Positions 1 through 64,000 of a stretch of DNA of 64,000 nt are shown here, in pieces. Where the stretch lies: NCBI RefSeq assembly GCF_008727815.1, contig NZ_CP044230.1:1720001-1784000 (forward strand), in the 5' to 3' direction. The notes under the pieces are model-generated. The model searched no databases, was not told the DNA's origin, and worked only from the letters and a program-made list of their open reading frames with translations. The stretch comes from Streptococcus sp. LPB0220 (GTDB lineage Bacteria > Bacillota > Bacilli > Lactobacillales > Streptococcaceae). A program made the position numbers and the translations under genes. How positions within the stretch are numbered: position 1 is the first letter of the stretch; every line of letters starts with the position of its first letter.

Positions 1-444
1 GAAGGCTTGGTCAGAGATGCTACAAGCTTTTTTAATGGCCGCAATCTCCGTTTCATCTTTAATCAAGCGCAATTCCATTACAAAGTTCGCTAGAGATTGA
101 AGGCTAATGCCACTGAAAACAGAAGCCATACGGGCATGGTAGGCTACCGTCACTTCGTCCTCAAAACCAAGTTCTTTGATGCCAAGGTCCTTAACGATCT
201 CTGCAGCTGCAGTCAACTCATCGCGGGTTTCCACAATCTCTACAAAGGGGAAACAAGTCGCATGGGCATGGATGGTGTAGCGCGAATCTGTAAAGAGGAC
301 CACGCGTTCTTCTGTCACCAAAGCGGTCCCGTTTGAACCCCAGAAATTGGTCAAATAATAAACATTTTTCAAATTGTTAATCAATACCGCTTTGAGGTTT
401 TGGGCTTTCATTTTGTTTCTTAAGTTGCTGATCCGTTGATTCAT
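1..444 (-). CDS. pepP: Xaa-Pro aminopeptidase (aminopeptidase P family), N-terminal part, cut by window edge
   Basis: I translated this from the minus strand starting at the ATG at 444. It gives an open frame of 148 codons that runs off the left edge, beginning [20 protein letters not shown]. The FTDSRYT and [18 protein letters not shown] stretches are typical of the creatinase N-terminal domain of M24 prolidases and aminopeptidase P. These cytoplasmic metallopeptidases release N-terminal residues that precede proline. The metal-binding catalytic domain lies outside the window. The start overlaps the uvrA stop as ATGA (441-444), so the gene is probably translationally coupled to uvrA. uvrA followed by a Xaa-Pro peptidase is a common streptococcal order. 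pepP versus pepQ cannot be settled from this half. Confidence 0.85.
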
Positions 445-3266
445 TGTAATTTTCCTTTCAAATATTTTCCTGTGTAGCTAGCAGGATTTGCTGCTACCTC
501 TTCTGGTGTTCCGGTCGCAATAATAGTTCCGCCACCGACACCGCCTTCGGGTCCTAAATCGATGATATGATCTGCTGTCTTAATGACATCCAAATTGTGC
601 TCAATCACAAGGACCGTATTGCCATCATCCACAAATCGTTCTAAGACTTTGATCAAGCGGGAAATATCTTCAGTATGGAGTCCGGTCGTTGGTTCATCCA
701 AGATATAGAAGGATTTTCCTGTAGAGCGCTTGTGCAATTCAGAAGCCAACTTCATCCGCTGCGCTTCCCCTCCTGAAAGAGTGGTCGCTGGTTGCCCCAG
801 CGTTACATAGCCCAAGCCCACATCTTGGATGGTCTTGAGTTTGCGTTCAATTTTTGGAATGTGCTTGAAGAATTCAACTGCCTTATTGACCGTCATATCC
901 AGCACTTCTGCAATATTTTTTTCCTTGTAGTGGACTTCGAGGGTCTCACTATTGTATCGACGTCCATGGCAGACTTCACAAGGGACGAAGACATCCGGCA
1001 AGAAGTGCATTTCAATCTTGATGATCCCATCTCCTGAGCAGGCCTCACAACGCCCGCCCTTGACATTGAAACTAAAGCGGCCTTTTTTATAGCCCCGAAT
1101 TTTGGCTTCATTGGTCTGAGCAAAGAGATCTCGAATGTCATCGAAGACACCTGTATAAGTTGCTGGATTGGAACGAGGGGTCCGACCGATCGGGCTTTGA
1201 TCAATGTCGATCAAGCGATCGATATGCTCAATCCCCTGAATGGTCTTGTATTTCCCTGGTTTTTCCGAATTGCGGTTGAGCTTTTGAGCGATGGCTTTTT
1301 TCAAGATGCCATTGATCAAGGTCGATTTTCCAGAACCGGAAACTCCAGTGACTGCGATGAATTTTCCTAGAGGAAAGCGCGCTGTGATATCTTGTAAGTT
1401 ATTCTCACTGGCTCCTGTAATTTCAATAGAACGACCATTTCCTGAACGGCGCTCTGTTGGAACCGGAATCTTGCGCTTGCCGGACAAGTACTGACCCGTG
1501 ATGGATTTGCTGTTGCGAGCCACCTGCTTTGGAGTTCCTGCTGCAACGATCTCTCCCCCAAAGACACCGGCACCTGGGCCGACGTCGATCAGGTAGTCTG
1601 CCTCTCTCATGGTATCTTCATCATGTTCGACGACGATCAAGGTGTTGCCTAAATCGCGCATTTTCTTGAGACTGGCAATCAGGCGGTCATTGTCCCTTTG
1701 ATGGAGGCCGATAGACGGCTCATCCAAGATGTAAAGGACACCAGAGAGGTTGGAACCGATCTGGGTTGCCAGGCGAATGCGCTGGCTTTCTCCACCCGAT
1801 AAGGTTCCAGCCGATCGTGACAGGGTCAAGTAATTGAGCCCCACATTGTTTAAGAAGGTCAAGCGATCTTTAATCTCTTTTAGGATCGGTCTTGCAATCG
1901 TAGCTTCATTGTCCGTTAAAACCAACTGATCCACAGCTTTTAAGTGGTCCGCAATTGATAGATCTGACACTTCCCCGATATGCATCCCCTTTTCTCCTCC
2001 GACACGAACAGAGAGAGCTTGGTCATTGAGACGGTAGCCATGGCAGGTCGCACAGGTCAATTCGTTCATATAAGAGCGCATTTGGTTGCGGGTGAAATCA
2101 CTATTGGTCTCACGGAAACGACGGTGAATGTTGTTTACGACCCCTTCAAAAGGAATCTCGATATCCCGAACCCCACCAAACTCATTTTCATAGTGAAAGT
2201 GGAATTCCTTGCCATTTGAACCATAGAGAACCAAGTCCTTTTCTTCTTGAGAGAGATCTGAGAAAGGCTGATCCATATCAATACCAAAATGGATCATGGC
2301 CTGCTCCAACATCTGAGGATAGTAGTTAGAAGAGATCGGATTCCAAGGAGCAAGAGCTCCTTCGCGAAGGCTTAAGCGATCATCTGGCACCACCAAATCC
2401 AAGTCCACCTCTAGCTTAATACCCAGCCCATCACAGTCTGGACAAGATCCAAAAGGCGCATTGAAAGAAAAGAGACGGGGCTCTAATTCAGGAACGGTAA
2501 AGCCACAGACTGGACAAGCATAATGCTCCGAAAAGAGCAGTTCCTTTCCATCCATGGTATCAATCACCACATAACCGTCCGCTATCCGAAGGGCTGCCTC
2601 AATCGAATCAAAGAGACGCGAGCGGATGCCCTCTTTGATCACGATTCGGTCCACCACCACTTCAATCGTGTGCTGTTTGCTTTTAGACAGTTCTGGAACC
2701 TCTGTCACATCATAGATCTCACCGTCAACTCGAACCCGAACATAGCCGTCTTTTTGGACTTTTTCAATGATATTCTTGTGCTGGCCTTTTTTCTTGCGGA
2801 TAATGGGAGCTAGAATTTGCAGGCGTTGGCGCTCTGGTAATTCCAAGACTTGATCGACAATTTGCTCAACCGAAGAAGCGGTAATAGCCCCATGTCCATT
2901 GATACAATAAGGCGTCCCTACACGCGCATAGAGCAGGCGCAGGTAGTCATTGATCTCTGTTGCCGTCCCCACTGTAGAACGTGGGTTTTTACTGGTCGTT
3001 TTTTGGTCGATGGAAATGGCTGGACTCAAGCCGTCAATAGAGTCGACATCTGGTTTTTCCATATTTCCCAAGAATTGCCGAGCATAGGCCGATAAGCTCT
3101 CCACATAGCGGCGCTGACCTTCTGCATAGAGAGTATCAAAGGCCAGACTGGACTTTCCAGAACCAGACAAACCCGTCACCACGACTAATTTGTCCCGTGG
3201 AATTTCCACGTCTATATTTTTTAAATTATGGGCGCGTGCCCCATGAATGACAATTTTATCTTGCAT
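441..3266 (-). CDS. uvrA: UvrABC excinuclease subunit A
   Basis: A 941-residue protein of the usual UvrA length. UvrA is the damage-recognition ATPase of nucleotide excision repair; as a dimer it loads UvrB onto lesions. It contains two ABC modules. The first Walker A, GLSGSGKS, is at residues 32-39, and a second, GVSGSGKS, lies about two thirds of the way along. Both halves carry LSGGE(S/A)QR signatures and ILDEP Walker B motifs. Two zinc modules are visible: CPVCG...CPDC in the first half and CEAC...CEVC in the second. The start ATG at 3266 follows an AAGGTGAT-type Shine-Dalgarno at a rather long distance. The gene diverges from corA and overlaps pepP by 4 bp. Nothing looks damaged. Confidence 0.98.
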
Positions 3267-3342
3267 ATTCTTACTCTAATCACCTTTTTGTTAACCTCCA
3301 TTATAACAAATTTTTTAGTATTCTTTTATCCAAAACTGTCCT

Positions 3343-3356
3343 TTTTCTGATATAAT
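3343..3356 (+). promoter_or_regulatory. Extended -10 promoter of the corA-like gene
   Basis: TATAAT at 3351-3356 is preceded by TG at 3348-3349, giving an extended -10 box (TGnTATAAT). No convincing -35 is seen 17 bp upstream. Transcription would start near 3363, between the two possible ATG codons, and this supports the downstream start at 3388. Confidence 0.6.
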
Positions 3357-3387
3357 GTTAAGGTGTAAAAAAACAAGGGGAGGCACC

Positions 3388-4332
3388 ATGAAACAGGTCT
3401 TTTTATCGACAACGACTGAATTTAAAGAAATAGAGACGCTGGAACCCGGTAGCTGGATCAACCTTGTGAACCCTTCCCAAAGTGAATCGATGGAAATCGC
3501 CTCTGCTTTTAATATCGATATTGCAGACTTACGGGCACCACTCGATGCGGAAGAAATGTCCCGTATGACTATCGAAGATGAGTATACCTTGATCATCGTC
3601 GACGTTCCCATCAAGGAAGAGCGGAACAATCAGACCTACTACGTGACGATTCCGCTAGGGATTATCCTGACAGAAGAGGCTATTATCACGACTTGCTTGG
3701 AGAAATTGCCGCTTCTAGATATCTTTATCAACCGACGCTTGCGGAATTTCTATACCTTTATGCGGTCACGCTTTATCTTTCAGATCCTCTACCGTAACGC
3801 CGAACTCTACTTGTCAGCGCTTCGTACCTTGGATCGCAAAAGCGAGCAGATTGAAAGTCAATTGCACAAATCAACGCGTAATGAAGAGCTGATTGAGTTG
3901 ATGGAGTTGGAAAAAACCATCGTCTACTTTAAGGCCTCTCTGAAAACCAATGAGCGCGTGATCAAGAAATTGACCAGTGCCACTAGCAACATCAAGAAAT
4001 ACCTAGAAGACGAGGATCTGTTGGAAGATACCTTGATCGAAACCCAGCAGGCCATCGAGATGGCAGATATTTATGGAAATATCCTGCACTCCATGACCGA
4101 TACCTTCGCATCGATCATCTCCAACAACCAGAATAACATCATGAAGACCTTGGCCATGGTGACCATCGTCATGTCCATCCCAACCATGATTTTCTCTGCC
4201 TATGGGATGAACTTCAAAGACAATGAATTACCGCTCAATGGAGAACCAAACGCCTTCTGGCTCATCATTTTCATCGCTTTTGCCCTGACCGGGTCTCTCG
4301 TCGTCTACCTCATCCATAAAAAATGGTTCTAA
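3388..4332 (+). CDS. corA: CorA family divalent cation (magnesium) transporter
   Basis: A 314-residue inner-membrane protein of the CorA/MIT family, which forms pentameric Mg2+ (or Co2+/Ni2+) channels. The first ~245 residues are the acidic cytoplasmic domain with long charged helices. Two membrane helices lie at the C-terminus, and the signature YGMN is at about residues 269-272, just after the first of them. The frame opens earlier at an ATG at 3355, but that codon sits inside the -10 box. The ATG at 3388 has an AGGGGAGG ribosome site at proper spacing, so it was chosen. The next gene follows after 28 bp and is probably in the same transcript. Metal specificity cannot be read from the sequence. 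Confidence 0.9.
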   Translation: MKQVFLSTTTEFKEIETLEPGSWINLVNPSQSESMEIASAFNIDIADLRAPLDAEEMSRMTIEDEYTLIIVDVPIKEERNNQTYYVTIPLGIILTEEAIITTCLEKLPLLDIFINRRLRNFYTFMRSRFIFQILYRNAELYLSALRTLDRKSEQIESQLHKSTRNEELIELMELEKTIVYFKASLKTNERVIKKLTSATSNIKKYLEDEDLLEDTLIETQQAIEMADIYGNILHSMTDTFASIISNNQNNIMKTLAMVTIVMSIPTMIFSAYGMNFKDNELPLNGEPNAFWLIIFIAFALTGSLVVYLIHKKWF

Positions 4333-4360
4333 CACCTACTAATAACACTAAGGAGTATTT

Positions 4361-5038
4361 ATGTCTCAATTTGATTTGAATCAACTCAGCAAGAAAAACC
4401 AAGAATTTATCCGCATCGCCAAACACCAATTGCTTGAAAACGGGAAATCAGAGGAAGAAGCAGAAAGCCTCATCCAAGAAATCCTTCCAGCTATCCATGA
4501 AAACCAAGGAAAAGGGATTCCGGCACGGACTCTTTTTGGAGCTCCAACTGTTTGGGCGAATTCTTTCAGCGAGAAAGAACGCTATGAAAAAGAGCATCCG
4601 AAATTAAACGATGCTCCCTCTCTTATGATTTTGGATTCCTTCCTCTTTATCTTTGGTGTCTTTGCTGCGATTAGCGCCTTTATGAACTTGGTCGCACCGC
4701 GTCGTACAGGCTATGGGTTGATAACCTTGATCCTTGGAAGTTTGACAGGGGCTCTGCTCTTGTATCTCATGTACTACTTCTTCTATCAGTATATGGATGG
4801 CACAAAAGATCGCAGTGAGCGTCCCTCTCTTTGGAAATCCATGCCGATTCTTGTCGGAGTCATGTTCCTTTGGGTCATCGTCTTGTCCTTTACATCATTA
4901 CTTCCACAAGTCCTCAACCCAACTATTCCAGATGTTTTTGCCATCGTTTTAGGAGCTCTAGCGCTTGTCCTTCGCTTCTACCTCAAGAAACGCTTTAATA
5001 TTAAAAGTTCGAGCACAGCACCCGCAACTCGACGTTAA
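4361..5038 (+). CDS. DUF1129 family membrane protein
   Basis: A 225-residue protein of the DUF1129 family common in streptococci and lactobacilli; its function is unknown. The first ~85 residues are soluble and start MSQFDLNQLSKKNQEFIRIA. Four hydrophobic segments follow (around residues 88-108, 118-140, 162-185 and 190-210), and the tail is basic. It is preceded by AAGGAG and lies 28 bp after the corA-like gene, which suggests co-transcription. A hairpin terminator follows at 5064-5105. No catalytic motif is visible. Confidence 0.8.
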   Translation: MSQFDLNQLSKKNQEFIRIAKHQLLENGKSEEEAESLIQEILPAIHENQGKGIPARTLFGAPTVWANSFSEKERYEKEHPKLNDAPSLMILDSFLFIFGVFAAISAFMNLVAPRRTGYGLITLILGSLTGALLLYLMYYFFYQYMDGTKDRSERPSLWKSMPILVGVMFLWVIVLSFTSLLPQVLNPTIPDVFAIVLGALALVLRFYLKKRFNIKSSSTAPATRR

Positions 5039-5063
5039 AAAGAAACGGATGAAGTTAAACTGC

Positions 5064-5105
5064 ACCCTAAAAGTTAGACAGAAAAAATCTAACTTTTGGG
5101 GGTTT
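5064..5105 (+). terminator. Hairpin terminator, probably derived from an IS end
   Basis: AAAAGTTAGA (5069-5078) pairs perfectly with TCTAACTTTT (5088-5097). The stem is extended by CCC/GGG and followed by TTTTT at 5103-5107. It resembles the terminal inverted sequence of IS3-family elements in streptococci and would end the corA-DUF1129 transcript. Confidence 0.7.
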
Positions 5106-5290
5106 TTATTATTAAATTAACATATGAGGATAAGGTTCAGATCTATGAACCTATCAAACCAAAATATGTAAAATAACTCTCAAAAAAATTTTGAATAAAC
5201 TTTCTACTCTGAACCACATGATTAAATGGATTGATCATTATGGAATAAAGATTTTCAAAAAAAGAAACATCACTATTCTCCTGATTATGG
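5064..5290 (+). mobile_element. IS3-family insertion sequence remnant (orfA fragments)
   Basis: 5111-5176 translates as IKLTYEDKVQIYEPIKPKYVK then stop. The first thirteen residues match the start of IS3/IS861-type orfA proteins. A second piece, after a frame change at about 5187-5290, reads NHMIKWIDHYGIKIFKK, which resembles the middle of the same family. The rest of orfA and all of orfB are missing, so the element is dead. It marks the left edge of the accessory patch that holds the ABC exporter. Confidence 0.6.
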
Positions 5291-5296
5291 GGGATA

Positions 5297-5329
5297 AAAA
5301 AACTCACCACTGTTTATCCAGCAGTGAGC
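5297..5329 (-). terminator. Terminator downstream of the bacteriocin-like remnant
   Basis: On the minus strand CTCACTGCTG, a 6-base loop and CAGTGGTGAG form a nearly perfect stem followed by TTTTTTTA. It lies about 30 bp past the stop of the remnant at 5358 and would end the ABC exporter transcript. Confidence 0.6.
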
Positions 5330-5357
5330 CATTCATCCTATCTAACCATAAGAAATT

Positions 5358-5528
5358 CTAAAAATCTAGAGAATAATAATGCTGACCTCCCCATAGGTTA
5401 ACAGCTCCCCATGGAGAGTTTACTCCTACACCGATTAAGACAGATCCGTTGGCTCGTTGACCATAGGGAATATGTGACTTCCATGTTGAGCGATTGCTTA
5501 TTGTATTTGACCACTATGACCAATCAAT
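5358..5528 (-). pseudogene. Possible lactococcin 972-like bacteriocin remnant (C-terminal part)
   Basis: Directly after the TAA of the ABC exporter (5529-5531), the same minus-strand frame reads four codons and a stop. It then stays open for 51 codons, from 5513 to the TAG at 5358. The end reads NSPWGAVNLWGGQHYYSLDF. The pattern (W-S-N near the start, STWKSH, a glycine-rich middle, a W-G-G-x-x-Y-Y tail) resembles the C-terminal half of lactococcin 972-family bacteriocins, which sit beside ABC exporters of this kind. No signal peptide, start codon or ribosome site remains, so it would be a truncated relic. The family call is by eye and uncertain. The fact that the frame has amino-acid character and ends just before a terminator is firmer. 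Confidence 0.4.
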
Positions 5529-7604
5529 TTATCTATTCTTACGAATGGCATCAACAATAGGCTGCTTCCCTGTCAGATAGATAGGAATAAGCCCACTAGT
5601 CATTAATACAACAAACGTAAGGATAATTAATGACGCTATAGAAGCTAGATAGAAATGAATGATATCAACTACTTCTAATTGAAGCATTTGAATAGCTAAT
5701 AGAGTTAGTATTAAAAGCAGAACACTTGATAAAGTAATTATTTTCTTTCCATAATTTAATAACTCGAGAATAAATAATCTAAAAACATGTTTTGTACTGT
5801 ATCCCATAGCCTTTAATACGCCAACTTCGTATTTTCTCGTTCGATTTATTAAAAAGAAGACAAAAGATAAGATTGCAACTACAAGCAAAAGCATGACAAA
5901 CGAAATAATTAGCAAAAAGTTTTTTATGTATTTTAAACCTTTATTAAATTCTTTATAATTCTCGAAAGACGAAACAATCGAAAATTTATCCGAAATATTT
6001 TTAATACGGTTAATTTCCTGAGGGACATCTTTGCTATCCTTTACAGTAACATGTACTGCACTTGGTGCCCATTCTTTTACAGGGAGATCATCAATGGTTT
6101 CTCTCCGTTTGCTCTCCGCACCTATATATTTGCTCTGTATTTTCAGCATTTCATCACTCGCCATGAATAAGGTGTTATCATTTACAGAATAGTTAAACGG
6201 AAATTCTTCTTTTACGATCCCTAGTATTTTAAACGTTTGTTCCTCTTTCACATATAGGTCTCCGTCAGATTTAGAATAACTTCCTTCTTTATCTATATGA
6301 GATTCATAAATATTAATTGGGACATAATATGTAAGTGTCATCTCCGACCCAGCTACAATATCTTCTAGTTTTTGTTCTTTGATAAATGATTCCGAAACAA
6401 ATATCCCCCTATTTGTAGTCCTGTCAAAGTATTTTATCTGTCTCTGAGTCGTATTCGTATTGAAAAGCGGTTGCACACTGTAATTCTTGGATAAATGAAT
6501 ATTCTTTCCATTAATAGATAGATTCGGTGAAAAATCTCGACTAATTTTTAAATAGTTTTCAGCATTTTCAAAAGTCATTCCCATACTAGGAAATTCAATA
6601 TATGGTTCTAATTTGTATACATTCCTACTATCAGAAATTTGATGTATTTCCTTATTCGATAGCGATTGGAAATCATCGATCACCTTGTTCGTCCCAAGTC
6701 CTATTGAATCATTAATAACCAAGAAACCATTTTCTAATGAATCACTGATTATTCTTTGATACTTAGAAGAAAATAATGATTGAATATTCATAGAACCAAC
6801 TGCAAGCGAAACTGTGAAGGAAATTAGTATTAATAAAAGTACAGGTAAAGGAGGTACCTTCCTTTTCTTTTGGATCTTTAATCTAATATGTTTCTTTAAT
6901 TTACTAGCATGCCACTCTTTTTGAAAATTACACTCTATGTCTTCTTTCATTCCAATTAATTTTTTGTCTTCGAAATGTAGCTTTATATCTCCTTTGTTAA
7001 TGACATATTCATCGTGAGAAACTACAATAACGATTTTATTATATTTATTTGCTAGTTTTAACAGTAAAGATGAGACAAGCTCTCTATTTTCAGAATCCAA
7101 AGAATTTGTAGGTTCATCTGCTAAAATAATATTCTTATCTGTTACCATCCCTCTAGCAATAGCAACACGTTGTTCTTCTCCTCCTGATAAATCCTCTGGA
7201 TATACATCCTTCAATTCTAGAATCTCTAATTCACTTAGAATATCATCTATTTTCTTTTCTACTTCTTTTGCTGATAAATTGAAAAAATCTAGCGAAATTT
7301 TCAAATTATCATACACAGTCAAATCATTTATTAGATTATGATTTTGAAATATAAAAGCTAGATTTTGCGCAATAAAGGATGAAACAATCTTCTTGTTACT
7401 CGTATCAATTTTGGAGCCATCATAAATATAAGTTACTTTAGGGTCATACTCTGAAATCAGACCAATTTTATTCAGTAACGAAGTTTTTCCAACTCCAGAT
7501 TTTCCATAAATTGTATATAATTTTCCCTCTTTGAACTTTAGAGATGTTGGTAGCAACAGTGTTTTCTCGCCATACTTAATAGACAAGTTATGAATTTCAA
7601 ACAT
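5529..7604 (-). CDS. Fused ABC exporter: ATP-binding domain plus FtsX-type permease, bacteriocin-associated type
   Basis: A 691-residue MacB-like single-chain exporter. The N-terminal ~220 residues are the ATPase, with Walker A GKSGVGKTS at 34-42, signature LSGGEEQ at 139-145 and Walker B ILADEP at 160-165. A membrane helix follows near residue 265, then a ~280-residue extracytoplasmic region, then three C-terminal helices of the FtsX permease fold. The frame opens at 7640, but the ATG at 7604 has AAGGAGGTGG before it and lies downstream of a strong promoter, so it was chosen. The gene is more AT-rich than its neighbours, which suggests acquisition. Exporters of this form accompany lactococcin-972-type peptides, and a possible relic follows it. 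Peptide export or antibiotic-peptide resistance are both possible roles. Confidence 0.8.
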   Translation of the reverse strand: MFEIHNLSIKYGEKTLLLPTSLKFKEGKLYTIYGKSGVGKTSLLNKIGLISEYDPKVTYIYDGSKIDTSNKKIVSSFIAQNLAFIFQNHNLINDLTVYDNLKISLDFFNLSAKEVEKKIDDILSELEILELKDVYPEDLSGGEEQRVAIARGMVTDKNIILADEPTNSLDSENRELVSSLLLKLANKYNKIVIVVSHDEYVINKGDIKLHFEDKKLIGMKEDIECNFQKEWHASKLKKHIRLKIQKKRKVPPLPVLLLILISFTVSLAVGSMNIQSLFSSKYQRIISDSLENGFLVINDSIGLGTNKVIDDFQSLSNKEIHQISDSRNVYKLEPYIEFPSMGMTFENAENYLKISRDFSPNLSINGKNIHLSKNYSVQPLFNTNTTQRQIKYFDRTTNRGIFVSESFIKEQKLEDIVAGSEMTLTYYVPINIYESHIDKEGSYSKSDGDLYVKEEQTFKILGIVKEEFPFNYSVNDNTLFMASDEMLKIQSKYIGAESKRRETIDDLPVKEWAPSAVHVTVKDSKDVPQEINRIKNISDKFSIVSSFENYKEFNKGLKYIKNFLLIISFVMLLLVVAILSFVFFLINRTRKYEVGVLKAMGYSTKHVFRLFILELLNYGKKIITLSSVLLLILTLLAIQMLQLEVVDIIHFYLASIASLIILTFVVLMTSGLIPIYLTGKQPIVDAIRKNR

Positions 7605-7644
7605 TAACGGCCACCTCCTTATGAGAACGCTTACCTTCAAGGGT

Positions 7645-7673
7645 ATTATAGCTCTTTTTTCAAACTATATCAA
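7645..7673 (-). promoter_or_regulatory. Strong sigma-A promoter of the ABC exporter
   Basis: On the minus strand TTGATA (7673-7668), a 17-bp spacer and a perfect TATAAT (7650-7645). Transcription would start near 7638, about 35 nt before the ATG at 7604. Confidence 0.75.
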
Positions 7674-7775
7674 TTTAAATGAGTAAAATACTTTTATAAC
7701 AAATAAAATTTCACCTCCCGTTTATATCTGCAACTAGACAATTGACTTTCATATCAAATTTAATCTAAGTGCAAA

Positions 7776-7799
7776 CAAAAAACTGCCCAGAGGCAGGTC
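7776..7799 (-). terminator. Terminator after the GNAT gene
   Basis: On the minus strand CTGCC, loop TCTG, GGCAG and then TTTTTTG. The stem arms are 7792-7796 and 7783-7787. It lies about 70 bp past the acetyltransferase stop. Confidence 0.55.
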
Positions 7800-7868
7800 T
7801 GACAAATTAATCTTGTTCTATAATTTCTGTGGTTGGTAAAAGCACTGCAATAATTATGGAGCATTATT

Positions 7869-8390
7869 TTACTGCATATCATTGTTCAATCTTTTTGAAA
7901 AATAGAGGACTAAGTCATCATTGTTTTCACAAGAACTGTAAGGGGCCAAGGGGCGATCCCTAAACCAAATTCCAGATCCATCTGGGATATAGCCTCGTTT
8001 AACATACAGTCTTTGAGCTGGGCCATAACCCGAGTGTAAACCAACCCCTAAAGTAACAATCTCTGATAGTAGCCGGACTCTTTTTTCCGCCTCTTCTAAG
8101 AGTTGATTCCCAATTCCTCGACTTCTAAATGGCTCAAAAACATTAAAATCAGTTAGTTCAGGATAGACTCCCACGAAAGGGCCGTGCTTGGCAGCAGGTA
8201 ATATAGTGATATAGCCTGCCACAAATCCATCCGACTCAGCTACTAATACGTCCCTTTCCCCATTCTCCTGATCCTGAAAATAGCTGGTCAAGATATCCTT
8301 TCTACCCGGCCACCCTTGGTGGATAAAGGCTTGAGAGATGTGCTCAATATCTGTCTTTATCATCCTCCTGATGATTACACCTTCCTTCAT
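7869..8390 (-). CDS. GNAT family N-acetyltransferase
   Basis: A 173-residue single-domain acetyltransferase that transfers an acetyl group from acetyl-CoA to an amine; the substrate is unknown. The fold is recognisable from the VAESDGFVAGYITI beta strands and the acetyl-CoA loop RSRGIGNQLLEEAEKR (around residues 93-108). The later strand has ...LYVKRGYIPDGSGIW, the usual end of motif B. The ATG at 8390 follows GGAGGGAACT. It stands alone between the accessory ABC exporter and the rpsF operon, in the opposite half of two terminators. It looks intact. Confidence 0.85.
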   Translation of the reverse strand: MKEGVIIRRMIKTDIEHISQAFIHQGWPGRKDILTSYFQDQENGERDVLVAESDGFVAGYITILPAAKHGPFVGVYPELTDFNVFEPFRSRGIGNQLLEEAEKRVRLLSEIVTLGVGLHSGYGPAQRLYVKRGYIPDGSGIWFRDRPLAPYSSCENNDDLVLYFSKRLNNDMQ

Positions 8391-8471
8391 AGTTCCCTCC
8401 TTGATACATTTCTTCCCACATTATAACATGATTAGAGCTAGGGAAAGGTCAAAGAGGCCCACCCGGACCTG

Positions 8472-8500
8472 AAAAAAAGACCCACCCGGGTCTTTTTTTT
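8472..8500 (-). terminator. rpsR operon terminator
   Basis: AAAAAGACCC and GGGTCTTTTT form a perfect stem with a 4-base loop and T-runs on both strands. It begins right at the rpsR stop (8499), so it can also stop transcripts from the other side. Confidence 0.85.
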
Positions 8501-8738
8501 AATCTTCGTTTACGAAAGGCATCAAAGCCATTACGCGAGCGCGTTTGATAGCTGTTGTTACTTTACGTTGGTTCTTCGCTGAAGTTCCAGTTACACGACG
8601 AGGAAGGATTTTCCCACGTTCTGAAACGAAACGGCTAAGAAGCTCAGTATCTTTGTAATCGACATATTCGATTTTGTTTGCTGCGATGTAATCAACTTTT
8701 TTACGGCGTTTGAATCCGCCACGACGTTGTTGAGCCAT
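8499..8738 (-). CDS. rpsR: 30S ribosomal protein S18
   Basis: A 79-residue protein, the normal bacterial S18 length. It has the basic GGFKRRKK start, the [17 protein letters not shown] core and the [11 protein letters not shown] end typical of S18. It pairs with S6 on the central domain of 16S rRNA. The ATG at 8738 has AAAGGAG upstream. It is the last gene of rpsF-ssb-rpsR, with 41 bp between ssb and rpsR, and is followed by a strong terminator. No cysteine-type zinc motif is present. Confidence 0.98.
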
Positions 8739-8779
8739 GTTTAATTCTCCTTTATAGTTTTAATTCGTTAAACCCATTC

Positions 8780-9277
8780 TTAGAATGGAAGATCGTCGTC
8801 TGAGATATCCATTGGATTCGCTCCAAATGGATTTTCTTCACGACCAAAGTTTGGCGCTGCATTGCTTGGTTCAGATCCACCAAAGCTTGGGGTTGCATTT
8901 CCAGCAAAACCACCGTTGCCTGATGAATAGCCACCACCTGCATGCCCTTCGCGTGCTGCACGGCTTTCCAATAGTTGGAAGCTGTCTGCTACGACTTCAG
9001 TGACATAAACACGTTGACCTTGCTGGTTTTCGTAATTACGTGTTTGAATGCGACCGGTAATCCCAATCAAAGCACCTTTCTTAGCCCAGTTGGCTAAGTT
9101 TTCTGCTTGCTGACGCCAGATCACACAGTTGATGAAATCGGCTTCGCGCTCTCCATTTTGACTCTTGAAGTTGCGGTTGACAGCTAGGCTGAAAGTAGCA
9201 ACTGCTTGATTGCTTGGAGTGTAGCGAAGTTCAGCATCACGGGTCATACGACCGACAAGTACAACATTGTTAATCAT
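8780..9277 (-). CDS. ssb: Single-stranded DNA-binding protein
   Basis: A 165-residue replication and repair SSB. The OB-fold occupies about residues 1-105 ([37 protein letters not shown]). A glycine- and asparagine-rich linker follows, and the acidic tip ends DISDDDLPF, the conserved tail that docks partner proteins. It lies between rpsF and rpsR, the standard Firmicute arrangement, 20 bp after the rpsF stop. The length and full tail fit the main housekeeping SSB rather than the shorter competence paralogue SsbB. Confidence 0.97.
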
Positions 9278-9297
9278 AAGTCACCTCTGATGATTTC

Positions 9298-9588
9298 TTA
9301 CGCGTCAACTTTTACGATCATGTGACGAAGAATGTCACCGTTGATTTTTGAAAGACGGTCGAACTCGTTAAGAGCTACAGCGTCGTTCGCTTCAACGTTT
9401 ACGATGTGGTAAAGTCCTTCACGGAAATCTTGGATTTCGTATGCAAGACGACGTTTTTCCCAATCTTTTGATTCAACAACAGTTGCACCGTTGTCAGTCA
9501 AGATAGAATCGAAACGTGCTACCAAAGCGTTTTTAGCTTCTTCTTCAATGTTTGGACGAATAATATAAAGAATTTCGTATTTAGCCAT
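9298..9588 (-). CDS. rpsF: 30S ribosomal protein S6
   Basis: A 96-residue S6 protein starting [20 protein letters not shown] and ending RHMIVKVDA. It binds S18 and helps build the small-subunit platform. The open frame extends upstream to 9633, but the ATG at 9588 has AAAGGAGGAAC at good spacing and gives the family's usual length. It is the first gene of the operon, behind a well-formed promoter and a 70-nt structured leader. Confidence 0.97.
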
Positions 9589-9657
9589 TGATAATGTTCC
9601 TCCTTTTGGACTAATGACCCCCTGTCTTTGCAAGGGGTAAGTGAGGTTTACTCACAA
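9589..9657 (-). promoter_or_regulatory. Structured 5' leader of rpsF (candidate S6:S18 autoregulatory element)
   Basis: From the predicted start of transcription near 9657 the minus-strand RNA can form two hairpins: GTGAG-TAAAC-CTCAC, then ACCCC-(11 nt)-GGGGT, ending just before the ribosome site. rpsF operons in many bacteria carry leaders bound by S6:S18. Whether this one matches that motif needs a covariance search. Confidence 0.45.
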
Positions 9658-9663
9658 GAAACT

Positions 9664-9692
9664 ATTATACCAGACTTTTCGAACAAAGGCAA
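9664..9692 (-). promoter_or_regulatory. Promoter of rpsF-ssb-rpsR
   Basis: On the minus strand TTGCCT (9692-9687), a 17-bp spacer and TATAAT (9669-9664). The -10 is preceded by TGG, an extended -10. Confidence 0.75.
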
Positions 9693-9819
9693 GAATTATC
9701 TTTAGGATTTAAAAAATGATTTCTGGACGTCCCCTTCGAGAAAAAAGAAAGAAATGTCCTAAAAAATGATATTTTATAGAAGAAACTATTCCCACTCTTC
9801 CTCTCCTTTCCTTAAAGAA

Positions 9820-9833
9820 AACTGATATCAGTT
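9820..9833. promoter_or_regulatory. Perfect 14-bp palindrome upstream of the envelope operon
   Basis: AACTGATATCAGTT is fully self-complementary. It lies 60 bp before the glycosyltransferase ATG and about 20 bp upstream of a TATACT (9853-9858) that could be a -10 box. An operator role is a guess. Confidence 0.35.
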
Positions 9834-9892
9834 AGCTTTAAGCTTGAGTCTTTATACTAGCTACAACAAATCTCAAGAAACGAGGAACGATT

Positions 9893-10945
9893 ATGAATTA
9901 TCTTATCATCCCCGCCTATCAACCGGATCTGAATCTTGTCAAACTGGTTCGCTTGGTCCACGCCAAGAGCGATCTCCACATCATCGTGGTCGACGATGGG
10001 AGTGATGCTGACAAAAAAGTGATTTTTGACAAATTAGAGGGTCTTGCGACAGTTCTGACCCATGAGCACAACCAAGGAAAAGGGCAAGCTCTCAAGACTG
10101 CTTATGCATACATCCTAGAAAGAGGCACCTATGGAAGCATTGTTACAGCTGATGCAGACGGTCAGCACAAAATTTGGGATATTTTCAGGGTTGTTAACCA
10201 ATCTCAAGAGCATCCTGGAACACTTATTCTAGGAGCCCGCGCCTTCTCTGGAAAAGTTCCTTTGCGTTCCGCCTTCGGAAATAAATTGACCCGCTTCTTA
10301 TTTAAGCAACAAACCGGAGTGGCGGTCAGCGATACCCAAACGGGCCTACGGGCTTTCACTACGAATCTCTTGCCTTTCATGCTTGAGGTTGACGGACAGC
10401 GCTATGAATATGAAATGAATGTACTCCTCGCAGCAAGCAAATCCTTCCCCATCGTGGAAGTTCCCATCGAGACGGCCTACATCAATGACAACGAAGGCTC
10501 CCATTTCCGACCTATTCGAGATGGCCTCATGATCTACAAGGACATGTTCAAATTTGCCCTCTCCTCTCTGAGTAGTTTTATCGTTGACTATCTGGTCTAC
10601 GCCTTCTTCCTTTTCGTGATGATGGCCGTGCCCATTAGTCTACGTATTCTCCTAGCCAATGGGATCGCTCGTGTAACGAGTTCCATCTTTAACTACTCGA
10701 CCAATAAGCACCTAGTCTTTAAGAACAAAGACAGCGTCGCTAAAACTGGAAGTGGCTACTTTGGCCTAGCCCTCGGCCTCTTTATTCTCGATACGCTCTT
10801 GATTCGACTCTTCTATACTGCTTTCGGGCTCAATCTCCTGATCAGTAAGATTGTCGTTGGCTTCCTCCTCTTTCTGGTCTCATGGGTGATCCAGAAAAAA
10901 GTGATCTTCAAAGAAAGGACTGCTCCCCACCATGAAATTCTTTAA
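9893..10945 (+). CDS. Family 2 glycosyltransferase fused to a GtrA-like membrane domain
   Basis: A 350-residue two-domain protein. Residues 1-~215 form a GT-A glycosyltransferase, with VVDDGSDA near residue 36 and the metal-binding TADADGQ around residue 85. Residues ~225-345 hold four membrane helices of the GtrA family, with the typical NYSTNKHLVFKN motif. Such proteins make or use polyprenyl-phosphate sugars and deliver them across the membrane for glycan decoration; sugar and target are unknown here. The ATG follows GAGGA. The next gene starts inside its last codons (14-bp overlap), so the three genes 9893-12222 form one operon. Confidence 0.85.
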   Translation: MNYLIIPAYQPDLNLVKLVRLVHAKSDLHIIVVDDGSDADKKVIFDKLEGLATVLTHEHNQGKGQALKTAYAYILERGTYGSIVTADADGQHKIWDIFRVVNQSQEHPGTLILGARAFSGKVPLRSAFGNKLTRFLFKQQTGVAVSDTQTGLRAFTTNLLPFMLEVDGQRYEYEMNVLLAASKSFPIVEVPIETAYINDNEGSHFRPIRDGLMIYKDMFKFALSSLSSFIVDYLVYAFFLFVMMAVPISLRILLANGIARVTSSIFNYSTNKHLVFKNKDSVAKTGSGYFGLALGLFILDTLLIRLFYTAFGLNLLISKIVVGFLLFLVSWVIQKKVIFKERTAPHHEIL

Positions 10946-11834
10946 AAAATCCTACACCTATGCTGCCTGCTTTGGCCTTCTTTTGACCAGCAGTTTTAGC
11001 TACTCGATGCTCAAGACCTTTGTCTTATCCGATGCCATCCAAACCGTAAAAGCTACGACTACGGATACTAAAGCAGCAAAAAAAGCAGCTGCATCGGCAA
11101 CAACGACCGATACCAGCTATTCAGATGACAATATCCAGGTGACTTTAACAGAAAAAACGGTTGAAAATACCCAGGTTTACATTGCAGATATCACAGTCAG
11201 CTCATCTGACTACCTCAAAACAGCCTTTGCACAAAACACATACGGAACCAACGTGACAGCTAAGACCTCTGTCACAGCTGCCAACAACAGTGCCATTCTG
11301 GCAGTGAATGGTGACTATTACGGGGCTAACAGTACAGGATACGTCATCCGAAATGGAGTGGTCTACCGCGATACCGTTCGGGAAGATTCAAGCAATGGTG
11401 ACCTAGCCATTTACAAGGATGGATCCTTCAAAATTATCTACGAAGATGAGATCTCTGCAGATCAATTGGTCAAGGACGGGGTCGTCAATCTCCTCGCTTT
11501 CGGTCCTTCCTTAGTTGAAAATGGAGAAATTACCGTCGATACCAACTCAGAAGTTGGACAATCCATGGCATCCAACCCACGTACAGCGATTGGGATCATC
11601 GATGAAAACCACTACATTATCGTCGTGTCAGATGGACGGACTTCAGAAAGTGAAGGACTGTCTCTCTACCAATTAGCGGAAGTGATGAAGTCTTATGGCG
11701 TTAAAACAGCCTACAACTTGGATGGTGGTGGATCTTCTACCCTTTATTTCAATGGCCAAGTTATTAACAAACCAACTACAAATGGTACTATTTCAGAAAG
11801 GGCGGTGAGCGACATTGTCTACATCGGTTACTAA
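10932..11834 (+). CDS. Secreted phosphodiester glycosidase (NAGPA domain) protein
   Basis: A 300-residue protein with an N-terminal membrane anchor or signal (hydrophobic residues ~9-31). A Thr/Ala/Lys-rich stretch to ~65 follows, then a NAGPA-type domain. Family marks are NGDYYG (around residue 125), NPRTAIG (around 215) and the C-terminal NLDGGGSSTLYFNGQ. This domain cleaves sugar-1-phosphodiesters and in bacteria is tied to cell-wall and exopolysaccharide glycans. It overlaps the glycosyltransferase by 14 bp and the next gene by 20 bp. One gene adds a sugar and its partner may trim it, but that link is inference. Confidence 0.82.
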   Translation: MKFFKKSYTYAACFGLLLTSSFSYSMLKTFVLSDAIQTVKATTTDTKAAKKAAASATTTDTSYSDDNIQVTLTEKTVENTQVYIADITVSSSDYLKTAFAQNTYGTNVTAKTSVTAANNSAILAVNGDYYGANSTGYVIRNGVVYRDTVREDSSNGDLAIYKDGSFKIIYEDEISADQLVKDGVVNLLAFGPSLVENGEITVDTNSEVGQSMASNPRTAIGIIDENHYIIVVSDGRTSESEGLSLYQLAEVMKSYGVKTAYNLDGGGSSTLYFNGQVINKPTTNGTISERAVSDIVYIGY

Positions 11835-12222
11835 TCCTATCAAACAACGATTGAAAAAAACGATTCTCTGGTATCCTCTTATTTCAGCTTTCTTCTTCGT
11901 TGGAAGTCGCATCTATGAACACTTTAGTTTTGGCGAAACCTCTGCCTTCATGCACTACCTCTTCTTTATTCCTTTGATCGGTGGCACCCTACTAGTGCTT
12001 CTACAGTTGATGGTGAAAGGCTTCTCTCGCCTGAGTCTCAATCTTTGGAATTCTGGAGTGGCTACGCTCACAGCCGGAGCCCTCTACCGAGGGATTGTTA
12101 ACCTCTCTGGTCGATCTACTACAATGGATCAACCCTATTATTACCTTGGAGTTGCCTTTCTAGCACTAGCTCTGATCAGCCTCTTCTTTGTCCGCAGTGT
12201 CTGGGTGGAAAAAACAGCCTAA
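11815..12222 (+). CDS. Small membrane protein of the envelope operon (TTG start)
   Basis: A 135-residue protein of unknown family with four hydrophobic segments (about residues 18-34, 45-65, 80-96 and 107-126) and a basic N-terminus (KQRLKKT). The start is a TTG at 11815, inside the previous gene, with GGTGAG five bases before it. No in-frame ATG gives a full first helix with a ribosome site. It ends the three-gene operon and is followed by a bidirectional terminator. I do not recognise a catalytic motif; it may be a structural or flipping partner of the GT2/GtrA protein. Confidence 0.65.
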   Translation: MSTSVTNPIKQRLKKTILWYPLISAFFFVGSRIYEHFSFGETSAFMHYLFFIPLIGGTLLVLLQLMVKGFSRLSLNLWNSGVATLTAGALYRGIVNLSGRSTTMDQPYYYLGVAFLALALISLFFVRSVWVEKTA

Positions 12223-12228
12223 GACATG

Positions 12229-12264
12229 AAAAACGTCCGTTTCTTAAAAAAACGGACGTTTTTT
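12229..12264. terminator. Bidirectional terminator between the envelope operon and the nucleotidase gene
   Basis: AAAAACGTCCGTT pairs with AACGGACGTTTTT around a short A-rich loop. T-runs occur on both strands, serving the two convergent genes. Confidence 0.88.
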
Positions 12265-12288
12265 AGGGTAAGTTAACGGATGAAGAAC

Positions 12289-14385
12289 TTAACCTTCACG
12301 TTTTTTGCTGACTACAAAGCCTGCTAAAGCTAGTGAGGTCATGCCAAAGAGGCTAAGGACTGTGGAAGCCAATTCTTCTTGACCTGTTTTTGGAAGACCC
12401 GTTGCTGGTGTAGCAGCTACTTCTGCTTGGCCACCCGTATGATAAGTGACAGCGACTGGTTTGACACTTGCCACTTCTTTTGTTTCGCTTGCAGCTGGTT
12501 GAGCTGGAGTTACTGGGTTTTCAGGTTGAGATGTTGGGGTAGTAGGAGTCACTGGAGCTACAGGATGGACTGGATTTACAGGACTTACTGGATCAACTGG
12601 CGATGGCTGTGGTTCCTGTTGTGGTTGAGGTTCTGGAGTTGGTTTTTCTTCTTCCACTTTTTCCACAAATGTCTTGTTACCCAAGATTGAAGCAGATAAC
12701 TTCTTCCCTGCCTTATTCACATCTTCGATGTATTGGATAAAGACTTCTGTATCTGGATTAATAGCACCGATCAATTTTGTATCGCGGAAGACTGAGAAGC
12801 CATCACCACCACCATACAAGAAGTCGTTGATAATCGCCTTGTAGGTCTTGTTGCGATCAATTTCAGTTCCGTCTGCCTTGTAAGCTTTCACGACCTTATA
12901 AGGATTTTCTTCCGTTGCATCGGCTGGTTTCGTATAGGTGTACTTGATCCCTGCCATTTGCAAGAAGTAAAGCTCTTTCTCATCATATTGTTGATCCAAA
13001 GCTTTGTAGATTTGGTCCCCAGTGATTTCTACTACTTGGAGGATATTTCCAAATGGTTGCACTGCTTGAGCTGCACCCCAAGTGACTGTTCCGTCTGGTT
13101 TCACCACGAGGTCTGCACGAATTCCTCCATTATTGGTGAAGGCAAAGTCAACATCTGGATAACCTGATTTTTTGGCAATATCTAGTTGCGCTGCTGTGAC
13201 CAAATCTCCAACAGCACTTTCTTTTTGCGCATTCAATTCACGGGTAATATTTTCAGCTTTGTCTGCTGTACCGATTTTTGCTTCTGTTACTTTTTTAACC
13301 GTCGCATTGGCATCATCGATGATCGCTTGAACCTTGGCATCTTTTGCTTTGCCTTTCGATGGATCTACCGCAATAATCTTAGCAGTTGGAGCTTTGACAA
13401 AGTCAGCTGTATCCGTATCTAGGACCCCACGGACATCCGAGTAAGCTTTCCCTTGAGACGTACCTTGAACAATCAAGGTATTTCCAACCATCCCGTTTGT
13501 ATATTGGTGGTTATGACCTGCAAAGACGATATCCACTGAGTTTTCAGGATAGATTTGGTTTAATTTTTTGATCATGTCTGCAGCAGGACCTTCTGCTACC
13601 CCATTTTTACTTGTTGCAGCAACGTGGGCCAAGACAGCGATAGCATGAACGCCTTGGTCATTCAGTTCACGCGCATATTTGGCAATGGATTCTGCTTCAT
13701 CCAAAACACGGTATTGTTCATGATTTTTACGCAAAACAAGATTTGGGAATTCTGTCGTAACAACCCCGATAAATCCGACCTTAACGGTCTTGTCATTGAC
13801 TGGGATTTCTTTGATGGTATAAGGTTTCCAGTCAAATGGGATTTTGTTAGTATCTTTGTCAACCAAGTTGGCAATTACAACTTCTTGTTTAGAAGCTTCA
13901 TGAGGATACTCATCGACGATCTTATTGAATTGACCAGGTGTTGGGGCTTCTCCCTTCATGATCCGGTTGAATTCACCAAGTCCTTCGTCAAACTCGTGAT
14001 TTCCAAGAGTGCCATATTCAAAGTTCATTTCATTGAAGACTTTTACAGTTGGTTCATCTTGAAGGAGGGCAGAGTTGGCTGGACTAGCGCCGACCATATC
14101 TCCCGCTTGCACACGGATGCTGGCATTTGGCGTTCCGGCATTCTCCGTTTCAAAGTCTTTTTGCGAATCGTTCAAATAGGTTGCCAAAAGTGGGGCTGTT
14201 CCTGCATTTTTCACAGTTTCGCCTTCTAAACGAGCTGTCCCTGTTTGTTCCAAGGCACCGTGGAAGTCATTGACGCCCATGAACTGCACAGGCAATTCGT
14301 CTGCAAAAACGCTATTGATCGCAAAAACACTAAGACCTGCAGCGACCGCTAGGATACTGCTTTTCAAGATAATTTTTTTCTTCAT
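12289..14385 (-). CDS. nudP: Cell-wall-anchored 5'-nucleotidase/metallophosphatase (LPXTG)
   Basis: A 698-residue surface enzyme. It has a signal peptide (MKKKIILK..., cut after about residue 28, ...NSVFA-DELP). The metallophosphatase domain includes VNDFHGAL, AGDMVGASP, LGNHEFDEG and AGHNHQ. The 5'-nucleotidase C-domain has NNGGIRADL and YGGGDGFSVF. A proline-rich PV repeat wall-spanning region, LPKTG, a hydrophobic stretch and KKREG end the chain. Streptococcal relatives dephosphorylate extracellular AMP/ADP to adenosine, which dampens host immunity; whether this one does so is inference. The ATG at 14385 was chosen because GGAG of the upstream ATG codon (14397) forms its ribosome site. Confidence 0.9.
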   Translation of the reverse strand: MKKKIILKSSILAVAAGLSVFAINSVFADELPVQFMGVNDFHGALEQTGTARLEGETVKNAGTAPLLATYLNDSQKDFETENAGTPNASIRVQAGDMVGASPANSALLQDEPTVKVFNEMNFEYGTLGNHEFDEGLGEFNRIMKGEAPTPGQFNKIVDEYPHEASKQEVVIANLVDKDTNKIPFDWKPYTIKEIPVNDKTVKVGFIGVVTTEFPNLVLRKNHEQYRVLDEAESIAKYARELNDQGVHAIAVLAHVAATSKNGVAEGPAADMIKKLNQIYPENSVDIVFAGHNHQYTNGMVGNTLIVQGTSQGKAYSDVRGVLDTDTADFVKAPTAKIIAVDPSKGKAKDAKVQAIIDDANATVKKVTEAKIGTADKAENITRELNAQKESAVGDLVTAAQLDIAKKSGYPDVDFAFTNNGGIRADLVVKPDGTVTWGAAQAVQPFGNILQVVEITGDQIYKALDQQYDEKELYFLQMAGIKYTYTKPADATEENPYKVVKAYKADGTEIDRNKTYKAIINDFLYGGGDGFSVFRDTKLIGAINPDTEVFIQYIEDVNKAGKKLSASILGNKTFVEKVEEEKPTPEPQPQQEPQPSPVDPVSPVNPVHPVAPVTPTTPTSQPENPVTPAQPAASETKEVASVKPVAVTYHTGGQAEVAATPATGLPKTGQEELASTVLSLFGMTSLALAGFVVSKKREG

Positions 14386-14466
14386 AGAATACTCCATTTT
14401 CTAATGTAGAACACTTCTCCAAAAAGGAGAACGCAGAACAGTTGAATTGCTGCAATCAGCTCTTCC

Positions 14467-14495
14467 ATTTTACTATTTTTTCGGTTTTACTTCAA
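14467..14495 (-). promoter_or_regulatory. Promoter of the 5'-nucleotidase gene
   Basis: On the minus strand TTGAAG (14495-14490), a 17-bp spacer and TAAAAT (14472-14467). The leader of about 75 nt contains a small hairpin, TTCTCC-TTTTT-GGAGAA. The rest of 14496-14593 shows no further feature. Confidence 0.55.
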
Positions 14496-14593
14496 TATTT
14501 TCCTGGAAACTCTTGCAATTTTATTTGAAAACGCTTGATTTCCGAACATCTATTCTCATCCTCTTACTTTTGTTACTTGCTGTTCATCACAAA

Positions 14594-14769
14594 AGAGGCT
14601 GGGACAAAAGTCCTAGCCTCTCAATTATTTTTGGATTGTCGAGCAAGACGCAGTGGTTGAGTGGGCTCTACTACGCTGATTTCATCAGCTTTTACAGCCC
14701 TACTCAACTGTGCGGAGGTGGGACGACGAAATCGAATTCTAACGAATTACCGATTTCTGTCCCACTCTC
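14594..14769 (-). repeat. 176-bp structured intergenic repeat, copy A
   Basis: This segment and 40103-40278 are the same length and differ at only six positions by my alignment. Read on the minus strand it begins GAGAGTGGGAC six bases after the phosphoketolase stop. It can fold into three hairpins: GTGGGAC..GTCCCAC enclosing GAAATCG..CGATTTC and AATTC..GAATT; GTTGAGT-GGGCT..AGCCC-ACTCAAC enclosing GCTGA..TCAGC; and a final AGAGGCT-GGAC..GTCC-AGCCTCT. In this copy the last hairpin is followed by TTTTG, so it may end the xfp transcript. There is no coding potential. Confidence 0.85.
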
Positions 14770-14774
14770 TTTTC

Positions 14775-17159
14775 TTATTTATTCACGTTTTCCCATTTCC
14801 AGTTTTGAACTTCTGGAATGTCGTCTCCGTTTTCACGGATGTAGTCATGGTGGAAGGCGATTGTTTCATCCATCTTCGCTGCAAATGCGCTTGCTGCATC
14901 TCCAAGAGCTGCATTAGCTGCATCTTGTGCCAAGTGGAAGCGATCCAACTCAGACATCACACGCATATCAAATGGTGTGGTGATATCCCCGTTTTCACGG
15001 TAACCATGTACACGAAGGTTATGGTTGTGACGGTTGAAGAAGATATCACGGATCATGCCTTCGTAACCATGGAAAGCAAAGATGACTGGTTTATCAGTTG
15101 TGAAGACTTTGTCGAACTCTTCATCTGAAAGTCCACGCGCATCAACGGATGGGTGACGCAATTTCAAGATATCCACAACGTTGACAAAGCGGATCTTCAA
15201 TTCTGGGAAGGCCTTGTGCAAGATTGTGATGGCTGCAAGAGCTTCTAAGTTTGGCTCAGTACCTGCGGCTGCAATAACAAGATCTGGCTCTTCATCTGCT
15301 GAAACAGTTGATGCCCAATCGATCACCTTGTATCCTTCACGAACCAATTCTTCTGCTTCAGCTGCTGAATAGAATTGAGGACGTGGGTGTTTAGAAGAAA
15401 CGATCAAGTTGATCACATCTTCTCCCTTGAAGGCTTCATCCATCACTGCAAGCAAGCTATTGGTATCTGCTGGCAAGTACTCACGGATATATTCAGGAGT
15501 TTTCTCAGCCAAGTGAGTCAAGATACCTGGATCTTGGTGAGTGTAACCATTGTGGTCTTGTTGGAAGACAGTTGAAGTTGCAATCAAGTTCAAGGCTGGG
15601 TAGTTTTTACGCCATGTTGTATGGGTCTTAGACTTACGCAACCATTTGAAGTGTTGAGTGATCATAGAATCCACAACACGAAGGAATGATTCGTAAGAAG
15701 CGAAGAAGCCATGACGACCTGTCAAGACATATCCTTCAAGCATTCCTTCTGCTTGGTGCTCTGACAATTGAGAGTCAATGACACGACCAGCAGGGCTCAA
15801 CGCTTCATCGTAGTCTGGTTTCATACGTCCTAACCATTGACGGCTTGTACGAGTAAAGACTTCTTGAAGACGGTTTGATTTGGTTTCATCCGGTCCAAAG
15901 ATACGGAAGTTGTGTGGGTTCGCATCCACAAGATCTGCTGCATACTTACCAAATTCGATCATATCTTGCGCCATGATAGCACCTGGTGTTTCGATCTTGA
16001 AGGCATGTTTCTTCCAATCAGCTGTGTTCATTGGTTTGATCACACCAGCATTTGTGATTGGGTTCATCGCCATGCGACGGTCACCTTTTGGTGCGATTTC
16101 AGCAATTTCAGGAAGTAATTTACCAGTTTCGTCAAACAACTCAGCTGGACGGTAAGATTCCAACCATGAAAGAAGGGCATCCACATGCTCCATGTGGTGA
16201 GCATCTACTGGGATTGGAACTTGGTGAGCACGGAAGCCACCCTCAATTGGTGTTCCTTCCCAAGCTTTTGGTCCAGTCCAACCTTTAGGAATACGAGCAA
16301 TCAAGACAGGGTATACTGGTTGAGTTGCTTCTTCTGCAGAACCTTTACGAGCTTCTGCTTGGACTTTCTTGATTTCTTCAATCGCTTCGTCCAATTTCTC
16401 TGCAAACAAAGCGTGAGCAGCTTCGTGGTCATCAGAAATAGCGGTTACGTTTGCAAAGATTGGTTTCCAACCAAGACCTTCAAAGAAGAGGGCCAATTCT
16501 TCATCTGTTTTGCGTTCGAAGATGGTTGGGTTGTGGATCTTCCCACCGTTGAGGTAGAAGATTGGAAGGATAGCCCCATCGTTGACTGGGTTCAAGAAGG
16601 TATTTGACAACCAACCAGCCATCAATGGACCTGTTTCTCCTTCACCGTCACCGATAACTGTGGCAGCAATCACATCTGGATTATCCAATACAGCACCTGC
16701 AGCGTGAGAAAGGGCATAACCAAGTTCTCCACCTTCGTGGATAGATCCTGGTGTTTCAGGCGCCGCGTGAGAAGCGATTCCTCCTGGGAATGAGAAGATC
16801 TTACACAAGTGTTTGAAACCTTCTTCATTTTGTGGGATGTTTGGATTCAATTCAGTATAAGAACCATCTAAGTAAGAGTTCGATACCATTACTTGTCCAC
16901 CGTGACCTGGTCCTTCAATGTAGAACATATCCAAGTCGTATTTGTTGATGGCACGGTTCAAGTGAGCATAGATAAAGTTTTGCCCTGGTACAGTTCCCCA
17001 GTGTCCGATTGGGTGAGCCTTCAAGTCATTTTCAACGACTTCGCGCTTCAACAATGGGTTATCTTTCAAGTACATTTGAGCAGCTGAAATGTAGTTGGCT
17101 GCACGCCACCAAGCGTCTACTTTATCCAAGTAAGCTTTGCTGTTATAATCGACAGTCAT
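14775..17159 (-). CDS. xfp: Xylulose-5-phosphate/fructose-6-phosphate phosphoketolase
   Basis: A 794-residue thiamine-diphosphate enzyme of full family length. It splits xylulose 5-phosphate (and often fructose 6-phosphate) with phosphate into acetyl phosphate plus glyceraldehyde 3-phosphate (or erythrose 4-phosphate). Family marks are GHWGTVPGQ (53-60), IEGPGHGGQ (81-89) and the ThDP-binding GDGEGETGP (170-178) followed by [10 protein letters not shown]. The start ATG at 17159 follows AGGAGAC. It is a single-gene unit: the hutI terminator lies upstream and repeat copy A directly downstream. In oral streptococci it links pentose use and acetyl-phosphate supply, known from family biology and not shown here. 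Confidence 0.96.
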
Positions 17160-17250
17160 CTTGTCTCCTCACAATTTCTAGACAGGTCTGTTGAACAACC
17201 TGTTCGTTTGATCAATAGTTTAAACAATCTGTTTTCCAGTCAAACAGATG

Positions 17251-17273
17251 ATATTGAAGAAAATATTCAATAT
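17251..17273. promoter_or_regulatory. Inverted repeat upstream of xfp
   Basis: ATATTGAA (17251-17258) and TTCAATAT (17266-17273) are perfect inverted arms separated by 7 bp, about 90 bp before the xfp start. It may be an operator or an upstream hairpin. No clear -35/-10 pair was found in this AT-rich region (17160-17392). Confidence 0.35.
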
Positions 17274-17392
17274 TACTTCTATTCTATCAAGAATTTCCCT
17301 TTTTGTACATCAGAAAGTAAGAAAAATATTCTTTGAACGTCAAATTTTAATTTCCTACTAAAGTGGTTCCATTCCCTACAGGGATAGGTTTT

Positions 17393-17431
17393 AAAAAAAG
17401 ACTTTGCTGATTTTTGCAAACCAGCAAAGTC
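17393..17431 (-). terminator. hutI terminator
   Basis: On the minus strand GACTTTGCTG, a 12-nt loop and CAGCAAAGTC, followed by TTTTTTT. It lies 20 bp past the hutI stop. Confidence 0.85.
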
Positions 17432-17450
17432 CCAAATGAAATGGAGTCAG

Positions 17451-18698
17451 TTAAATGACTTTTTGACCTTTCTTGTAGACATCTGTCACGAGATTTGTCG
17501 CAAAGAAATAGAAGAGATAATCTAGATTTGGTGCATCAAAGATGGTAATGTCGGCCTGTTTGCCAACATCGAAAGAGCCGATTGTTTTAGCACGATCAAC
17601 TGAATAGGCCGCATTGATGGTCACTGCATTGAGAATTTCTACTGGAGTTAGGCGCATCATGAAGCAACCTAGATGCATGGCAAACTGGAGATTGGCTGTT
17701 GGACAAGACCCTGGGTTGCTGTCCGTTGTTAGGGTAATGGCCATCCCAGCGTCCAACATCTTACGAGCCGGTGCATAAGTATCTTCCATCAAGCTAAAGG
17801 TTGTGGCTGGTAATAGATTGCCAATCACTTTTGCTGCAGCTAGTTTTTGAATACCTTCATCGGTAATCACCATCAAGTGTTCTGCGCTGGTAGATTTCAA
17901 TTCAGCCGCCACATCAACACCACCAATGGATTCGATCTCATCGGCATGGATCCGTAGCTTGAAGCCCATCTCCTTAGCTTTTGAAAGAAGATAGCGAGAT
18001 TCATCTGCTGTAAAGACACCTTTTTCACAGAAGATATCACAGAACTCAGCTAGTTTTTCTTCCTTCACTTTGGGAAGCATTTGCTCCACAATGAGATCTA
18101 AATATTCTTGGGAACGGCCCTTGTATTCTATGGGAATCGCATGGGCTGCCATAAAGGTTGATACCAAGTCTATTTGATGATCACGGTCCAGTGCAGCCAC
18201 AACATCCAACTGGCGTTTTTCAGTTTCCCAATCCAAACCATAGCCACTCTTGGCTTCGACAGTAGTCACCCCATGACGCAACATGTAATCCAACAGTCGT
18301 TTGGACTTGTCATAGAGATTTTCAAAAGAAGCTTCCCGTGTCGCCCGAACCGTGCTCAGAATTCCACCGCCTTGGGCGAGGATGTCTAAGTAAGAAACAC
18401 CCGCTAATTTTTTCGCAAATTCATGTTCCCGACTACCTCCATAGACCAAGTGGGTGTGGCAGTCAATCAGGCCAGGAGTCGCAACTTTTCCTTCACAGGA
18501 TTTCACTTCCGTATGGTCATCGATCAGTTCAGGGTCTGGTTGACCTGTCCCAACTGCAAGAATCTTTCCATCTTTAATGGCGATATAAGCATCGGAAAGA
18601 ATTTTTGCCTCTGCCATCTCCTTGCCATAGAGAGGATGACCCAGATCATTCGGACAAAACAATTGGTTAAAGTGGGTTAATAGGATATCAGCAGACAT
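17451..18698 (-). CDS. hutI: Imidazolonepropionase
   Basis: A 415-residue amidohydrolase that opens 4-imidazolone-5-propanoate to N-formimidoyl-glutamate, the third step of histidine breakdown. Metal ligands sit in DCHTH (H81, H83), in HADEIE and in the late [10 protein letters not shown] motif. The open frame includes an ATG at 18707, but the AAAGGAATG just upstream fits spacing to the ATG at 18698 (MSADILL), which was chosen. It is transcribed alone, divergently from hutU, across a 198-bp region with mirrored TTGAC repeats. Confidence 0.95.
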
Positions 18699-18739
18699 AT
18701 GAAACATTCCTTTCTATTTCCATTGTTATTCATTTTACA

Positions 18740-18770
18740 ATTCTACAGGAAAAGCGTCAAAAAAAGTCAA
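18740..18770 (-). promoter_or_regulatory. hutI promoter with tandem TTGAC activator-type repeats
   Basis: On the minus strand: TTGAC (18770-18766), 5 bp, TTGACG (18760-18755), 9 bp, TAGAAT (18745-18740) as -10. No ordinary -35 is present at 17 bp. The start of transcription would be near 18733, 35 nt before the hutI ATG. The arrangement mirrors that of hutU. Confidence 0.55.
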
Positions 18771-18819
18771 AAAGTTTTTCCCTCATTTTTTTTTGCTTTA
18801 TTAAAAATTATATTTTTTT

Positions 18820-18851
18820 TTGACTCTCTATTGACGTTTCTTGGATACAAT
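18820..18851 (+). promoter_or_regulatory. hutU promoter with tandem TTGAC activator-type repeats
   Basis: TTGAC (18820-18824), 6 bp, TTGACG (18831-18836), 9 bp, TACAAT (18846-18851) as -10. The two TTGAC units are 11 bp apart, one helical turn, and replace a normal -35. Direct repeats at this spacing and distance from the -10 are typical of SARP/OmpR-type activator targets. Confidence 0.55.
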
Positions 18852-18896
18852 AAAGAAAATATAAATTCACAGTCCAACTATAAGGAGGGTTCTGCT

Positions 18897-20927
18897 ATGT
18901 CATTTATAGACGAGAAAGAAATTGCAGCTGCTATGTCTGTCAAACTTGACTTTGATGTCCTACCCGAAAAGGCGACTTTTCAAGAAGGCATCCGTCGTGC
19001 ACCTGATAGAGGCTTCCGCTTAACGCAAGCTCAGACTGAAATTGCCCTTAAAAACGCTTTGCGTTACATTCCTAAAAAATTCCACCAAGAGTTGATCCCA
19101 GAATTTCTGGAAGAACTAAAAACTCGTGGTCGGATCTATGGCTATCGCTTCCGTCCAAAAGATCGTATCTACGGAAAACCAATCGATGAGTACAAAGGAA
19201 AATGCACAGCTGCTAAGGCTATGCAGGTCATGATCGACAACAACTTGAGCTTTGAAATTGCTCTTTATCCATATGAATTGGTCACTTATGGGGAAACAGG
19301 ATCTGTCTGTGCCAACTGGATGCAATACAACTTGATCAAGAAATACTTGGAAGTCATGACAGAAGACCAAACCTTGGTGGTTGAATCGGGTCACCCTCTT
19401 GGCCTCTTCAAATCGAAACCAGAAGCTCCTCGTGTCGTCATTACTAACGGTCTCTTGATTGGTGAATATGACAATATGCGCGACTGGGAAATTGCTGAAG
19501 AAATGGGAGTAACCAACTACGGTCAGATGACGGCTGGTGGCTGGATGTACATCGGTCCTCAAGGGATCGTTCACGGTACTTTCAACACCCTTCTCAATGC
19601 TGGTCGTCTTAAACTCGGTGTGCCTGATGACGGCGACTTGACCGGTAAACTCTTTATTTCATCTGGTCTCGGTGGAATGAGCGGAGCTCAAGGGAAAGCA
19701 GCTGAAATCGCAAAAGCGGTTGCCATCGTTGCAGAAGTGGACCGCTCTCGGATCGAAACCCGTCACTCTCAAGGCTGGATTAGCCAAGTGACAGATAGTG
19801 CCGAAGAAGCTGTGAAATTGGCTCAAGCAGCCCTTGAAGCTGGTGAATCCACTTCGATTGCCTACCATGGTAATATCGTAGATTTGCTCGAATATGTCAA
19901 TGAACACCAAGTTCACGTTCATCTCTTGTCTGACCAAACCTCTTGCCACAACGTCTATGATGGTGGCTATTGCCCAGTTGGCATCAGTTTTGAAGAGCGT
20001 ACACGTTTGCTGGCAGAAGACAAAGAAACCTTCCGCCGTTTGGTTGATGAAACCTTGGCTCGTCACTTTGCAGTGATCAAAGCCTTGACGGCTAAAGGTA
20101 CTTACTTCTTCGACTACGGTAATGCCTTCATGAAATCCGTGTACGACTCAGGCATCAAGGAAATTTCTAAGAATGGTCTCGATGACAAGGACGGCTTCAT
20201 TTGGCCATCTTATGTGGAAGATATCATGGGACCTATGCTCTTTGACTATGGTTATGGTCCATTCCGTTGGGTCTGCCTCAGCGGTAAACACGAAGACTTG
20301 ATTGCAACTGACCATGCAGCTATGGAAGCCATCGATCCAACTCGTCGCTACCAAGACCGCGACAACTACAACTGGATTCGCGATGCTGAAAAGAACCAAT
20401 TGGTGGTTGGTACCCAAGCTCGTATCCTCTACCAAGATTGTATGGGCCGTGTCAACATTGCTTTGAAATTCAATGAACTCATTCGCCAAGGCAAGATTGG
20501 ACCGGTCATGATCGGACGTGACCACCATGACGTATCCGGTACAGATGCTCCATTCCGTGAAACATCAAACATCAAAGATGGATCAAACGTTACTTGTGAT
20601 ATGGCGGTTCAATGTTACGCTGGTAACGCTGCTCGCGGTATGAGTCTTGTCGCTCTCCACAATGGTGGTGGTACTGGTATCGGTAAAGCCATCAATGGTG
20701 GATTTGGTCTCGTCCTAGACGGTAGCCACCGAATCGACGAAATTATCAAATCTGCTATTTCATGGGATACCATGGGAGGGGTTGCTCGTCGGAACTGGGC
20801 ACGGAACGATCATGCTATCGAAACAGCGATCGAGTACAACCGTCTCCATGCAGGAACAGACCACATCACCATTCCTTATCTGGCAGATGAAGATTTGGTC
20901 AAAGAAGCCGTTCAAAAATTGTTTTAA
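18897..20927 (+). CDS. hutU: Urocanate hydratase
   Basis: A 676-residue enzyme converting urocanate to 4-imidazolone-5-propanoate, with tightly bound NAD+. The NAD-binding loop SSGLGGMSGAQGK is at about residues 255-267. The catalytic-region DQTSCHNVYDGGYCP and the late GRDHHDVSGTDAPFRET motif are intact. The frame extends upstream to 18699, but the ATG at 18897 has AAGGAGGG before it and gives the family's N-terminus. At 676 residues it is the longer form seen in streptococci and not the ~550-residue proteobacterial type. It is the first gene of the rightward hut operon, with 83 bp to ftcD. Confidence 0.96.
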   Translation: MSFIDEKEIAAAMSVKLDFDVLPEKATFQEGIRRAPDRGFRLTQAQTEIALKNALRYIPKKFHQELIPEFLEELKTRGRIYGYRFRPKDRIYGKPIDEYKGKCTAAKAMQVMIDNNLSFEIALYPYELVTYGETGSVCANWMQYNLIKKYLEVMTEDQTLVVESGHPLGLFKSKPEAPRVVITNGLLIGEYDNMRDWEIAEEMGVTNYGQMTAGGWMYIGPQGIVHGTFNTLLNAGRLKLGVPDDGDLTGKLFISSGLGGMSGAQGKAAEIAKAVAIVAEVDRSRIETRHSQGWISQVTDSAEEAVKLAQAALEAGESTSIAYHGNIVDLLEYVNEHQVHVHLLSDQTSCHNVYDGGYCPVGISFEERTRLLAEDKETFRRLVDETLARHFAVIKALTAKGTYFFDYGNAFMKSVYDSGIKEISKNGLDDKDGFIWPSYVEDIMGPMLFDYGYGPFRWVCLSGKHEDLIATDHAAMEAIDPTRRYQDRDNYNWIRDAEKNQLVVGTQARILYQDCMGRVNIALKFNELIRQGKIGPVMIGRDHHDVSGTDAPFRETSNIKDGSNVTCDMAVQCYAGNAARGMSLVALHNGGGTGIGKAINGGFGLVLDGSHRIDEIIKSAISWDTMGGVARRNWARNDHAIETAIEYNRLHAGTDHITIPYLADEDLVKEAVQKLF

Positions 20928-21010
20928 CATCAAAAAATAAAAACTGAGAAAGGGGAGGAAAATACAAAGACTCCTCCTCCCCAACTTCTCCTATAAAAAG
21001 AGGTAATCAT

Positions 21011-21910
21011 ATGGCAAAAATTGTTGAGTGTATTCCAAACTTCTCTGAAGGACGCAATCAGGCTGTGATCGACGGATTAGCAGCTACAGCAAAAAGTATT
21101 CCAGGTGTCACTTTACTAGACTACTCGTCCGATGCCAGCCACAACCGTAGCGTCTTTACACTCGTTGGGGATGAAGAAAGCATTCAAGAAGTGGCTTTCC
21201 AATTGGTGAAATACGCTTCTGAAAACATTGATATGACCAAGCACGAAGGCGAACACCCTCGTATGGGGGCAACAGACGTTTGTCCATTCGTTCCCGTTAA
21301 AGATATCACTACTGCTGAATGCGTTGAGATCGCTAATAAAGTGGCTGAACGCATCAATCGTGAATTAGGTATTCCAATCTTCCTTTATGAAGATGCTGCA
21401 ACTCGTCCAGAACGGAAAAACTTGGCCAAAGTGCGTAAAGGACAATTTGAAGGAATGCCAGAAAAATTGTTGGAAGAAGACTGGAAGCCAGACTACGGTG
21501 AACGCAAGATTCACCCAACTGCAGGGGTTACAGCTGTCGGTGTCCGTATGCCACTCGTTGCTTTCAATATCAACCTTGACACAGACGACCTAGAGATTGC
21601 CAATAAGATTTCTAAAATCATTCGTGGATCAAGCGGTGGATACAAATACTGTAAAGCGATCGGTGTCATGCTAGAAGATCGCAACATCGCCCAAGTCTCC
21701 ATCAACATGGTCAACTTGGAACAATTCCCATTGTATCGTGTTGTGGAAACCGTTCGTTTCGAAGCACAACGCTACGGTGTTCGCATCATCGGAACAGAAC
21801 TTATCGGACTGGCTCCTGCTAAGGCTTTGATCGACTCTGCTGAATACTACTTGCAATTAGAAGACTTTGACTACAGCAAACAAGTCTTGGAAAATCACTT
21901 GTTGGGTTAG
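21011..21910 (+). CDS. ftcD: Glutamate formimidoyltransferase
   Basis: A 299-residue protein starting MAKIVECIPNFSEGRN, the formiminotransferase N-terminal signature. It moves the formimino group of formiminoglutamate to tetrahydrofolate, giving glutamate and 5-formimino-THF. It is the stand-alone transferase; in mammals it is fused to the cyclodeaminase, which here is the next gene after 12 bp. KHEGEHPRMGATDVCPF is the conserved substrate loop. AGAGGT precedes the ATG. It works in the folate-sparing branch that competes with HutG. Confidence 0.95.
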   Translation: MAKIVECIPNFSEGRNQAVIDGLAATAKSIPGVTLLDYSSDASHNRSVFTLVGDEESIQEVAFQLVKYASENIDMTKHEGEHPRMGATDVCPFVPVKDITTAECVEIANKVAERINRELGIPIFLYEDAATRPERKNLAKVRKGQFEGMPEKLLEEDWKPDYGERKIHPTAGVTAVGVRMPLVAFNINLDTDDLEIANKISKIIRGSSGGYKYCKAIGVMLEDRNIAQVSINMVNLEQFPLYRVVETVRFEAQRYGVRIIGTELIGLAPAKALIDSAEYYLQLEDFDYSKQVLENHLLG

Positions 21911-21922
21911 AAAGGGAGTTCT

Positions 21923-22552
21923 ATGAAACTAGTTGACTTAAGTATTACGGAGTTTGCCAAGTTCCTTGGTTCGGATGCTCCAGCTCCAGGTGGTGGTTCT
22001 GCTGCTGCTCTATCTGCTGCGAATGGGATTTCCCTTACAAAAATGGTCTGTGAACTGACCATTGGAAAGAAAAAATACGCAGAATTTGAAGACCACATCA
22101 AAGGGGTTCATGAAAAAAGCGCTCAACTCCAAGACCAATTACTAGAAGCCATCGACAAGGATACAGAAGCCTTCAACGTCGTATCAGCTGTCTTTGATCT
22201 TCCAAAAGAAACGGAAGAAGAGAAAGCTGCTCGTCGTGAAGCCATGCAAAAAGCTTTGAAACATGCGACAGTATCTCCTTTCTCTATGATAGAGCTCATC
22301 GTTGAAGCTCTTGAAACCACCAAAGAAGCTGTTGGTAAGTCCAACACCAATGCGGCGAGTGACTTAGGAGTGGCTGCTCTCAATCTCAAGGCTGGACTTC
22401 AGGGGGCTTGGCTCAATGTCCTGATCAACATTTCAGGAATCAAGGACCAAGACTTCGTCCAAGAATACCATAGCAAGGGACTCGAACTCCTCCAAACCGG
22501 TTCTGATCTTGCAGATAACATTTACCAAACCATTTTAGAAAGTCTATCTTAA
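21923..22552 (+). CDS. fchA: Formimidoyltetrahydrofolate cyclodeaminase
   Basis: A 209-residue all-helical protein with the family motif [18 protein letters not shown] (residues ~18-35). It releases ammonia from 5-formimino-THF to give 5,10-methenyl-THF, feeding the one-carbon pool. It starts 12 bp after ftcD with AAAGGGAG as ribosome site. The two subunits probably act together as the bifunctional enzyme does in animals. It is intact and of normal length. Confidence 0.93.
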
Positions 22553-22587
22553 ACCTAGCAAATAAAAATAAAGAAAGAAGGGATTCT

Positions 22588-24261
22588 ATGGTTTTATCGG
22601 ATATTGAAATTGCCAATTCTGTCCAAATGAAGCCCATCACGGAAATCGCTGCTGAACTTGGATTGACTGAAGACGACATTTCGCTCTACGGAAAATACAA
22701 GGCAAAAATCGATAGCAACCAACTGGAACAACTCAAGGATAAAGAAGATGGAAAGCTGATCCTCGTGACAGCCATCTCTCCGACACCTGCTGGAGAAGGA
22801 AAGACAACCACCTCTGTTGGCTTGGTCGATGCTCTTTCAGCTATTGGTGAAAAAGCCGTCATTGCTCTCCGCGAACCGTCTCTTGGCCCTGTCTTTGGGA
22901 TCAAGGGTGGAGCTGCCGGTGGCGGGTACGCCCAAGTGGTTCCAATGGAAGATATCAACCTTCACTTTACCGGAGACTTCCATGCCATTGGGATTGCCAA
23001 CAACCTCCTTGCAGCCTTGATTGACAACCATATCCATCACGGCAATGAGTTGGGCATCGATTCTCGTCGCATCACCTGGAAACGGGTGGTCGATATGAAC
23101 GACCGTCAACTCCGTCATATTGTCGATGGCCTTCAAGGAAAAACAAACGGAGTTCCTCGTGAAGATGGCTTTGACATCACCGTGGCTTCTGAAATCATGG
23201 CCATTCTCTGTCTCTCTGAAAATATCCTTGATCTCAAAGAACGTCTTGATCGCATCATTATTGGGTACAACTACCAAGGACAACCGGTCACAGCCAAAGA
23301 TCTCAAGGCTGGAGGTGCCATGGCAGCTGTCCTCAAAGATGCCATCCATCCAAATTTGGTGCAAACCTTGGAACATACTCCTGCCATCATCCACGGTGGA
23401 CCATTTGCCAATATCGCCCATGGCTGTAACAGTGTGCTGGCTACTAAACTAGCCCTCAAATATGCAGACTATGTCGTGACAGAAGCTGGTTTTGGAGCAG
23501 ACCTCGGTGCTGAAAAATTCATCGATATTAAGTGCCGCATGGCCGGGCTCAAACCTGCTGCCGTTGTCCTCGTCGCAACCATCCGTGCTCTCAAGATGCA
23601 TGGTGGAGTTGCCAAAGCAGACTTGGCTACCGAAAATGTCCAAGCCGTTATCGATGGACTACCAAACCTAGACAAACACTTGGCCAACATTCAAGAAGTC
23701 TATGGTCTACCAGTGGTCGTTGCCATTAACAAATTCCCACTGGATACAGAAGCAGAGCTAGAAGCTGTCTATGAATCTTGTAAGAAACGCCATGTAGATG
23801 TGGTCATTTCAGATGTCTGGGCACATGGTGGAGCTGGTGGTCGTGACTTGGCTGAAAAAGTCATTCAACTGGCTCAAGAAGAAAACCACTTCTCTTATGT
23901 CTATGACGAAGAAGACAGCATTGAAACAAAATTGACCAAGATCGTCACAAAAGTCTATGGTGGTAAAGGCATCAGCTTAACACCAGCGGCCAAACGCGAA
24001 CTCAAAGAATTGGAAGCTCTTGGCTTCTCAAACTACCCAATCTGTATGGCCAAAACCCAATATTCCTTCTCAGACGATGCGAAGAAGATGGGAGCACCAA
24101 AAGATTTCACAGTTAAAATCAGTAACCTTAAGGTGGCTGCCGGAGCTGGCTTCATCGTAGCTCTCACTGGTACCATTATGACCATGCCTGGCCTACCTAA
24201 AGTTCCTGCCAGTGAAAAGATTGATATCGATGCCCACGGCAATATCACTGGTCTCTTTTAA
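22588..24261 (+). CDS. fhs: Formate--tetrahydrofolate ligase (10-formyl-THF synthetase)
   Basis: A 557-residue enzyme with the ATP-binding [14 protein letters not shown] loop (around residues 66-79) and the [22 protein letters not shown] signature shortly after. It interconverts formate + ATP + THF with 10-formyl-THF. Inside a hut operon it may run in the ATP-forming direction, returning one-carbon units as formate; this is inference from position. Streptococci often have a second housekeeping copy elsewhere, which this window cannot show. It lies 35 bp after fchA and 15 bp before hutD. Confidence 0.95.
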
Positions 24262-24276
24262 GAAAGAAGGCGTCCT

Positions 24277-24855
24277 ATGGTGACTCTCCTTCATCTTACC
24301 CCCGCAGATTATCAAATTTCTACCTGGTCCGGTGGCCAAACCACCCAACTCTTTCTCTCCCCAGAGGGAGGAAGCTATCCAGATCGGACCTTTGACTTCC
24401 GCCTCTCTACTGCAACGGTAGAGGTTGAAAAAAGTAACTTTACCGATCTCACGGGCTACCACCGAATCTTGATGCCCTTGAATGCCTCCATTAGGCTCAC
24501 CCATCACCATAAAGAAGTGGTTTTGAACCCCTTTCAAAGCTACTTCTTTGATGGGGGAGATCCTGTATCTAGCCAAGGGACTTGTCAAGACTTTAATTTG
24601 ATTTACAAACCTTCTTATCAGGGGCATATGAGTGCTATATCCCCAAAAGAGAGTGTCAAAAGTCAGAGTCGCTATCAATTGATCTACGCTCTCTGTCCAC
24701 TAACACTCGAATGGGGAAACAATCATTCTCAAACTCTCCAAACTCACGAGCTCCTGGTGATCGAACAAGCATCTCCTCTTCAAGAGATGACAATCACGTT
24801 TTTACCCCATCAGTCTGGGGAGCAACCGATTGCTATCTGGACTGGACTACAATAA
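24277..24855 (+). CDS. hutD: HutD family protein
   Basis: A 192-residue cupin-like protein of the HutD/Ves family. It begins MVTLLHLTPADYQISTWSGG, followed by TTQLFLSPEGGSYPDRTFDFRLSTATVE, both typical of the family. HutD proteins occur in many hut operons; a role in limiting urocanate build-up or sensing formiminoglutamate has been proposed, but the activity is not settled. The C-terminal half here is less conserved. It lies 15 bp after fhs and 21 bp before the permease, clearly in the operon. Confidence 0.85.
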   Translation: MVTLLHLTPADYQISTWSGGQTTQLFLSPEGGSYPDRTFDFRLSTATVEVEKSNFTDLTGYHRILMPLNASIRLTHHHKEVVLNPFQSYFFDGGDPVSSQGTCQDFNLIYKPSYQGHMSAISPKESVKSQSRYQLIYALCPLTLEWGNNHSQTLQTHELLVIEQASPLQEMTITFLPHQSGEQPIAIWTGLQ

Positions 24856-24876
24856 TGTTCACAAAGGAGAAACATT

Positions 24877-26220
24877 ATGAACGGAGCACATAAACAGTCG
24901 ATTGAGGAACAAGAAAAAGCGAAATTCAGCTTTAGCGGTGCCACTCTTTACGGTATCAACGCCGTAATCGGATCTGGTATCTTCCTCCTTCCTCAAAAAA
25001 TTTATTCTGGCCTCGGACCAGCTTCTCTAGCTGTCATGTTCGGGGTTGCCATTCTCGTCATGCTACTATCAGCCTGTCTGGCTGAAACAGCTGGCTACTT
25101 CGACAAAAACGGTGGAGCCATGCAATACTCAAAAGCCGCTTTCGGAGACTTCGTTGGCTTTAACGTTGGGATTCTCGGTTGGGCCGTTACTGTTATCGCT
25201 TGGGCTGCCATGTTAGCCGGATTTGCTAAGATCTTCATCATCACCTTCCCAGCATTTGAAGGCTACAACCTTCCGATCAGTATCGGTATGCTGATTCTCT
25301 TGAGTCTGATGAACATTGCCGGTCTGAAAACCTCTAAGATGTTTACTCTGACAGCTACTGTTGCAAAATTAATTCCAATTGTCCTCTTCTCACTCTTTGC
25401 CATCTTCTTCATTCCCGGTGGCGTGAGCAAGGGCAACTTCACACCTTTCCTTCAATTGGAAAGTGGAACAAACCTCTTCAGTTCTATTTCTAGTACAGCC
25501 GTCTACATCTTCTACGGTTTCATCGGATTTGAAACCATGTCTATCGTTGCAGGGGAAATGCGCAACCCTGAAAAGAACGTTCCCCGCGCTATTCTAGGTT
25601 CTATCAGTATTGTATCTGTTCTCTACATGTTGATCATCGCAGGAACAATCGCCATGCTTGGTGGTCGCATTATGCAAACTGGTGCACCAGTACAAGACGC
25701 ATTTGTCGAAATGATTGGCCCTATCGGAGCTCCACTCGTTTCTTACGGAGCCCTCATTTCAATCGCCGGTCTAAACATCGGTGAATCCATCATGGTCCCT
25801 CGTTTTGGTGCCGCATTAGCAACTGAAAAACTCTTGCCAGAAGGGCTTGGAAAAACAAACTCTAAGAATGCCCCTGTCATTGCCATTATCATTTCTGGTA
25901 TCTTCGCCTTCTTACTCTTGTTATCTGGCTCTTTCGAAACATTAGCAACCTTCAGTGTTGTCTTCCGTTTCTTCCAATACATTCCAACTGCTTTGGCAGC
26001 CATCAAACTCAGAAAAATGTACCCAGACAAAAAGGTTACCTTCCGAGTACCATTTGGTCCTGTTATCCCAGTTCTAGCTGTTGTGATCAGTATCTTGATG
26101 ATTGCAGGGGACAACCTAATGAACTTTGTTTGGGGTGCCATCGGTCTCGTGATCGCAAGTGGACTCTACTTTGTTTTCCACGGCGATAAACTACATAAAT
26201 CGAAAACCCTTCCTCACTAA
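24877..26220 (+). CDS. APC family amino-acid permease (probable histidine or urocanate uptake)
   Basis: A 447-residue membrane protein with about twelve helices. The APC substrate motif GSGIFLLP (around residue 32) lies in the first helix, and FIGFETMSIVAGEMRNPEKNVPRA is the conserved loop. It sits inside the hut operon between hutD and hutH, with AAAGGAG before the ATG, so import of histidine or an intermediate is the natural guess. The exact substrate cannot be read from sequence. The N-terminus has 25 charged soluble residues. It is intact. Confidence 0.85.
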   Translation: MNGAHKQSIEEQEKAKFSFSGATLYGINAVIGSGIFLLPQKIYSGLGPASLAVMFGVAILVMLLSACLAETAGYFDKNGGAMQYSKAAFGDFVGFNVGILGWAVTVIAWAAMLAGFAKIFIITFPAFEGYNLPISIGMLILLSLMNIAGLKTSKMFTLTATVAKLIPIVLFSLFAIFFIPGGVSKGNFTPFLQLESGTNLFSSISSTAVYIFYGFIGFETMSIVAGEMRNPEKNVPRAILGSISIVSVLYMLIIAGTIAMLGGRIMQTGAPVQDAFVEMIGPIGAPLVSYGALISIAGLNIGESIMVPRFGAALATEKLLPEGLGKTNSKNAPVIAIIISGIFAFLLLLSGSFETLATFSVVFRFFQYIPTALAAIKLRKMYPDKKVTFRVPFGPVIPVLAVVISILMIAGDNLMNFVWGAIGLVIASGLYFVFHGDKLHKSKTLPH

Positions 26221-26233
26221 TTTTCTTTACACA

Positions 26234-26288
26234 CTAGATGGGAACAGAGACGGGAGTGAAGCTCGGTTTTGCTCCCTAACCCATCTAG
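26234..26288 (+). other. Large stem-loop between the hut permease and hutH
   Basis: CTAGATGGG (26234-26242) pairs with CCCATCTAG (26280-26288). GGGAG (26252-26256) pairs with CTCCC (26272-26276) inside. No T-run follows, so it is not a standard terminator. It may be an mRNA processing or stabilising structure. The 216-bp gap also contains the palindrome ATGGGCCCAT near 26360, and I see no clear hutH promoter. Confidence 0.5.
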
Positions 26289-26436
26289 GACTCCACGAAT
26301 GTCAAACCTGAGCCCTTTTCTCTATGACTCCTTTCAATTTTTTTAGATCAATAGACAATGGGCCCATGTTTGGTATTCAAACCGAAGTAAACAACACTAC
26401 TTCCACAGAACAACTATTCATAATCGGAGGTTTTAT

Positions 26437-27978
26437 ATGACTCAATTGATTCATTTAGATGGTAATAGCTTAACACTCGAAGAAGTCATCGCTGTCGCTC
26501 GGCACGGTGCCCAATGTGAGCTTGATGAACAAGCCAAAGAAGCCGTTATCGCATCCCGTAAAATCGTTGATGACATTGTCCGGGAAAAACGAGTCGTCTA
26601 TGGTGTAACCACTGGCTTTGGTTCCCTCTGTAATGTCAGCATCTCTCCAGAAGATACTGTTCAACTGCAAGAAAACCTGATCCGAACTCACTCATCTGGC
26701 TTCGGTGATCCACTTCCTGAAGATGCTGTTCGTGCCATCATGCTGATCCGTATCAACTCACTCTTGAAAGGTTATTCTGGCATTCGTCTGTCAACCGTTG
26801 AAAAACTGTTAGAATTGCTCAACAAAGGAGTCACTCCTTATATCCCTGAAAAAGGCTCTCTCGGAGCTTCTGGAGACCTTGCTCCTCTTTCTCATATGGT
26901 TTTACCAATGTTGGGCCTTGGACGTGCCTACTACAAAGGAGAACTTCTCAGTGGTCAAGAAGCCTTAGATCGTGCTGGAATTGAAAAGATCCAATTAGCT
27001 GCCAAAGAAGGGCTTGCCTTGATCAATGGTACGACTGTCCTAACCGGTATCGGTGCTCTTGCGACTTATGATGGTATCCAATTGCTCAAACTCTCTGATA
27101 TCGCTGGTGCTCTCTCAATGGAAGTTCACAATGGAATTACCAGTCCATTCGAAGAAGACCTTCATTCCATCCGCCCACAAAGTGGACAATTGGCAACTGC
27201 TCGCAACATCCGTAACCTTCTTGAAGGAAGTAAGAATACCACTGTTGCGACTCAACAACGGGTACAAGATCCTTATACACTTCGCTGTATCCCTCAAATA
27301 CATGGAGCCAGCAAGGATTCTATTGCTTACGTAAAAGAAAAAGTTGAAATCGAAATCAACTCTGTCACAGATAACCCAATCATTACCAAAGAAGGACACG
27401 TCATCTCAGGAGGTAACTTCCACGGTGAACCAATGGCGCAACCATTTGACTTCTTAGGCATTGCCCTTTCTGAAATTGGGAACGTATCTGAACGTCGGGT
27501 GGAACGCTTGGTCAACAGCCAACTCAGTAAATTACCATCCTTCTTAGTCAAACACCCTGGACTCAACTCAGGCTTCATGATTACCCAGTATGCTTGTGCA
27601 TCCCTTGCATCGGAAAATAAAATTTTGGCTCACCCTGCTAGTGTCGATTCTATTCCATCTTGTGAAAACCAAGAAGATTTCGTCAGCATGGGAACGACTG
27701 CCGCTCGTAAAGCAGCAGAAATTCTTAAAAACTCACGTCGCATCGTTGCTACTGAAATCATGGCAGCTTGCCAAGCCTTGGATCTCAAGCCAGAAAATCA
27801 TGAACTTGGTAAAGGGACAAAACCAGCTTATGAGCTGATTCGTCAAAAACTGAACTTCATTGAATTTGACAAAGATATCGAAATCTTTGAAGAACTTAAT
27901 AAAGCATCTGCTGTTGTCGAAAGCGAAGAATTCTTAGCAACCATCGAAAAAGCAGTTGACTTAAGCATTCAATACTGA
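26437..27978 (+). CDS. hutH: Histidine ammonia-lyase
   Basis: A 513-residue MIO-dependent lyase, the first step of the pathway: histidine to urocanate plus ammonia. The tripeptide that cyclises to the MIO cofactor, A144-S145-G146, is present in [14 protein letters not shown]. Other active-site landmarks are YGVTTGFG (55-62) and [21 protein letters not shown] precedes the ATG. It lies 216 bp after the permease, across a structured gap, and 82 bp before hutG. Confidence 0.97.
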
Positions 27979-27999
27979 TACAGTAAGAATAAAGCAAAA

Positions 28000-28027
28000 C
28001 AGAGGCTGGCGATCTTCTCAGCCTCTG
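28000..28027 (+). other. Hairpin between hutH and hutG
   Basis: CAGAGGCTG (28000-28008) pairs perfectly with CAGCCTCTG (28019-28027). No T-run follows, so it is more likely a processing or partial-attenuation structure than a full terminator. Confidence 0.45.
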
Positions 28028-28060
28028 CCTGCTTTCAGAAAAATAAGGGAGGCGACAAGC

Positions 28061-29053
28061 TTGCTCACAAACTACTATCCAATGACCTACAGCTACTACC
28101 AAGGTAGCATCGAGGACAATCCCTACACGGCCAAATGGGGAATGGTCACCAAATTTTTAGACCTAAACGACGAGACCCTCACTCCATTTGAGGGTATGAC
28201 CTTTGGGATCATCGGCTTTAAGAGCGACAAAGGAGTCTATATCAATAATGGGCGTGTAGGAGCAGTCGAGGGTCCTACAGCCATCCGTTCTCAAATCGCT
28301 AAACTTCCATGGCACTGGGGAACCAATGTGACAGTGTATGATGTGGGAAATATTGACGGGCCTAACCATTCACTAGAAGAACTCCAAGAAAGTCTCTCAC
28401 AAGCGATCCAGCGCATGTACCAACTAGGGATCCAACCCATTGTCCTAGGAGGCGGTCACGGAACTGCTTACGGCCACTATCTAGGGATTCAATCCAGTTT
28501 AGAAAAAGATGAACAACTGGCTGTGATCAATCTGGATGCCCACTTTGATTTGCGACCTTACGACCAAACCGGTCCCAATTCTGGAACAGGTTTTCGTCAA
28601 ATGGCTGATCATGCGAAAGAAAAAGGTCAGGACTTCCCTTACCTCATCCTGGGGATCCAAGAGCACAATAATAACCTCTTCCTCTTTAATTACGTTGCTA
28701 AAACACCAAGCATTGATTTTTTAACTGGCCAAGATCTCTTCCAGATGAGCCACCAAGCCATTCTGGATCGAATCGATCAATTTTTAGAAAACCAAACCGC
28801 GATCTATCTGTCTATTGATATGGATTGCTTTGCGGTCGGCTCTGCTCCTGGTGTTAGCGCCATCCAATCGCTTGGTGTCGATCCTAAACTAGCCCTCCTG
28901 CTTCTCCAACACATTGCTGCTAGTGGTAAGCTAATCGGATTTGATGTCGTGGAAGTTTCTCCTCCTCATGATATTGACAACCATACTTCAAACCTTGCTG
29001 CGACCTTTATCTTTTACTTGACCCAAATATTGGCGCAACAAAAACTGAACTAA
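28061..29053 (+). CDS. hutG: Formimidoylglutamase (TTG start)
   Basis: A 330-residue ureohydrolase-fold (arginase-like) enzyme that hydrolyses formiminoglutamate to glutamate and formamide. The manganese ligands are visible in [23 protein letters not shown] and SIDMDCF. The start is a TTG at 28061 with AAGGGAGG eight bases upstream. An in-frame ATG at 28082 has no better site. This is the second route from formiminoglutamate, alongside FtcD/FchA in the same operon. It is the last hut gene, followed by a strong terminator. Confidence 0.93.
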
Positions 29054-29071
29054 GAAGATTTCTACACACAT

Positions 29072-29116
29072 AAAAAGCATAGAAACACCCATTACTAGGG
29101 TATTTCTATGCTTTTT
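29072..29116. terminator. Bidirectional terminator between hutG and the SARP-like regulator
   Basis: AAAAAGCATAGAAA-ACCC and GGGT-TTTCTATGCTTTTT form a long stem around a 7-base loop with T-runs on both strands. It serves both convergent genes. Confidence 0.9.
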
Positions 29117-29196
29117 CTTCGTTTTCAGGCACAATGATCTTTGCCTGAAAGGAGAACAGGCCACTTAGCCCTCTCTTATGATTTAGGCAAGAGCCA

Positions 29197-32133
29197 CTAC
29201 AGGTCTTTTAATTTTTTAAGAAAATGACGATCTCTGTAGGGATTCAAGTGTTGCTCTGCCACCTTCTTGTAGTAATTCTTATCTTCTTTCAAGAAGGTGC
29301 TCAGGGCAGGAGCGAGCTCTTCTCCTTTCTCCTTTTGATCAGATAAGAAAGCTAATAGATAATGAACCATCCCCTTATCCCGTGAATTAGCAGATGGTTT
29401 CATCGTCCTTTCTTTTCGAGCCAGATAATCCGCAACCTTCTCCTGATCCCCTTGCTGACAAGCAATCAAGGATTGGTAAAATTCGAGCAATTCTTCCTTC
29501 CAAGGGAAGCGAACACTGGACAAAATCTTCTGAGCTCTGTCAAAACAGAGGCGAGCTTGGATCAAATCTCCCTTCCAATAATAGGCGATCCCAAGATCAA
29601 TATCAAAGACGACACGGACGGAATCAACAGCTTGATCTCCCACTAAACGCAGAACCTCTTCTAAGTGGGTGACCGCTACTTGGAAATGTCCTCTCACTTG
29701 CTCGATTTCAGCGAGGTAGGCCAAAGAAGCTGCAATTTGAATGGCATACTTGGCCTGCATGCTATTGGTTAAACTAAAGCAATCAATGGAGCGATACAGA
29801 TGCCGGGTCGCCTGCTCCTCATCCCCAACCATCAGGTGATACAAGCCTTTCAAACGCAACTGGATCGCGATGACCTCATGATTATTGGCTTGGATAGCAT
29901 CTTCCAGAGCCAAATCTGTATAATAGGCCATCTCAGAGATATTCTCCGTTTGAATGCAATAATAAATAATTTGCCGATAACCCTCTAAGAGGAAGTCGGA
30001 TTGCTTGAGTTCCCGCGCATAGGAGATGACTTTTTGGATATCATGAATCCCCTTTTGATACTCCCCACTCCGAATAAAATAGCGACCTTCTAGGTACAAG
30101 TAACGCAGTTGCAAATGCTTGTATTCTCTATCTCTTTGGTGCCTTGAAAAGAGGTTATCTAATTCTTGGCGAATGCGGGATAGCTCTCCAAAAATGTCCA
30201 AATGGCTATTTGTACCATCTGATAGGAACCCCTCATCTGCCTTGGAATAAATCGGAAACAGTTCATGCTCCAGCTGAAGAATTTCTTCTAAGTAGGTCAA
30301 CTCAAACGATAAGGAGCGCAAGAGATTTTGGGATTGCTTGTATTGGTAGGCAATTTCCTTATAAAGAAGAAGGTCCGTCGCATCTTCTAAGGTTTCTTCC
30401 AATTTTTGCGCAATTTGTTGGTGGAAGAGCCGCCGTCTAGCTGGCGAAAGAAGATGGTAACAGTACATGGCTACCAATTGCTTGCAAAATTGAACCATGA
30501 GAGCCTCTCCTTCTTCTACTATTGAGACGATCGCTCTTTCAGATAAAGGCTCGATTAATTCTGTCAAAACAGGAAGCTCTGTAGCCGTCAATTCTGCCAA
30601 GATAGACAGAGAAATTGGCTTATGAAAACAAGATAGGTAGTGTAGAAGAGCCTCTTCCTCACTGCTCATATCCCCAAGTTCCTGAGAAAGATAGGCTTGA
30701 ATGATATCAGGCAAGGGTTCTAAATTTTCATTTTCTTTCCACTCTTCGATATAGCTGGACAGCAAGAACGGACTGCCTTCACTCCATTCAACCATCTGCT
30801 CCATCACTGCCGGCTCTATTGCCCCCAGTTCCCCTTTCAAGAGAGCACGACTTTCACTTGGGGAAAAATTGGTCAACTCTAGTTGGGACAAGCGTTTCTC
30901 TACCTTCAAGCCCCCCAAGAAGTTGACGAAGAAATCTGGTAGGGGATCTTCCGCTGTGAAAATTAGTTGCCATTTCTCCTGACTTCTTCTCTCCTCTAGT
31001 TGTTTCACTTTTTCTAGAGACACTGCATCGAACCACTGGGCGTTTTCAAGCAGGATCAGGAGCGGTTTTTCTTTGCTAAGGCCTTGAAGCTGATTCCATA
31101 CAGAAATGAGATCATCCTCCTCTTCCAGAAGGGAAATCCCCATCTCATCCCCCAGTTTCTCTAGCGCTTGTCTGAGATCATTCCAGCTGCTTCCTTCGTA
31201 TCGTTGACTAGTAGCTTTTCCTTCCACCTTGATAAAGTTAAAACTGCGATTGGACATCAAGACCAACTGTCGCAACAGACGTTTCTTACCTGTTCCAGAT
31301 TGCCCCATCACGAGAAAAGGACCTACCGCTTCACCTGTCTCGACTAAGGAAAGGTATTCCTCGAGTTGCGAGAGTTCTTGTTTCCGACCAAAGAAGGAAA
31401 GTTCACGGATATTCAAGCAATTGGTCAGTTTATGAGTTCGTTTGGCTTCCAAAACGGAGTGATAAAGTTCCTCAATCGCTCGACTGGGACGCACACTGAG
31501 CTCGCGATCCAATAAATCAACTAGCTTATAATAGGTCTCAAAAAATTTTCCTAGCTGATGATGGAAGCTATAATACTCCATCAAGAGCTGGTAGTTTTTC
31601 TCTTCAAATTCATCCAGCTCTACCAAATGATGGAGCAAGAGTTCTATACTAGGATCTGCAAAACCGACCTGCTCAATTTTTTGATAGCAACTTTCGACAT
31701 AGAGCTTCCTATAAGCATCTCGTTTGCGAGAAGCCCACTGATCAAAGTCTTCATCATCCTTGACATAGAAGCCCTCTAGAAAGTCTCCCTGATAGAGATC
31801 CAAGGCACTTAGTGGATTTCTTTCAAAGAGCTGAACATCCAAAGAAAGACTCAACTCAGGATTAAGAGCCAAACTACTTCTGCTTGGTGAGACAATGATA
31901 TCTCCTTCAAAGATTTTATTGGCTTGGTAAACCGTATTCCGTAAGTTTTTGCGAGCTACTTGGTTTTCCTTATCTCCCCAAAGGATACTGGCTATTTCAT
32001 CACGGTTAACTTGGCCCATGACCGCTAAATAATAAAGCAAGGCCTCCATCTTCGAAAAAGAAAACCGAATAGTTTTCTGATTGAAAACAACCTTAGGGGG
32101 TCCAAATAACTTTAACGTGAGATCTTTCTTCAT
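29197..32133 (-). CDS. SARP-like transcriptional regulator: wHTH, BTAD, ATPase and TPR domains
   Basis: A 978-residue cytoplasmic regulator. Residues ~5-95 form an OmpR-type winged helix (LKLFGPPKVVFNQKTIRFS, LWGDKENQVARKNLRNTVYQ). Residues ~97-235 are a BTAD domain, followed by an ATPase module with a P-loop GQSGTGKK (277-284) and LLILLENAQWFD as Walker B-like. Much of the C-terminal half is helical TPR-type repeat. The P-loop has K-K instead of K-T/S, so ATP hydrolysis may be weak. The ATG at 32133 has GGAGG eight bases upstream, and an open frame to 32205 precedes it. Its place beside hut and the tandem-repeat promoters of hutI/hutU suggest it controls histidine use; this is inference. Confidence 0.8.
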   Translation of the reverse strand: MKKDLTLKLFGPPKVVFNQKTIRFSFSKMEALLYYLAVMGQVNRDEIASILWGDKENQVARKNLRNTVYQANKIFEGDIIVSPSRSSLALNPELSLSLDVQLFERNPLSALDLYQGDFLEGFYVKDDEDFDQWASRKRDAYRKLYVESCYQKIEQVGFADPSIELLLHHLVELDEFEEKNYQLLMEYYSFHHQLGKFFETYYKLVDLLDRELSVRPSRAIEELYHSVLEAKRTHKLTNCLNIRELSFFGRKQELSQLEEYLSLVETGEAVGPFLVMGQSGTGKKRLLRQLVLMSNRSFNFIKVEGKATSQRYEGSSWNDLRQALEKLGDEMGISLLEEEDDLISVWNQLQGLSKEKPLLILLENAQWFDAVSLEKVKQLEERRSQEKWQLIFTAEDPLPDFFVNFLGGLKVEKRLSQLELTNFSPSESRALLKGELGAIEPAVMEQMVEWSEGSPFLLSSYIEEWKENENLEPLPDIIQAYLSQELGDMSSEEEALLHYLSCFHKPISLSILAELTATELPVLTELIEPLSERAIVSIVEEGEALMVQFCKQLVAMYCYHLLSPARRRLFHQQIAQKLEETLEDATDLLLYKEIAYQYKQSQNLLRSLSFELTYLEEILQLEHELFPIYSKADEGFLSDGTNSHLDIFGELSRIRQELDNLFSRHQRDREYKHLQLRYLYLEGRYFIRSGEYQKGIHDIQKVISYARELKQSDFLLEGYRQIIYYCIQTENISEMAYYTDLALEDAIQANNHEVIAIQLRLKGLYHLMVGDEEQATRHLYRSIDCFSLTNSMQAKYAIQIAASLAYLAEIEQVRGHFQVAVTHLEEVLRLVGDQAVDSVRVVFDIDLGIAYYWKGDLIQARLCFDRAQKILSSVRFPWKEELLEFYQSLIACQQGDQEKVADYLARKERTMKPSANSRDKGMVHYLLAFLSDQKEKGEELAPALSTFLKEDKNYYKKVAEQHLNPYRDRHFLKKLKDL

Positions 32134-32163
32134 TGCAAGCGCCTCCAAAAACTTCATATTAAT

Positions 32164-32192
32164 ACTATAAAAAAAAAGTTGGCTTTTAGCAA
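32164..32192 (-). promoter_or_regulatory. Promoter of the SARP-like regulator
   Basis: On the minus strand TTGCTA (32192-32187), a 17-bp spacer with a T-tract, and TATAGT (32169-32164). It lies just after the metF terminator, so the regulator has its own transcript. Confidence 0.65.
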
Positions 32193-32205
32193 GTAATTTA
32201 TCCAA

Positions 32206-32242
32206 ATAAAAAGAGACTGAGAACGATTCTTTCTCAATCTCT
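32206..32242 (-). terminator. metE-metF terminator
   Basis: On the minus strand AGAGATTGAGAA, a 7-base loop and TTCTCAGTCTCT, followed by TTTTTA. It lies 24 bp after the metF stop. Confidence 0.85.
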
Positions 32243-32265
32243 ACACTTCCTACTAAAAGTGTTGA

Positions 32266-33141
32266 TTAATTCACTTCAAAATTCGGTTGATGAGCAAATA
32301 AAGCCTTTGTTGCTTGGTAGACGTGGTAAGCGACATCTTCATTGTTCATGGTGTAAAGATGGACACCTGCCACATCTTGAGTGACCAAATCAACGATTTG
32401 ATCGACTGCATAGGCAAGTCCTGCTGCTCTGAGTGACTTTGGATCATGCTCATACTTGTCTAAAATCGCTTTAAACTTCCGTGGGATATGAACATTTTCA
32501 CAAGTCTTAAGGAGACGAAGGGCCTGATTGCGATTGAGAATCGGCATCACTCCTGCATGAATAGGAACATTGATCCCAGCCAAGGTACACTTATCTTGAA
32601 AATCATAGAAACGCTCATTGTCAAAGAAAAGTTGAGTGACCAAGCTAGAGCACCCTGCATCTACCTTCTTTTTAAGATTTTGAATATCTGAAATTTGGTT
32701 GGGCGAATCCGGATGTCCCTCAGGATAGCAGGCACCAATTACCTCAAAATGGGGCGCTTCTGTTTTGATAAATTCAATCAGATCCGTTGCATAACGAAAG
32801 TCTTTTAAAGGTTCCACACCAGGGATAATATCCCCACGCAGAGCCAAAATCCGATGAACCCCTACTTCATCTAACTCATGAAGAGTATCGGCCACTTTTT
32901 CCTTGCTCAAATAAACGGCTGGCAAGTGAGCAATTGTCGGAATAGACAATTCATTTTGAATGTAATTGGCTAAAGCAACCGTCGTCTCTTTGATATTGTA
33001 TTTATTATTGCTAGCGGTCACACTAATAAAGTGAGGAGCTAGCTCCTGCATATTTGCCAAGGCACGTAAGAGTTTGGCATTGCCTACTTCAGGATTTGGA
33101 GGAAAAACTTCAAATGACAGAGACGGTGTGTGTTGTGACAT
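32266..33141 (-). CDS. metF: Methylenetetrahydrofolate reductase
   Basis: A 291-residue FAD-dependent TIM-barrel enzyme reducing 5,10-methylene-THF to 5-methyl-THF, the methyl donor for MetE. LSFEVFPPNPEVGN at the N-terminus and GACYPEGHPDSPN in the middle are family signatures. LVTQLFFDNERFYDF is the conserved substrate-site strand. AAAGGATAG precedes the ATG. It lies 113 bp downstream of metE in the same direction with no terminator between, so the pair is co-transcribed from the metE promoter. Confidence 0.95.
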   Translation of the reverse strand: MSQHTPSLSFEVFPPNPEVGNAKLLRALANMQELAPHFISVTASNNKYNIKETTVALANYIQNELSIPTIAHLPAVYLSKEKVADTLHELDEVGVHRILALRGDIIPGVEPLKDFRYATDLIEFIKTEAPHFEVIGACYPEGHPDSPNQISDIQNLKKKVDAGCSSLVTQLFFDNERFYDFQDKCTLAGINVPIHAGVMPILNRNQALRLLKTCENVHIPRKFKAILDKYEHDPKSLRAAGLAYAVDQIVDLVTQDVAGVHLYTMNNEDVAYHVYQATKALFAHQPNFEVN

Positions 33142-33254
33142 ATTCTATCCTTTTCTTTTGTTTCTTTGATCAAGAACTCTGAGCCACTATTTCTAGGATA
33201 AGGGAACGATTCGAAAACCCTCTACACGATGATAGAAGGTCCTCGAAACAGTTC

Positions 33255-35504
33255 TTACAAGTGTTCACGCGCTTCTTTAGCGGCATTAACGAGTTTGATC
33301 AAGCTTTCTTTTGTTTCTTTAATTCCACGAGTCTTCAAACCACAGTCAGGGTTGATCCAAACTTTGCCACTTGGTACTTTAGCCAAGATTGCTTCGATGG
33401 TGTGATCAATTTCACCGTCTTGTGGGACACGTGGTGAGTGGATATCGTAAACCCCAGGTCCAACTTCTGTTTGGAAGTTTTTGGCTTTCAACTCATCCAA
33501 GATTTCAAGGTTTGAACGGCTAGCTTCAAATGAGATAACGTCCGCATCCAAGTTATCGATCGCTGGGATGATATCTGTAAATTCTGAGTAACACATGTGA
33601 GTGTGGATTTGGGTATCTGGCGCTACAGTTGAGTGTACCAAACGGAAGGCTGGAATCGCCCAGTCAAGGTAATCTTCGTACCAGTCGCTACGACGAAGTG
33701 GCAATTTTTCACGAAGAGCAGCTTCGTCGATTTGGATGATTTTCACACCTGCAGCTTCAAGGTCAAGAACTTCATCCTTGATGGCAAGAGCGATTTGAAG
33801 AGTAGAATCCTTGATAGAGATGTCTTCACGTGGGAATGACCAGTTAAGGATGGTAACAGGTCCAGTCAACATCCCTTTAACAGGTTTGCCCGTACGGCTT
33901 TGTGCGTAGCTAGACCATTTCACAGTGATTGGATTGAGACGAGTGACATCACCCCAGATGATTGGTGGTTTCACTCCACGCATACCGTATGATTGTACCC
34001 AACCGTTTTTAGAGAAGAGGTAACCAGACAAGTTTTGACCGAAGTACTCAACCATGTCGTTCCGCTCGAATTCACCGTGTACAAGTACGTCAAATCCAAC
34101 TTCTTCTTGCCATTTGATCCATTCGTCAATCGTTTCAGCAAGGAAGGCATCGTATTCTTCTTGTGTCAATTCACCCTTACGGAAGGCCAAACGTTTGGCA
34201 CGAACTTCCTTAGTTTGAGGGAATGAACCGATGGTAGTTGTTGGAAGTGCTGGAAGCTTGAAGGCTTCTTTTTGGATTTCTTCACGTTCTGCGAAGGCTG
34301 GCAAACGAGTGTAGTCTGCTTCTGTCAAAGCTGCGATACGAGCATGAAGTTCAGCATTTGCTCCAACGCGTTCTGTTGCAAAGAGTTCTTTGTTAGCAGC
34401 AAGAGCTTCTGCCCCTTGACCATTGCGGATGGCATCCAAGTCACGCAATTCACCCAATTTTTCAACTGCAAAGGCGAAGTGGTTCAAAATAGCTGGTTCA
34501 AAATCTTCGTTAGCCGTTGTAAATGGCACATGAAGAAGGGAGCAAGAAGTTGTCAAAACAACCTTTTCAGCTGGAACTTGATCCAAGATTTCCAAGCTCT
34601 TTTCATAGTTGTTGCGCCAGATGTTTTTCCCATTCACAATACCAGCATAAAGGGTCTTATCAGCTGGGAAGCCACCTTTAACGAGTTCAAGAGTTTTCTT
34701 CCCTTCAACAAAGTCAAGACCGATACCATCTACTGGTAAGTTTACAAGGTCATTGTAGACATCACGAACATCACCAAAGTAAGTTTGGATCAAGACTTCA
34801 AGGCCTTTCTTGTCAGCCAAGAGTTTGTTGTAGAGGTTCAAGAAGAGAGCTTTTTCTTCAGCTGACAAATCTTTGACAAGAGCTGGCTCATCGAGTTGAA
34901 TACGAGTCGCACCAAGCTCAGCCAATTTGGCAAAGACTTCTTGATAAGCAGCAACCAGGCTGTCGACGAAGTCTTCCGCTTTCACACCATCTTCAAAGTC
35001 AGATAATTGAAGGAATGTGAATGGTCCAACGACTACTGGACGAGTGTTGATTCCCAATTCTTTAGCTTCTTGGTACTCATCAAAAATCTTGTGACCAGCC
35101 AATTTCACTTCTGTTGTTTTTTCAAATTTAGGAACGATGTAATGGTAGTTCGTGTTGAACCATTTTTTCATTGGAAGGGCACGCACATCCCCTTTTTCAC
35201 CTTGGTAACCACGCGCCAAAGCAAAGTATTGTTCAAGATCTGTCAAATCCAAGTTTTGAACAGATGCAGGCACAACGTTGAAAAGGAAGGCTGCATCAAG
35301 GAAATTGTCGTAGTGTGAGAAGTCATTTGAAGGAATCTCTGAGATGCCTTGCTCTTTGACAATGTTCCAGTGTTTCGCACGCAAGTCTTTGGCAGCTGCC
35401 AAGAGCTCGTCTGCTGAGATTTCTTTTCTAAAGTATTTTTCAGTTGTAAATTTTAATTCACGGAATTCACCCAAACGTGGGAAACCGATAATTGTAGTTG
35501 ACAT
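33255..35504 (-). CDS. metE: Cobalamin-independent methionine synthase
   Basis: A 749-residue double-barrel enzyme transferring the methyl group from 5-methyl-THF-triglutamate to homocysteine. The C-terminal barrel carries the zinc ligands in HTHMCYSEF and [26 protein letters not shown] and [13 protein letters not shown] are substrate-site motifs. The frame opens at 35540, but the ATG at 35504 has GGAGG seven bases upstream and gives the standard [12 protein letters not shown] start. It is regulated through a MetR/MtaR-type box about 85-100 bp upstream. No SAM riboswitch or T-box was seen. Confidence 0.97.
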
Positions 35505-35536
35505 GTTGTGTCCTCCAAAAATTCTAATTGACACTA

Positions 35537-35542
35537 TCATAT
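35537..35542 (-). promoter_or_regulatory. Likely -10 box of metE
   Basis: TATGAT on the minus strand, 33 bp before the ATG. The -35 region (TTATAC) is poor, as expected of an activated promoter. The MetR-type box lies about 45 bp further upstream. Confidence 0.45.
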
Positions 35543-35586
35543 CAGAAGATAGCCGTCTTGTATAATTGCTTTTACACGAATTTTGA

Positions 35587-35603
35587 TATAGCCAAAAACT
35601 ATA
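35587..35603. promoter_or_regulatory. MetR/MtaR-type methionine regulator box
   Basis: TATAGCCAAAAACTATA matches the streptococcal methionine-regulator consensus TATAGTTTnAAACTATA at its outer arms (TATAG..CTATA) and total length of 17 bp. It is placed correctly for activation of metE. Confidence 0.65.
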
Positions 35604-35741
35604 ACACAGATTTAATGGGCCTTGAGAGCAGAAATCAAAATCAAAAACTAGGACTTCTTATAAATATTTCCTATAACCCAAGCATCCCCAAAACCATTTT
35701 TGAGCGAATTTTGAGCGGATTCTGCTAGAAGAACAGCCCCT

Positions 35742-35781
35742 AAAAATAAAGCAGGCCTTCTCTGCTGAGAAAGACCTGCTT
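35742..35781 (-). terminator. dexB terminator
   Basis: On the minus strand AAGCAGG-(long arms)-CCTGCTT with TCTTTCTC/GAGAAGG inside and a TATTTTTA tail, 38 bp past the dexB stop. The gap to the metE promoter region is otherwise AT-rich and empty. Confidence 0.75.
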
Positions 35782-35819
35782 CTACGAGGAAGTAATTTCC
35801 TCTATTTTTCTTACTTTTA

Positions 35820-37492
<1,673 letters not shown>

Positions 37493-37496
37493 GAAT

Positions 37497-39728
37497 TTAC
37501 AAGTCTTCATTCTCTTCACTGGAATAAATCACTTCAAAGAGACGTTGACGCAAACCTTCCTCTAAAGGCGTAATGATCTTCATCAACTGTTTCCAATCCT
37601 TGGCTGTTGAACAAGCCGCAAATAATTCATTCTTTCTATCGTAGGCCAGGTTGGCAGATTTCAAGAGCTCAAACATCCGATCTTCTTTTGCGGTAGGACG
37701 CGATTGCAGCTCTCCCATCGCAATCTCCTGACTGTGATTGTCCACTAAGATAGGGGCTGTCTCAAAGGTATGGAGGAAGAACCGGTGCTGTCTCTTTTCA
37801 GGAAGCAGCGTTCGATCACCTGTTACATCCAGCCTAATCTTTCTTTCATCCCAATTGACAGTTAGGCGGGTTTCAACCCTGTTATCTCCTTCTCCTTCAA
37901 GGAGCACGAAGGAACGATTGTCACCTGGGAAGAGATGCCAGTCCAGCATTTCTGGAAGCTCTACCCCTGTCTGCGGTTGTGCATCCATAGGGATGATGGC
38001 TCCTGCACGCGCAAAGACCGGAATATCCTGGCTAGCTCTAAAAACTGTGAGTTTGCCTTTTCCTTCGTACTTCCAATCATGGAAGAAATCATACCATACT
38101 CCGTCTGGAAACCAAACACTCACAGAAGCACTATGATAGACAGGATCCAGATTCTCTGTAATTGGCGCCACCATGAGTTCACTGCCAAAGAAATATTGAT
38201 TTTTAGCCTCATAAGCCTCTTCTTGGTTTGGATAATGGTAATAAAGGGGTTGAACCAAAGGCAGTCCTTGTTCATGCGTCGCCACATTCATGGTGTAAAG
38301 ATAAGGTAGTAAGCTGTGGCGCAGGCGCAAATACCGCTTCATCGAGCGACAGGTCTCAGGCGAGTAAAACCACGGTTCCTTGCTGTTAAAGGCATTACAA
38401 GAACTATGGAGACGATTGATCGGGCTGAAGACCCCAAACTGCAACCAGCGAAGAGCCAAGTCCTCATCATAGTAACCCCGCATATGACCACCAATATCGT
38501 GACTCCACCACGTGTAGCCGATATTTGAAGCTGTGCTGGTAAAATAGGGTTGAAAGGCTAGGGATTCCCAAGTCACAATGGTATCCCCTGAAAAACCGAT
38601 TGGATACCGGTGGCTTCCAGGTCCCCCATAACGTGATAAGATGAGACCAGCTTGACCTGTTCGACAATTGTCTAGATAATGATAGTGATTTAACAACCAA
38701 AGTGGATCCATCTTGCCATGACTTCCCTGTTGCCAATCAATCCACCAAAAGTCCACTCCTTGATCTTCTAAGGGATGGTGGACATCTTCAAAATAGGCTT
38801 CACGAAAGGCTGGACTATAAAAATCAAAGCTAGCAGCTTCTTCTTTTTCCGCATCCAGTCCCAAGCGTTTTGCGACCATGGGATAAGCATCTTCGAAGGC
38901 GCGAATTCCATCTGCCGGATGGACATTTAAGGTCACCTTTAAACCACGCTCATGCAGGCCATTTAAGAAGGCAGCTGGATCAGGAATCAAATCCCGGTTC
39001 CAACTATAACCCGTCCAACCACTTCCAAAGCGAGCAGGAATCGCCGTCTTGTGCCAGTCCATATCGATCACACTGACTGCTAGAGGCACCCCTTCTGCTT
39101 TGAAACGATCCATCAAATCTGTATACTCCTGACTGGTATAAGGCCAATAGCGACTCCACCAGTTGCCCAGAGCATAACGTGGCAAGAGGGGTGGCTGTCC
39201 TGTCAGATGGTAAAAATCTTTCAAGGCGCCTAGATAATCGCGCCCATAACCGAAGAAATACAAATCCACTTCTGGACATGGCCGTGCTCTATATCCGCTT
39301 TCGACATCATACAAATAAGAAGCAGAATCGTCTAAAAGAGCATAGCCTGCTTTGCTTAAGATCCCATCTTCCAACTCCATAGCTCCATCGACCTCATCGA
39401 GCGTCCGACTGGTCCCCTTTAAGGTCTCAGGCCGATCCCCATAGTGCCATCGGCTACCATAGACTGCATACTGGCCCTTGAGTTCGATAAAAAGCCGATC
39501 CGGTGCAAAAGGTCCCTTTTCAAAATGAAGGTGGAGATGCTCCGTATGCAGATCGAGGACCTCTTCGGTCTCTGTAATCTCACAAGAAACTGCTCCAAAG
39601 TCTCGATCTTGCACAACTTGCGTCTGTCCATCCTCAAAAACACCATTCTCTGAATATTCCAAGCGCACCAAAGATTCCGTTAACACGGAGATTCGGTAGT
39701 GCTCTCCAACTATCACTGGTCCTGCCAT
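37497..39728 (-). CDS. Glycoside hydrolase family 31 alpha-glucosidase
   Basis: A 743-residue cytoplasmic GH31 enzyme (no signal peptide). The N-terminal beta-sandwich covers about 1-180. The catalytic barrel starts at RYALGNWWSRYWPYT and contains VIDMDWH, the nucleophile motif WWIDWQQG, and the FSGDT...W segment that supplies the acid/base region. SHDIGGHMRGYYDEDLALRWLQFG is the conserved GH31 loop. The preceding gene's position and the cre site suggest use of alpha-linked oligosaccharides from starch or dextran together with DexB. Alpha-xylosidase activity cannot be excluded by sequence reading alone. Confidence 0.88.
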   Translation of the reverse strand: MAGPVIVGEHYRISVLTESLVRLEYSENGVFEDGQTQVVQDRDFGAVSCEITETEEVLDLHTEHLHLHFEKGPFAPDRLFIELKGQYAVYGSRWHYGDRPETLKGTSRTLDEVDGAMELEDGILSKAGYALLDDSASYLYDVESGYRARPCPEVDLYFFGYGRDYLGALKDFYHLTGQPPLLPRYALGNWWSRYWPYTSQEYTDLMDRFKAEGVPLAVSVIDMDWHKTAIPARFGSGWTGYSWNRDLIPDPAAFLNGLHERGLKVTLNVHPADGIRAFEDAYPMVAKRLGLDAEKEEAASFDFYSPAFREAYFEDVHHPLEDQGVDFWWIDWQQGSHGKMDPLWLLNHYHYLDNCRTGQAGLILSRYGGPGSHRYPIGFSGDTIVTWESLAFQPYFTSTASNIGYTWWSHDIGGHMRGYYDEDLALRWLQFGVFSPINRLHSSCNAFNSKEPWFYSPETCRSMKRYLRLRHSLLPYLYTMNVATHEQGLPLVQPLYYHYPNQEEAYEAKNQYFFGSELMVAPITENLDPVYHSASVSVWFPDGVWYDFFHDWKYEGKGKLTVFRASQDIPVFARAGAIIPMDAQPQTGVELPEMLDWHLFPGDNRSFVLLEGEGDNRVETRLTVNWDERKIRLDVTGDRTLLPEKRQHRFFLHTFETAPILVDNHSQEIAMGELQSRPTAKEDRMFELLKSANLAYDRKNELFAACSTAKDWKQLMKIITPLEEGLRQRLFEVIYSSEENEDL

Positions 39729-39794
39729 TTGTTTTTCCTCCTCTTTTTATAAGGCATCTAACTTTCCCCTCTTTTCATCTGCTTTGTTCCACTG

Positions 39795-39808
39795 TGTAAG
39801 CGTTTACG
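39795..39808. promoter_or_regulatory. cre (CcpA) site at the GH31 promoter
   Basis: TGTAAGCGTTTACG matches TGWAANCGNTNWCA at all but the last position. It overlaps the expected start of transcription, so carbon-catabolite repression is likely. Confidence 0.75.
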
Positions 39809-39812
39809 ATTT

Positions 39813-39841
39813 ACTATAACACTAAAGAAAAGGCCTGTCAA
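39813..39841 (-). promoter_or_regulatory. GH31 gene promoter
   Basis: On the minus strand a perfect TTGACA (39841-39836), a 17-bp spacer and TATAGT (39818-39813), followed by the cre site. Confidence 0.8.
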
Positions 39842-39875
39842 CACTTGACAGAGCCTTTCCTAAAATTTTATAAGA

Positions 39876-40066
39876 TCAACTTCCCCAATTGATCAAGAGA
39901 TACATGAGACTCGATCCAAACATATCTGCTAAGGCACGTATGAGGAAAAATGGCAAGAGATTTTTGACGACCTTGAGGACGGACGTTAGGTGAAATTATC
40001 CAGTGGATGATTTCAGCAATCCAGGAAGTTCCATGACTAAATCAAGATACAAAGGGCGTCTGCGGA
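39876..40066 (-). pseudogene. Unidentified decayed membrane-protein gene fragment
   Basis: On the minus strand two short open stretches in different frames adjoin. One (about 40066-39998) reads RRPLYLDLVMELPGLLKSSTG then stop. The other (about 39995-39876) reads VLKVVKNLLPFFLIRALADM and continues with FGSSLMYLLINWGS then stop. The second is strongly hydrophobic, like the end of a membrane protein. There is no start, ribosome site or promoter. I do not recognise the family; it may be chance, though a relic fits better. Confidence 0.3.
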
Positions 40067-40102
40067 GTATAAATTAAAAATCATTTTTCTGCAGAATCAC
40101 TT

Positions 40103-40278
40103 AGAGGCTGGGACAAAAGTCCTAGCCTCTCAATTGTCTTTGGATTGTCGAGCAAGACGCAGTGGTTGAGTGGGCTCTACTAGGCTGAATTCATCAGTTT
40201 TTACAGCCCTACTCAACTGTGCGGAGGTGGGACGACGAAATCGAATTCTAACGAATGACCGATTTCTGTCCCACTCTC
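40103..40278 (-). repeat. 176-bp structured intergenic repeat, copy B
   Basis: Second copy of the element at 14594-14769, same length and orientation with about six substitutions. It starts 43 bp after the ktrA stop on the minus strand. The hairpins are kept: one change (AATTC to CATTC) weakens the innermost pairing of stem 1, and another turns a G-C pair of the middle stem into G-T. The T-run after the last hairpin present in copy A is missing here. A separate short hairpin, CGACC-TTT-CGGTCG, lies at about 40297-40311 between it and ktrA. Confidence 0.85.
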
Positions 40279-40321
40279 ATCAACATTTTGAAGCGACCTT
40301 TCGGTCGTTTTCTCTACACTA

Positions 40322-40987
40322 TTAGTCTAACAAGTCTTGGATCCTATCCAGATACTGATTATCCGTCACGGCCATCACGCGCACCCCTTCTGGCCAGATG
40401 AAGTCGGGACTGATCTGAATCTGAAGTGGCTGGTCTTCCGCATTTCGGTAACCAATAATATTGAGATGGTACTCCTCTCTGACAGCCAAGTCTTGAAGGC
40501 TTTTTCCTACCCAGCTAGCTGGAACCGTAAACTCAACCACTACCACTTCTTCGTCCAACTGGAAGACTTCAATCCCATGTTGGAAGAGGATCATCTTAGC
40601 TAGGGATATTCCCGCTTCTACCTCTGGTAGGATGACCAAGTCAGCCCCAATTTTCTCAAGGACTTCCTTGGTTACTTCATTTTTGACCTTGGCAATGACG
40701 TGCTCAACACCAAGTGACTTACAGTGCATGACAGCCAGCACACTGGACTCAAGGTTTTCACCCGTCGCGATGACGACTGTGTCACAGTTCCCAATATCTA
40801 CTGCATCCAAGAGGTCCAAGTCCGTAATATCCCCGACAATTCCAGTTGTAATCATGGATTCATATTGGTTGATCACATCTGCGTGATCATCAATCGCAAT
40901 AATATCCACATCCTGGTCTTGCAGGGTTTTCAGGACACTCTGTCCAAAAATTCCTAATCCTAAAATTCCAATGGTTCGATTCGCCAT
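40322..40987 (-). CDS. ktrA: Potassium uptake regulatory subunit KtrA (RCK/TrkA family)
   Basis: A 221-residue cytoplasmic protein. The Rossmann RCK_N domain (GILGLGIFGQSVLKTL, residues 7-22, then IIAIDDHAD) binds nucleotides. A RCK_C domain follows from about residue 140. It forms the octameric gating ring of a Ktr K+ channel, with KtrB encoded 9 bp upstream. GGAGAAACTC precedes the ATG. The length fits KtrA/KtrC rather than the ~450-residue TrkA of Gram-negatives. It is intact. Confidence 0.92.
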   Translation of the reverse strand: MANRTIGILGLGIFGQSVLKTLQDQDVDIIAIDDHADVINQYESMITTGIVGDITDLDLLDAVDIGNCDTVVIATGENLESSVLAVMHCKSLGVEHVIAKVKNEVTKEVLEKIGADLVILPEVEAGISLAKMILFQHGIEVFQLDEEVVVVEFTVPASWVGKSLQDLAVREEYHLNIIGYRNAEDQPLQIQISPDFIWPEGVRVMAVTDNQYLDRIQDLLD

Positions 40988-40996
40988 GAGTTTCTC

Positions 40997-42340
40997 CTAT
41001 CCGATAATGATGTCTGCCTTGGCATACTGCAAGGTATCTGCTTTCTTGGCTTGGTAATTGTTCAAGCTAACCATGAGGGTCAAAGGGCCGATCCGACCGA
41101 TAAACATAAGCACCATGATGATCCCCAGCCCTGCTCCATTTAAGGTCGAGGTCACATTGGCTGTCACACCTACTGTCGCTAGAGCCGATACTACCTCAAA
41201 GACCAAATAAATAAAGCGTTGGCCATCCGGCGTCACCAAACAGATTCCTAATAGCCCCACTAAGAAGGTCAACTGGAAAATCACCGCCGTCCCAAAAGAA
41301 CGTTGGACCAAGTCTGGTTCGACGGTTCGTTTGCCTAGGTTGGTATGGGGTAGTCCCAGCAATTCCTTGCGAGCCAAAAGGATCAAGACTAGGAAGGTAG
41401 TGATCTTCATGCCCCCTGCTGTCCCGCCTGGTGCTCCACCTAGAAACATCTGCAAGAGATAGATAAAGAGCGTCACTGGCCGGACTGTTGTATAATCTAA
41501 GGAGGAAAAACCAGCTGTCCGCATGCTGACGGTTTGGAAGAAGCTGACCAAGACCTTGTCTCCGAAAGAAAGGGACCCAATGGTTGCTGGATTATTAAAC
41601 TCTGTCAAAAGACTGGTCACTGTCCCAAAGAGAAGGATCGCGGCCGTCAACCAGAGAACCACCTTGGTATGGAAGCGAAGAGTTCGCCGACCCGATTGGT
41701 TACGGGCCTTGGTGGCCAGGTCAAACCAAACCATAAAACCTAATCCCCCCGTAATAATAAGGGCAGACAAGGTCAGGTTCACCAGCCAGTCGGTCTGGAA
41801 ACTCATCATACTATCGCCCCCAAAATTATCAAAGCCCGCATTACAAAAAGCGGAAACCGCGACAAAGATGGAGTTAAAGATCCCATGACCCCAGCCAAAG
41901 CGAGGAATGAAGCGAATCATGAGGAGTAAGGCTCCGATACCTTCGATGGTAAAGGTGGTAATGAAAATAGAACGGACAAAACGGGCCAAGCTCTGGTTAT
42001 TGCTAAAGCTAAAGCTATCCCGGATGATCTGCCGGTCCTTGTAGCTGAGCTTTTGACGACTTTCCATAAAGAAGAGACCGATAAAGGTCAAGATCCCTAG
42101 ACCACCAATCTGAATCAAGAGCATACAGATCAACTGCCCCCATCCATTATAGGTCGAGGCTACCGACTGGGTAAAGAGCCCCGTTACACAGACCATGGAG
42201 ACTGCGGTAAACAGGTGGTCGACATAGCCTGCTGTTGAGCTTGCTTGCTGGACAAAAGGCAGACTCAATAAGAGGGAGCCCATCAAGATTACCAAGGCAA
42301 AGCTAAGAAAAATCCGTCTTGCCGGAGACAGGCTTTTCAT
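40997..42340 (-). CDS. ktrB: Potassium uptake membrane subunit KtrB (TrkH family)
   Basis: A 447-residue K+ translocating subunit with four M1-P-M2 repeats (for example TAGYVDHLFTAVSMVCVTGL, SAFCNAGFDNFGGDSM, GGAPGGTAGGMKIT), the selectivity-loop glycines included. It pairs with KtrA next door. The open frame starts at ATG 42379, but an extended -10 box (TGATATAAT) ends at 42386 and would place the transcript start on that codon. The ATG at 42340 has TGGAAG before it, so it is preferred. If the gene is read through from the phosphorylase 31 bp upstream, 42379 remains possible. Confidence 0.88.
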   Translation of the reverse strand: MKSLSPARRIFLSFALVILMGSLLLSLPFVQQASSTAGYVDHLFTAVSMVCVTGLFTQSVASTYNGWGQLICMLLIQIGGLGILTFIGLFFMESRQKLSYKDRQIIRDSFSFSNNQSLARFVRSIFITTFTIEGIGALLLMIRFIPRFGWGHGIFNSIFVAVSAFCNAGFDNFGGDSMMSFQTDWLVNLTLSALIITGGLGFMVWFDLATKARNQSGRRTLRFHTKVVLWLTAAILLFGTVTSLLTEFNNPATIGSLSFGDKVLVSFFQTVSMRTAGFSSLDYTTVRPVTLFIYLLQMFLGGAPGGTAGGMKITTFLVLILLARKELLGLPHTNLGKRTVEPDLVQRSFGTAVIFQLTFLVGLLGICLVTPDGQRFIYLVFEVVSALATVGVTANVTSTLNGAGLGIIMVLMFIGRIGPLTLMVSLNNYQAKKADTLQYAKADIIIG

Positions 42341-42385
42341 CTTGGACTTCCATTGTTTAAAAAATAATTTGACTAACATAGCTTC

Positions 42386-42394
42386 ATTATATCA
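42386..42394 (-). promoter_or_regulatory. Extended -10 promoter before ktrB
   Basis: On the minus strand TGATATAAT, with TATAAT at 42391-42386 and no -35 match 17 bp upstream. It lies only 7 bp before the first ATG at 42379. Confidence 0.5.
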
Positions 42395-42410
42395 CAAAAA
42401 GTGAATAGAC

Positions 42411-43175
42411 CTACAAGTGATGAACCATTTCGAGGCACAATTCTAAGGCTTTCTCGAATGCTTCAGATCCCCAGTCACGCTGGTCATAATTTTCCAGATC
42501 TGCAAGAGAATCTGCGGTAAAGAGGAGCAAGCCCCAAACCGCATCACGAAGCTGGGCCACTGCTGCAAGTGAGGCGCACTCCATCTCCACAACACGACAC
42601 CCTTCTTCAATACGATAGGCCACCTTGTCGGGCGTTTCTCTATAAAAGCCGTCCGTCGACCAAGTCATAACTTCTTGATAGGGAATGGCCGCTTGTTTTA
42701 GAACCGTTTCAATGGCAGTCAGTGCTCGACGATCCACTTCTATATACCGAGAAGGCGCCACATAATGGTAACTAGCTCCCTCATCTCGCAAGGCCTTGGT
42801 CGGGATTAAAAAGGCATTTTCCTCCATGTCTACCAAGACGCCACAGCTACCTGCAGAAATAATCTTCTTCACCCCATAACCAATCAACCAATCCATGAAT
42901 TGAGCAGCAGGGGCTGATCCAACTGGCGCTTGGGCCAAGCAGATTTTCTCTCCTTGATGCTCCAGGACATAAACCGGATAGGTCTTAGTAGCTGAAACAA
43001 AGCTAGCTACTTGTTTGGCACCAGCAGCTTTCGCAAAGCGATCAATCTCATCCTCCAAGAAAGCATAAACGCATTTTTCAGGCAAGTGCACATCGAGCCT
43101 CTCATGAGTCGGCATAATGACTGCCTGTGGGTTGTCGTCGAACTCTAAAATCGGAATGTCATGCTTATGGATCAT
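42411..43175 (-). CDS. Nucleoside phosphorylase (uridine-phosphorylase-like)
   Basis: A 254-residue NP-I family enzyme, which splits nucleosides with phosphate into base and ribose-1-phosphate. The phosphate/ribose-site strands GSAPAAQFMDWLIGYGVKKIISAGSCG and the base-site VVEMECASLAAVAQLR are clear. The protein is shorter at the start than classic Udp, and the base preference is open (uridine or a purine). It overlaps the upstream acetyltransferase as ATGA (43172-43175), indicating coupled translation, with AAAGGAG as ribosome site. Confidence 0.85.
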   Translation of the reverse strand: MIHKHDIPILEFDDNPQAVIMPTHERLDVHLPEKCVYAFLEDEIDRFAKAAGAKQVASFVSATKTYPVYVLEHQGEKICLAQAPVGSAPAAQFMDWLIGYGVKKIISAGSCGVLVDMEENAFLIPTKALRDEGASYHYVAPSRYIEVDRRALTAIETVLKQAAIPYQEVMTWSTDGFYRETPDKVAYRIEEGCRVVEMECASLAAVAQLRDAVWGLLLFTADSLADLENYDQRDWGSEAFEKALELCLEMVHHL

Positions 43176-43741
43176 TGTTTCTCCTTTTTGACGGGTATTT
43201 CTTTGATGACACGGGCTGGGTTTCCTCCAAGGACCACATTGTCCCCAAAGGACTTGGTCACGACTGCCCCAGCTCCAGCTACCACATTGTCGCCCAGCGT
43301 CACACCAGGAAGAATGATGACGCCTCCTCCTGCCCAGAAATTGTCCCCTATCCTAATCGGCGCGCCATACTCCAGACCAGAATTGCGCTCATCTGGATCC
43401 AGCGGGTGCAAGGGCGTTAAAAACTGACAATTGGGACCGATCATGGCATTCTTTCCAATGGTAATGGGACATACGTCTAACATAGTCAAATTGTAATTGG
43501 CATAGAAATTTTCTCCCAGATGGATGTTGACCCCATAATCCACAAGAACTTGACGATTGAGATAGAGGTTTTCACCGGTTGATCCAAACCACTCTTTGAT
43601 AATGCTTGCCCCTTTTTTAGGGTCCACCTCTTGGTTAAAGGTCTCTTGTTTCTCCCGAGAGGCTTTTGCCAAAGCCCGTAATTCAGGGTCTCCAGGTCTA
43701 TAAAAGTCACCTGCAATCATTTTTTCATATTCACTGGCCAT
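43172..43741 (-). CDS. maa: Sugar O-acetyltransferase (maltose/galactoside acetyltransferase type)
   Basis: A 189-residue left-handed beta-helix acetyltransferase. It has the N-terminal Mac domain (EYEKMIAGDFYRPGDPELRAL) and hexapeptide repeats through ITIGKNAMIGPNCQ, and it ends with WAGGGVIILPGVTLGDN and GGNPARVIKEIP. It acetylates the 6-OH of sugars with acetyl-CoA, thought to detoxify non-metabolised sugars. The ATG at 43741 follows GTGGAGG. It is first in a short operon with the phosphorylase and possibly ktrBA, divergent from the DeoR regulator. Confidence 0.88.
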   Translation of the reverse strand: MASEYEKMIAGDFYRPGDPELRALAKASREKQETFNQEVDPKKGASIIKEWFGSTGENLYLNRQVLVDYGVNIHLGENFYANYNLTMLDVCPITIGKNAMIGPNCQFLTPLHPLDPDERNSGLEYGAPIRIGDNFWAGGGVIILPGVTLGDNVVAGAGAVVTKSFGDNVVLGGNPARVIKEIPVKKEKQ

Positions 43742-43767
43742 AGGAAACCTCCACTTGTTTTTGACAC

Positions 43768-43796
43768 ATTATAGCAGAATTCCCCCTTTTAAACAA
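43768..43796 (-). promoter_or_regulatory. Promoter of the acetyltransferase-phosphorylase operon
   Basis: On the minus strand TTGTTT (43796-43791), a 17-bp spacer and TATAAT (43773-43768). Confidence 0.7.
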
Positions 43797-43857
43797 ACGT
43801 CAGAAAGAAGGTTTTATAAGAAAAACAGCAAAAAAACTTAAAATTACGCAAAAACAC

Positions 43858-43886
43858 TTGTATCCGCTTATGAAAGCGAGTACAAT
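43858..43886 (+). promoter_or_regulatory. Promoter of the DeoR-type regulator with overlapping cre site
   Basis: TTGTAT (43858-43863), a 17-bp spacer and TACAAT (43881-43886). TGAAAGCGAGTACA at 43871-43884 matches the CcpA consensus with one mismatch and overlaps the -10 box, so repression by CcpA is plausible. Confidence 0.65.
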
Positions 43887-43917
43887 AGAGATAAGAAGAG
43901 AAAGAAGGAGCCAACTC

Positions 43918-44661
43918 ATGTACCAGGAACAACGACTCGAAAAAATCCTAAAACTCTTAGAGGAGAAAAAGCAATTATCTGCCAAAGAAATGGTGGACTA
44001 CTTTAAGGTCTCCAAAGATACCATCCGCAGAGACTTTACCCTCCTTAGCCAACGCCAGCTGGTCCGCCGGACCCATGGTGGGCTCCTTCCCTTGAACAAA
44101 GAACCTGGCCCTTCTTATCTAGACCGCAGTCAAATCGCTAACAAGGAAAAGACAGCTATGGCCCAAAAGGCCCTGCAATTGATCCAAGATGAGCAAGTCC
44201 TCTTTCTCGATGTTTCCACCTCGATGACCCTGCTTGCTAGTCTGCTTGATAGAGCCGTCACCGTTTATTCGCACTCGCTTGACAATGCCATCCAGCTCAG
44301 TAGCCATAGCCAAGTTGACTTTCATCTCCTAGGAGGAAAGTTCTACCCTAAAAACCGCTTCTACTACGATGTCAACCAAGCACACATACTGGACAATCTT
44401 CGCTTTGATCTCGCTTTTTTTGGAGCAAGTAGCTTAGCCAATGGTGAAGTAACTTTCCAAGATGCTGAAGACGTCGCGGTCAAGGCTCTCGTTTTTGAGC
44501 GAACTCGAACCAAAGTGCTGGTAGCAGAAACCGCCAAGTTCCACCAACATGCCAACTACTATCTCGCTTTGCTCAATCAATTTGACTATTGGATGACTGA
44601 TCAAAAACCAAGCCCTGACATCCTTAAACTGGTTGGGAGCGAGACCACCATTCTCTATTAG
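43918..44661 (+). CDS. DeoR family transcriptional regulator
   Basis: A 247-residue sugar-type repressor. The N-terminal HTH (residues ~5-58) has the DeoR signature KVSKDTIRRDFTLLSQRQLVRRTHGG. The effector domain (about 75-235) has the phosphosugar-isomerase-like fold. The frame opens at 43858, inside the -35 box, so the ATG at 43918 with AAGGAG eight bases upstream is the start. It is followed after 12 bp by a HAD phosphatase, probably in the same transcript. Ligands of this family are sugar phosphates; the target genes are unknown and may include its own operon. Confidence 0.9.
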   Translation: MYQEQRLEKILKLLEEKKQLSAKEMVDYFKVSKDTIRRDFTLLSQRQLVRRTHGGLLPLNKEPGPSYLDRSQIANKEKTAMAQKALQLIQDEQVLFLDVSTSMTLLASLLDRAVTVYSHSLDNAIQLSSHSQVDFHLLGGKFYPKNRFYYDVNQAHILDNLRFDLAFFGASSLANGEVTFQDAEDVAVKALVFERTRTKVLVAETAKFHQHANYYLALLNQFDYWMTDQKPSPDILKLVGSETTILY

Positions 44662-44673
44662 GAGGTAAGCTTT

Positions 44674-45483
44674 ATGTCTCACATTCGTCTCATCATCAGC
44701 GACATCGATGGTACCATCTTAAATGACCACCATCAGATCGATCCACAGTTGGTAGCATTGATCCCGGATTTAAAACGCAAAACCATTCCTTTCGTACTGG
44801 CCTCTGCTCGCTCTCCAAAAGGGATGGCTCCCATCGCAAGAGAACTCGGCATAGAAGACTGCCCCATGGCCTGCTACAATGGGGCGTTGATCCAAAAGGG
44901 AGAGCAGGTTCTTTTCGAGCATCCTTTGGACAAGACGGAAGCCCGGAACTTTATCAACTGGGTCAACCAACACTTCCCTCAAGTTTCGATCAACCTCTAT
45001 AGTGGAAAAGACTGGATGACCGATCATCTCGACCAATGGAGCCAAGAGGAGGCCCGGATTACAGGAGAAAAACCTCTCATCCTCCCCCTATTGGATCCTT
45101 TACTGGATGCGACAAAGCCCCTCCACAAATTGCTTTTAATTGGAGAGCCAGAAGAGATCCAAGCTCTCTATCGCACTCTTTCTGCCGACGACTTCCCTTC
45201 TACCGCCTTTTATCTCTCCAAAGCCAACTACCTAGAAGTCACGGCTAAGCACGTCTCTAAAGAGGATGCTCTGGTTGAACTCGCCAACCACTACCACTTG
45301 AGCTTAGAAGAAGTCCTCACCCTGGGGGACAACTTCAACGACCTCCCTATGCTCAAAAAAGCCGGCATCGGGGTCGCTATGGGCAATGCTCCTCAAGAAG
45401 TGAAAGAAGGAGCGACTGTCGTGACAAAGACCAATAATGAAAACGGGGCTGGACAAGCAGTTGAAACCTATGTGTTGATTTAG
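44674..45483 (+). CDS. Cof-type HAD family phosphatase
   Basis: A 269-residue HAD-IIB phosphatase. Motif I is DIDGTIL (residues 9-15), with SAR as motif II around residue 43, a cap domain in the middle, and motif IV LGDNFNDLPML near residue 215. Such enzymes dephosphorylate sugar phosphates or related metabolites; the substrate is not predictable. It lies 12 bp after the DeoR regulator with AGGAGGT as ribosome site. A terminator follows at 45552-45586. Confidence 0.9.
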   Translation: MSHIRLIISDIDGTILNDHHQIDPQLVALIPDLKRKTIPFVLASARSPKGMAPIARELGIEDCPMACYNGALIQKGEQVLFEHPLDKTEARNFINWVNQHFPQVSINLYSGKDWMTDHLDQWSQEEARITGEKPLILPLLDPLLDATKPLHKLLLIGEPEEIQALYRTLSADDFPSTAFYLSKANYLEVTAKHVSKEDALVELANHYHLSLEEVLTLGDNFNDLPMLKKAGIGVAMGNAPQEVKEGATVVTKTNNENGAGQAVETYVLI

Positions 45484-45551
45484 AAACATAAATAAAGTGA
45501 CTAGCTAGTATTGTTTACGAATAAAAAATAGAGTAGAAATAGCGATAAAGT

Positions 45552-45586
45552 AAGGATTCCTGCGAATTAGTAGGAATACTTTTTCT
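45552..45586 (+). terminator. Terminator of the DeoR-HAD operon
   Basis: AAGGATTCCT pairs with AGGAATACTT (one mismatch), followed by TTTTTC. The remaining gap to 45693 is AT-rich, with no feature I can name. Confidence 0.7.
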
Positions 45587-45693
45587 ATTACACCATTTGT
45601 ATATTTAACTTATTTTGTGTATATTTTTATCAAGCGGCCGTTTATCAATAACTAGGGATATAAGAAGGCTTAAAACCCTTGATTATTATACCG

Positions 45694-45722
45694 TTGACAA
45701 GCTTTTGAAAAACCGGTATCAT
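45694..45722 (+). promoter_or_regulatory. Promoter of the VWA surface protein gene
   Basis: A perfect TTGACA (45694-45699), a 17-bp spacer and TATCAT (45717-45722). Confidence 0.8.
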
Positions 45723-45753
45723 AGAAAAAAGTTTATTAAAAAGGGGACGTATT

Positions 45754-47184
45754 TTGAAAAAATATACTATTTCACGTAAACAAACTTTAACCTTAGCTTC
45801 TGTTGTTTTAGGAACAGTCTTCACAGGGACTACCATTGCTTCAGCTGATGAGGTTGCTCCTAGCACAACTCAAGCTACTCCTGCAGCTACTACAGCAGCA
45901 AAATCACCTATTACGGCTGCAACAGAAGAAATCAATTCCAAAGCTAATACACCAGTTGTTCCTGCTGATAAAGCAAAAACTGGAGATATCATCGCTGTGG
46001 ACGTCAAAAAAACGGGCCCATCTGCTAAAACAGACGGCGCAGACACAACCACTACTTCAACAGCAACCATCAAAACCACTAGCTTAGCAGATCAAGACAC
46101 ACCTGTTGGCACTTCAAAACCAGTCTCTTCAACTAAGACAGCTACATCAACTAAGGAAACAGCTGACTACACTGAGACAACAACTGAAACAGTTAATAAA
46201 ACAACTCTAGTCGAAGTGACAAAAGAAGCAGATGTCGTCAACAAAAAAGATGTCCAAGGAACATCCGACATCGTCTTTGTCATTGATAAATCAACTTCGA
46301 TGGATTCTCACATCAATGATACAATGAAGAATATCGAGAGCTTTGTTCGCAATCTATCTGCTAAGAAAATCCAAGCTCGTTTAGGATTAGCTGAATACGA
46401 AAGAGCTAGTGAAGTTAAATACCATGATTTCAATGGATCTAAGTTCACAAGTGATCCAGAAAGTTTTATTTCCGCTTTGAAGACCATCAAAACTGATGGC
46501 TACTATGAAAATGCAACTGTTCCATTACACCATATTGCTACTTCAGCAGATTACAACTGGGGGACTGAGGCAAATAACCATCGCTTTGCTTTCTTGATTA
46601 CGGATGAACCAATCGACATGTTTGCGCCACGTACCATTACGCTCCCATCAAAAGAAGCAACTCTTCAAGCATTGAAGGCTGCGAATATTTCCTTAACGGT
46701 TGTTGGTCGCACAGTAGACCAGTCTGACTTTGATCCATTTGTCAAAGAAACAAATGGTCTTTACTTGGATATCCGCAAAAATTTTGGTGACTTGTTGAAC
46801 GTTCAATTTGCCAATAAAGTCGTTGAAACTGTACAAAAAGGTCGTGTCTTCAAGGTCCAAACAGACAAGTATGAGTTGATTTCAAAAACTCATCGCGTGG
46901 CGAAAGCAAAACCACAAACACCTAGCATCCAAACGCCTGCAACACCGACTCCTACTCCTCAAAAACCGGCTGTTGTAACACCTGCGAAACCGACAGTCTT
47001 CACACCGGCTAAAAACGAGCCTGCCAAAACTGCAGTCTACATTGCACCAGCAGCTCTTCCTCAAAAAGAAGCCAGCCTTCCAAATACAGGAAGCAAGACC
47101 TCAACTGCCTTGACGACTATTGGCCTTGGTCTTCTTAGCATGGGTGCTGCCTTTGGTCTCTCTCGTAAAACAAAGAAAGACTAA
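45754..47184 (+). CDS. VWA-domain LPXTG surface protein (TTG start)
   Basis: A 476-residue wall-anchored protein. The signal peptide MKKYTISRKQ...IASA ends near residue 31. A Thr/Ala/Lys-rich linker runs to ~165, then a von Willebrand A domain (about 171-375) with a complete MIDAS start D178-K-S-T-S, followed by a proline/threonine spacer. LPNTG, a hydrophobic stretch and KTKKD end the chain. The start is a TTG at 45754 behind AGGGGAC. VWA domains with a metal site bind host ligands such as collagen, so an adhesin role is likely. It is a single-gene unit with its own promoter and terminator. Confidence 0.88.
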   Translation: MKKYTISRKQTLTLASVVLGTVFTGTTIASADEVAPSTTQATPAATTAAKSPITAATEEINSKANTPVVPADKAKTGDIIAVDVKKTGPSAKTDGADTTTTSTATIKTTSLADQDTPVGTSKPVSSTKTATSTKETADYTETTTETVNKTTLVEVTKEADVVNKKDVQGTSDIVFVIDKSTSMDSHINDTMKNIESFVRNLSAKKIQARLGLAEYERASEVKYHDFNGSKFTSDPESFISALKTIKTDGYYENATVPLHHIATSADYNWGTEANNHRFAFLITDEPIDMFAPRTITLPSKEATLQALKAANISLTVVGRTVDQSDFDPFVKETNGLYLDIRKNFGDLLNVQFANKVVETVQKGRVFKVQTDKYELISKTHRVAKAKPQTPSIQTPATPTPTPQKPAVVTPAKPTVFTPAKNEPAKTAVYIAPAALPQKEASLPNTGSKTSTALTTIGLGLLSMGAAFGLSRKTKKD

Positions 47185-47190
47185 CATGGA

Positions 47191-47219
47191 AAAGCCTAAT
47201 CCGTTGATTGGGCTTTTTA
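47191..47219 (+). terminator. Terminator of the VWA protein gene
   Basis: AAAGCC-AATC pairs with GATT-GGCTTT around a short loop, followed by TTTTTAT. Confidence 0.8.
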
Positions 47220-47297
47220 TCACTCAAAATTTCCCCTTTGCTATTTTCATTAGAAAGCGGAAATCTTCAACTTCTACCAAGAGATTCTTGTCCCCCG

Positions 47298-47306
47298 CTA
47301 TGATAT
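47298..47306 (+). promoter_or_regulatory. Extended -10 promoter of the helicase gene
   Basis: TGATATAAT just before GGGGACAG, with no clear -35. Transcription would start around 47313, about 20 nt before the ATG at 47335. Confidence 0.5.
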
Positions 47307-47334
47307 AATGGGGACAGTACAAGGGAGGAAACCA

Positions 47335-50049
47335 ATGTTACAAGAACTAGCCTTTACAGGCCAATGGAGACACTATCAAAAACGCGTTCTCGATAAGAGT
47401 GACGCTTTTATGGCGGATGGCCACCTGCATTTGGTAGCAGCTCCTGGCTCTGGAAAAACAACCCTGGGAATCGAATTTATCAGACGCTTTGGCCAGCCAA
47501 CCCTGATCTTGGCTCCTACGGTCACCATTCGTCAGCAATGGGTGGACCGGATTATCCAAGCATTCTTGAGTGATGAAAGCCAAGCGGAGCAATTGATCTC
47601 TCAGGACCTCAAACATCCTAAGCTGATTACAGTGGCTACCTATCAGGCCCTACACAGCGCCGTGAACCAAGTCGTCGGTCAATCACAAGCTGAGGATACC
47701 GATGACCAGGCAGAGATTGAAACATTTGATTTCAAAGGCTTTGATATCTTTACTACTTTCAAATCCATCTCACTCGGGACCCTTTGTTTAGATGAGTGTC
47801 ATCACCTGCGCAATGAATGGTGGAAGAGTTTGGAAGCCTTTCGTCAGGCCTTCCCAGACTTAAAGATGATCTCCCTTACCGCCACCCCGCCCTATGAAGG
47901 GGATCCTGCCCTTTGGGATCGCTATATCCGCATGTGTGGTGAGATCGATGAGGAAATTACGGTTCCCGAATTGGTCAAGGAAGATACCCTTTGTCCCCAC
48001 CAAGACTATGTCTACTTTGCCTTTCCAACCAAGGAAGAGCAAGAGCAGTTGGACGCTTTTAGCCAACAAAAGAATGCTCTCTTGCAACAACTGACTTCCG
48101 ATCCCCTCTTTTGCCAATACCTCCAAACCTGCCAGGCCTTATCTGGTCAGATTAGCGATGATGAATTGCTCAATGAGCCCAAGTATCTCTCTGCTACCCT
48201 GATCTTTCTTCGAAGCAAGGGAATTGACTTTCCCAAACGTTTCCAGGACCTTTTAGGAGCCAAGAAACTACCTGCTTTCACCCTGGACTGGCTTGAAATT
48301 CTCCTGCAAGGTCTGCTCTTTCAGGTGCCTCACTGGTACAATCTACCTGAGGAATACGAGAAGCAAGTCCTCCATGAATTAAAAGCAGCCAGCTTGATCG
48401 ATCGAAAACAAGTCAAACTGGTCCGCAACAAAAAACAAGAAGTTCTACTCAACCAATCCCTCGGAAAACTTAATGCCGTCCGAGAGATTTTCAAGGCCGA
48501 ATACCAGGCTCTTGGAAGCCAACTACGACAACTGGTCTTAACAGACTATATTCGTCAAGATTTTGAAGTTCATCTAGGAGATAAGGACGCCCAATTTACT
48601 CAATTGGGAGTGCTCTCTTATTTCGAATCTATTCGCAGGGAAAGCTTAGAGCAAGCAACTCCTCCTGCCATCGCTGTCTTAACCGGTAGCATCGTCATCA
48701 TCCCGACGGTTGCTAAGCCAAGACTAGAGGAGCTGTTAGGAGGGAATAGACTGACTTATCAAAGTGTTGGCCAATTATCTCCTGATGACTTTCTCAAGGT
48801 TCGTTTGGTCGGTTCTCAACATGATTTGGTGACAGCTGTGACCCAGCTCTTTCAAGAGGGCCTCATCCAGGTTGTTATTGGAACCAAGTCTCTTCTAGGA
48901 GAAGGCTGGGATGCTCCTTGTGTCAATTCCCTGATCCTAGCGAGCTTTGTCGGCAGCTTTATGCTCAGCAACCAAATGCGAGGTCGTGCCATCCGAGTGT
49001 GGCCTGAGGATCCAGACAAGACCAGTAATATCTGGCATCTAGTCTCTATCAACCTTTCCCTAAAGAAATGGTATGAAAAGTCCGATCTTGAAAAGGAAGA
49101 AATCGAAGCCATCACTGATCAGTTGAAAGAATACAGTCCTGATCTGGAGCTCTTAGAAAGACGGATGAAGCAATTTTTAGGTCTCCATTACAAGGAGCCC
49201 TTCATCGAATCCGGTATTGAGCGTCTAGCCTTTGACAATATCCGCTATACCAAAAAACAGTTGCAAAAACTCAATGAAGAAACCTTAGAGCGCTCCACCC
49301 ATCGTCAAGAACTCCGAGACGGCTGGAAAAAAGCCCTGCCTATTCTGGAGAATATGGAGATTGCAAACGAGGTCCAAGTGGATAAACACTTCCTGCCCCT
49401 GGCCCTATTTTTTGACGCCAGGAAGCTAGCTCGTTGGCTAACGGCCGCCACTTTGACCGATGCTTTCGCCAACTTTATTTACTATTCATATAGAGGAGGA
49501 TGGAATAAAGGGTCTCTTATTCTTCTATTCTTCCTAGCTGTTCTCGCACTCCTTGCCTGGCTCCGCTACTATCTTTATAAGAGCCCTTATAAACGGCTAG
49601 AAGTCTTTGGACAGGCTATCCACCAAGCTCTGCTCCTCTTTGGGCATATTCAGACTCAAGAGACCCGTATCCAAGTCGTACGAGACAGAAAGGATGCCAT
49701 CAACACGCTAATCTATATGAAAGGCGGAACCATGCGGGAGAAGGAACTCTTCTCGCAAACCATGATCGAGTTTTTCGCTCCAATTGAAAATCAGCGCTAT
49801 ATCCTGAAAGCACAGGAAAAAGTGTCCGATCAGACAGAATATTTCGCAGTACCAAGCCTCTTTGACAAACGGAAAGAGGATGCCCAAGCCTTTGTGGAAC
49901 AAATCCGAAAGAGTCTGGGCAAGTATGACCTCGTCTATACCCGAAGTGCCGAAGGCCGTGCCATTCTCCTTGATGCGCGCATCAAGGCCCTAGCCAACAA
50001 ACAAGAGCGCACCTTCACCAAGAAACAAGTGATGTCGGATTTGAAATAA
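47335..50049 (+). CDS. DEAD/DEAH-box SF2 helicase with hydrophobic C-terminal region
   Basis: A 904-residue ATPase. The helicase motifs are Walker A APGSGKTT (36-43), LAPTVTIRQQW (Ia), DECHH (153-157), SLTATPP (III), GTKSLLGEGWDAP (V) and QMRGRAIR (547-554, VI). A ~200-residue helical insert separates the two RecA cores. After the motor come charged helices and then two strongly hydrophobic stretches, about 699-719 and 726-747, which look like membrane segments. A soluble tail of ~150 residues ends the chain. The ATG at 47335 has AAGGGAGG. It stands alone. DNA or RNA substrate and role (repair, defence, RNA handling) are unknown. Confidence 0.8.
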   Translation: MLQELAFTGQWRHYQKRVLDKSDAFMADGHLHLVAAPGSGKTTLGIEFIRRFGQPTLILAPTVTIRQQWVDRIIQAFLSDESQAEQLISQDLKHPKLITVATYQALHSAVNQVVGQSQAEDTDDQAEIETFDFKGFDIFTTFKSISLGTLCLDECHHLRNEWWKSLEAFRQAFPDLKMISLTATPPYEGDPALWDRYIRMCGEIDEEITVPELVKEDTLCPHQDYVYFAFPTKEEQEQLDAFSQQKNALLQQLTSDPLFCQYLQTCQALSGQISDDELLNEPKYLSATLIFLRSKGIDFPKRFQDLLGAKKLPAFTLDWLEILLQGLLFQVPHWYNLPEEYEKQVLHELKAASLIDRKQVKLVRNKKQEVLLNQSLGKLNAVREIFKAEYQALGSQLRQLVLTDYIRQDFEVHLGDKDAQFTQLGVLSYFESIRRESLEQATPPAIAVLTGSIVIIPTVAKPRLEELLGGNRLTYQSVGQLSPDDFLKVRLVGSQHDLVTAVTQLFQEGLIQVVIGTKSLLGEGWDAPCVNSLILASFVGSFMLSNQMRGRAIRVWPEDPDKTSNIWHLVSINLSLKKWYEKSDLEKEEIEAITDQLKEYSPDLELLERRMKQFLGLHYKEPFIESGIERLAFDNIRYTKKQLQKLNEETLERSTHRQELRDGWKKALPILENMEIANEVQVDKHFLPLALFFDARKLARWLTAATLTDAFANFIYYSYRGGWNKGSLILLFFLAVLALLAWLRYYLYKSPYKRLEVFGQAIHQALLLFGHIQTQETRIQVVRDRKDAINTLIYMKGGTMREKELFSQTMIEFFAPIENQRYILKAQEKVSDQTEYFAVPSLFDKRKEDAQAFVEQIRKSLGKYDLVYTRSAEGRAILLDARIKALANKQERTFTKKQVMSDLK

Positions 50050-50064
50050 GATTTTATTTCACTA

Positions 50065-50103
50065 CAAAAAATTCTAGTAGACAGCCTCTACTAGAATTTT
50101 TTT
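50065..50103. terminator. Bidirectional terminator, helicase and alcohol dehydrogenase genes
   Basis: AAAAATTCTAGTAG pairs with CTACTAGAATTTTT, with T-runs on both strands, between convergent stops. Confidence 0.9.
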
Positions 50104-50104
50104 G

Positions 50105-51142
50105 TTAGTCAAGTACAATCATAGCCTTAATAGTCTTACGTTCATCCATGTGCTTATAAGCTTGGTCGATATCTTCCAGTTTATAGCTTGAGGTAAAGAC
50201 ACGACCCGGATTGATATCACCATCAAGGACCGCTTTTAACAAAACTTGTTTGTCATAAGTAGTAACTGAGGCTGCTCCACCTGCCACTGAGATATTTTGA
50301 GCAAAGGTCGAACCAAGGGCACGATTATTGTAATGAGGCACGCCGACAAAACCTAAACGTCCTCCATTGTGAAGAACCCCAAGGGCTTGATCGACAGCTG
50401 CTGCGGTACCGACACATTCAAGGACCGCATCTGCTCCACCTCCGAGGATTTCACGAACCTTGGCAATGCCTTCTTCACCACGCTCAGCGACAACTGCTGT
50501 CGCGCCTGACTCCAAGGCCATCTGTTGACGGTCTTGGTGACGGCTCATAAGGACGATTTGTGATGCTCCCCGCATTTTGGCTGCGATCACTGCACATTGA
50601 CCAACGGCACCGTCCCCGATGACCACTACTTTGTCACCAGGCTTCACGTCTGCTACACGCGCTGCATGGTAGCCCGTCGGCATGACATCAGCCAGCGTCA
50701 AGAAGGATTTGAGCATAGCTTCTGTATAATCAGATGGTTGACCTGGAATCTTGACAAGGGCCCAATTAGCAAAGTGGAAACGGATGTACTCTGCTTGCAC
50801 CCCGTCAGACCAGTTGGTGCCAATATGGCGGTCACAAGTCCCATCATAGCCAGCACGACAGGCATCACACTCCCCACAACCATGGGTGAAAGGCGCAATG
50901 ACAAAGTCTCCTGGCTTAACCGTTGTAATGGCCTCACCGATTTCTTCCACGATCCCAATAGCTTCGTGGCCACTATTTTGATGACCTGCTTCAATATCTG
51001 GATTGCGGTAACTCCATAGATCGGAGCCACAGACACAGGTGCGAACGATGCGGAGAATGACATCATCTGGCGCTTCGATGCGTGGACGTTCTACTTCTAC
51101 TAGACCCACTTGCCCAGCTTTTGTATAGACTGTTTTCTTCAT
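50105..51142 (-). CDS. Zinc-dependent alcohol dehydrogenase family protein
   Basis: A 345-residue medium-chain dehydrogenase. Catalytic zinc ligands appear in TCVCGSDLW and GHEAIGIVEEIG. Structural zinc cysteines are in CGECDACRAGYDGTC, and the NAD(P) loop is VVIGDGAVGQCAVIAAK. The start follows GTTGTTCCT without a strong ribosome site. The neighbour czcD suggests the pneumococcal arrangement czcD-nmlR-adhC, in which the dehydrogenase handles aldehydes; here no nmlR is present between them. The substrate is not certain. Confidence 0.88.
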   Translation of the reverse strand: MKKTVYTKAGQVGLVEVERPRIEAPDDVILRIVRTCVCGSDLWSYRNPDIEAGHQNSGHEAIGIVEEIGEAITTVKPGDFVIAPFTHGCGECDACRAGYDGTCDRHIGTNWSDGVQAEYIRFHFANWALVKIPGQPSDYTEAMLKSFLTLADVMPTGYHAARVADVKPGDKVVVIGDGAVGQCAVIAAKMRGASQIVLMSRHQDRQQMALESGATAVVAERGEEGIAKVREILGGGADAVLECVGTAAAVDQALGVLHNGGRLGFVGVPHYNNRALGSTFAQNISVAGGAASVTTYDKQVLLKAVLDGDINPGRVFTSSYKLEDIDQAYKHMDERKTIKAMIVLD

Positions 51143-51220
51143 AGGAACAACCTACTTTCTATTGCTTACTTATCTACAGTATACACTTTTTATCGAGCTT
51201 CTGCTCATACCAAGTCGTCA

Positions 51221-52123
51221 TTAATGGTGATGATCATGTTCATGACTTTGACTTACTTCCAGCTCTTCGATATTTCTCTTGTGGGCGCGGTGGGTTGCTA
51301 AGTCTTCATCAACCTCAATGGTGACGTTTTGAAAGCCACAGTCTTTGAGCAAGTCTCGGATAGACTCTTTACAGACCTCCATGTGGTTGACATGCTCTAG
51401 ACAAACATGGACAATGGCGTTTTTTTCCAAACCATCCATGGTCCAAAGATTGAGCTGATTGATACTAGCGACATGGTCCAACCGCTCCAAATCACTCTTG
51501 ACTTGCTGGATATCTACTCCTTCTGGCACAACATCGAGAAAAATCTTGAGCGTGCTCCAAAAACGTGGAATTGCTTTTGACAGAATAAAGATGGAAATGG
51601 CAAGAGATAAGAGCGGATCCAGAATATACCAGTCGGTAAATCGTAGAACAATGGCCATTAGGATAACAGCCACCCAACCCAAGGTATCTTCCAGAAAATG
51701 CAGGCTGAGAATGGATTCGTTCTTGGTTTGTCCTTTGCGAATGACGAGACTCGCTAGCACATTGATGCTGACGGCTATGATTCCTAGCCAAAGGATGCCC
51801 TCATCGTTGACAGGTTGTGGATGAAAGATTTTCGTTATATTTTCCAAAATAACCAGAACGGACCCTGTCATGAGAATCACTGCCGTTACCATGGCCCCTA
51901 AAAGGCTAAAGCGCTTGTAGCCCAAGGTATAGCGGCTGTCTTCTTCGCGATTGGAGATACTTTCCAAAAAGGCAGAGATCCCAATAGCGATCGCATCCCC
52001 CAAGTCATGGACCGAATCCGCAAGGACCGCACTGGATCCAAAAATCCCTCCTGCAATAAACTCAACAATGGCATAACTCAAATTCAAGAAAAAAGCGATC
52101 CAGACCGCATGTTTTGTCTTCAT
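51221..52123 (-). CDS. czcD: Cation diffusion facilitator, zinc/cadmium exporter CzcD
   Basis: A 300-residue CDF transporter with six membrane helices and a cytoplasmic C-terminal domain. Metal-site pairs HxxxD occur as HDLGD (helix 2) and HFLED (helix 5). The C-terminus is a short His cluster (HEHDHHH) likely to bind metal. It exports Zn2+ (and often Cd2+ or Co2+) using the proton gradient. It is transcribed divergently from a TetR-type regulator that resembles SczA, the zinc-responsive activator of czcD in pneumococcus. A 17-bp palindrome lies between them. Confidence 0.93.
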   Translation of the reverse strand: MKTKHAVWIAFFLNLSYAIVEFIAGGIFGSSAVLADSVHDLGDAIAIGISAFLESISNREEDSRYTLGYKRFSLLGAMVTAVILMTGSVLVILENITKIFHPQPVNDEGILWLGIIAVSINVLASLVIRKGQTKNESILSLHFLEDTLGWVAVILMAIVLRFTDWYILDPLLSLAISIFILSKAIPRFWSTLKIFLDVVPEGVDIQQVKSDLERLDHVASINQLNLWTMDGLEKNAIVHVCLEHVNHMEVCKESIRDLLKDCGFQNVTIEVDEDLATHRAHKRNIEELEVSQSHEHDHHH

Positions 52124-52152
52124 AATCCTATTTCCTTTGTTATAATAGATTC

Positions 52153-52169
52153 ATGAACATCATGTTCAT
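52153..52169. promoter_or_regulatory. SczA-type operator 1 (17-bp perfect palindrome)
   Basis: ATGAACAT-C-ATGTTCAT, perfectly symmetric, in the czcD/TetR intergenic region. It lies immediately downstream of a rightward TATAAT (52141-52146). SczA of pneumococcus recognises TGTTCA-type motifs in front of czcD. Confidence 0.7.
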
Positions 52170-52230
52170 TATCATTATCTAACATTCACAACAGAAAGGA
52201 TAGGGGCAAACCGTTTAGGGTGTACGTTAC

Positions 52231-52245
52231 TGAACAGTTTGTTCG
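52231..52245. promoter_or_regulatory. SczA-type operator 2
   Basis: TGAACA-GTT-TGTTCG, an imperfect copy of the same half-sites, 11 bp before the preferred start of the TetR gene. Its location argues that the first codons of the longer open frame are regulatory DNA. Confidence 0.55.
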
Positions 52246-52255
52246 AAGTGTCCAT

Positions 52256-52795
52256 ATGACAGCACAGGATCGTCGCATCACCAAAACTCGAAAAGCTATC
52301 TATCAGGCTTTCTTACACTTACTCAACCAAAAAGACTACGAAGCCATCACGGTTCAGGAAATCATAGACCTTGCTGATGTGGGGCGCTCGACCTTTTACA
52401 GCCATTACGAGAGTAAGGAATTATTGCTAGATGAACTCTGTCAAAAGCTCTTTCACCATCTCTTTGAGCGTGCTGAACACCTCTCACCACAAGACTATCT
52501 AGCTCATATCTTTCAGCATTTCAAGAAAAATCAAGATCATGTGACCAGTCTCTTGCTCTCTAAAAACGATTATTTCATCCGGCAACTGCGAAAAGAACTG
52601 GAGCATGACGTCTACCCAATGGTAGCCGCCGAACTCATCAAGGCCCATCCAACTCTCCCTCACTCCTATCTCAAACATCTAGTCGTCAGCCATTTCATCG
52701 AAACCCTCAGCTGGTGGTTGAAAAAAGGCAAGTCCTACACCGAACAAGAAGTGATCCAATTTTATTTGGAGATTCTAAAAGTGGGCTCGAACTAG
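52256..52795 (+). CDS. sczA: TetR family regulator, SczA-like zinc-responsive
   Basis: A 179-residue regulator. The N-terminal HTH is RITKTRKAIYQAFLHLL...ITVQEIIDLADVGRSTFYSHYESKELLLDEL, the TetR/AcrR pattern. The C-terminal ligand domain (about 60-175) has histidines suited to metal sensing. The open frame reaches back to a GTG at 52220, but that stretch holds operator 2. The ATG at 52256 (MTAQDRRI) gives the normal family start, although its ribosome site is weak. It diverges from czcD. The name rests on context and the operators, not on experiment. Confidence 0.75.
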   Translation: MTAQDRRITKTRKAIYQAFLHLLNQKDYEAITVQEIIDLADVGRSTFYSHYESKELLLDELCQKLFHHLFERAEHLSPQDYLAHIFQHFKKNQDHVTSLLLSKNDYFIRQLRKELEHDVYPMVAAELIKAHPTLPHSYLKHLVVSHFIETLSWWLKKGKSYTEQEVIQFYLEILKVGSN

Positions 52796-52810
52796 AAGGG
52801 AGTATTTTCA

Positions 52811-53281
52811 ATGACCAGCGTGCAATTTTACTTTCTATTTCCATCACTCTTCATGCTTCACGAACTCGAAGAAATCGTTTGGATGCCATCCTTTGTCAAA
52901 AAAATATCAATCCAGTATCCAAACAATCGAATCCTAACTTATTACACTCCTTTTGCTTTCAACTTTATTGTCTTGGAACAATTTCTCATCCTAATGACGT
53001 CGCTATATCTTAGTTACCAGTTTAATAACTATAGCATTTACGCAAGCATCATAATCGCATATATCTACCATGTTTTCGGACATCTGATTCAGACAATCGT
53101 TATTCGAAAATATGTGCCTGGATTGTTGACGGGAATTCTAACGAGTTTGTTTTCTCTATGTAATATCAAAGATGAAATTCCAATTAAACTCTATGGTTAC
53201 TCTCTTTTTACTTTATTGGTTATCATTTTAAATCTTGTAGTATCATTTATGATTCTTCATAAAATCAGTCACAAAAAATAG
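52811..53281 (+). CDS. HXXEE domain membrane protein
   Basis: A 156-residue protein with four or five hydrophobic segments. It carries the family signature H-E-L-E-E (HELEE, residues 17-21) in the first helix and a second conserved H in the middle (FGHLIQTIV). HXXEE proteins are small membrane proteins of unknown function; the acidic/His motif suggests metal binding or a protease-like site, which is inference. It lies 15 bp after the TetR gene with AGAAGGGAG, so it may be co-transcribed and share zinc control. Confidence 0.8.
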   Translation: MTSVQFYFLFPSLFMLHELEEIVWMPSFVKKISIQYPNNRILTYYTPFAFNFIVLEQFLILMTSLYLSYQFNNYSIYASIIIAYIYHVFGHLIQTIVIRKYVPGLLTGILTSLFSLCNIKDEIPIKLYGYSLFTLLVIILNLVVSFMILHKISHKK

Positions 53282-53315
53282 CACTCAGACAATCATATTT
53301 TAGAAAGGAAACCCT

Positions 53316-53648
53316 ATGTTCTTCCCCATTCTTCTTGGCTTTTTTACAGTCTTCTTAGCCCTTGCTTTTGCTCTTCTTCATTTATTAGTCAGCCTTTCCG
53401 AATTAAAAAAGGGCAAGAAGACCCTTGGAATTTACCTACTTTTTCTAGGAAGTAGCCTTGCGGCCTTCTCTCTCATTCTCTACTTCTTTTTGCCGATTGT
53501 CGCACTAGTCCTTTGGCTGATCGGCTGTGGGTTGATTTGCTACGGGGCCTATTGGAATGGGAAACACAAAGGAAACCTCCATCCAGCCCACCACCTGATT
53601 CGGATGGGCATCGTTCTGGTCCTTACCATCTTGTTAGCCTTGTTATAA
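53316..53648 (+). CDS. Small membrane protein of unknown function
   Basis: A 110-residue protein with three or four hydrophobic segments (about 2-28, 37-75, 91-110) separated by basic loops (KKGKKT, NGKHKGN). GAAAGGAAA precedes the ATG. It follows the HXXEE gene by 34 bp and ends at a terminator, so it is probably the last gene of the TetR transcript. I do not recognise a family. Confidence 0.65.
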   Translation: MFFPILLGFFTVFLALAFALLHLLVSLSELKKGKKTLGIYLLFLGSSLAAFSLILYFFLPIVALVLWLIGCGLICYGAYWNGKHKGNLHPAHHLIRMGIVLVLTILLALL

Positions 53649-53650
53649 GA

Positions 53651-53696
53651 AAAGCTCAAGTTTGCAGAAAAACTTGAGCTTTTGTTTTTTCTATTT
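53651..53696. terminator. Terminator between the small membrane protein and the AEC transporter
   Basis: AAAAGCTCAAGTTT pairs with AAACTTGAGCTTTT, followed by GTTTTTTC. The genes converge here. Confidence 0.88.
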
Positions 53697-53697
53697 G

Positions 53698-54636
53698 TTA
53701 AGCCATCAACAGCATGAGAAAAGGAATCACCACCATGGTTGCAAGGGTCGTCTCTGTCACCATGACTGCTGCATAATCACTATCAGCTCCGTAGAGTCTG
53801 GCAACAACTGGCGCATTGGTCATCACAGGCATGGCAGACTGGATGATAAAGACTTGCTTCATCAGGCTTGGAAGAGGCAACCAGTAGACGATGGAAGCCA
53901 TCAAAAGAGGGGCAACCAGGAAGCGACCTAGTAGAATCAATAGCTGATCTTTTCCCAGAACCAACTGCTTCACACCTACATGAGACACTGACAAACCGAT
54001 AAATATCATGGATAAAGGGGTTGTTAAATTACCCAGATACTGCAAATCACTGGCTAGAAAGGCTGGCAACTTGATCTGCAGCATCACCATGACTAGCCCC
54101 AAGAGAAAGCCCATCAGGGGCGGAGAAAAGACTTTCTTCAGACTCGTTTTGAGATCAAACTGCGCTTCTCCCTCACCATCTCGCTGAATCAGATAGGTCC
54201 CCAAGGTCCAGAAAAAGGTCGTATTGCACATGTAATAGATCAAAACATAGGGAATGCTGGCATCCCCGAAAAGGGCCTGGTTGATGGGGAGCCCCACAAA
54301 AATCGTATTGGAATTAAAAAACATGGAAATAAAGAGGCCACGGCGGTCCTGCCTCACTGCAAAGATCCTTGCTACTGCTGTCGCGATGCCAAGTAAAATG
54401 ACCATAGACAGGGCAGGAAACCGCAAGGCTGGCAACATTATAAGTAGATCCGCTGCTGTGAAGCGCTGCGTGATGGTGTAAAGCATATAGCAGGGAAGAG
54501 CAACTTGAGTGACTAATTTTGCGATCAAGCCACGTGACTTGTCATCAAACCAGCCTTTTTCACCTATGACAAAGCCCACTAATATCATCCCCAGAATGAC
54601 CAGGATCCCCGATATGCTCTTAAGAAAGATATCCAT
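53698..54636 (-). CDS. AEC (auxin efflux carrier) family transporter
   Basis: A 312-residue inner-membrane protein with about ten helices in two inverted halves. AEC family marks include FFNSNTIFVGLPINQALFG in the first half and QSAMPVMTNAPVVARLYGADSDYAA in the second. Bacterial members move organic acids such as malate, but the substrate here is unknown. GGAGAGAAC precedes the ATG, and an extended -10 box (TGATATACT, about 54706-54714) lies 70 bp upstream. It stands alone. Confidence 0.88.
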   Translation of the reverse strand: MDIFLKSISGILVILGMILVGFVIGEKGWFDDKSRGLIAKLVTQVALPCYMLYTITQRFTAADLLIMLPALRFPALSMVILLGIATAVARIFAVRQDRRGLFISMFFNSNTIFVGLPINQALFGDASIPYVLIYYMCNTTFFWTLGTYLIQRDGEGEAQFDLKTSLKKVFSPPLMGFLLGLVMVMLQIKLPAFLASDLQYLGNLTTPLSMIFIGLSVSHVGVKQLVLGKDQLLILLGRFLVAPLLMASIVYWLPLPSLMKQVFIIQSAMPVMTNAPVVARLYGADSDYAAVMVTETTLATMVVIPFLMLLMA

Positions 54637-54714
54637 GTTCTCTCCTTTTCTTTTTATAAATTTGAACTAGAAAACCCATTATTTTCAAGTCCCAAAAACT
54701 ACTCTAGTATATCA

Positions 54715-54747
54715 CAAAAAGAGGTGGATCAAAATGCTCAACCTCTT
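54715..54747 (-). terminator. Terminator after the pnuC relic
   Basis: On the minus strand AAGAGGT and ACCTCTT flank a 16-nt loop, followed by TTTTTG. It is the native end of the pnuC transcript. Confidence 0.6.
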
Positions 54748-54765
54748 GTATTTTATTGATTGTTA

Positions 54766-55143
54766 CTAGTAGCCTTTCTTGGCCGCCTTCGTCCATTGGT
54801 ACCAACCAACAAGACTGTTGATAAGATAAATGAAGTATTTCCCTTGAATTTGAAGGCTTTCTCCCTACCAAAGGTAGATAGAGAAAATATTAGTGGCTGC
54901 CCAGAAAATCCATTGCTCACGATATACAGCTGTCATCAAGAGCTGACCAACACCGTTTGTCGCATCAGTAATAGAATCACGATAAGTACGATTAGCTCCA
55001 ATTGACTGGTAAATAAGACCAAAAGCTAGCCACCAAAGTACACTAATTGAGAGGTACTTGGTCCATCCCACCGCATCCAATTTACGGGCAACAAATTCCT
55101 GCTGTTCTTTTTTGAACTGGGCTTGATAGATCAAAAAGTGTTA
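54766..55143 (-). pseudogene. pnuC: pnuC (nicotinamide riboside transporter) C-terminal relic
   Basis: On the minus strand the frame reads FLIYQAQFKKEQQEFVARKL, later TYRDSITDATNGVGQLLMTA, WAATNIFSIYLW, an in-frame TAG, then GESLQIQGKYFIYLINSLVG and WYQWTKAAKKGY, stop. This is the C-terminal half of PnuC, the vitamin B3 precursor channel. The TAG (where intact family members have a second tryptophan) is one base from TGG. The N-terminal half is missing: a TAA and a foreign hairpin (55146-55193) lie directly upstream. The gene is therefore dead through both deletion and a nonsense change. Confidence 0.85.
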
Positions 55144-55145
55144 AA

Positions 55146-55193
55146 AATAAGACAGTAACCTCAGAATAGATACTGTCTTATCTCTTTTTTTTA
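55146..55193. terminator. Terminator at the end of the ECF operon
   Basis: AATAAGACAGTA and TACTGTCTTAT form an 11-bp stem with a T-rich tail on both strands. It separates the ECF genes from the pnuC relic. Confidence 0.7.
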
Positions 55194-55223
55194 CTTAAAG
55201 CCTTGATAGACTTGACAAATGGT

Positions 55224-55298
55224 AGAAAAGAACCGTGAGTTCTTGCCAGAAGCTGAAGTTAATCCTTCAACCTGGAAAACCCGCAGAGGTGACTTTTT
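55224..55298 (+). other. Short coding-like fragment between the pnuC relic and the ECF operon
   Basis: Reading rightward from about 55224: MVEKNREFLPEAEVNPSTWK then TRRGDFF, running into the antisense of the last ECF gene. Composition and codons look coding and streptococcal, but there is no promoter and no recognisable family. It may be the stump of a gene broken when the ECF block inserted. Confidence 0.25.
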
Positions 55299-56099
55299 CT
55301 ATACATCTCGATTTTTCTGGCAATAATCATTAACCGATAAATATGTCTGTGAATCACCCAGCGACTCCGCTATGTCCATAATCCGCGGTGGTAGTAATCC
55401 CACTCGCTGGACAAGTTCGTGATCGCTGAACAATTCCCGTGGACTGCCGGCGAAGCCAAACTTCCCGTGTTCCATAACATACACCGACTCAAACTCGGCG
55501 GCGACCCAATCCATGTCATGGGTGATGGTCACAACTTGGTGACCCGAATCAGCCAACTGATGGAAAATTGCGGTCAACTTGCGCCGGCTTTCCCAATCAA
55601 GCGACATCATCGGCTCATCAAATAAATAAATCGCCGGATCCACTGCCAAAACTGTGGCAACGCTCAACAGCTTGCGTTCCGACAATGACAGGTCATATGG
55701 ACTTTCAGCTGCTTTATCATCCAAGCCAACTCTTTTTAGAGCCGCTAAAGCCCGCCTCGTAATCGTGTCGTGGTCATCCATGACCTGCGCGACACTCCAC
55801 TCCACCTCTCGTTGAACGGTCGGGTTGAAAAGCTGATCGTCAGGATTCTGAAAAGTAATCCCAACCTTCAGTAACTTTTCGACTGGTTTAAGATCATTAA
55901 AATTTTCTCCATCGATCTTAATCACACCGGTTTGTGGTGTCAGCAAGCCCGTCAACAATTTGAAGAGCGTTGATTTGCCGGCACCATTTTGGCCGACAAT
56001 CGCCACCATCGGATCGGCGAAGTGTTTGTCTTCAACATCCAAGCTAAAGGACCGTTCCGGATAAGTGAACGTCAGGTGGTTCAGTTCAATTGTGGACAT
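55299..56099 (-). CDS. ECF transporter ATP-binding protein (second EcfA)
   Basis: A 266-residue ABC ATPase of an energy-coupling-factor vitamin/metal transporter. Walker A is GQNGAGKST (36-44), signature LSLSERKLLS and Walker B IYLFDEP. The signature is LSLSE and not LSGG(Q), a variation seen in some EcfA subunits. The Q-loop is FQNPDDQLFNP, typical of EcfA. AAGGAGG precedes the ATG at 56099, which overlaps the upstream EcfA by 14 bp. Together the two ATPases power the EcfT/S pair encoded next to them. Confidence 0.88.
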   Translation of the reverse strand: MSTIELNHLTFTYPERSFSLDVEDKHFADPMVAIVGQNGAGKSTLFKLLTGLLTPQTGVIKIDGENFNDLKPVEKLLKVGITFQNPDDQLFNPTVQREVEWSVAQVMDDHDTITRRALAALKRVGLDDKAAESPYDLSLSERKLLSVATVLAVDPAIYLFDEPMMSLDWESRRKLTAIFHQLADSGHQVVTITHDMDWVAAEFESVYVMEHGKFGFAGSPRELFSDHELVQRVGLLPPRIMDIAESLGDSQTYLSVNDYCQKNRDV

Positions 56100-56922
56100 A
56101 ACGAACCTCCTTCAGTTCAGCGTCATTCACCGGATACCGGCCATCAGCCAAGTGCCAATCCATTTTTTGAGCAAGTTGCTGGATTGTCGGGGCTGGAATC
56201 TGCCAGTCAGCTGCCAAATGATTAAACACCTCACCCGGCCTGCCCTGGGCTACCATTTGACCCTCGTGCAGCACCCACACAACGTCGGCGACTTCGCACA
56301 AATCGTCAATTTCACTGGTGACAATGAAGACAGTCGTCTCTTTGACTTGGGCCAGCCATTGGAAAAATTGTCGGCGGCCAAGGGGATCCATCTGACTGGT
56401 CGGATCATCCATAATCAAAACAGCCGGGTTAGCCACAATCGCCGTGGCAATTGCCAACCGCTGGATCTGACCACCGGAAAGGCTCTCGGGACGCAAATTC
56501 AGCTGTTCAATCAGCCCCATTTGCGTGGCAACTTCTTCAACCCGTTTTTGAATCAGTCCTTCAGCCATTCCCTGATTAATCAAGTCAAAGGCGATTTCAT
56601 CGGCAACCGTGTCTGCCAACCCGCTTAGTTGGCCAGCTGGATTTTGCAGTACAACTCCATTCATGGCATTATAAACGGGCCAATTGTCGGACACTCGCTG
56701 GCCAAACATGTGCCAGTCGCCCTCAATCTCAGCAGACACCATTTTGGGAATGACCCCTGCCAGCACACGGCACAAAGTCGATTTGCCGGAGTGGCTATTC
56801 CCGATAATCCCAACCACCTGGCCGGTATGAACCTCCGCGTTAATCTGACGCAGTTGTGGTTGCTCAGTACCCGGATAACGGGTGGTCAAATTTTCAATTA
56901 CAATCCGTTTATCTTCGTCCAT
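56086..56922 (-). CDS. ECF transporter ATP-binding protein (first EcfA)
   Basis: A 278-residue ABC ATPase with Walker A GNSHSGKST, signature LSGGQIQR, Walker B VLIMDDPTS and Q-loop LQNPAGQLSG. The frame begins at a GTG at 56931. The ATG at 56922, with GGTGG just upstream, fits better, although both starts lie inside the end of the EcfT gene. GC-rich codons set it apart from the rest of the window. Confidence 0.88.
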   Translation of the reverse strand: MDEDKRIVIENLTTRYPGTEQPQLRQINAEVHTGQVVGIIGNSHSGKSTLCRVLAGVIPKMVSAEIEGDWHMFGQRVSDNWPVYNAMNGVVLQNPAGQLSGLADTVADEIAFDLINQGMAEGLIQKRVEEVATQMGLIEQLNLRPESLSGGQIQRLAIATAIVANPAVLIMDDPTSQMDPLGRRQFFQWLAQVKETTVFIVTSEIDDLCEVADVVWVLHEGQMVAQGRPGEVFNHLAADWQIPAPTIQQLAQKMDWHLADGRYPVNDAELKEVRYVHN

Positions 56923-57692
56923 ATCTTCCACCCAATCAATAAAATTGCCAATCCAGTCAGACCAATGTGCAGCGTCCGCGACAGGCGATACACGCGCTGG
57001 GAGGTTCTGACAGTCCGGTTGGGATTATCAAAACCTCTCAGTTGGAGAGAAATCGACCGCGCCATCGATTGATCCAAGGTCTTAATCACCAATGGAATTA
57101 GAACCGGCAGGACTGACTTTAATTTCTGAATCAACGTTTTTTGCGGATTGGTTCCGCGAACTTTTTGTGCCTGCTGGATTTTCCGCATATTGCGCATCAT
57201 TTCCGGCAAAATATAACACACCGACATCAGAACGTAGACGGTTTTATAAGACAATCCGGACAGTTCCAAATAGGCCGCGTTTTCTGAAATACTCGTGGTC
57301 ACCATAAAAAAGCCACTGGTCAAAATAATCACCAATACTCGACAACCCAGAGTGGTGGCGTAAATCAGGCCTTCTTTGTAGAACGACACCCCAAGCACAG
57401 AAAACAGCACAGTTTGATTCCGACTGTAAAATAATCCTTGGATGATCAGCATGGTGCAAATCAGAAACAAGCTGAATCCCAGCGCCTTAAAGATGGTAGA
57501 ACTCAATTTGGAAAATAACAATAGCAGTGTTGCGACAAGAATTAATCCGGCCTGAAGCAATAAATTCATACTGGCAAAGCTCAACAACGTCATGTCCAAG
57601 ATGAACAAGAGCTTAGTAATCGGATCGATCACCTGGTACCACTTGAGCTTGACCCGTGGCGCTCCAGAAATCAATGTTTGATCAGTCATCAT
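56898..57692 (-). CDS. ECF transporter transmembrane component (EcfT)
   Basis: A 264-residue membrane protein of the EcfT family. It has five or six hydrophobic segments and coupling-helix motifs with alanine-arginine signatures (the region MARSISLQLRGF near residue 225, and MMRNMRKIQQAQKVRG around 170). It transmits motion from the ATPases to the S subunit. It overlaps the S-subunit gene as ATGA at 57689-57692 and the first EcfA by 25-34 bp, so the operon is tightly coupled. Confidence 0.88.
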   Translation of the reverse strand: MMTDQTLISGAPRVKLKWYQVIDPITKLLFILDMTLLSFASMNLLLQAGLILVATLLLLFSKLSSTIFKALGFSLFLICTMLIIQGLFYSRNQTVLFSVLGVSFYKEGLIYATTLGCRVLVIILTSGFFMVTTSISENAAYLELSGLSYKTVYVLMSVCYILPEMMRNMRKIQQAQKVRGTNPQKTLIQKLKSVLPVLIPLVIKTLDQSMARSISLQLRGFDNPNRTVRTSQRVYRLSRTLHIGLTGLAILLIGWKIWTKINGL

Positions 57693-58291
57693 TTATCACC
57701 GCTAAAGAAGTGCACCATCCGCTTCGGCAGCTGACGATAGATGAAGAATGCCAGGTAGGCCACGCAGACTTTATCCAAAATATCCAAGACAAACTCATCG
57801 GTAAATGAGGCCAGCCACACTGGTGCATGATTGGCGACCATTACCGCAAACAATGAGTCACCCCAAGCGATACCGGTCTGACCACCCCAAAAGATGACGT
57901 TGAGTGGCGTTGAAATGACAGCTGAAACGATGGCAATAATAATAGCAGAAACAAATACTCGTCGCGCTGACGAGAACCACCCATTGGCGTGCAAAACTCC
58001 GACAGCAATCCCAATTCCGATGCTGGTAATCGCATACACGGTTGAAATTGGCGATAAGGTCAGCCCATAGATCACGTTGTTGATGAAACCACTGATGGCA
58101 CCGGCAACCGGCCCAGCCAACATGCTGGCAAGAAAGGTTCCCAAAGACCCCAGCCAAACGGGCAACTTTAACCCCTCCGCCAAGGCTTTGGCAACATAGT
58201 TAATCCCCACGGCAGCGGGAATCAAAGTCATGGTGGCAGCACTTAACTTAAATTTCCACATACTGGTACGATGAATCGGTTCTGTTTTCAT
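57689..58291 (-). CDS. ECF transporter substrate-binding S component
   Basis: A 200-residue membrane protein with six helices. It has the N-terminal S-component pattern (WKFKLSAATMTLIPAAVGINYVAKALAEGL) and the loop AGPVAGAISGFINNVIYGLT typical of S subunits. Because T and both ATPases are in its own operon, this is a dedicated (group I) ECF system. The vitamin or metal taken up is not recognisable. AAAAGGAGAAG precedes the ATG. The operon leader (58292 to about 58450) can form a small hairpin GTCT-GTTT-AGAC inside a GAGC/GCTC stem; I could not match it to a known riboswitch. Confidence 0.82.
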   Translation of the reverse strand: MKTEPIHRTSMWKFKLSAATMTLIPAAVGINYVAKALAEGLKLPVWLGSLGTFLASMLAGPVAGAISGFINNVIYGLTLSPISTVYAITSIGIGIAVGVLHANGWFSSARRVFVSAIIIAIVSAVISTPLNVIFWGGQTGIAWGDSLFAVMVANHAPVWLASFTDEFVLDILDKVCVAYLAFFIYRQLPKRMVHFFSGDK

Positions 58292-58567
58292 AATCTTCTC
58301 CTTTTGTTTTTAAAGAGCCGTGTCTGTTTAGACTTTCGGACGCAACGCTCTATAGATTTTTATAGTTGAACCGCTTCACCTTTCACAGATCCCTTAGTCG
58401 ACATCAGGGTTTCTCTTGAAAAGGATTGTTCAACAGTTCACAACTAATCATACGCCTATTTTCATAGAAGTCAAGAATTTTCTGAATTTTTTTTGAAAAC
58501 GTTCGGGAATTGAAAAATAGAGCAAGCGCCCATGAGAATGATCGCTAGACAATTATAATAGGCCACT
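58292..58567 (-). other. Leader and upstream region of the ECF operon
   Basis: The 276-bp stretch before the S component has a hairpin-rich part near 58313-58410 (for example CCCTG..AAGGG at about 58391-58410), then AT-rich DNA. No riboswitch family was identified by eye, and no coding sequence is seen. Confidence 0.3.
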
Positions 58568-58601
58568 ATAAAAAAACAAACACCATTTCTGGTGTTTGTT
58601 T
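58568..58601 (-). terminator. Terminator of the CnaB-repeat adhesin gene
   Basis: On the minus strand AAACAAACACCA, loop GAAA, TGGTGTTTGTTT and TTTTTTTAT. It lies about 24 bp past the stop. Confidence 0.88.
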
Positions 58602-58624
58602 CATTTTATAAAGGAAGCACTAGC

Positions 58625-61600
58625 TTATTTTTTCTTTTTCTTCAAAATATAAGCTGCAATGCTTGCCAAGACAAAGGCTAAAACTAAGCTAATAATAGAG
58701 ATGGTCGTACCTGTATTTGGTAAGAATCCTAAGATTTTGCCTGGTTTCTTCGGCTCTGGTTGGCTTGGTTTTTTAGGTTCAGGTTGACCCGGTTTCTTTG
58801 GTTCAGATGAACTTGGAGGAGTTGGTTGTTTTGGAGTTTCTTTTGGAACATGCTTGTTAGTAATCACAACATTTCCTTTACCATCCTCGTCGTTACGAGC
58901 TTCATAGCCCTTTGGAACACTGACTTCTCTCACTGTATAAGTGATGGTGTTTCCATTTGCTTTTTCATCTAAATCTGCAAAGGTATGGGTCCACTTGTTT
59001 TCAGCTGACAATTCTACTTCTTGACCGACTTTTTGATCATTGGCATAGAGTTGAACGCGAATACTCTTCGGACGAATTCCATCCTTGTCATTCTCATCAT
59101 CCCACTTCTTAGTGACCGTGACGCTTGTCTTACCAGGTGCATGGGTATTGGTAATGGTATAAGCAGCCTGATCAATTGTAGTCGTATATTCAGCTACCTT
59201 CTCTTCTTGAAGAGTATAGACGATTTCTTTTCCATCCTTGAATTTTGGTAGACCTGTGAAGCTTTCTTTCCAATCTGTCGCATTCGTGAGTTCTTTTTGA
59301 GCAACTTTTTCACCATTGGCAAGAAGATTCACCACAATACTTGCTGGACGAAGACCATCTTGATTGTCTTGGTCATTCCAGATCTTGGTCACTGGAATAT
59401 CGATCACCGCTGGCGTATGGGTATTGGTCAAGATCGTGTGAGCAACGTCAGAAGTATCAGCAGATACTTGGTAGCCTTCAGGAACAGCTACTTCTTCCAC
59501 ACGGTAGCTGATAGCTTGACCAGCTTTCTTTTCAGCTAATTTGGTAAAGGTATGAGTCCATTGATTGTCCGCTGACAACTCCACTGGATCTCCTACTTTT
59601 TCATCACCAGCATAGAGTTGAACCTTAATGGATTTTGGACGAAGACCATCTTGGTCATTGGCATCTTCCCATTTCTTCGTAACTTTCATCTCTGTCAAAG
59701 CTGGTTCATGCGTATTGGTCAAGACAACATTGGCCTTGTCCTTATCATTTACCGTCACCTTGTAACCATCTGGGACAGCGACTTCTTTCACCGTATAAGT
59801 GATTGCTTTTCCAGCTGCCTTGGCATCAAGGTTTTCAAATGCACCTTTCCAGTCATTCGCGGCTGAAAGTTCTACCACTTGATCCGTCGCAAAGCCATCT
59901 TTGTATAATTGAACTTGAATGCTGGCTGGACGGAGACCATCTTGGTCGTCTCCATCTTCCCACTTCTTGCTCACTTCTACTTTGGTCTTTTCTGGTTCGT
60001 GCGTGTTGGTCACGACTACTTGACCTGGGTTAGTTGCTTCGACAGCTTGTGTGTAGCCTTCTGGAACATCAATTTCTTTGACTGTATAGTTGATAACTTG
60101 GCCAGCTTTCTTCTCGTCTAAGTTTGAGAAGGTATGGGTCCATTTGTTATCTGCTGACAATTCAACCGCCTTACCAACCTTTTGATCACCAGCATACAAT
60201 TGAACCTTGATTGTTTTTGGACGAAGGCCATCTTGGTTATTGGCATCCTTCCAGTTTTTCGTAACAGTAAGGCTTGTCTTACCTGGTTTGTAAGTATTGG
60301 TAATCGTAGTTCCATCAATCTTAGTGGTGTAATTGTCCACTTTGTCTTCTGTCACTGTGTAGACAACTTTTTGACCATCTTTATAGACTGGCAGGTCTGT
60401 GAAGGTATGAGTCCATTCATCTCCTTCACCAGTCAGGTCAAGTGCTTGCACCTCTGTTCCATTTGCCAAGAGGTGAACTTTGATGGTAGATGGGCGAAGA
60501 CCATCTTGGTTTTGAGCATCATCCCAGACTTTCTTGACTGTTACCGTCGTGGTCTCAGGAGTGCGCTTGTTGGTGATGGTGGCTTTTCCATCTGTGAAGC
60601 TGGCTTCTTCTGTATCGACCGTATAATGAGTCGGAACTTTCACTTCTTTAACAGTGTAGGTATTGAGCTTGCCGTCACTGTCTTTATCTGGAAGATTCGT
60701 AAAGTGAGCTTTCCAGTCTGTTGCGGCTGAAACCGTGACTGGTTTTCCTTGAGCTTTGCCATTCTTATAGAGTTGGAATTCCACACTTGCCGGGCGAAGT
60801 CCTTCTTGGTTGTCTTGGTCATCCCAAACTTTTGAAGCTTCAAGATCGAGATACTTGATATCTGCTTCATTAGCGATCTCAACTGGGACTGCTTTTGATC
60901 CGACTGATTTTCCATCCACCGTGACGTGGTAGATTTGTTTGTCCGCATCATAGGTAACAACCACGGCATGTTCTGTTTCATCCAACTTGTAGTTTTCAGG
61001 TGCTTTGGTTTCTTTGAGCGTATAGATTCCTTCTGTTAAGGTGTTAAAGGAAAGTTCCCCTTTTTTATCAGAAGTTGCCGTCGCAACAACCGCGCCATTT
61101 GCATCAGTTAAGGTAAATTCAGCACCTTCAAGAACTTTCTTAGGATCATCCTTGTCCACCTTCTTGACGTGGAAAGCAGCCGAGAAGATTTGTGCAGTTA
61201 CGGTATTAGACTCACGATTTCCTTCATGACCTTTCGCCTTGTAACCAAACTGGTTATGGGCTTGAACAAGACCAGAACGACCGCCGTTATCTTCATTATC
61301 TTTGGTGCGTTTTTGCATCAAAGCCTTGACTTCATCAGTCAATTCACTTGGATTTACAACTGGGACACCAAAGCTTGCTTCTCCACGCGCAGGAATCGTA
61401 GTACCAGCATTTGCAACTAACTTGATTCCTGTTACTTGACTGTAATCAGCCACAGCTGTCGTCCAGATATCTTTGTCAGCAGCTTGCGCCATGGTATCTG
61501 TCGTAACGCCTGTATCAGTTGTATAGTAGACCGTCCATCCTTCTGGAGCTGTCACTGGTCCACGAAGGCTGACCGTGTATTCTGTCATCCGACCAGATCC

Positions 61601-63991
61601 GTCTAGTGTGTTAACGTCTTTTACTTTTGGCAGGACATCATAGACGACTCCGTCTTCTACTGCCTTATCCGTATTATTTTTAATGGTGAGTTTGTAGTTA
61701 AAGGTTTCACCTGGTTTGAAGGTACGTGTCACAATCGAAGCGTCTGACAGGTCATCATTTTTAGCGATATATTTGCGTGCATAGATTCCTTCAGCAGCAA
61801 CAATCGTATAGTTTGATTGAGCATATGGAATTTTATCCGTTGTTGAACCATTTCCGTTCAGATCATACACATCTTCCGTGACCCGATCAGGGTTGGCATT
61901 TTCAAGATCGTGGATCCCATTTCCAGCGACATAAACCTTATTGGTGAAGGTCCCACCATCGTCTTTCCCTTTCAGATCGGCCACGATAAATGGTAGACGC
62001 ACGCGATTAAGATCTTGAAGAGAAGCCTTAATAAACTCTTTTTGATCCAAATGCATGATGAGAGCTGTCCGTCCAGAATTGTGGTAGTTTTCAATGACAT
62101 CGTAGCTCTTTAAGAATTTCATACCTTTTTCATTAGAGGCAAGGTTTCTTTCAAAATCTTTATAGTCGACTTTAAGGGTATTTGGATCATACAGATCAAT
62201 GATTCGCAGGTCTCCATAATCCTTATCAGGATCCAAGACCACTTTGGTTGCCATCAAACCAAAACGAATATTTTCTCCATCAGTATAACGAACATCATTG
62301 TAATCTGTCGTTTTTGAAATCTCAAAGCTTTCCTTCAAAGGAATCAGCTTAAAGGTCCAATCTGATGTTTGGTCTTTAGCAAGGTTTGATTGTGTTTGAT
62401 AAGTGACACGACCTGTATTCTTGAATTCATTCTTGGTCGCATCATTTTCATCGTAACGAGTCTTCTCTGGATCTTTGAAGCTTGTATAGGTATTGAAGCG
62501 AATTCCTTGACCAGATTTTAGGACAAAATCATCCTTCATTTCCATCCGCCAACCGACAACGGTTCCATACTTGGTTAAGTCGATAAAACCATTGCCGTCT
62601 TTATCGGTTTCTGGCTGAACTTCTTTTTGACTACCATCTTCTAAAGTAAGGATGATGCGTTTCACATATTTGCTAATATACTCACCAATACCGTAATTTC
62701 CTTGCATAAGACGAGCGTAATCAATCTTGGTGAATTTTAACCGAGAGTCCACTGTCTCATCATAGAAAACAAAATTCTTTTGTGTCGAAGGAGTTTTATT
62801 ATCAAAAGCGATGATCCATTTATAGTTTGCTGCCTTGTATTCAGTTGAATCATAGACATCACCATCTGCTTTTTTGGCAAAACTTCCAGCCCCTTCCAGG
62901 TCACGAGAGGTCAAGCGGAAAATAAGAGAATCTTCAGCTGTAATATCCGGTTCTCCCTCTCCACGATTGGCAGGAATTCCCACAATACTTCCTGAGTTTG
63001 TCAAATCCTTACTAAGGACGTCTTTGAGAGTCTGGTCCTTTTCCAAAACTAAATCAGGAAACTTCAAGTAAAGGTAACTTGTATTCTTGATTTTTGCCAT
63101 GAATTCTTGGTGATAAGCTGCTGGATTACCGTTTGCATCTGCTGTAAACGTCTTAGAAACGGTGCCATCTCCATTATCTACCCAACCTTCAGACTTAGCT
63201 GTATCTAAAACTGCTGTCCGGGTATTGCCATTTTTATCTGTATAGGTTGGCAACTTATCGGTAAGCGTTACTGATTCTAATTGACGATATTGTCCCCCAT
63301 ACTGTCCTTGCATTCCCTCCAATTGAAATGCAAATGGAACAGATGATGGGGTTTCAATATAATTTTTTCCGTCAGCCCCTTTGACAACACCAGGCATGGC
63401 TTCCGCATAGTCCTTGGACATGGCTTCGTTCAAGTTTTGGTTGATATACTTGGTTAAGCGATAGTCATTGTACTTGGGTTTCCAAATGATATCATTGAGT
63501 TTTGCTTCTTGACCATTGATATTCAAGGTACCCGTAATATCCAATGAATAATTGGTCGGTGCATAACCGACTTTAAATTTTCCAATAAATGGTAAAGTCA
63601 GGACCTCTGACTTTTGGTAATTGTTAAAGTGAAGTGTGACTTGATAATCATCTCCAACTTTTGTAACCGTTGGTTTGTCATGCTCTGAAGCACTATTGAA
63701 GTCAGGGAAACTAACTTCTCGTAAGTACTTTCCAGGAACCTTCAAGGTCACCGTTACTTCATTAATATCCGTTGTCAAATTCTTAGGGGTGATCTGGATA
63801 TAACCAGACATGGTATCCCCTGTGTAATAGGACATCCCATCTGGATGGTTCTGTTTATCCCCATACATAAGGGTAACATCCAAGGCCCCATTATCCCCGA
63901 CTGCTAGCTCATTGGCAAAGGCTGTGATCGCCCCTTGACCAAGCTGGCCTAGCATCATGAAAATTGTTAAAATGGCAAAACCTTTTTTCAA
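58625..63991 (-). CDS. Giant LPXTG adhesin with seven CnaB repeats (5' end at the window edge)
   Basis: A protein of at least 1788 residues. The signal peptide is near the start (KKGFAILTIFMMLG..., cut around ANE). A large N-terminal adhesive region (about 30-985) has repeated beta-rich modules. A SpaA-like domain (FHVKKVDKDDPKKVLEGAEF) follows, then seven CnaB-type repeats, each opening with a variant of K-x-W-x-D-x-x-(N/D)-x-(D/E)-G-(L/I)-R-P. The end is a Pro/Lys/Glu wall spacer, LPNTG and KKKKK. CnaB domains are usually locked by Lys-Asn isopeptide bonds. The open frame starts with a TTG at 63991, nine bases from the edge, so the true start may lie outside. It is probably a sortase-anchored adhesin. 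Confidence 0.88.
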   Translation of the reverse strand: MKKGFAILTIFMMLGQLGQGAITAFANELAVGDNGALDVTLMYGDKQNHPDGMSYYTGDTMSGYIQITPKNLTTDINEVTVTLKVPGKYLREVSFPDFNSASEHDKPTVTKVGDDYQVTLHFNNYQKSEVLTLPFIGKFKVGYAPTNYSLDITGTLNINGQEAKLNDIIWKPKYNDYRLTKYINQNLNEAMSKDYAEAMPGVVKGADGKNYIETPSSVPFAFQLEGMQGQYGGQYRQLESVTLTDKLPTYTDKNGNTRTAVLDTAKSEGWVDNGDGTVSKTFTADANGNPAAYHQEFMAKIKNTSYLYLKFPDLVLEKDQTLKDVLSKDLTNSGSIVGIPANRGEGEPDITAEDSLIFRLTSRDLEGAGSFAKKADGDVYDSTEYKAANYKWIIAFDNKTPSTQKNFVFYDETVDSRLKFTKIDYARLMQGNYGIGEYISKYVKRIILTLEDGSQKEVQPETDKDGNGFIDLTKYGTVVGWRMEMKDDFVLKSGQGIRFNTYTSFKDPEKTRYDENDATKNEFKNTGRVTYQTQSNLAKDQTSDWTFKLIPLKESFEISKTTDYNDVRYTDGENIRFGLMATKVVLDPDKDYGDLRIIDLYDPNTLKVDYKDFERNLASNEKGMKFLKSYDVIENYHNSGRTALIMHLDQKEFIKASLQDLNRVRLPFIVADLKGKDDGGTFTNKVYVAGNGIHDLENANPDRVTEDVYDLNGNGSTTDKIPYAQSNYTIVAAEGIYARKYIAKNDDLSDASIVTRTFKPGETFNYKLTIKNNTDKAVEDGVVYDVLPKVKDVNTLDGSGRMTEYTVSLRGPVTAPEGWTVYYTTDTGVTTDTMAQAADKDIWTTAVADYSQVTGIKLVANAGTTIPARGEASFGVPVVNPSELTDEVKALMQKRTKDNEDNGGRSGLVQAHNQFGYKAKGHEGNRESNTVTAQIFSAAFHVKKVDKDDPKKVLEGAEFTLTDANGAVVATATSDKKGELSFNTLTEGIYTLKETKAPENYKLDETEHAVVVTYDADKQIYHVTVDGKSVGSKAVPVEIANEADIKYLDLEASKVWDDQDNQEGLRPASVEFQLYKNGKAQGKPVTVSAATDWKAHFTNLPDKDSDGKLNTYTVKEVKVPTHYTVDTEEASFTDGKATITNKRTPETTTVTVKKVWDDAQNQDGLRPSTIKVHLLANGTEVQALDLTGEGDEWTHTFTDLPVYKDGQKVVYTVTEDKVDNYTTKIDGTTITNTYKPGKTSLTVTKNWKDANNQDGLRPKTIKVQLYAGDQKVGKAVELSADNKWTHTFSNLDEKKAGQVINYTVKEIDVPEGYTQAVEATNPGQVVVTNTHEPEKTKVEVSKKWEDGDDQDGLRPASIQVQLYKDGFATDQVVELSAANDWKGAFENLDAKAAGKAITYTVKEVAVPDGYKVTVNDKDKANVVLTNTHEPALTEMKVTKKWEDANDQDGLRPKSIKVQLYAGDEKVGDPVELSADNQWTHTFTKLAEKKAGQAISYRVEEVAVPEGYQVSADTSDVAHTILTNTHTPAVIDIPVTKIWNDQDNQDGLRPASIVVNLLANGEKVAQKELTNATDWKESFTGLPKFKDGKEIVYTLQEEKVAEYTTTIDQAAYTITNTHAPGKTSVTVTKKWDDENDKDGIRPKSIRVQLYANDQKVGQEVELSAENKWTHTFADLDEKANGNTITYTVREVSVPKGYEARNDEDGKGNVVITNKHVPKETPKQPTPPSSSEPKKPGQPEPKKPSQPEPKKPGKILGFLPNTGTTISIISLVLAFVLASIAAYILKKKKK

Positions 63992-64000
63992 AAAGTCTTT

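Follow-up and report, generated by a model that had tools for sequence, protein, structure and literature searches.

How histidine breakdown is switched on in a streptococcus is the question raised by the hutI-hutU intergenic region of the window, i.e., the whole 64-kb stretch of DNA analyzed here, which sits in a 2.13-Mb Streptococcus genome. The first-pass annotation described mirrored pairs of TTGAC half-sites upstream of the two divergent genes and proposed that a SARP-like protein encoded at the other end of the hut cluster activates both promoters. We followed up this proposal in the window, in Streptococcus, in other Lactobacillales, and in a class-wide sample of genomes.

Mirrored half-site pairs lie between hutI and hutU

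In the window, hutI (imidazolonepropionase; 17451..18707, minus strand; TIGR01224, E 4e-139) is transcribed divergently from hutU (urocanate hydratase, long form of 676 aa; 18897..20927, plus strand; TIGR01228, E 1e-126). Downstream of hutU and also on the plus strand are ftcD (glutamate formimidoyltransferase; 21011..21910; TIGR02024), fchA (methenyltetrahydrofolate cyclohydrolase-like; 21923..22552; Pfam FTCD_C, with NF045657 matched under its cut-off), fhs (formate--tetrahydrofolate ligase; 22588..24261; NF010030), hutD (24277..24855; PF05962, E 2.2e-25), a gene for an amino acid permease (24877..26220; PF13520), hutH (histidine ammonia-lyase; 26437..27978; TIGR01225), and hutG (formimidoylglutamase; 28061..29053; NF010347). 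Based on the position of its gene, the permease probably takes histidine. Between the permease gene and hutH, a gap of 216 bp contains a strong hairpin (26234-26288) that is present in a single copy in the genome; folding of positions 26225-26345 gave −29.7 kcal/mol with a z of −1.95. An Rfam scan of positions 14000-37000 gave no match to a riboswitch or leader RNA at the gathering threshold.

On the minus strand, the hutI promoter consists of a distal half-site TTGAC (18766..18770), a proximal half-site TTGACG (18755..18760), and a −10 box with the sequence TAGAAT (18740..18745). The hutU promoter mirrors it on the plus strand with a distal TTGAC (18820..18824), a proximal TTGACG (18831..18836), and the −10 box TACAAT (18846..18851). 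The two putative operators are separated by an A/T-rich spacer of 49 bp (18771..18819), of which the length is kept among genomes and the sequence is not. Read directly from the sequence, 9 bp separate the proximal TTGACG from the −10 box at both promoters, and the half-sites recur with a period of 11 bp at hutU and of 10 bp at hutI. If TTGACGN is taken as a heptamer, the layout of the Streptococcus sites is 7 + 4 + 7 + 8 bp, while the hutI site of this genome is 7 + 3 + 7 + 8 because its A-tract is 1 bp shorter. Thus, the gap of 5 to 6 bp between half-sites given in the first-pass annotation applies to the window, where the 5-bp gap at hutI is specific to this genome (A-tract of 7 A); the other 53 distinct regions described below have the 11-bp period. 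The shorter A-tract (18759-18765) could reflect a strain change, slipped-strand variation, or a sequence error.

The pattern TTGACN{5,6}TTGAC has two matches in the 64-kb window, both in the hutI-hutU region, compared to 0.40 expected, and at least two matches were found in 4 of 100 shuffles of the window. Judged from the window alone, the pair is only moderately unusual, and we accept the pattern as real because it is conserved across genomes, not because it is rare in the window. A scan of the window at a PWM score of at least 8 detected no operators beyond the hutI and hutU pairs.

The hut cluster encodes a SARP-like protein

The candidate regulator of 978 aa is encoded at 29197..32133 on the minus strand, convergent with the predicted hutU operon. 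Its assignment as SARP-like is borne out by its domains, by profile matching, and by its predicted fold. An OmpR-type winged helix (residues about 1-98) followed by a BTAD (99-233) is the N-terminal arrangement that defines the SARP family, and the C-terminal NOD ATPase of the STAND type with Walker A motif (about 247-560; AAA_16, E 6.7e-13) and TPR part (about 561-978) are the features that define large SARPs. The Walker A residues G277, G280, G282, and K283 are invariant across 37 regulator sequences. Among solved structures, the regulator matches 6mfv (E 7.5e-16) and 8bob (E 3.5e-8), which have the NOD plus TPR architecture; 8bob, titled as a maltose system, is presumably MalT. A sequence search with the whole protein returned no solved SARP at E 0.1, and a match to one required a profile of the SARP domain. 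In Pfam, the whole protein has no GerE (LuxR-type HTH) match at E 0.001, and the DNA-binding domain found is the N-terminal SARP domain; we provisionally regard the LuxR family name, as given to BrpL (see below), as unsupported.

The named relatives closest to the regulator are from S. parasanguinis (98% identity). Among the matches listed, most records call the protein "AAA family ATPase", "LuxR family", or "BTAD domain-containing", and a few distant ones are already labeled SARP family. In Streptococcus, regulators outside the clade of the window are 35-48% identical to that of the window, and hutU is 87-91% identical. Across the 37 sequences, which cover Streptococcus as well as other genera, no 15-residue stretch is better conserved than the recognition helix (windows starting at 59-61), as would be expected if a fast-changing protein reads an unchanging operator.

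Upstream of the regulator gene, a candidate promoter of its own (TTGCTA-17-TATAGT; 32164..32192, minus strand) has 9/12 consensus matches, a type of match no more frequent than in shuffles, and no operator was found there at a PWM score of at least 8. The gap between metF and the regulator gene contains a terminator-like hairpin (32212..32242, minus strand); the number of such hairpins in the region equals that in shuffles. The regulator gene is broken by stops or frame breaks in five genomes (G125, G057, G090, G147, and G015; loci L086, L072, L076, L064, and L085, respectively), and in G125 and G015 the hutI match is also partial, as if the pathway is decaying there. Outside Lactobacillales, three homologs with ~31-33% identity to a Streptococcus regulator (P0194, P0199, and P0207) carry names from Peptoniphilus, a Peptoniphilaceae MAG, and a Lawsonibacter MAG.

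Half-sites and −10 boxes are conserved across Streptococcus

We extracted the hutI-hutU regions from all 61 sampled Streptococcus genomes with a full-length hutU, which gave 54 distinct sequences. In all 61 genomes, hutI is divergent from hutU and both half-site pairs are present, the hutU pairs having 0 to 3 mismatches of 10 relative to TTGAC/TTGAC. Because the genomes are related, these counts overstate independence, and the 61 regions yield only 33 distinct hutU sites and 30 distinct hutI sites. The 33 distinct hutU sites all share the distal GAC, and the proximal half-site has GA in all 33 and C in 32; taking the two GAC cores and the −10 positions T-A-x-A-x-T together, one base in one site deviates. 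Many, not all, of the remaining columns are weakly conserved.

As a check for circularity, sites were picked from the half-sites alone, ignoring the −10 box, and spacers of 4 to 15 bp were scored. A spacer of exactly 9 bp led to a −10-like hexamer in 44/54 distinct hutU regions and in 51/54 distinct hutI regions, and the other spacers had such a hexamer in at most 4 of 54 regions, save a spacer of 6 bp at hutI (24/54). Outside Streptococcus, the hexamer was found at 9 bp at hutU in 20 and at hutI in 18 of 26 genomes, with up to 7/26 at other spacers. The direct reading and this conservation confirm that each divergent promoter has two TTGAC half-sites, 9 bp, and a −10 box.

The sites co-occur with the regulator gene

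The regulator was detected in 62 and a hutU match in 64 of 217 Streptococcus genomes. The hutU matches comprise 61 full-length (87-100% identity) and 3 distant (31-32%) ones. All 61 genomes with a full-length hutU have the regulator, and the one extra genome (G109) has a regulator fragment alone. This fragment shares a 3,833-bp contig (L095) with part of hutG in a genome without hutU, as a result of either transfer or contamination. The three streptococci with a distant hutU had no site at a PWM score of 10.

Among 295 Lactobacillales genomes, hutU is present in 47, of which 30, from 13 genera, are outside Streptococcus. The regulator is present in 26 of these 30, and hutI and hutU are divergent in all 26. 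At a PWM score of at least 5, a hutI site was detected in 24 and a hutU site in 20 of the 26 genomes; by reading the regions, we identified a hutI site in every one of the 26 (by eye in G730) and a clear hutU site in 24/26, G721 being without a convincing hutU site and G654 having a weak one. The spacer to the −10 box is 8 bp, not 9 bp, at both promoters together in G814 and G748 (L258 and L266) and 10 bp at hutI in G730. The four hutU-containing genomes without the regulator all belong to one genus (g148), in which hutU and hutI have the same direction, no SARP-type site was found at a PWM score of 5, and a promoter with the sequence TTGACA-17-TATAGT lies ~290 bp upstream of hutU. Half-site pairs scoring 9 upstream of hutU in these four genomes were rejected as SARP sites since they represent the sigma-70 promoter.

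The class-wide sample of 398 genomes contained 15 with a regulator match at E 1e-20, a weak one in one case. The regulator-less hutU loci read in this sample (3 long-form and 12 short-form) had no site at a PWM score of 6; a fourth long-form locus (G292) was left out of the count as a contig-edge fragment. The alignment test suggested in the first-pass annotation thus came out as proposed, i.e., genomes with the regulator keep the sites, and in those without it the sites are absent or replaced.

The regulator gene is convergent at the far end of the cluster in 51/51 Streptococcus loci checked (of 61). Outside Streptococcus, it is on the same strand downstream of hutU in 13 genomes (gap of 184-1660 bp) and on the hutI side in 13. 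These different positions between groups support that gene order changed and the association stayed. The association between regulator and sites holds down to about 30% protein identity.

We note that a half-site pair with the sequence TTGACCTTTTTTTGAC is located roughly 290-330 bp upstream of ftcD, facing away from it, in four genomes of the genera f2/g3 and f3/g7 (L187, position 13966; L189, 2547; L192, 16554; L193, 2433). In genus g3 (L189, L192, and L193), a canonical-looking promoter (TTGACT-17-TATTCT) lies upstream of ftcD, and the sequence after it resembles a CcpA site.

The motif is at chance level outside the hut locus

Searching 17 hut-positive genomes with a strict pattern gave 36 matches, of which 29 are in hut and 7 elsewhere, compared to 26 for a reversed control pattern. 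The strict pattern overlooks 5 of the 34 hut sites in these genomes, including the 10-bp hutI site of the genome of the window. In 17 hut-negative genomes, the strict and the control pattern had 21 matches each. The chance-level matches outside hut rule against a wider regulon via the strict motif and make a broad direct regulon through it unlikely. Based on these patterns, the regulator looks dedicated to hut.

The distance between the two operators is nearly fixed

In 60 of 61 Streptococcus genomes, the gap between the two operators is 49-52 bp (standard deviation, 1.5); the exception (L078) has a gap of 43 bp, which is off phase. The distances from the −10 box to the ATG vary from 33 to 157 bp for hutU and from 25 to 254 bp for hutI in Streptococcus. 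Outside Streptococcus, the inter-operator gap is 49-51 bp in 19/26 genomes and 61 bp in 5/26, all five from one genus; the gap of 49 bp in G730 was placed by eye, and G721 was left out. Altogether, the gap is 49-52 or 61 bp in 84/85 genomes scored automatically and in 85/86 including G730. The step from 50 to 61 bp corresponds to about one helical turn; as the 61-bp class may represent a single event, a role of helical phase is suggested, not proven. A near-fixed inter-operator gap while the flanking distances vary suggests that the bound complexes touch. The spacing constraint between the divergent operators is a new observation of this analysis.

A model for the hutI-hutU switch and its alternatives

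We propose that the protein encoded at 29197-32133 would act as a large, AfsR-like SARP and that it very probably operates a two-way, activator-dependent switch at hutI-hutU. Two SARP domains would bind side by side to each TTGAC half-site pair, one turn apart, with the proximal domain 8 bp (heptamer convention) from the −10 box. There, they would substitute for the missing −35 element by keeping hold of both sigma region 4 and RNA polymerase, in the manner solved for AfsR. One half-site pair would drive hutI and the other hutU-ftcD-fchA-fhs-hutD-permease-hutH-hutG, which may form a single transcript. Auto-inhibition of AfsR is relieved by ATP; in the hut regulator, the ATPase and TPR parts would keep the protein inactive until both ATP and a signal are bound. 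As to the signal, our best guess is histidine or one of its early breakdown products, e.g., urocanate.

The fixed distance of 49-52 or 61 bp raises the possibility that the two bound dimers touch, which would place both arms under joint control. In its fullest form, this would be one joint machine in which SARP dimers on the mirrored operators touch via their STAND/TPR parts, and hutI and hutU fire together only with the signal. We consider this extension tentative and less likely than not. If true, it would represent a ligand-gated assembly of the MalT type built on a SARP frame, serving one amino acid and old in Lactobacillales, with a regulator that has so far been described only as a biofilm regulator.

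One alternative is that both promoters are ordinary sigma-70 promoters, in which TTGACG is the −35 element of another −10 box and the distal TTGAC is incidental. The first-pass annotation stated that neither promoter has a −35 element at the normal distance. This stands for the named −10 boxes, since in the 54 regions no −35 element with more than 3/6 matches was found 16-18 bp from them at either promoter; it does not stand for other hexamers, with which TTGACG can be read as a −35 element. Accordingly, a consensus scan lists both promoters, hutI as TTGACG-17-TAAAAT (10/12 matches) and hutU as TTGACG-18-GAAAAT (9/12). However, the scan yields 23 such sites compared to 24.0 in shuffles, and an alternative −10 (A2 plus T6) is present in only 15/54 distinct regions at a spacer of 18 bp at hutU and 15/54 at 17 bp at hutI, compared to 44/54 and 51/54 for the hexamer at 9 bp. 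Moreover, it leaves the distal GAC, invariant in the 33 distinct hutU sites, unexplained. We regard ordinary sigma-70 promoters as highly improbable here.

Alternatively, the sites could belong to another DNA-binding protein, with the SARP-like protein a mere passenger in the hut cluster, e.g., a biofilm regulator. The S. sanguinis BrpL deletion, which is described as altering biofilm, ciaR, and carbohydrate genes (PMC5987052), fits such a role. Against it, co-occurrence and site loss follow the regulator gene through differing gene orders and down to about 30% identity, the layout is the published SARP layout, and matches to the strict motif outside hut do not exceed chance; we regard a passenger as very unlikely. 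In RRNPP receptors (Rap and NprR), the TPR domain binds a signaling peptide. A variant that keeps the activator and its sites unchanged has the TPR part read a peptide instead of histidine or a breakdown product; we deem this rather unlikely, and histidine or an early product remains our preferred signal. The SARP regulator would not be the sole input to the switch, as the histidine degradation operon of S. pyogenes is reported to be altered in ccpA and covR mutants (PMC2841617).

Comparison to known regulators

For SARPs, a repeat spacing of 11 or 22 bp is described, with 8 bp between the 3′ repeat and the −10 box, and the SARP dimer contacts the repeats and sigma region 4 jointly (PMC10936776). 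The hut sites have the same layout, i.e., direct repeats with an 11-bp period, 8 bp to the −10 box, and no good −35 element, with the exceptions of the 10-bp hutI period in the genome of the window, the −10 spacers in G814 and G748 (8 bp) and at hutI of G730 (10 bp), and G721 without a clear hutU site. A close parallel among the solved proteins is AfsR of Streptomyces coelicolor (8k60, 8hvr, and 8jke; PMC10936776), which is a large SARP like the hut regulator. The hut regulator differs in its predicted targets, which serve amino acid breakdown in lactic acid bacteria, and in that its gene lies within the hut cluster in the genomes examined; the hut operators differ in being two and mirrored at a near-fixed distance, with a TTGAC half-site replacing the AfsR repeat. 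PimR of S. natalensis and other SARP-LAL regulators share with hut the heptamers with 4-nt spacers and a cluster-situated gene (PMC5930380). The secondary PimR operator has 10-bp units, like hutI of the genome of the window, with a 3-nt spacer, and lengthening this spacer to 4 nt is described as raising expression; PimR differs in that it has one target gene, for polyene synthesis, and three repeats in its main operator (PMC5930380).

MalT and other STAND regulators (8bob and 6mfv) have NOD and TPR parts like the hut regulator. Outside the SARP family, HutC of Pseudomonas, a GntR protein, has been described as a repressor of hut genes, and HutP of Bacillus is an RNA-binding antiterminator controlling hut genes. 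Both control hut, as the SARP regulator would, but belong to other families and use a different logic. MalT binds DNA via a C-terminal LuxR-type domain, whereas the DNA-binding part of the hut regulator is the N-terminal SARP domain.

Large SARPs are best known from the control of antibiotics in actinomycetes. The hut regulator is, in all likelihood, a large SARP devoted to amino acid breakdown in Lactobacillales, and the large-SARP design would then serve ordinary nutrient use in lactic acid bacteria as well. For histidine breakdown in streptococci and in 12 more Lactobacillales genera sampled, this would supply a regulator, its operator, and a rule open to testing; it would also offer a compact system of two promoters for studying ligand gating in a STAND-type SARP. 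The first-pass annotation called a SARP with such a role in a streptococcus notable. The likeness to SARPs is already in print (PMC5987052), and it is the hut link that appears to be new: a literature search of papers available without subscription found no earlier link of a SARP regulator to hut, and a term search of the main text of a comparative study of lactic acid bacteria regulons (PMC3616900) returned neither "hut" nor "histidine".

The probable published counterpart is BrpL (SSA_0427) of S. sanguinis SK36, described as BTAD plus TPR and likened to SARP in the genome annotation, for which a 2007 paper is cited (PMC5987052). BrpL is listed for S. sanguinis, S. pyogenes, S. gordonii, S. 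canis, and others and as absent from S. mutans and S. pneumoniae (PMC5987052). From these domains and this species list, BrpL is probably the ortholog of the hut regulator; no record tagged SSA_0427 was among the matches listed (in one listing, the best 120 of 493). In contrast to the hut-linked SARP proposed here, BrpL is presented as a LuxR-type regulator that affects biofilm through ciaR, and its mutant is described with 474 changed genes, many of them upregulated, and raised ciaR (PMC5987052). In the main text of that paper, a term search found neither "hut" nor "urocanate", and "histidine" once, for a histidine kinase. With the strict motif at chance level outside hut, the published effects of BrpL may be indirect, and our model predicts that the biofilm effects are. 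In infected muscle, the hut genes of S. pyogenes are reported to be strongly upregulated, with mean log2 values from 6.38 to 7.27 (PMC6803311); a term search of the main text of that study returned none of "SARP", "LuxR", and "BTAD".
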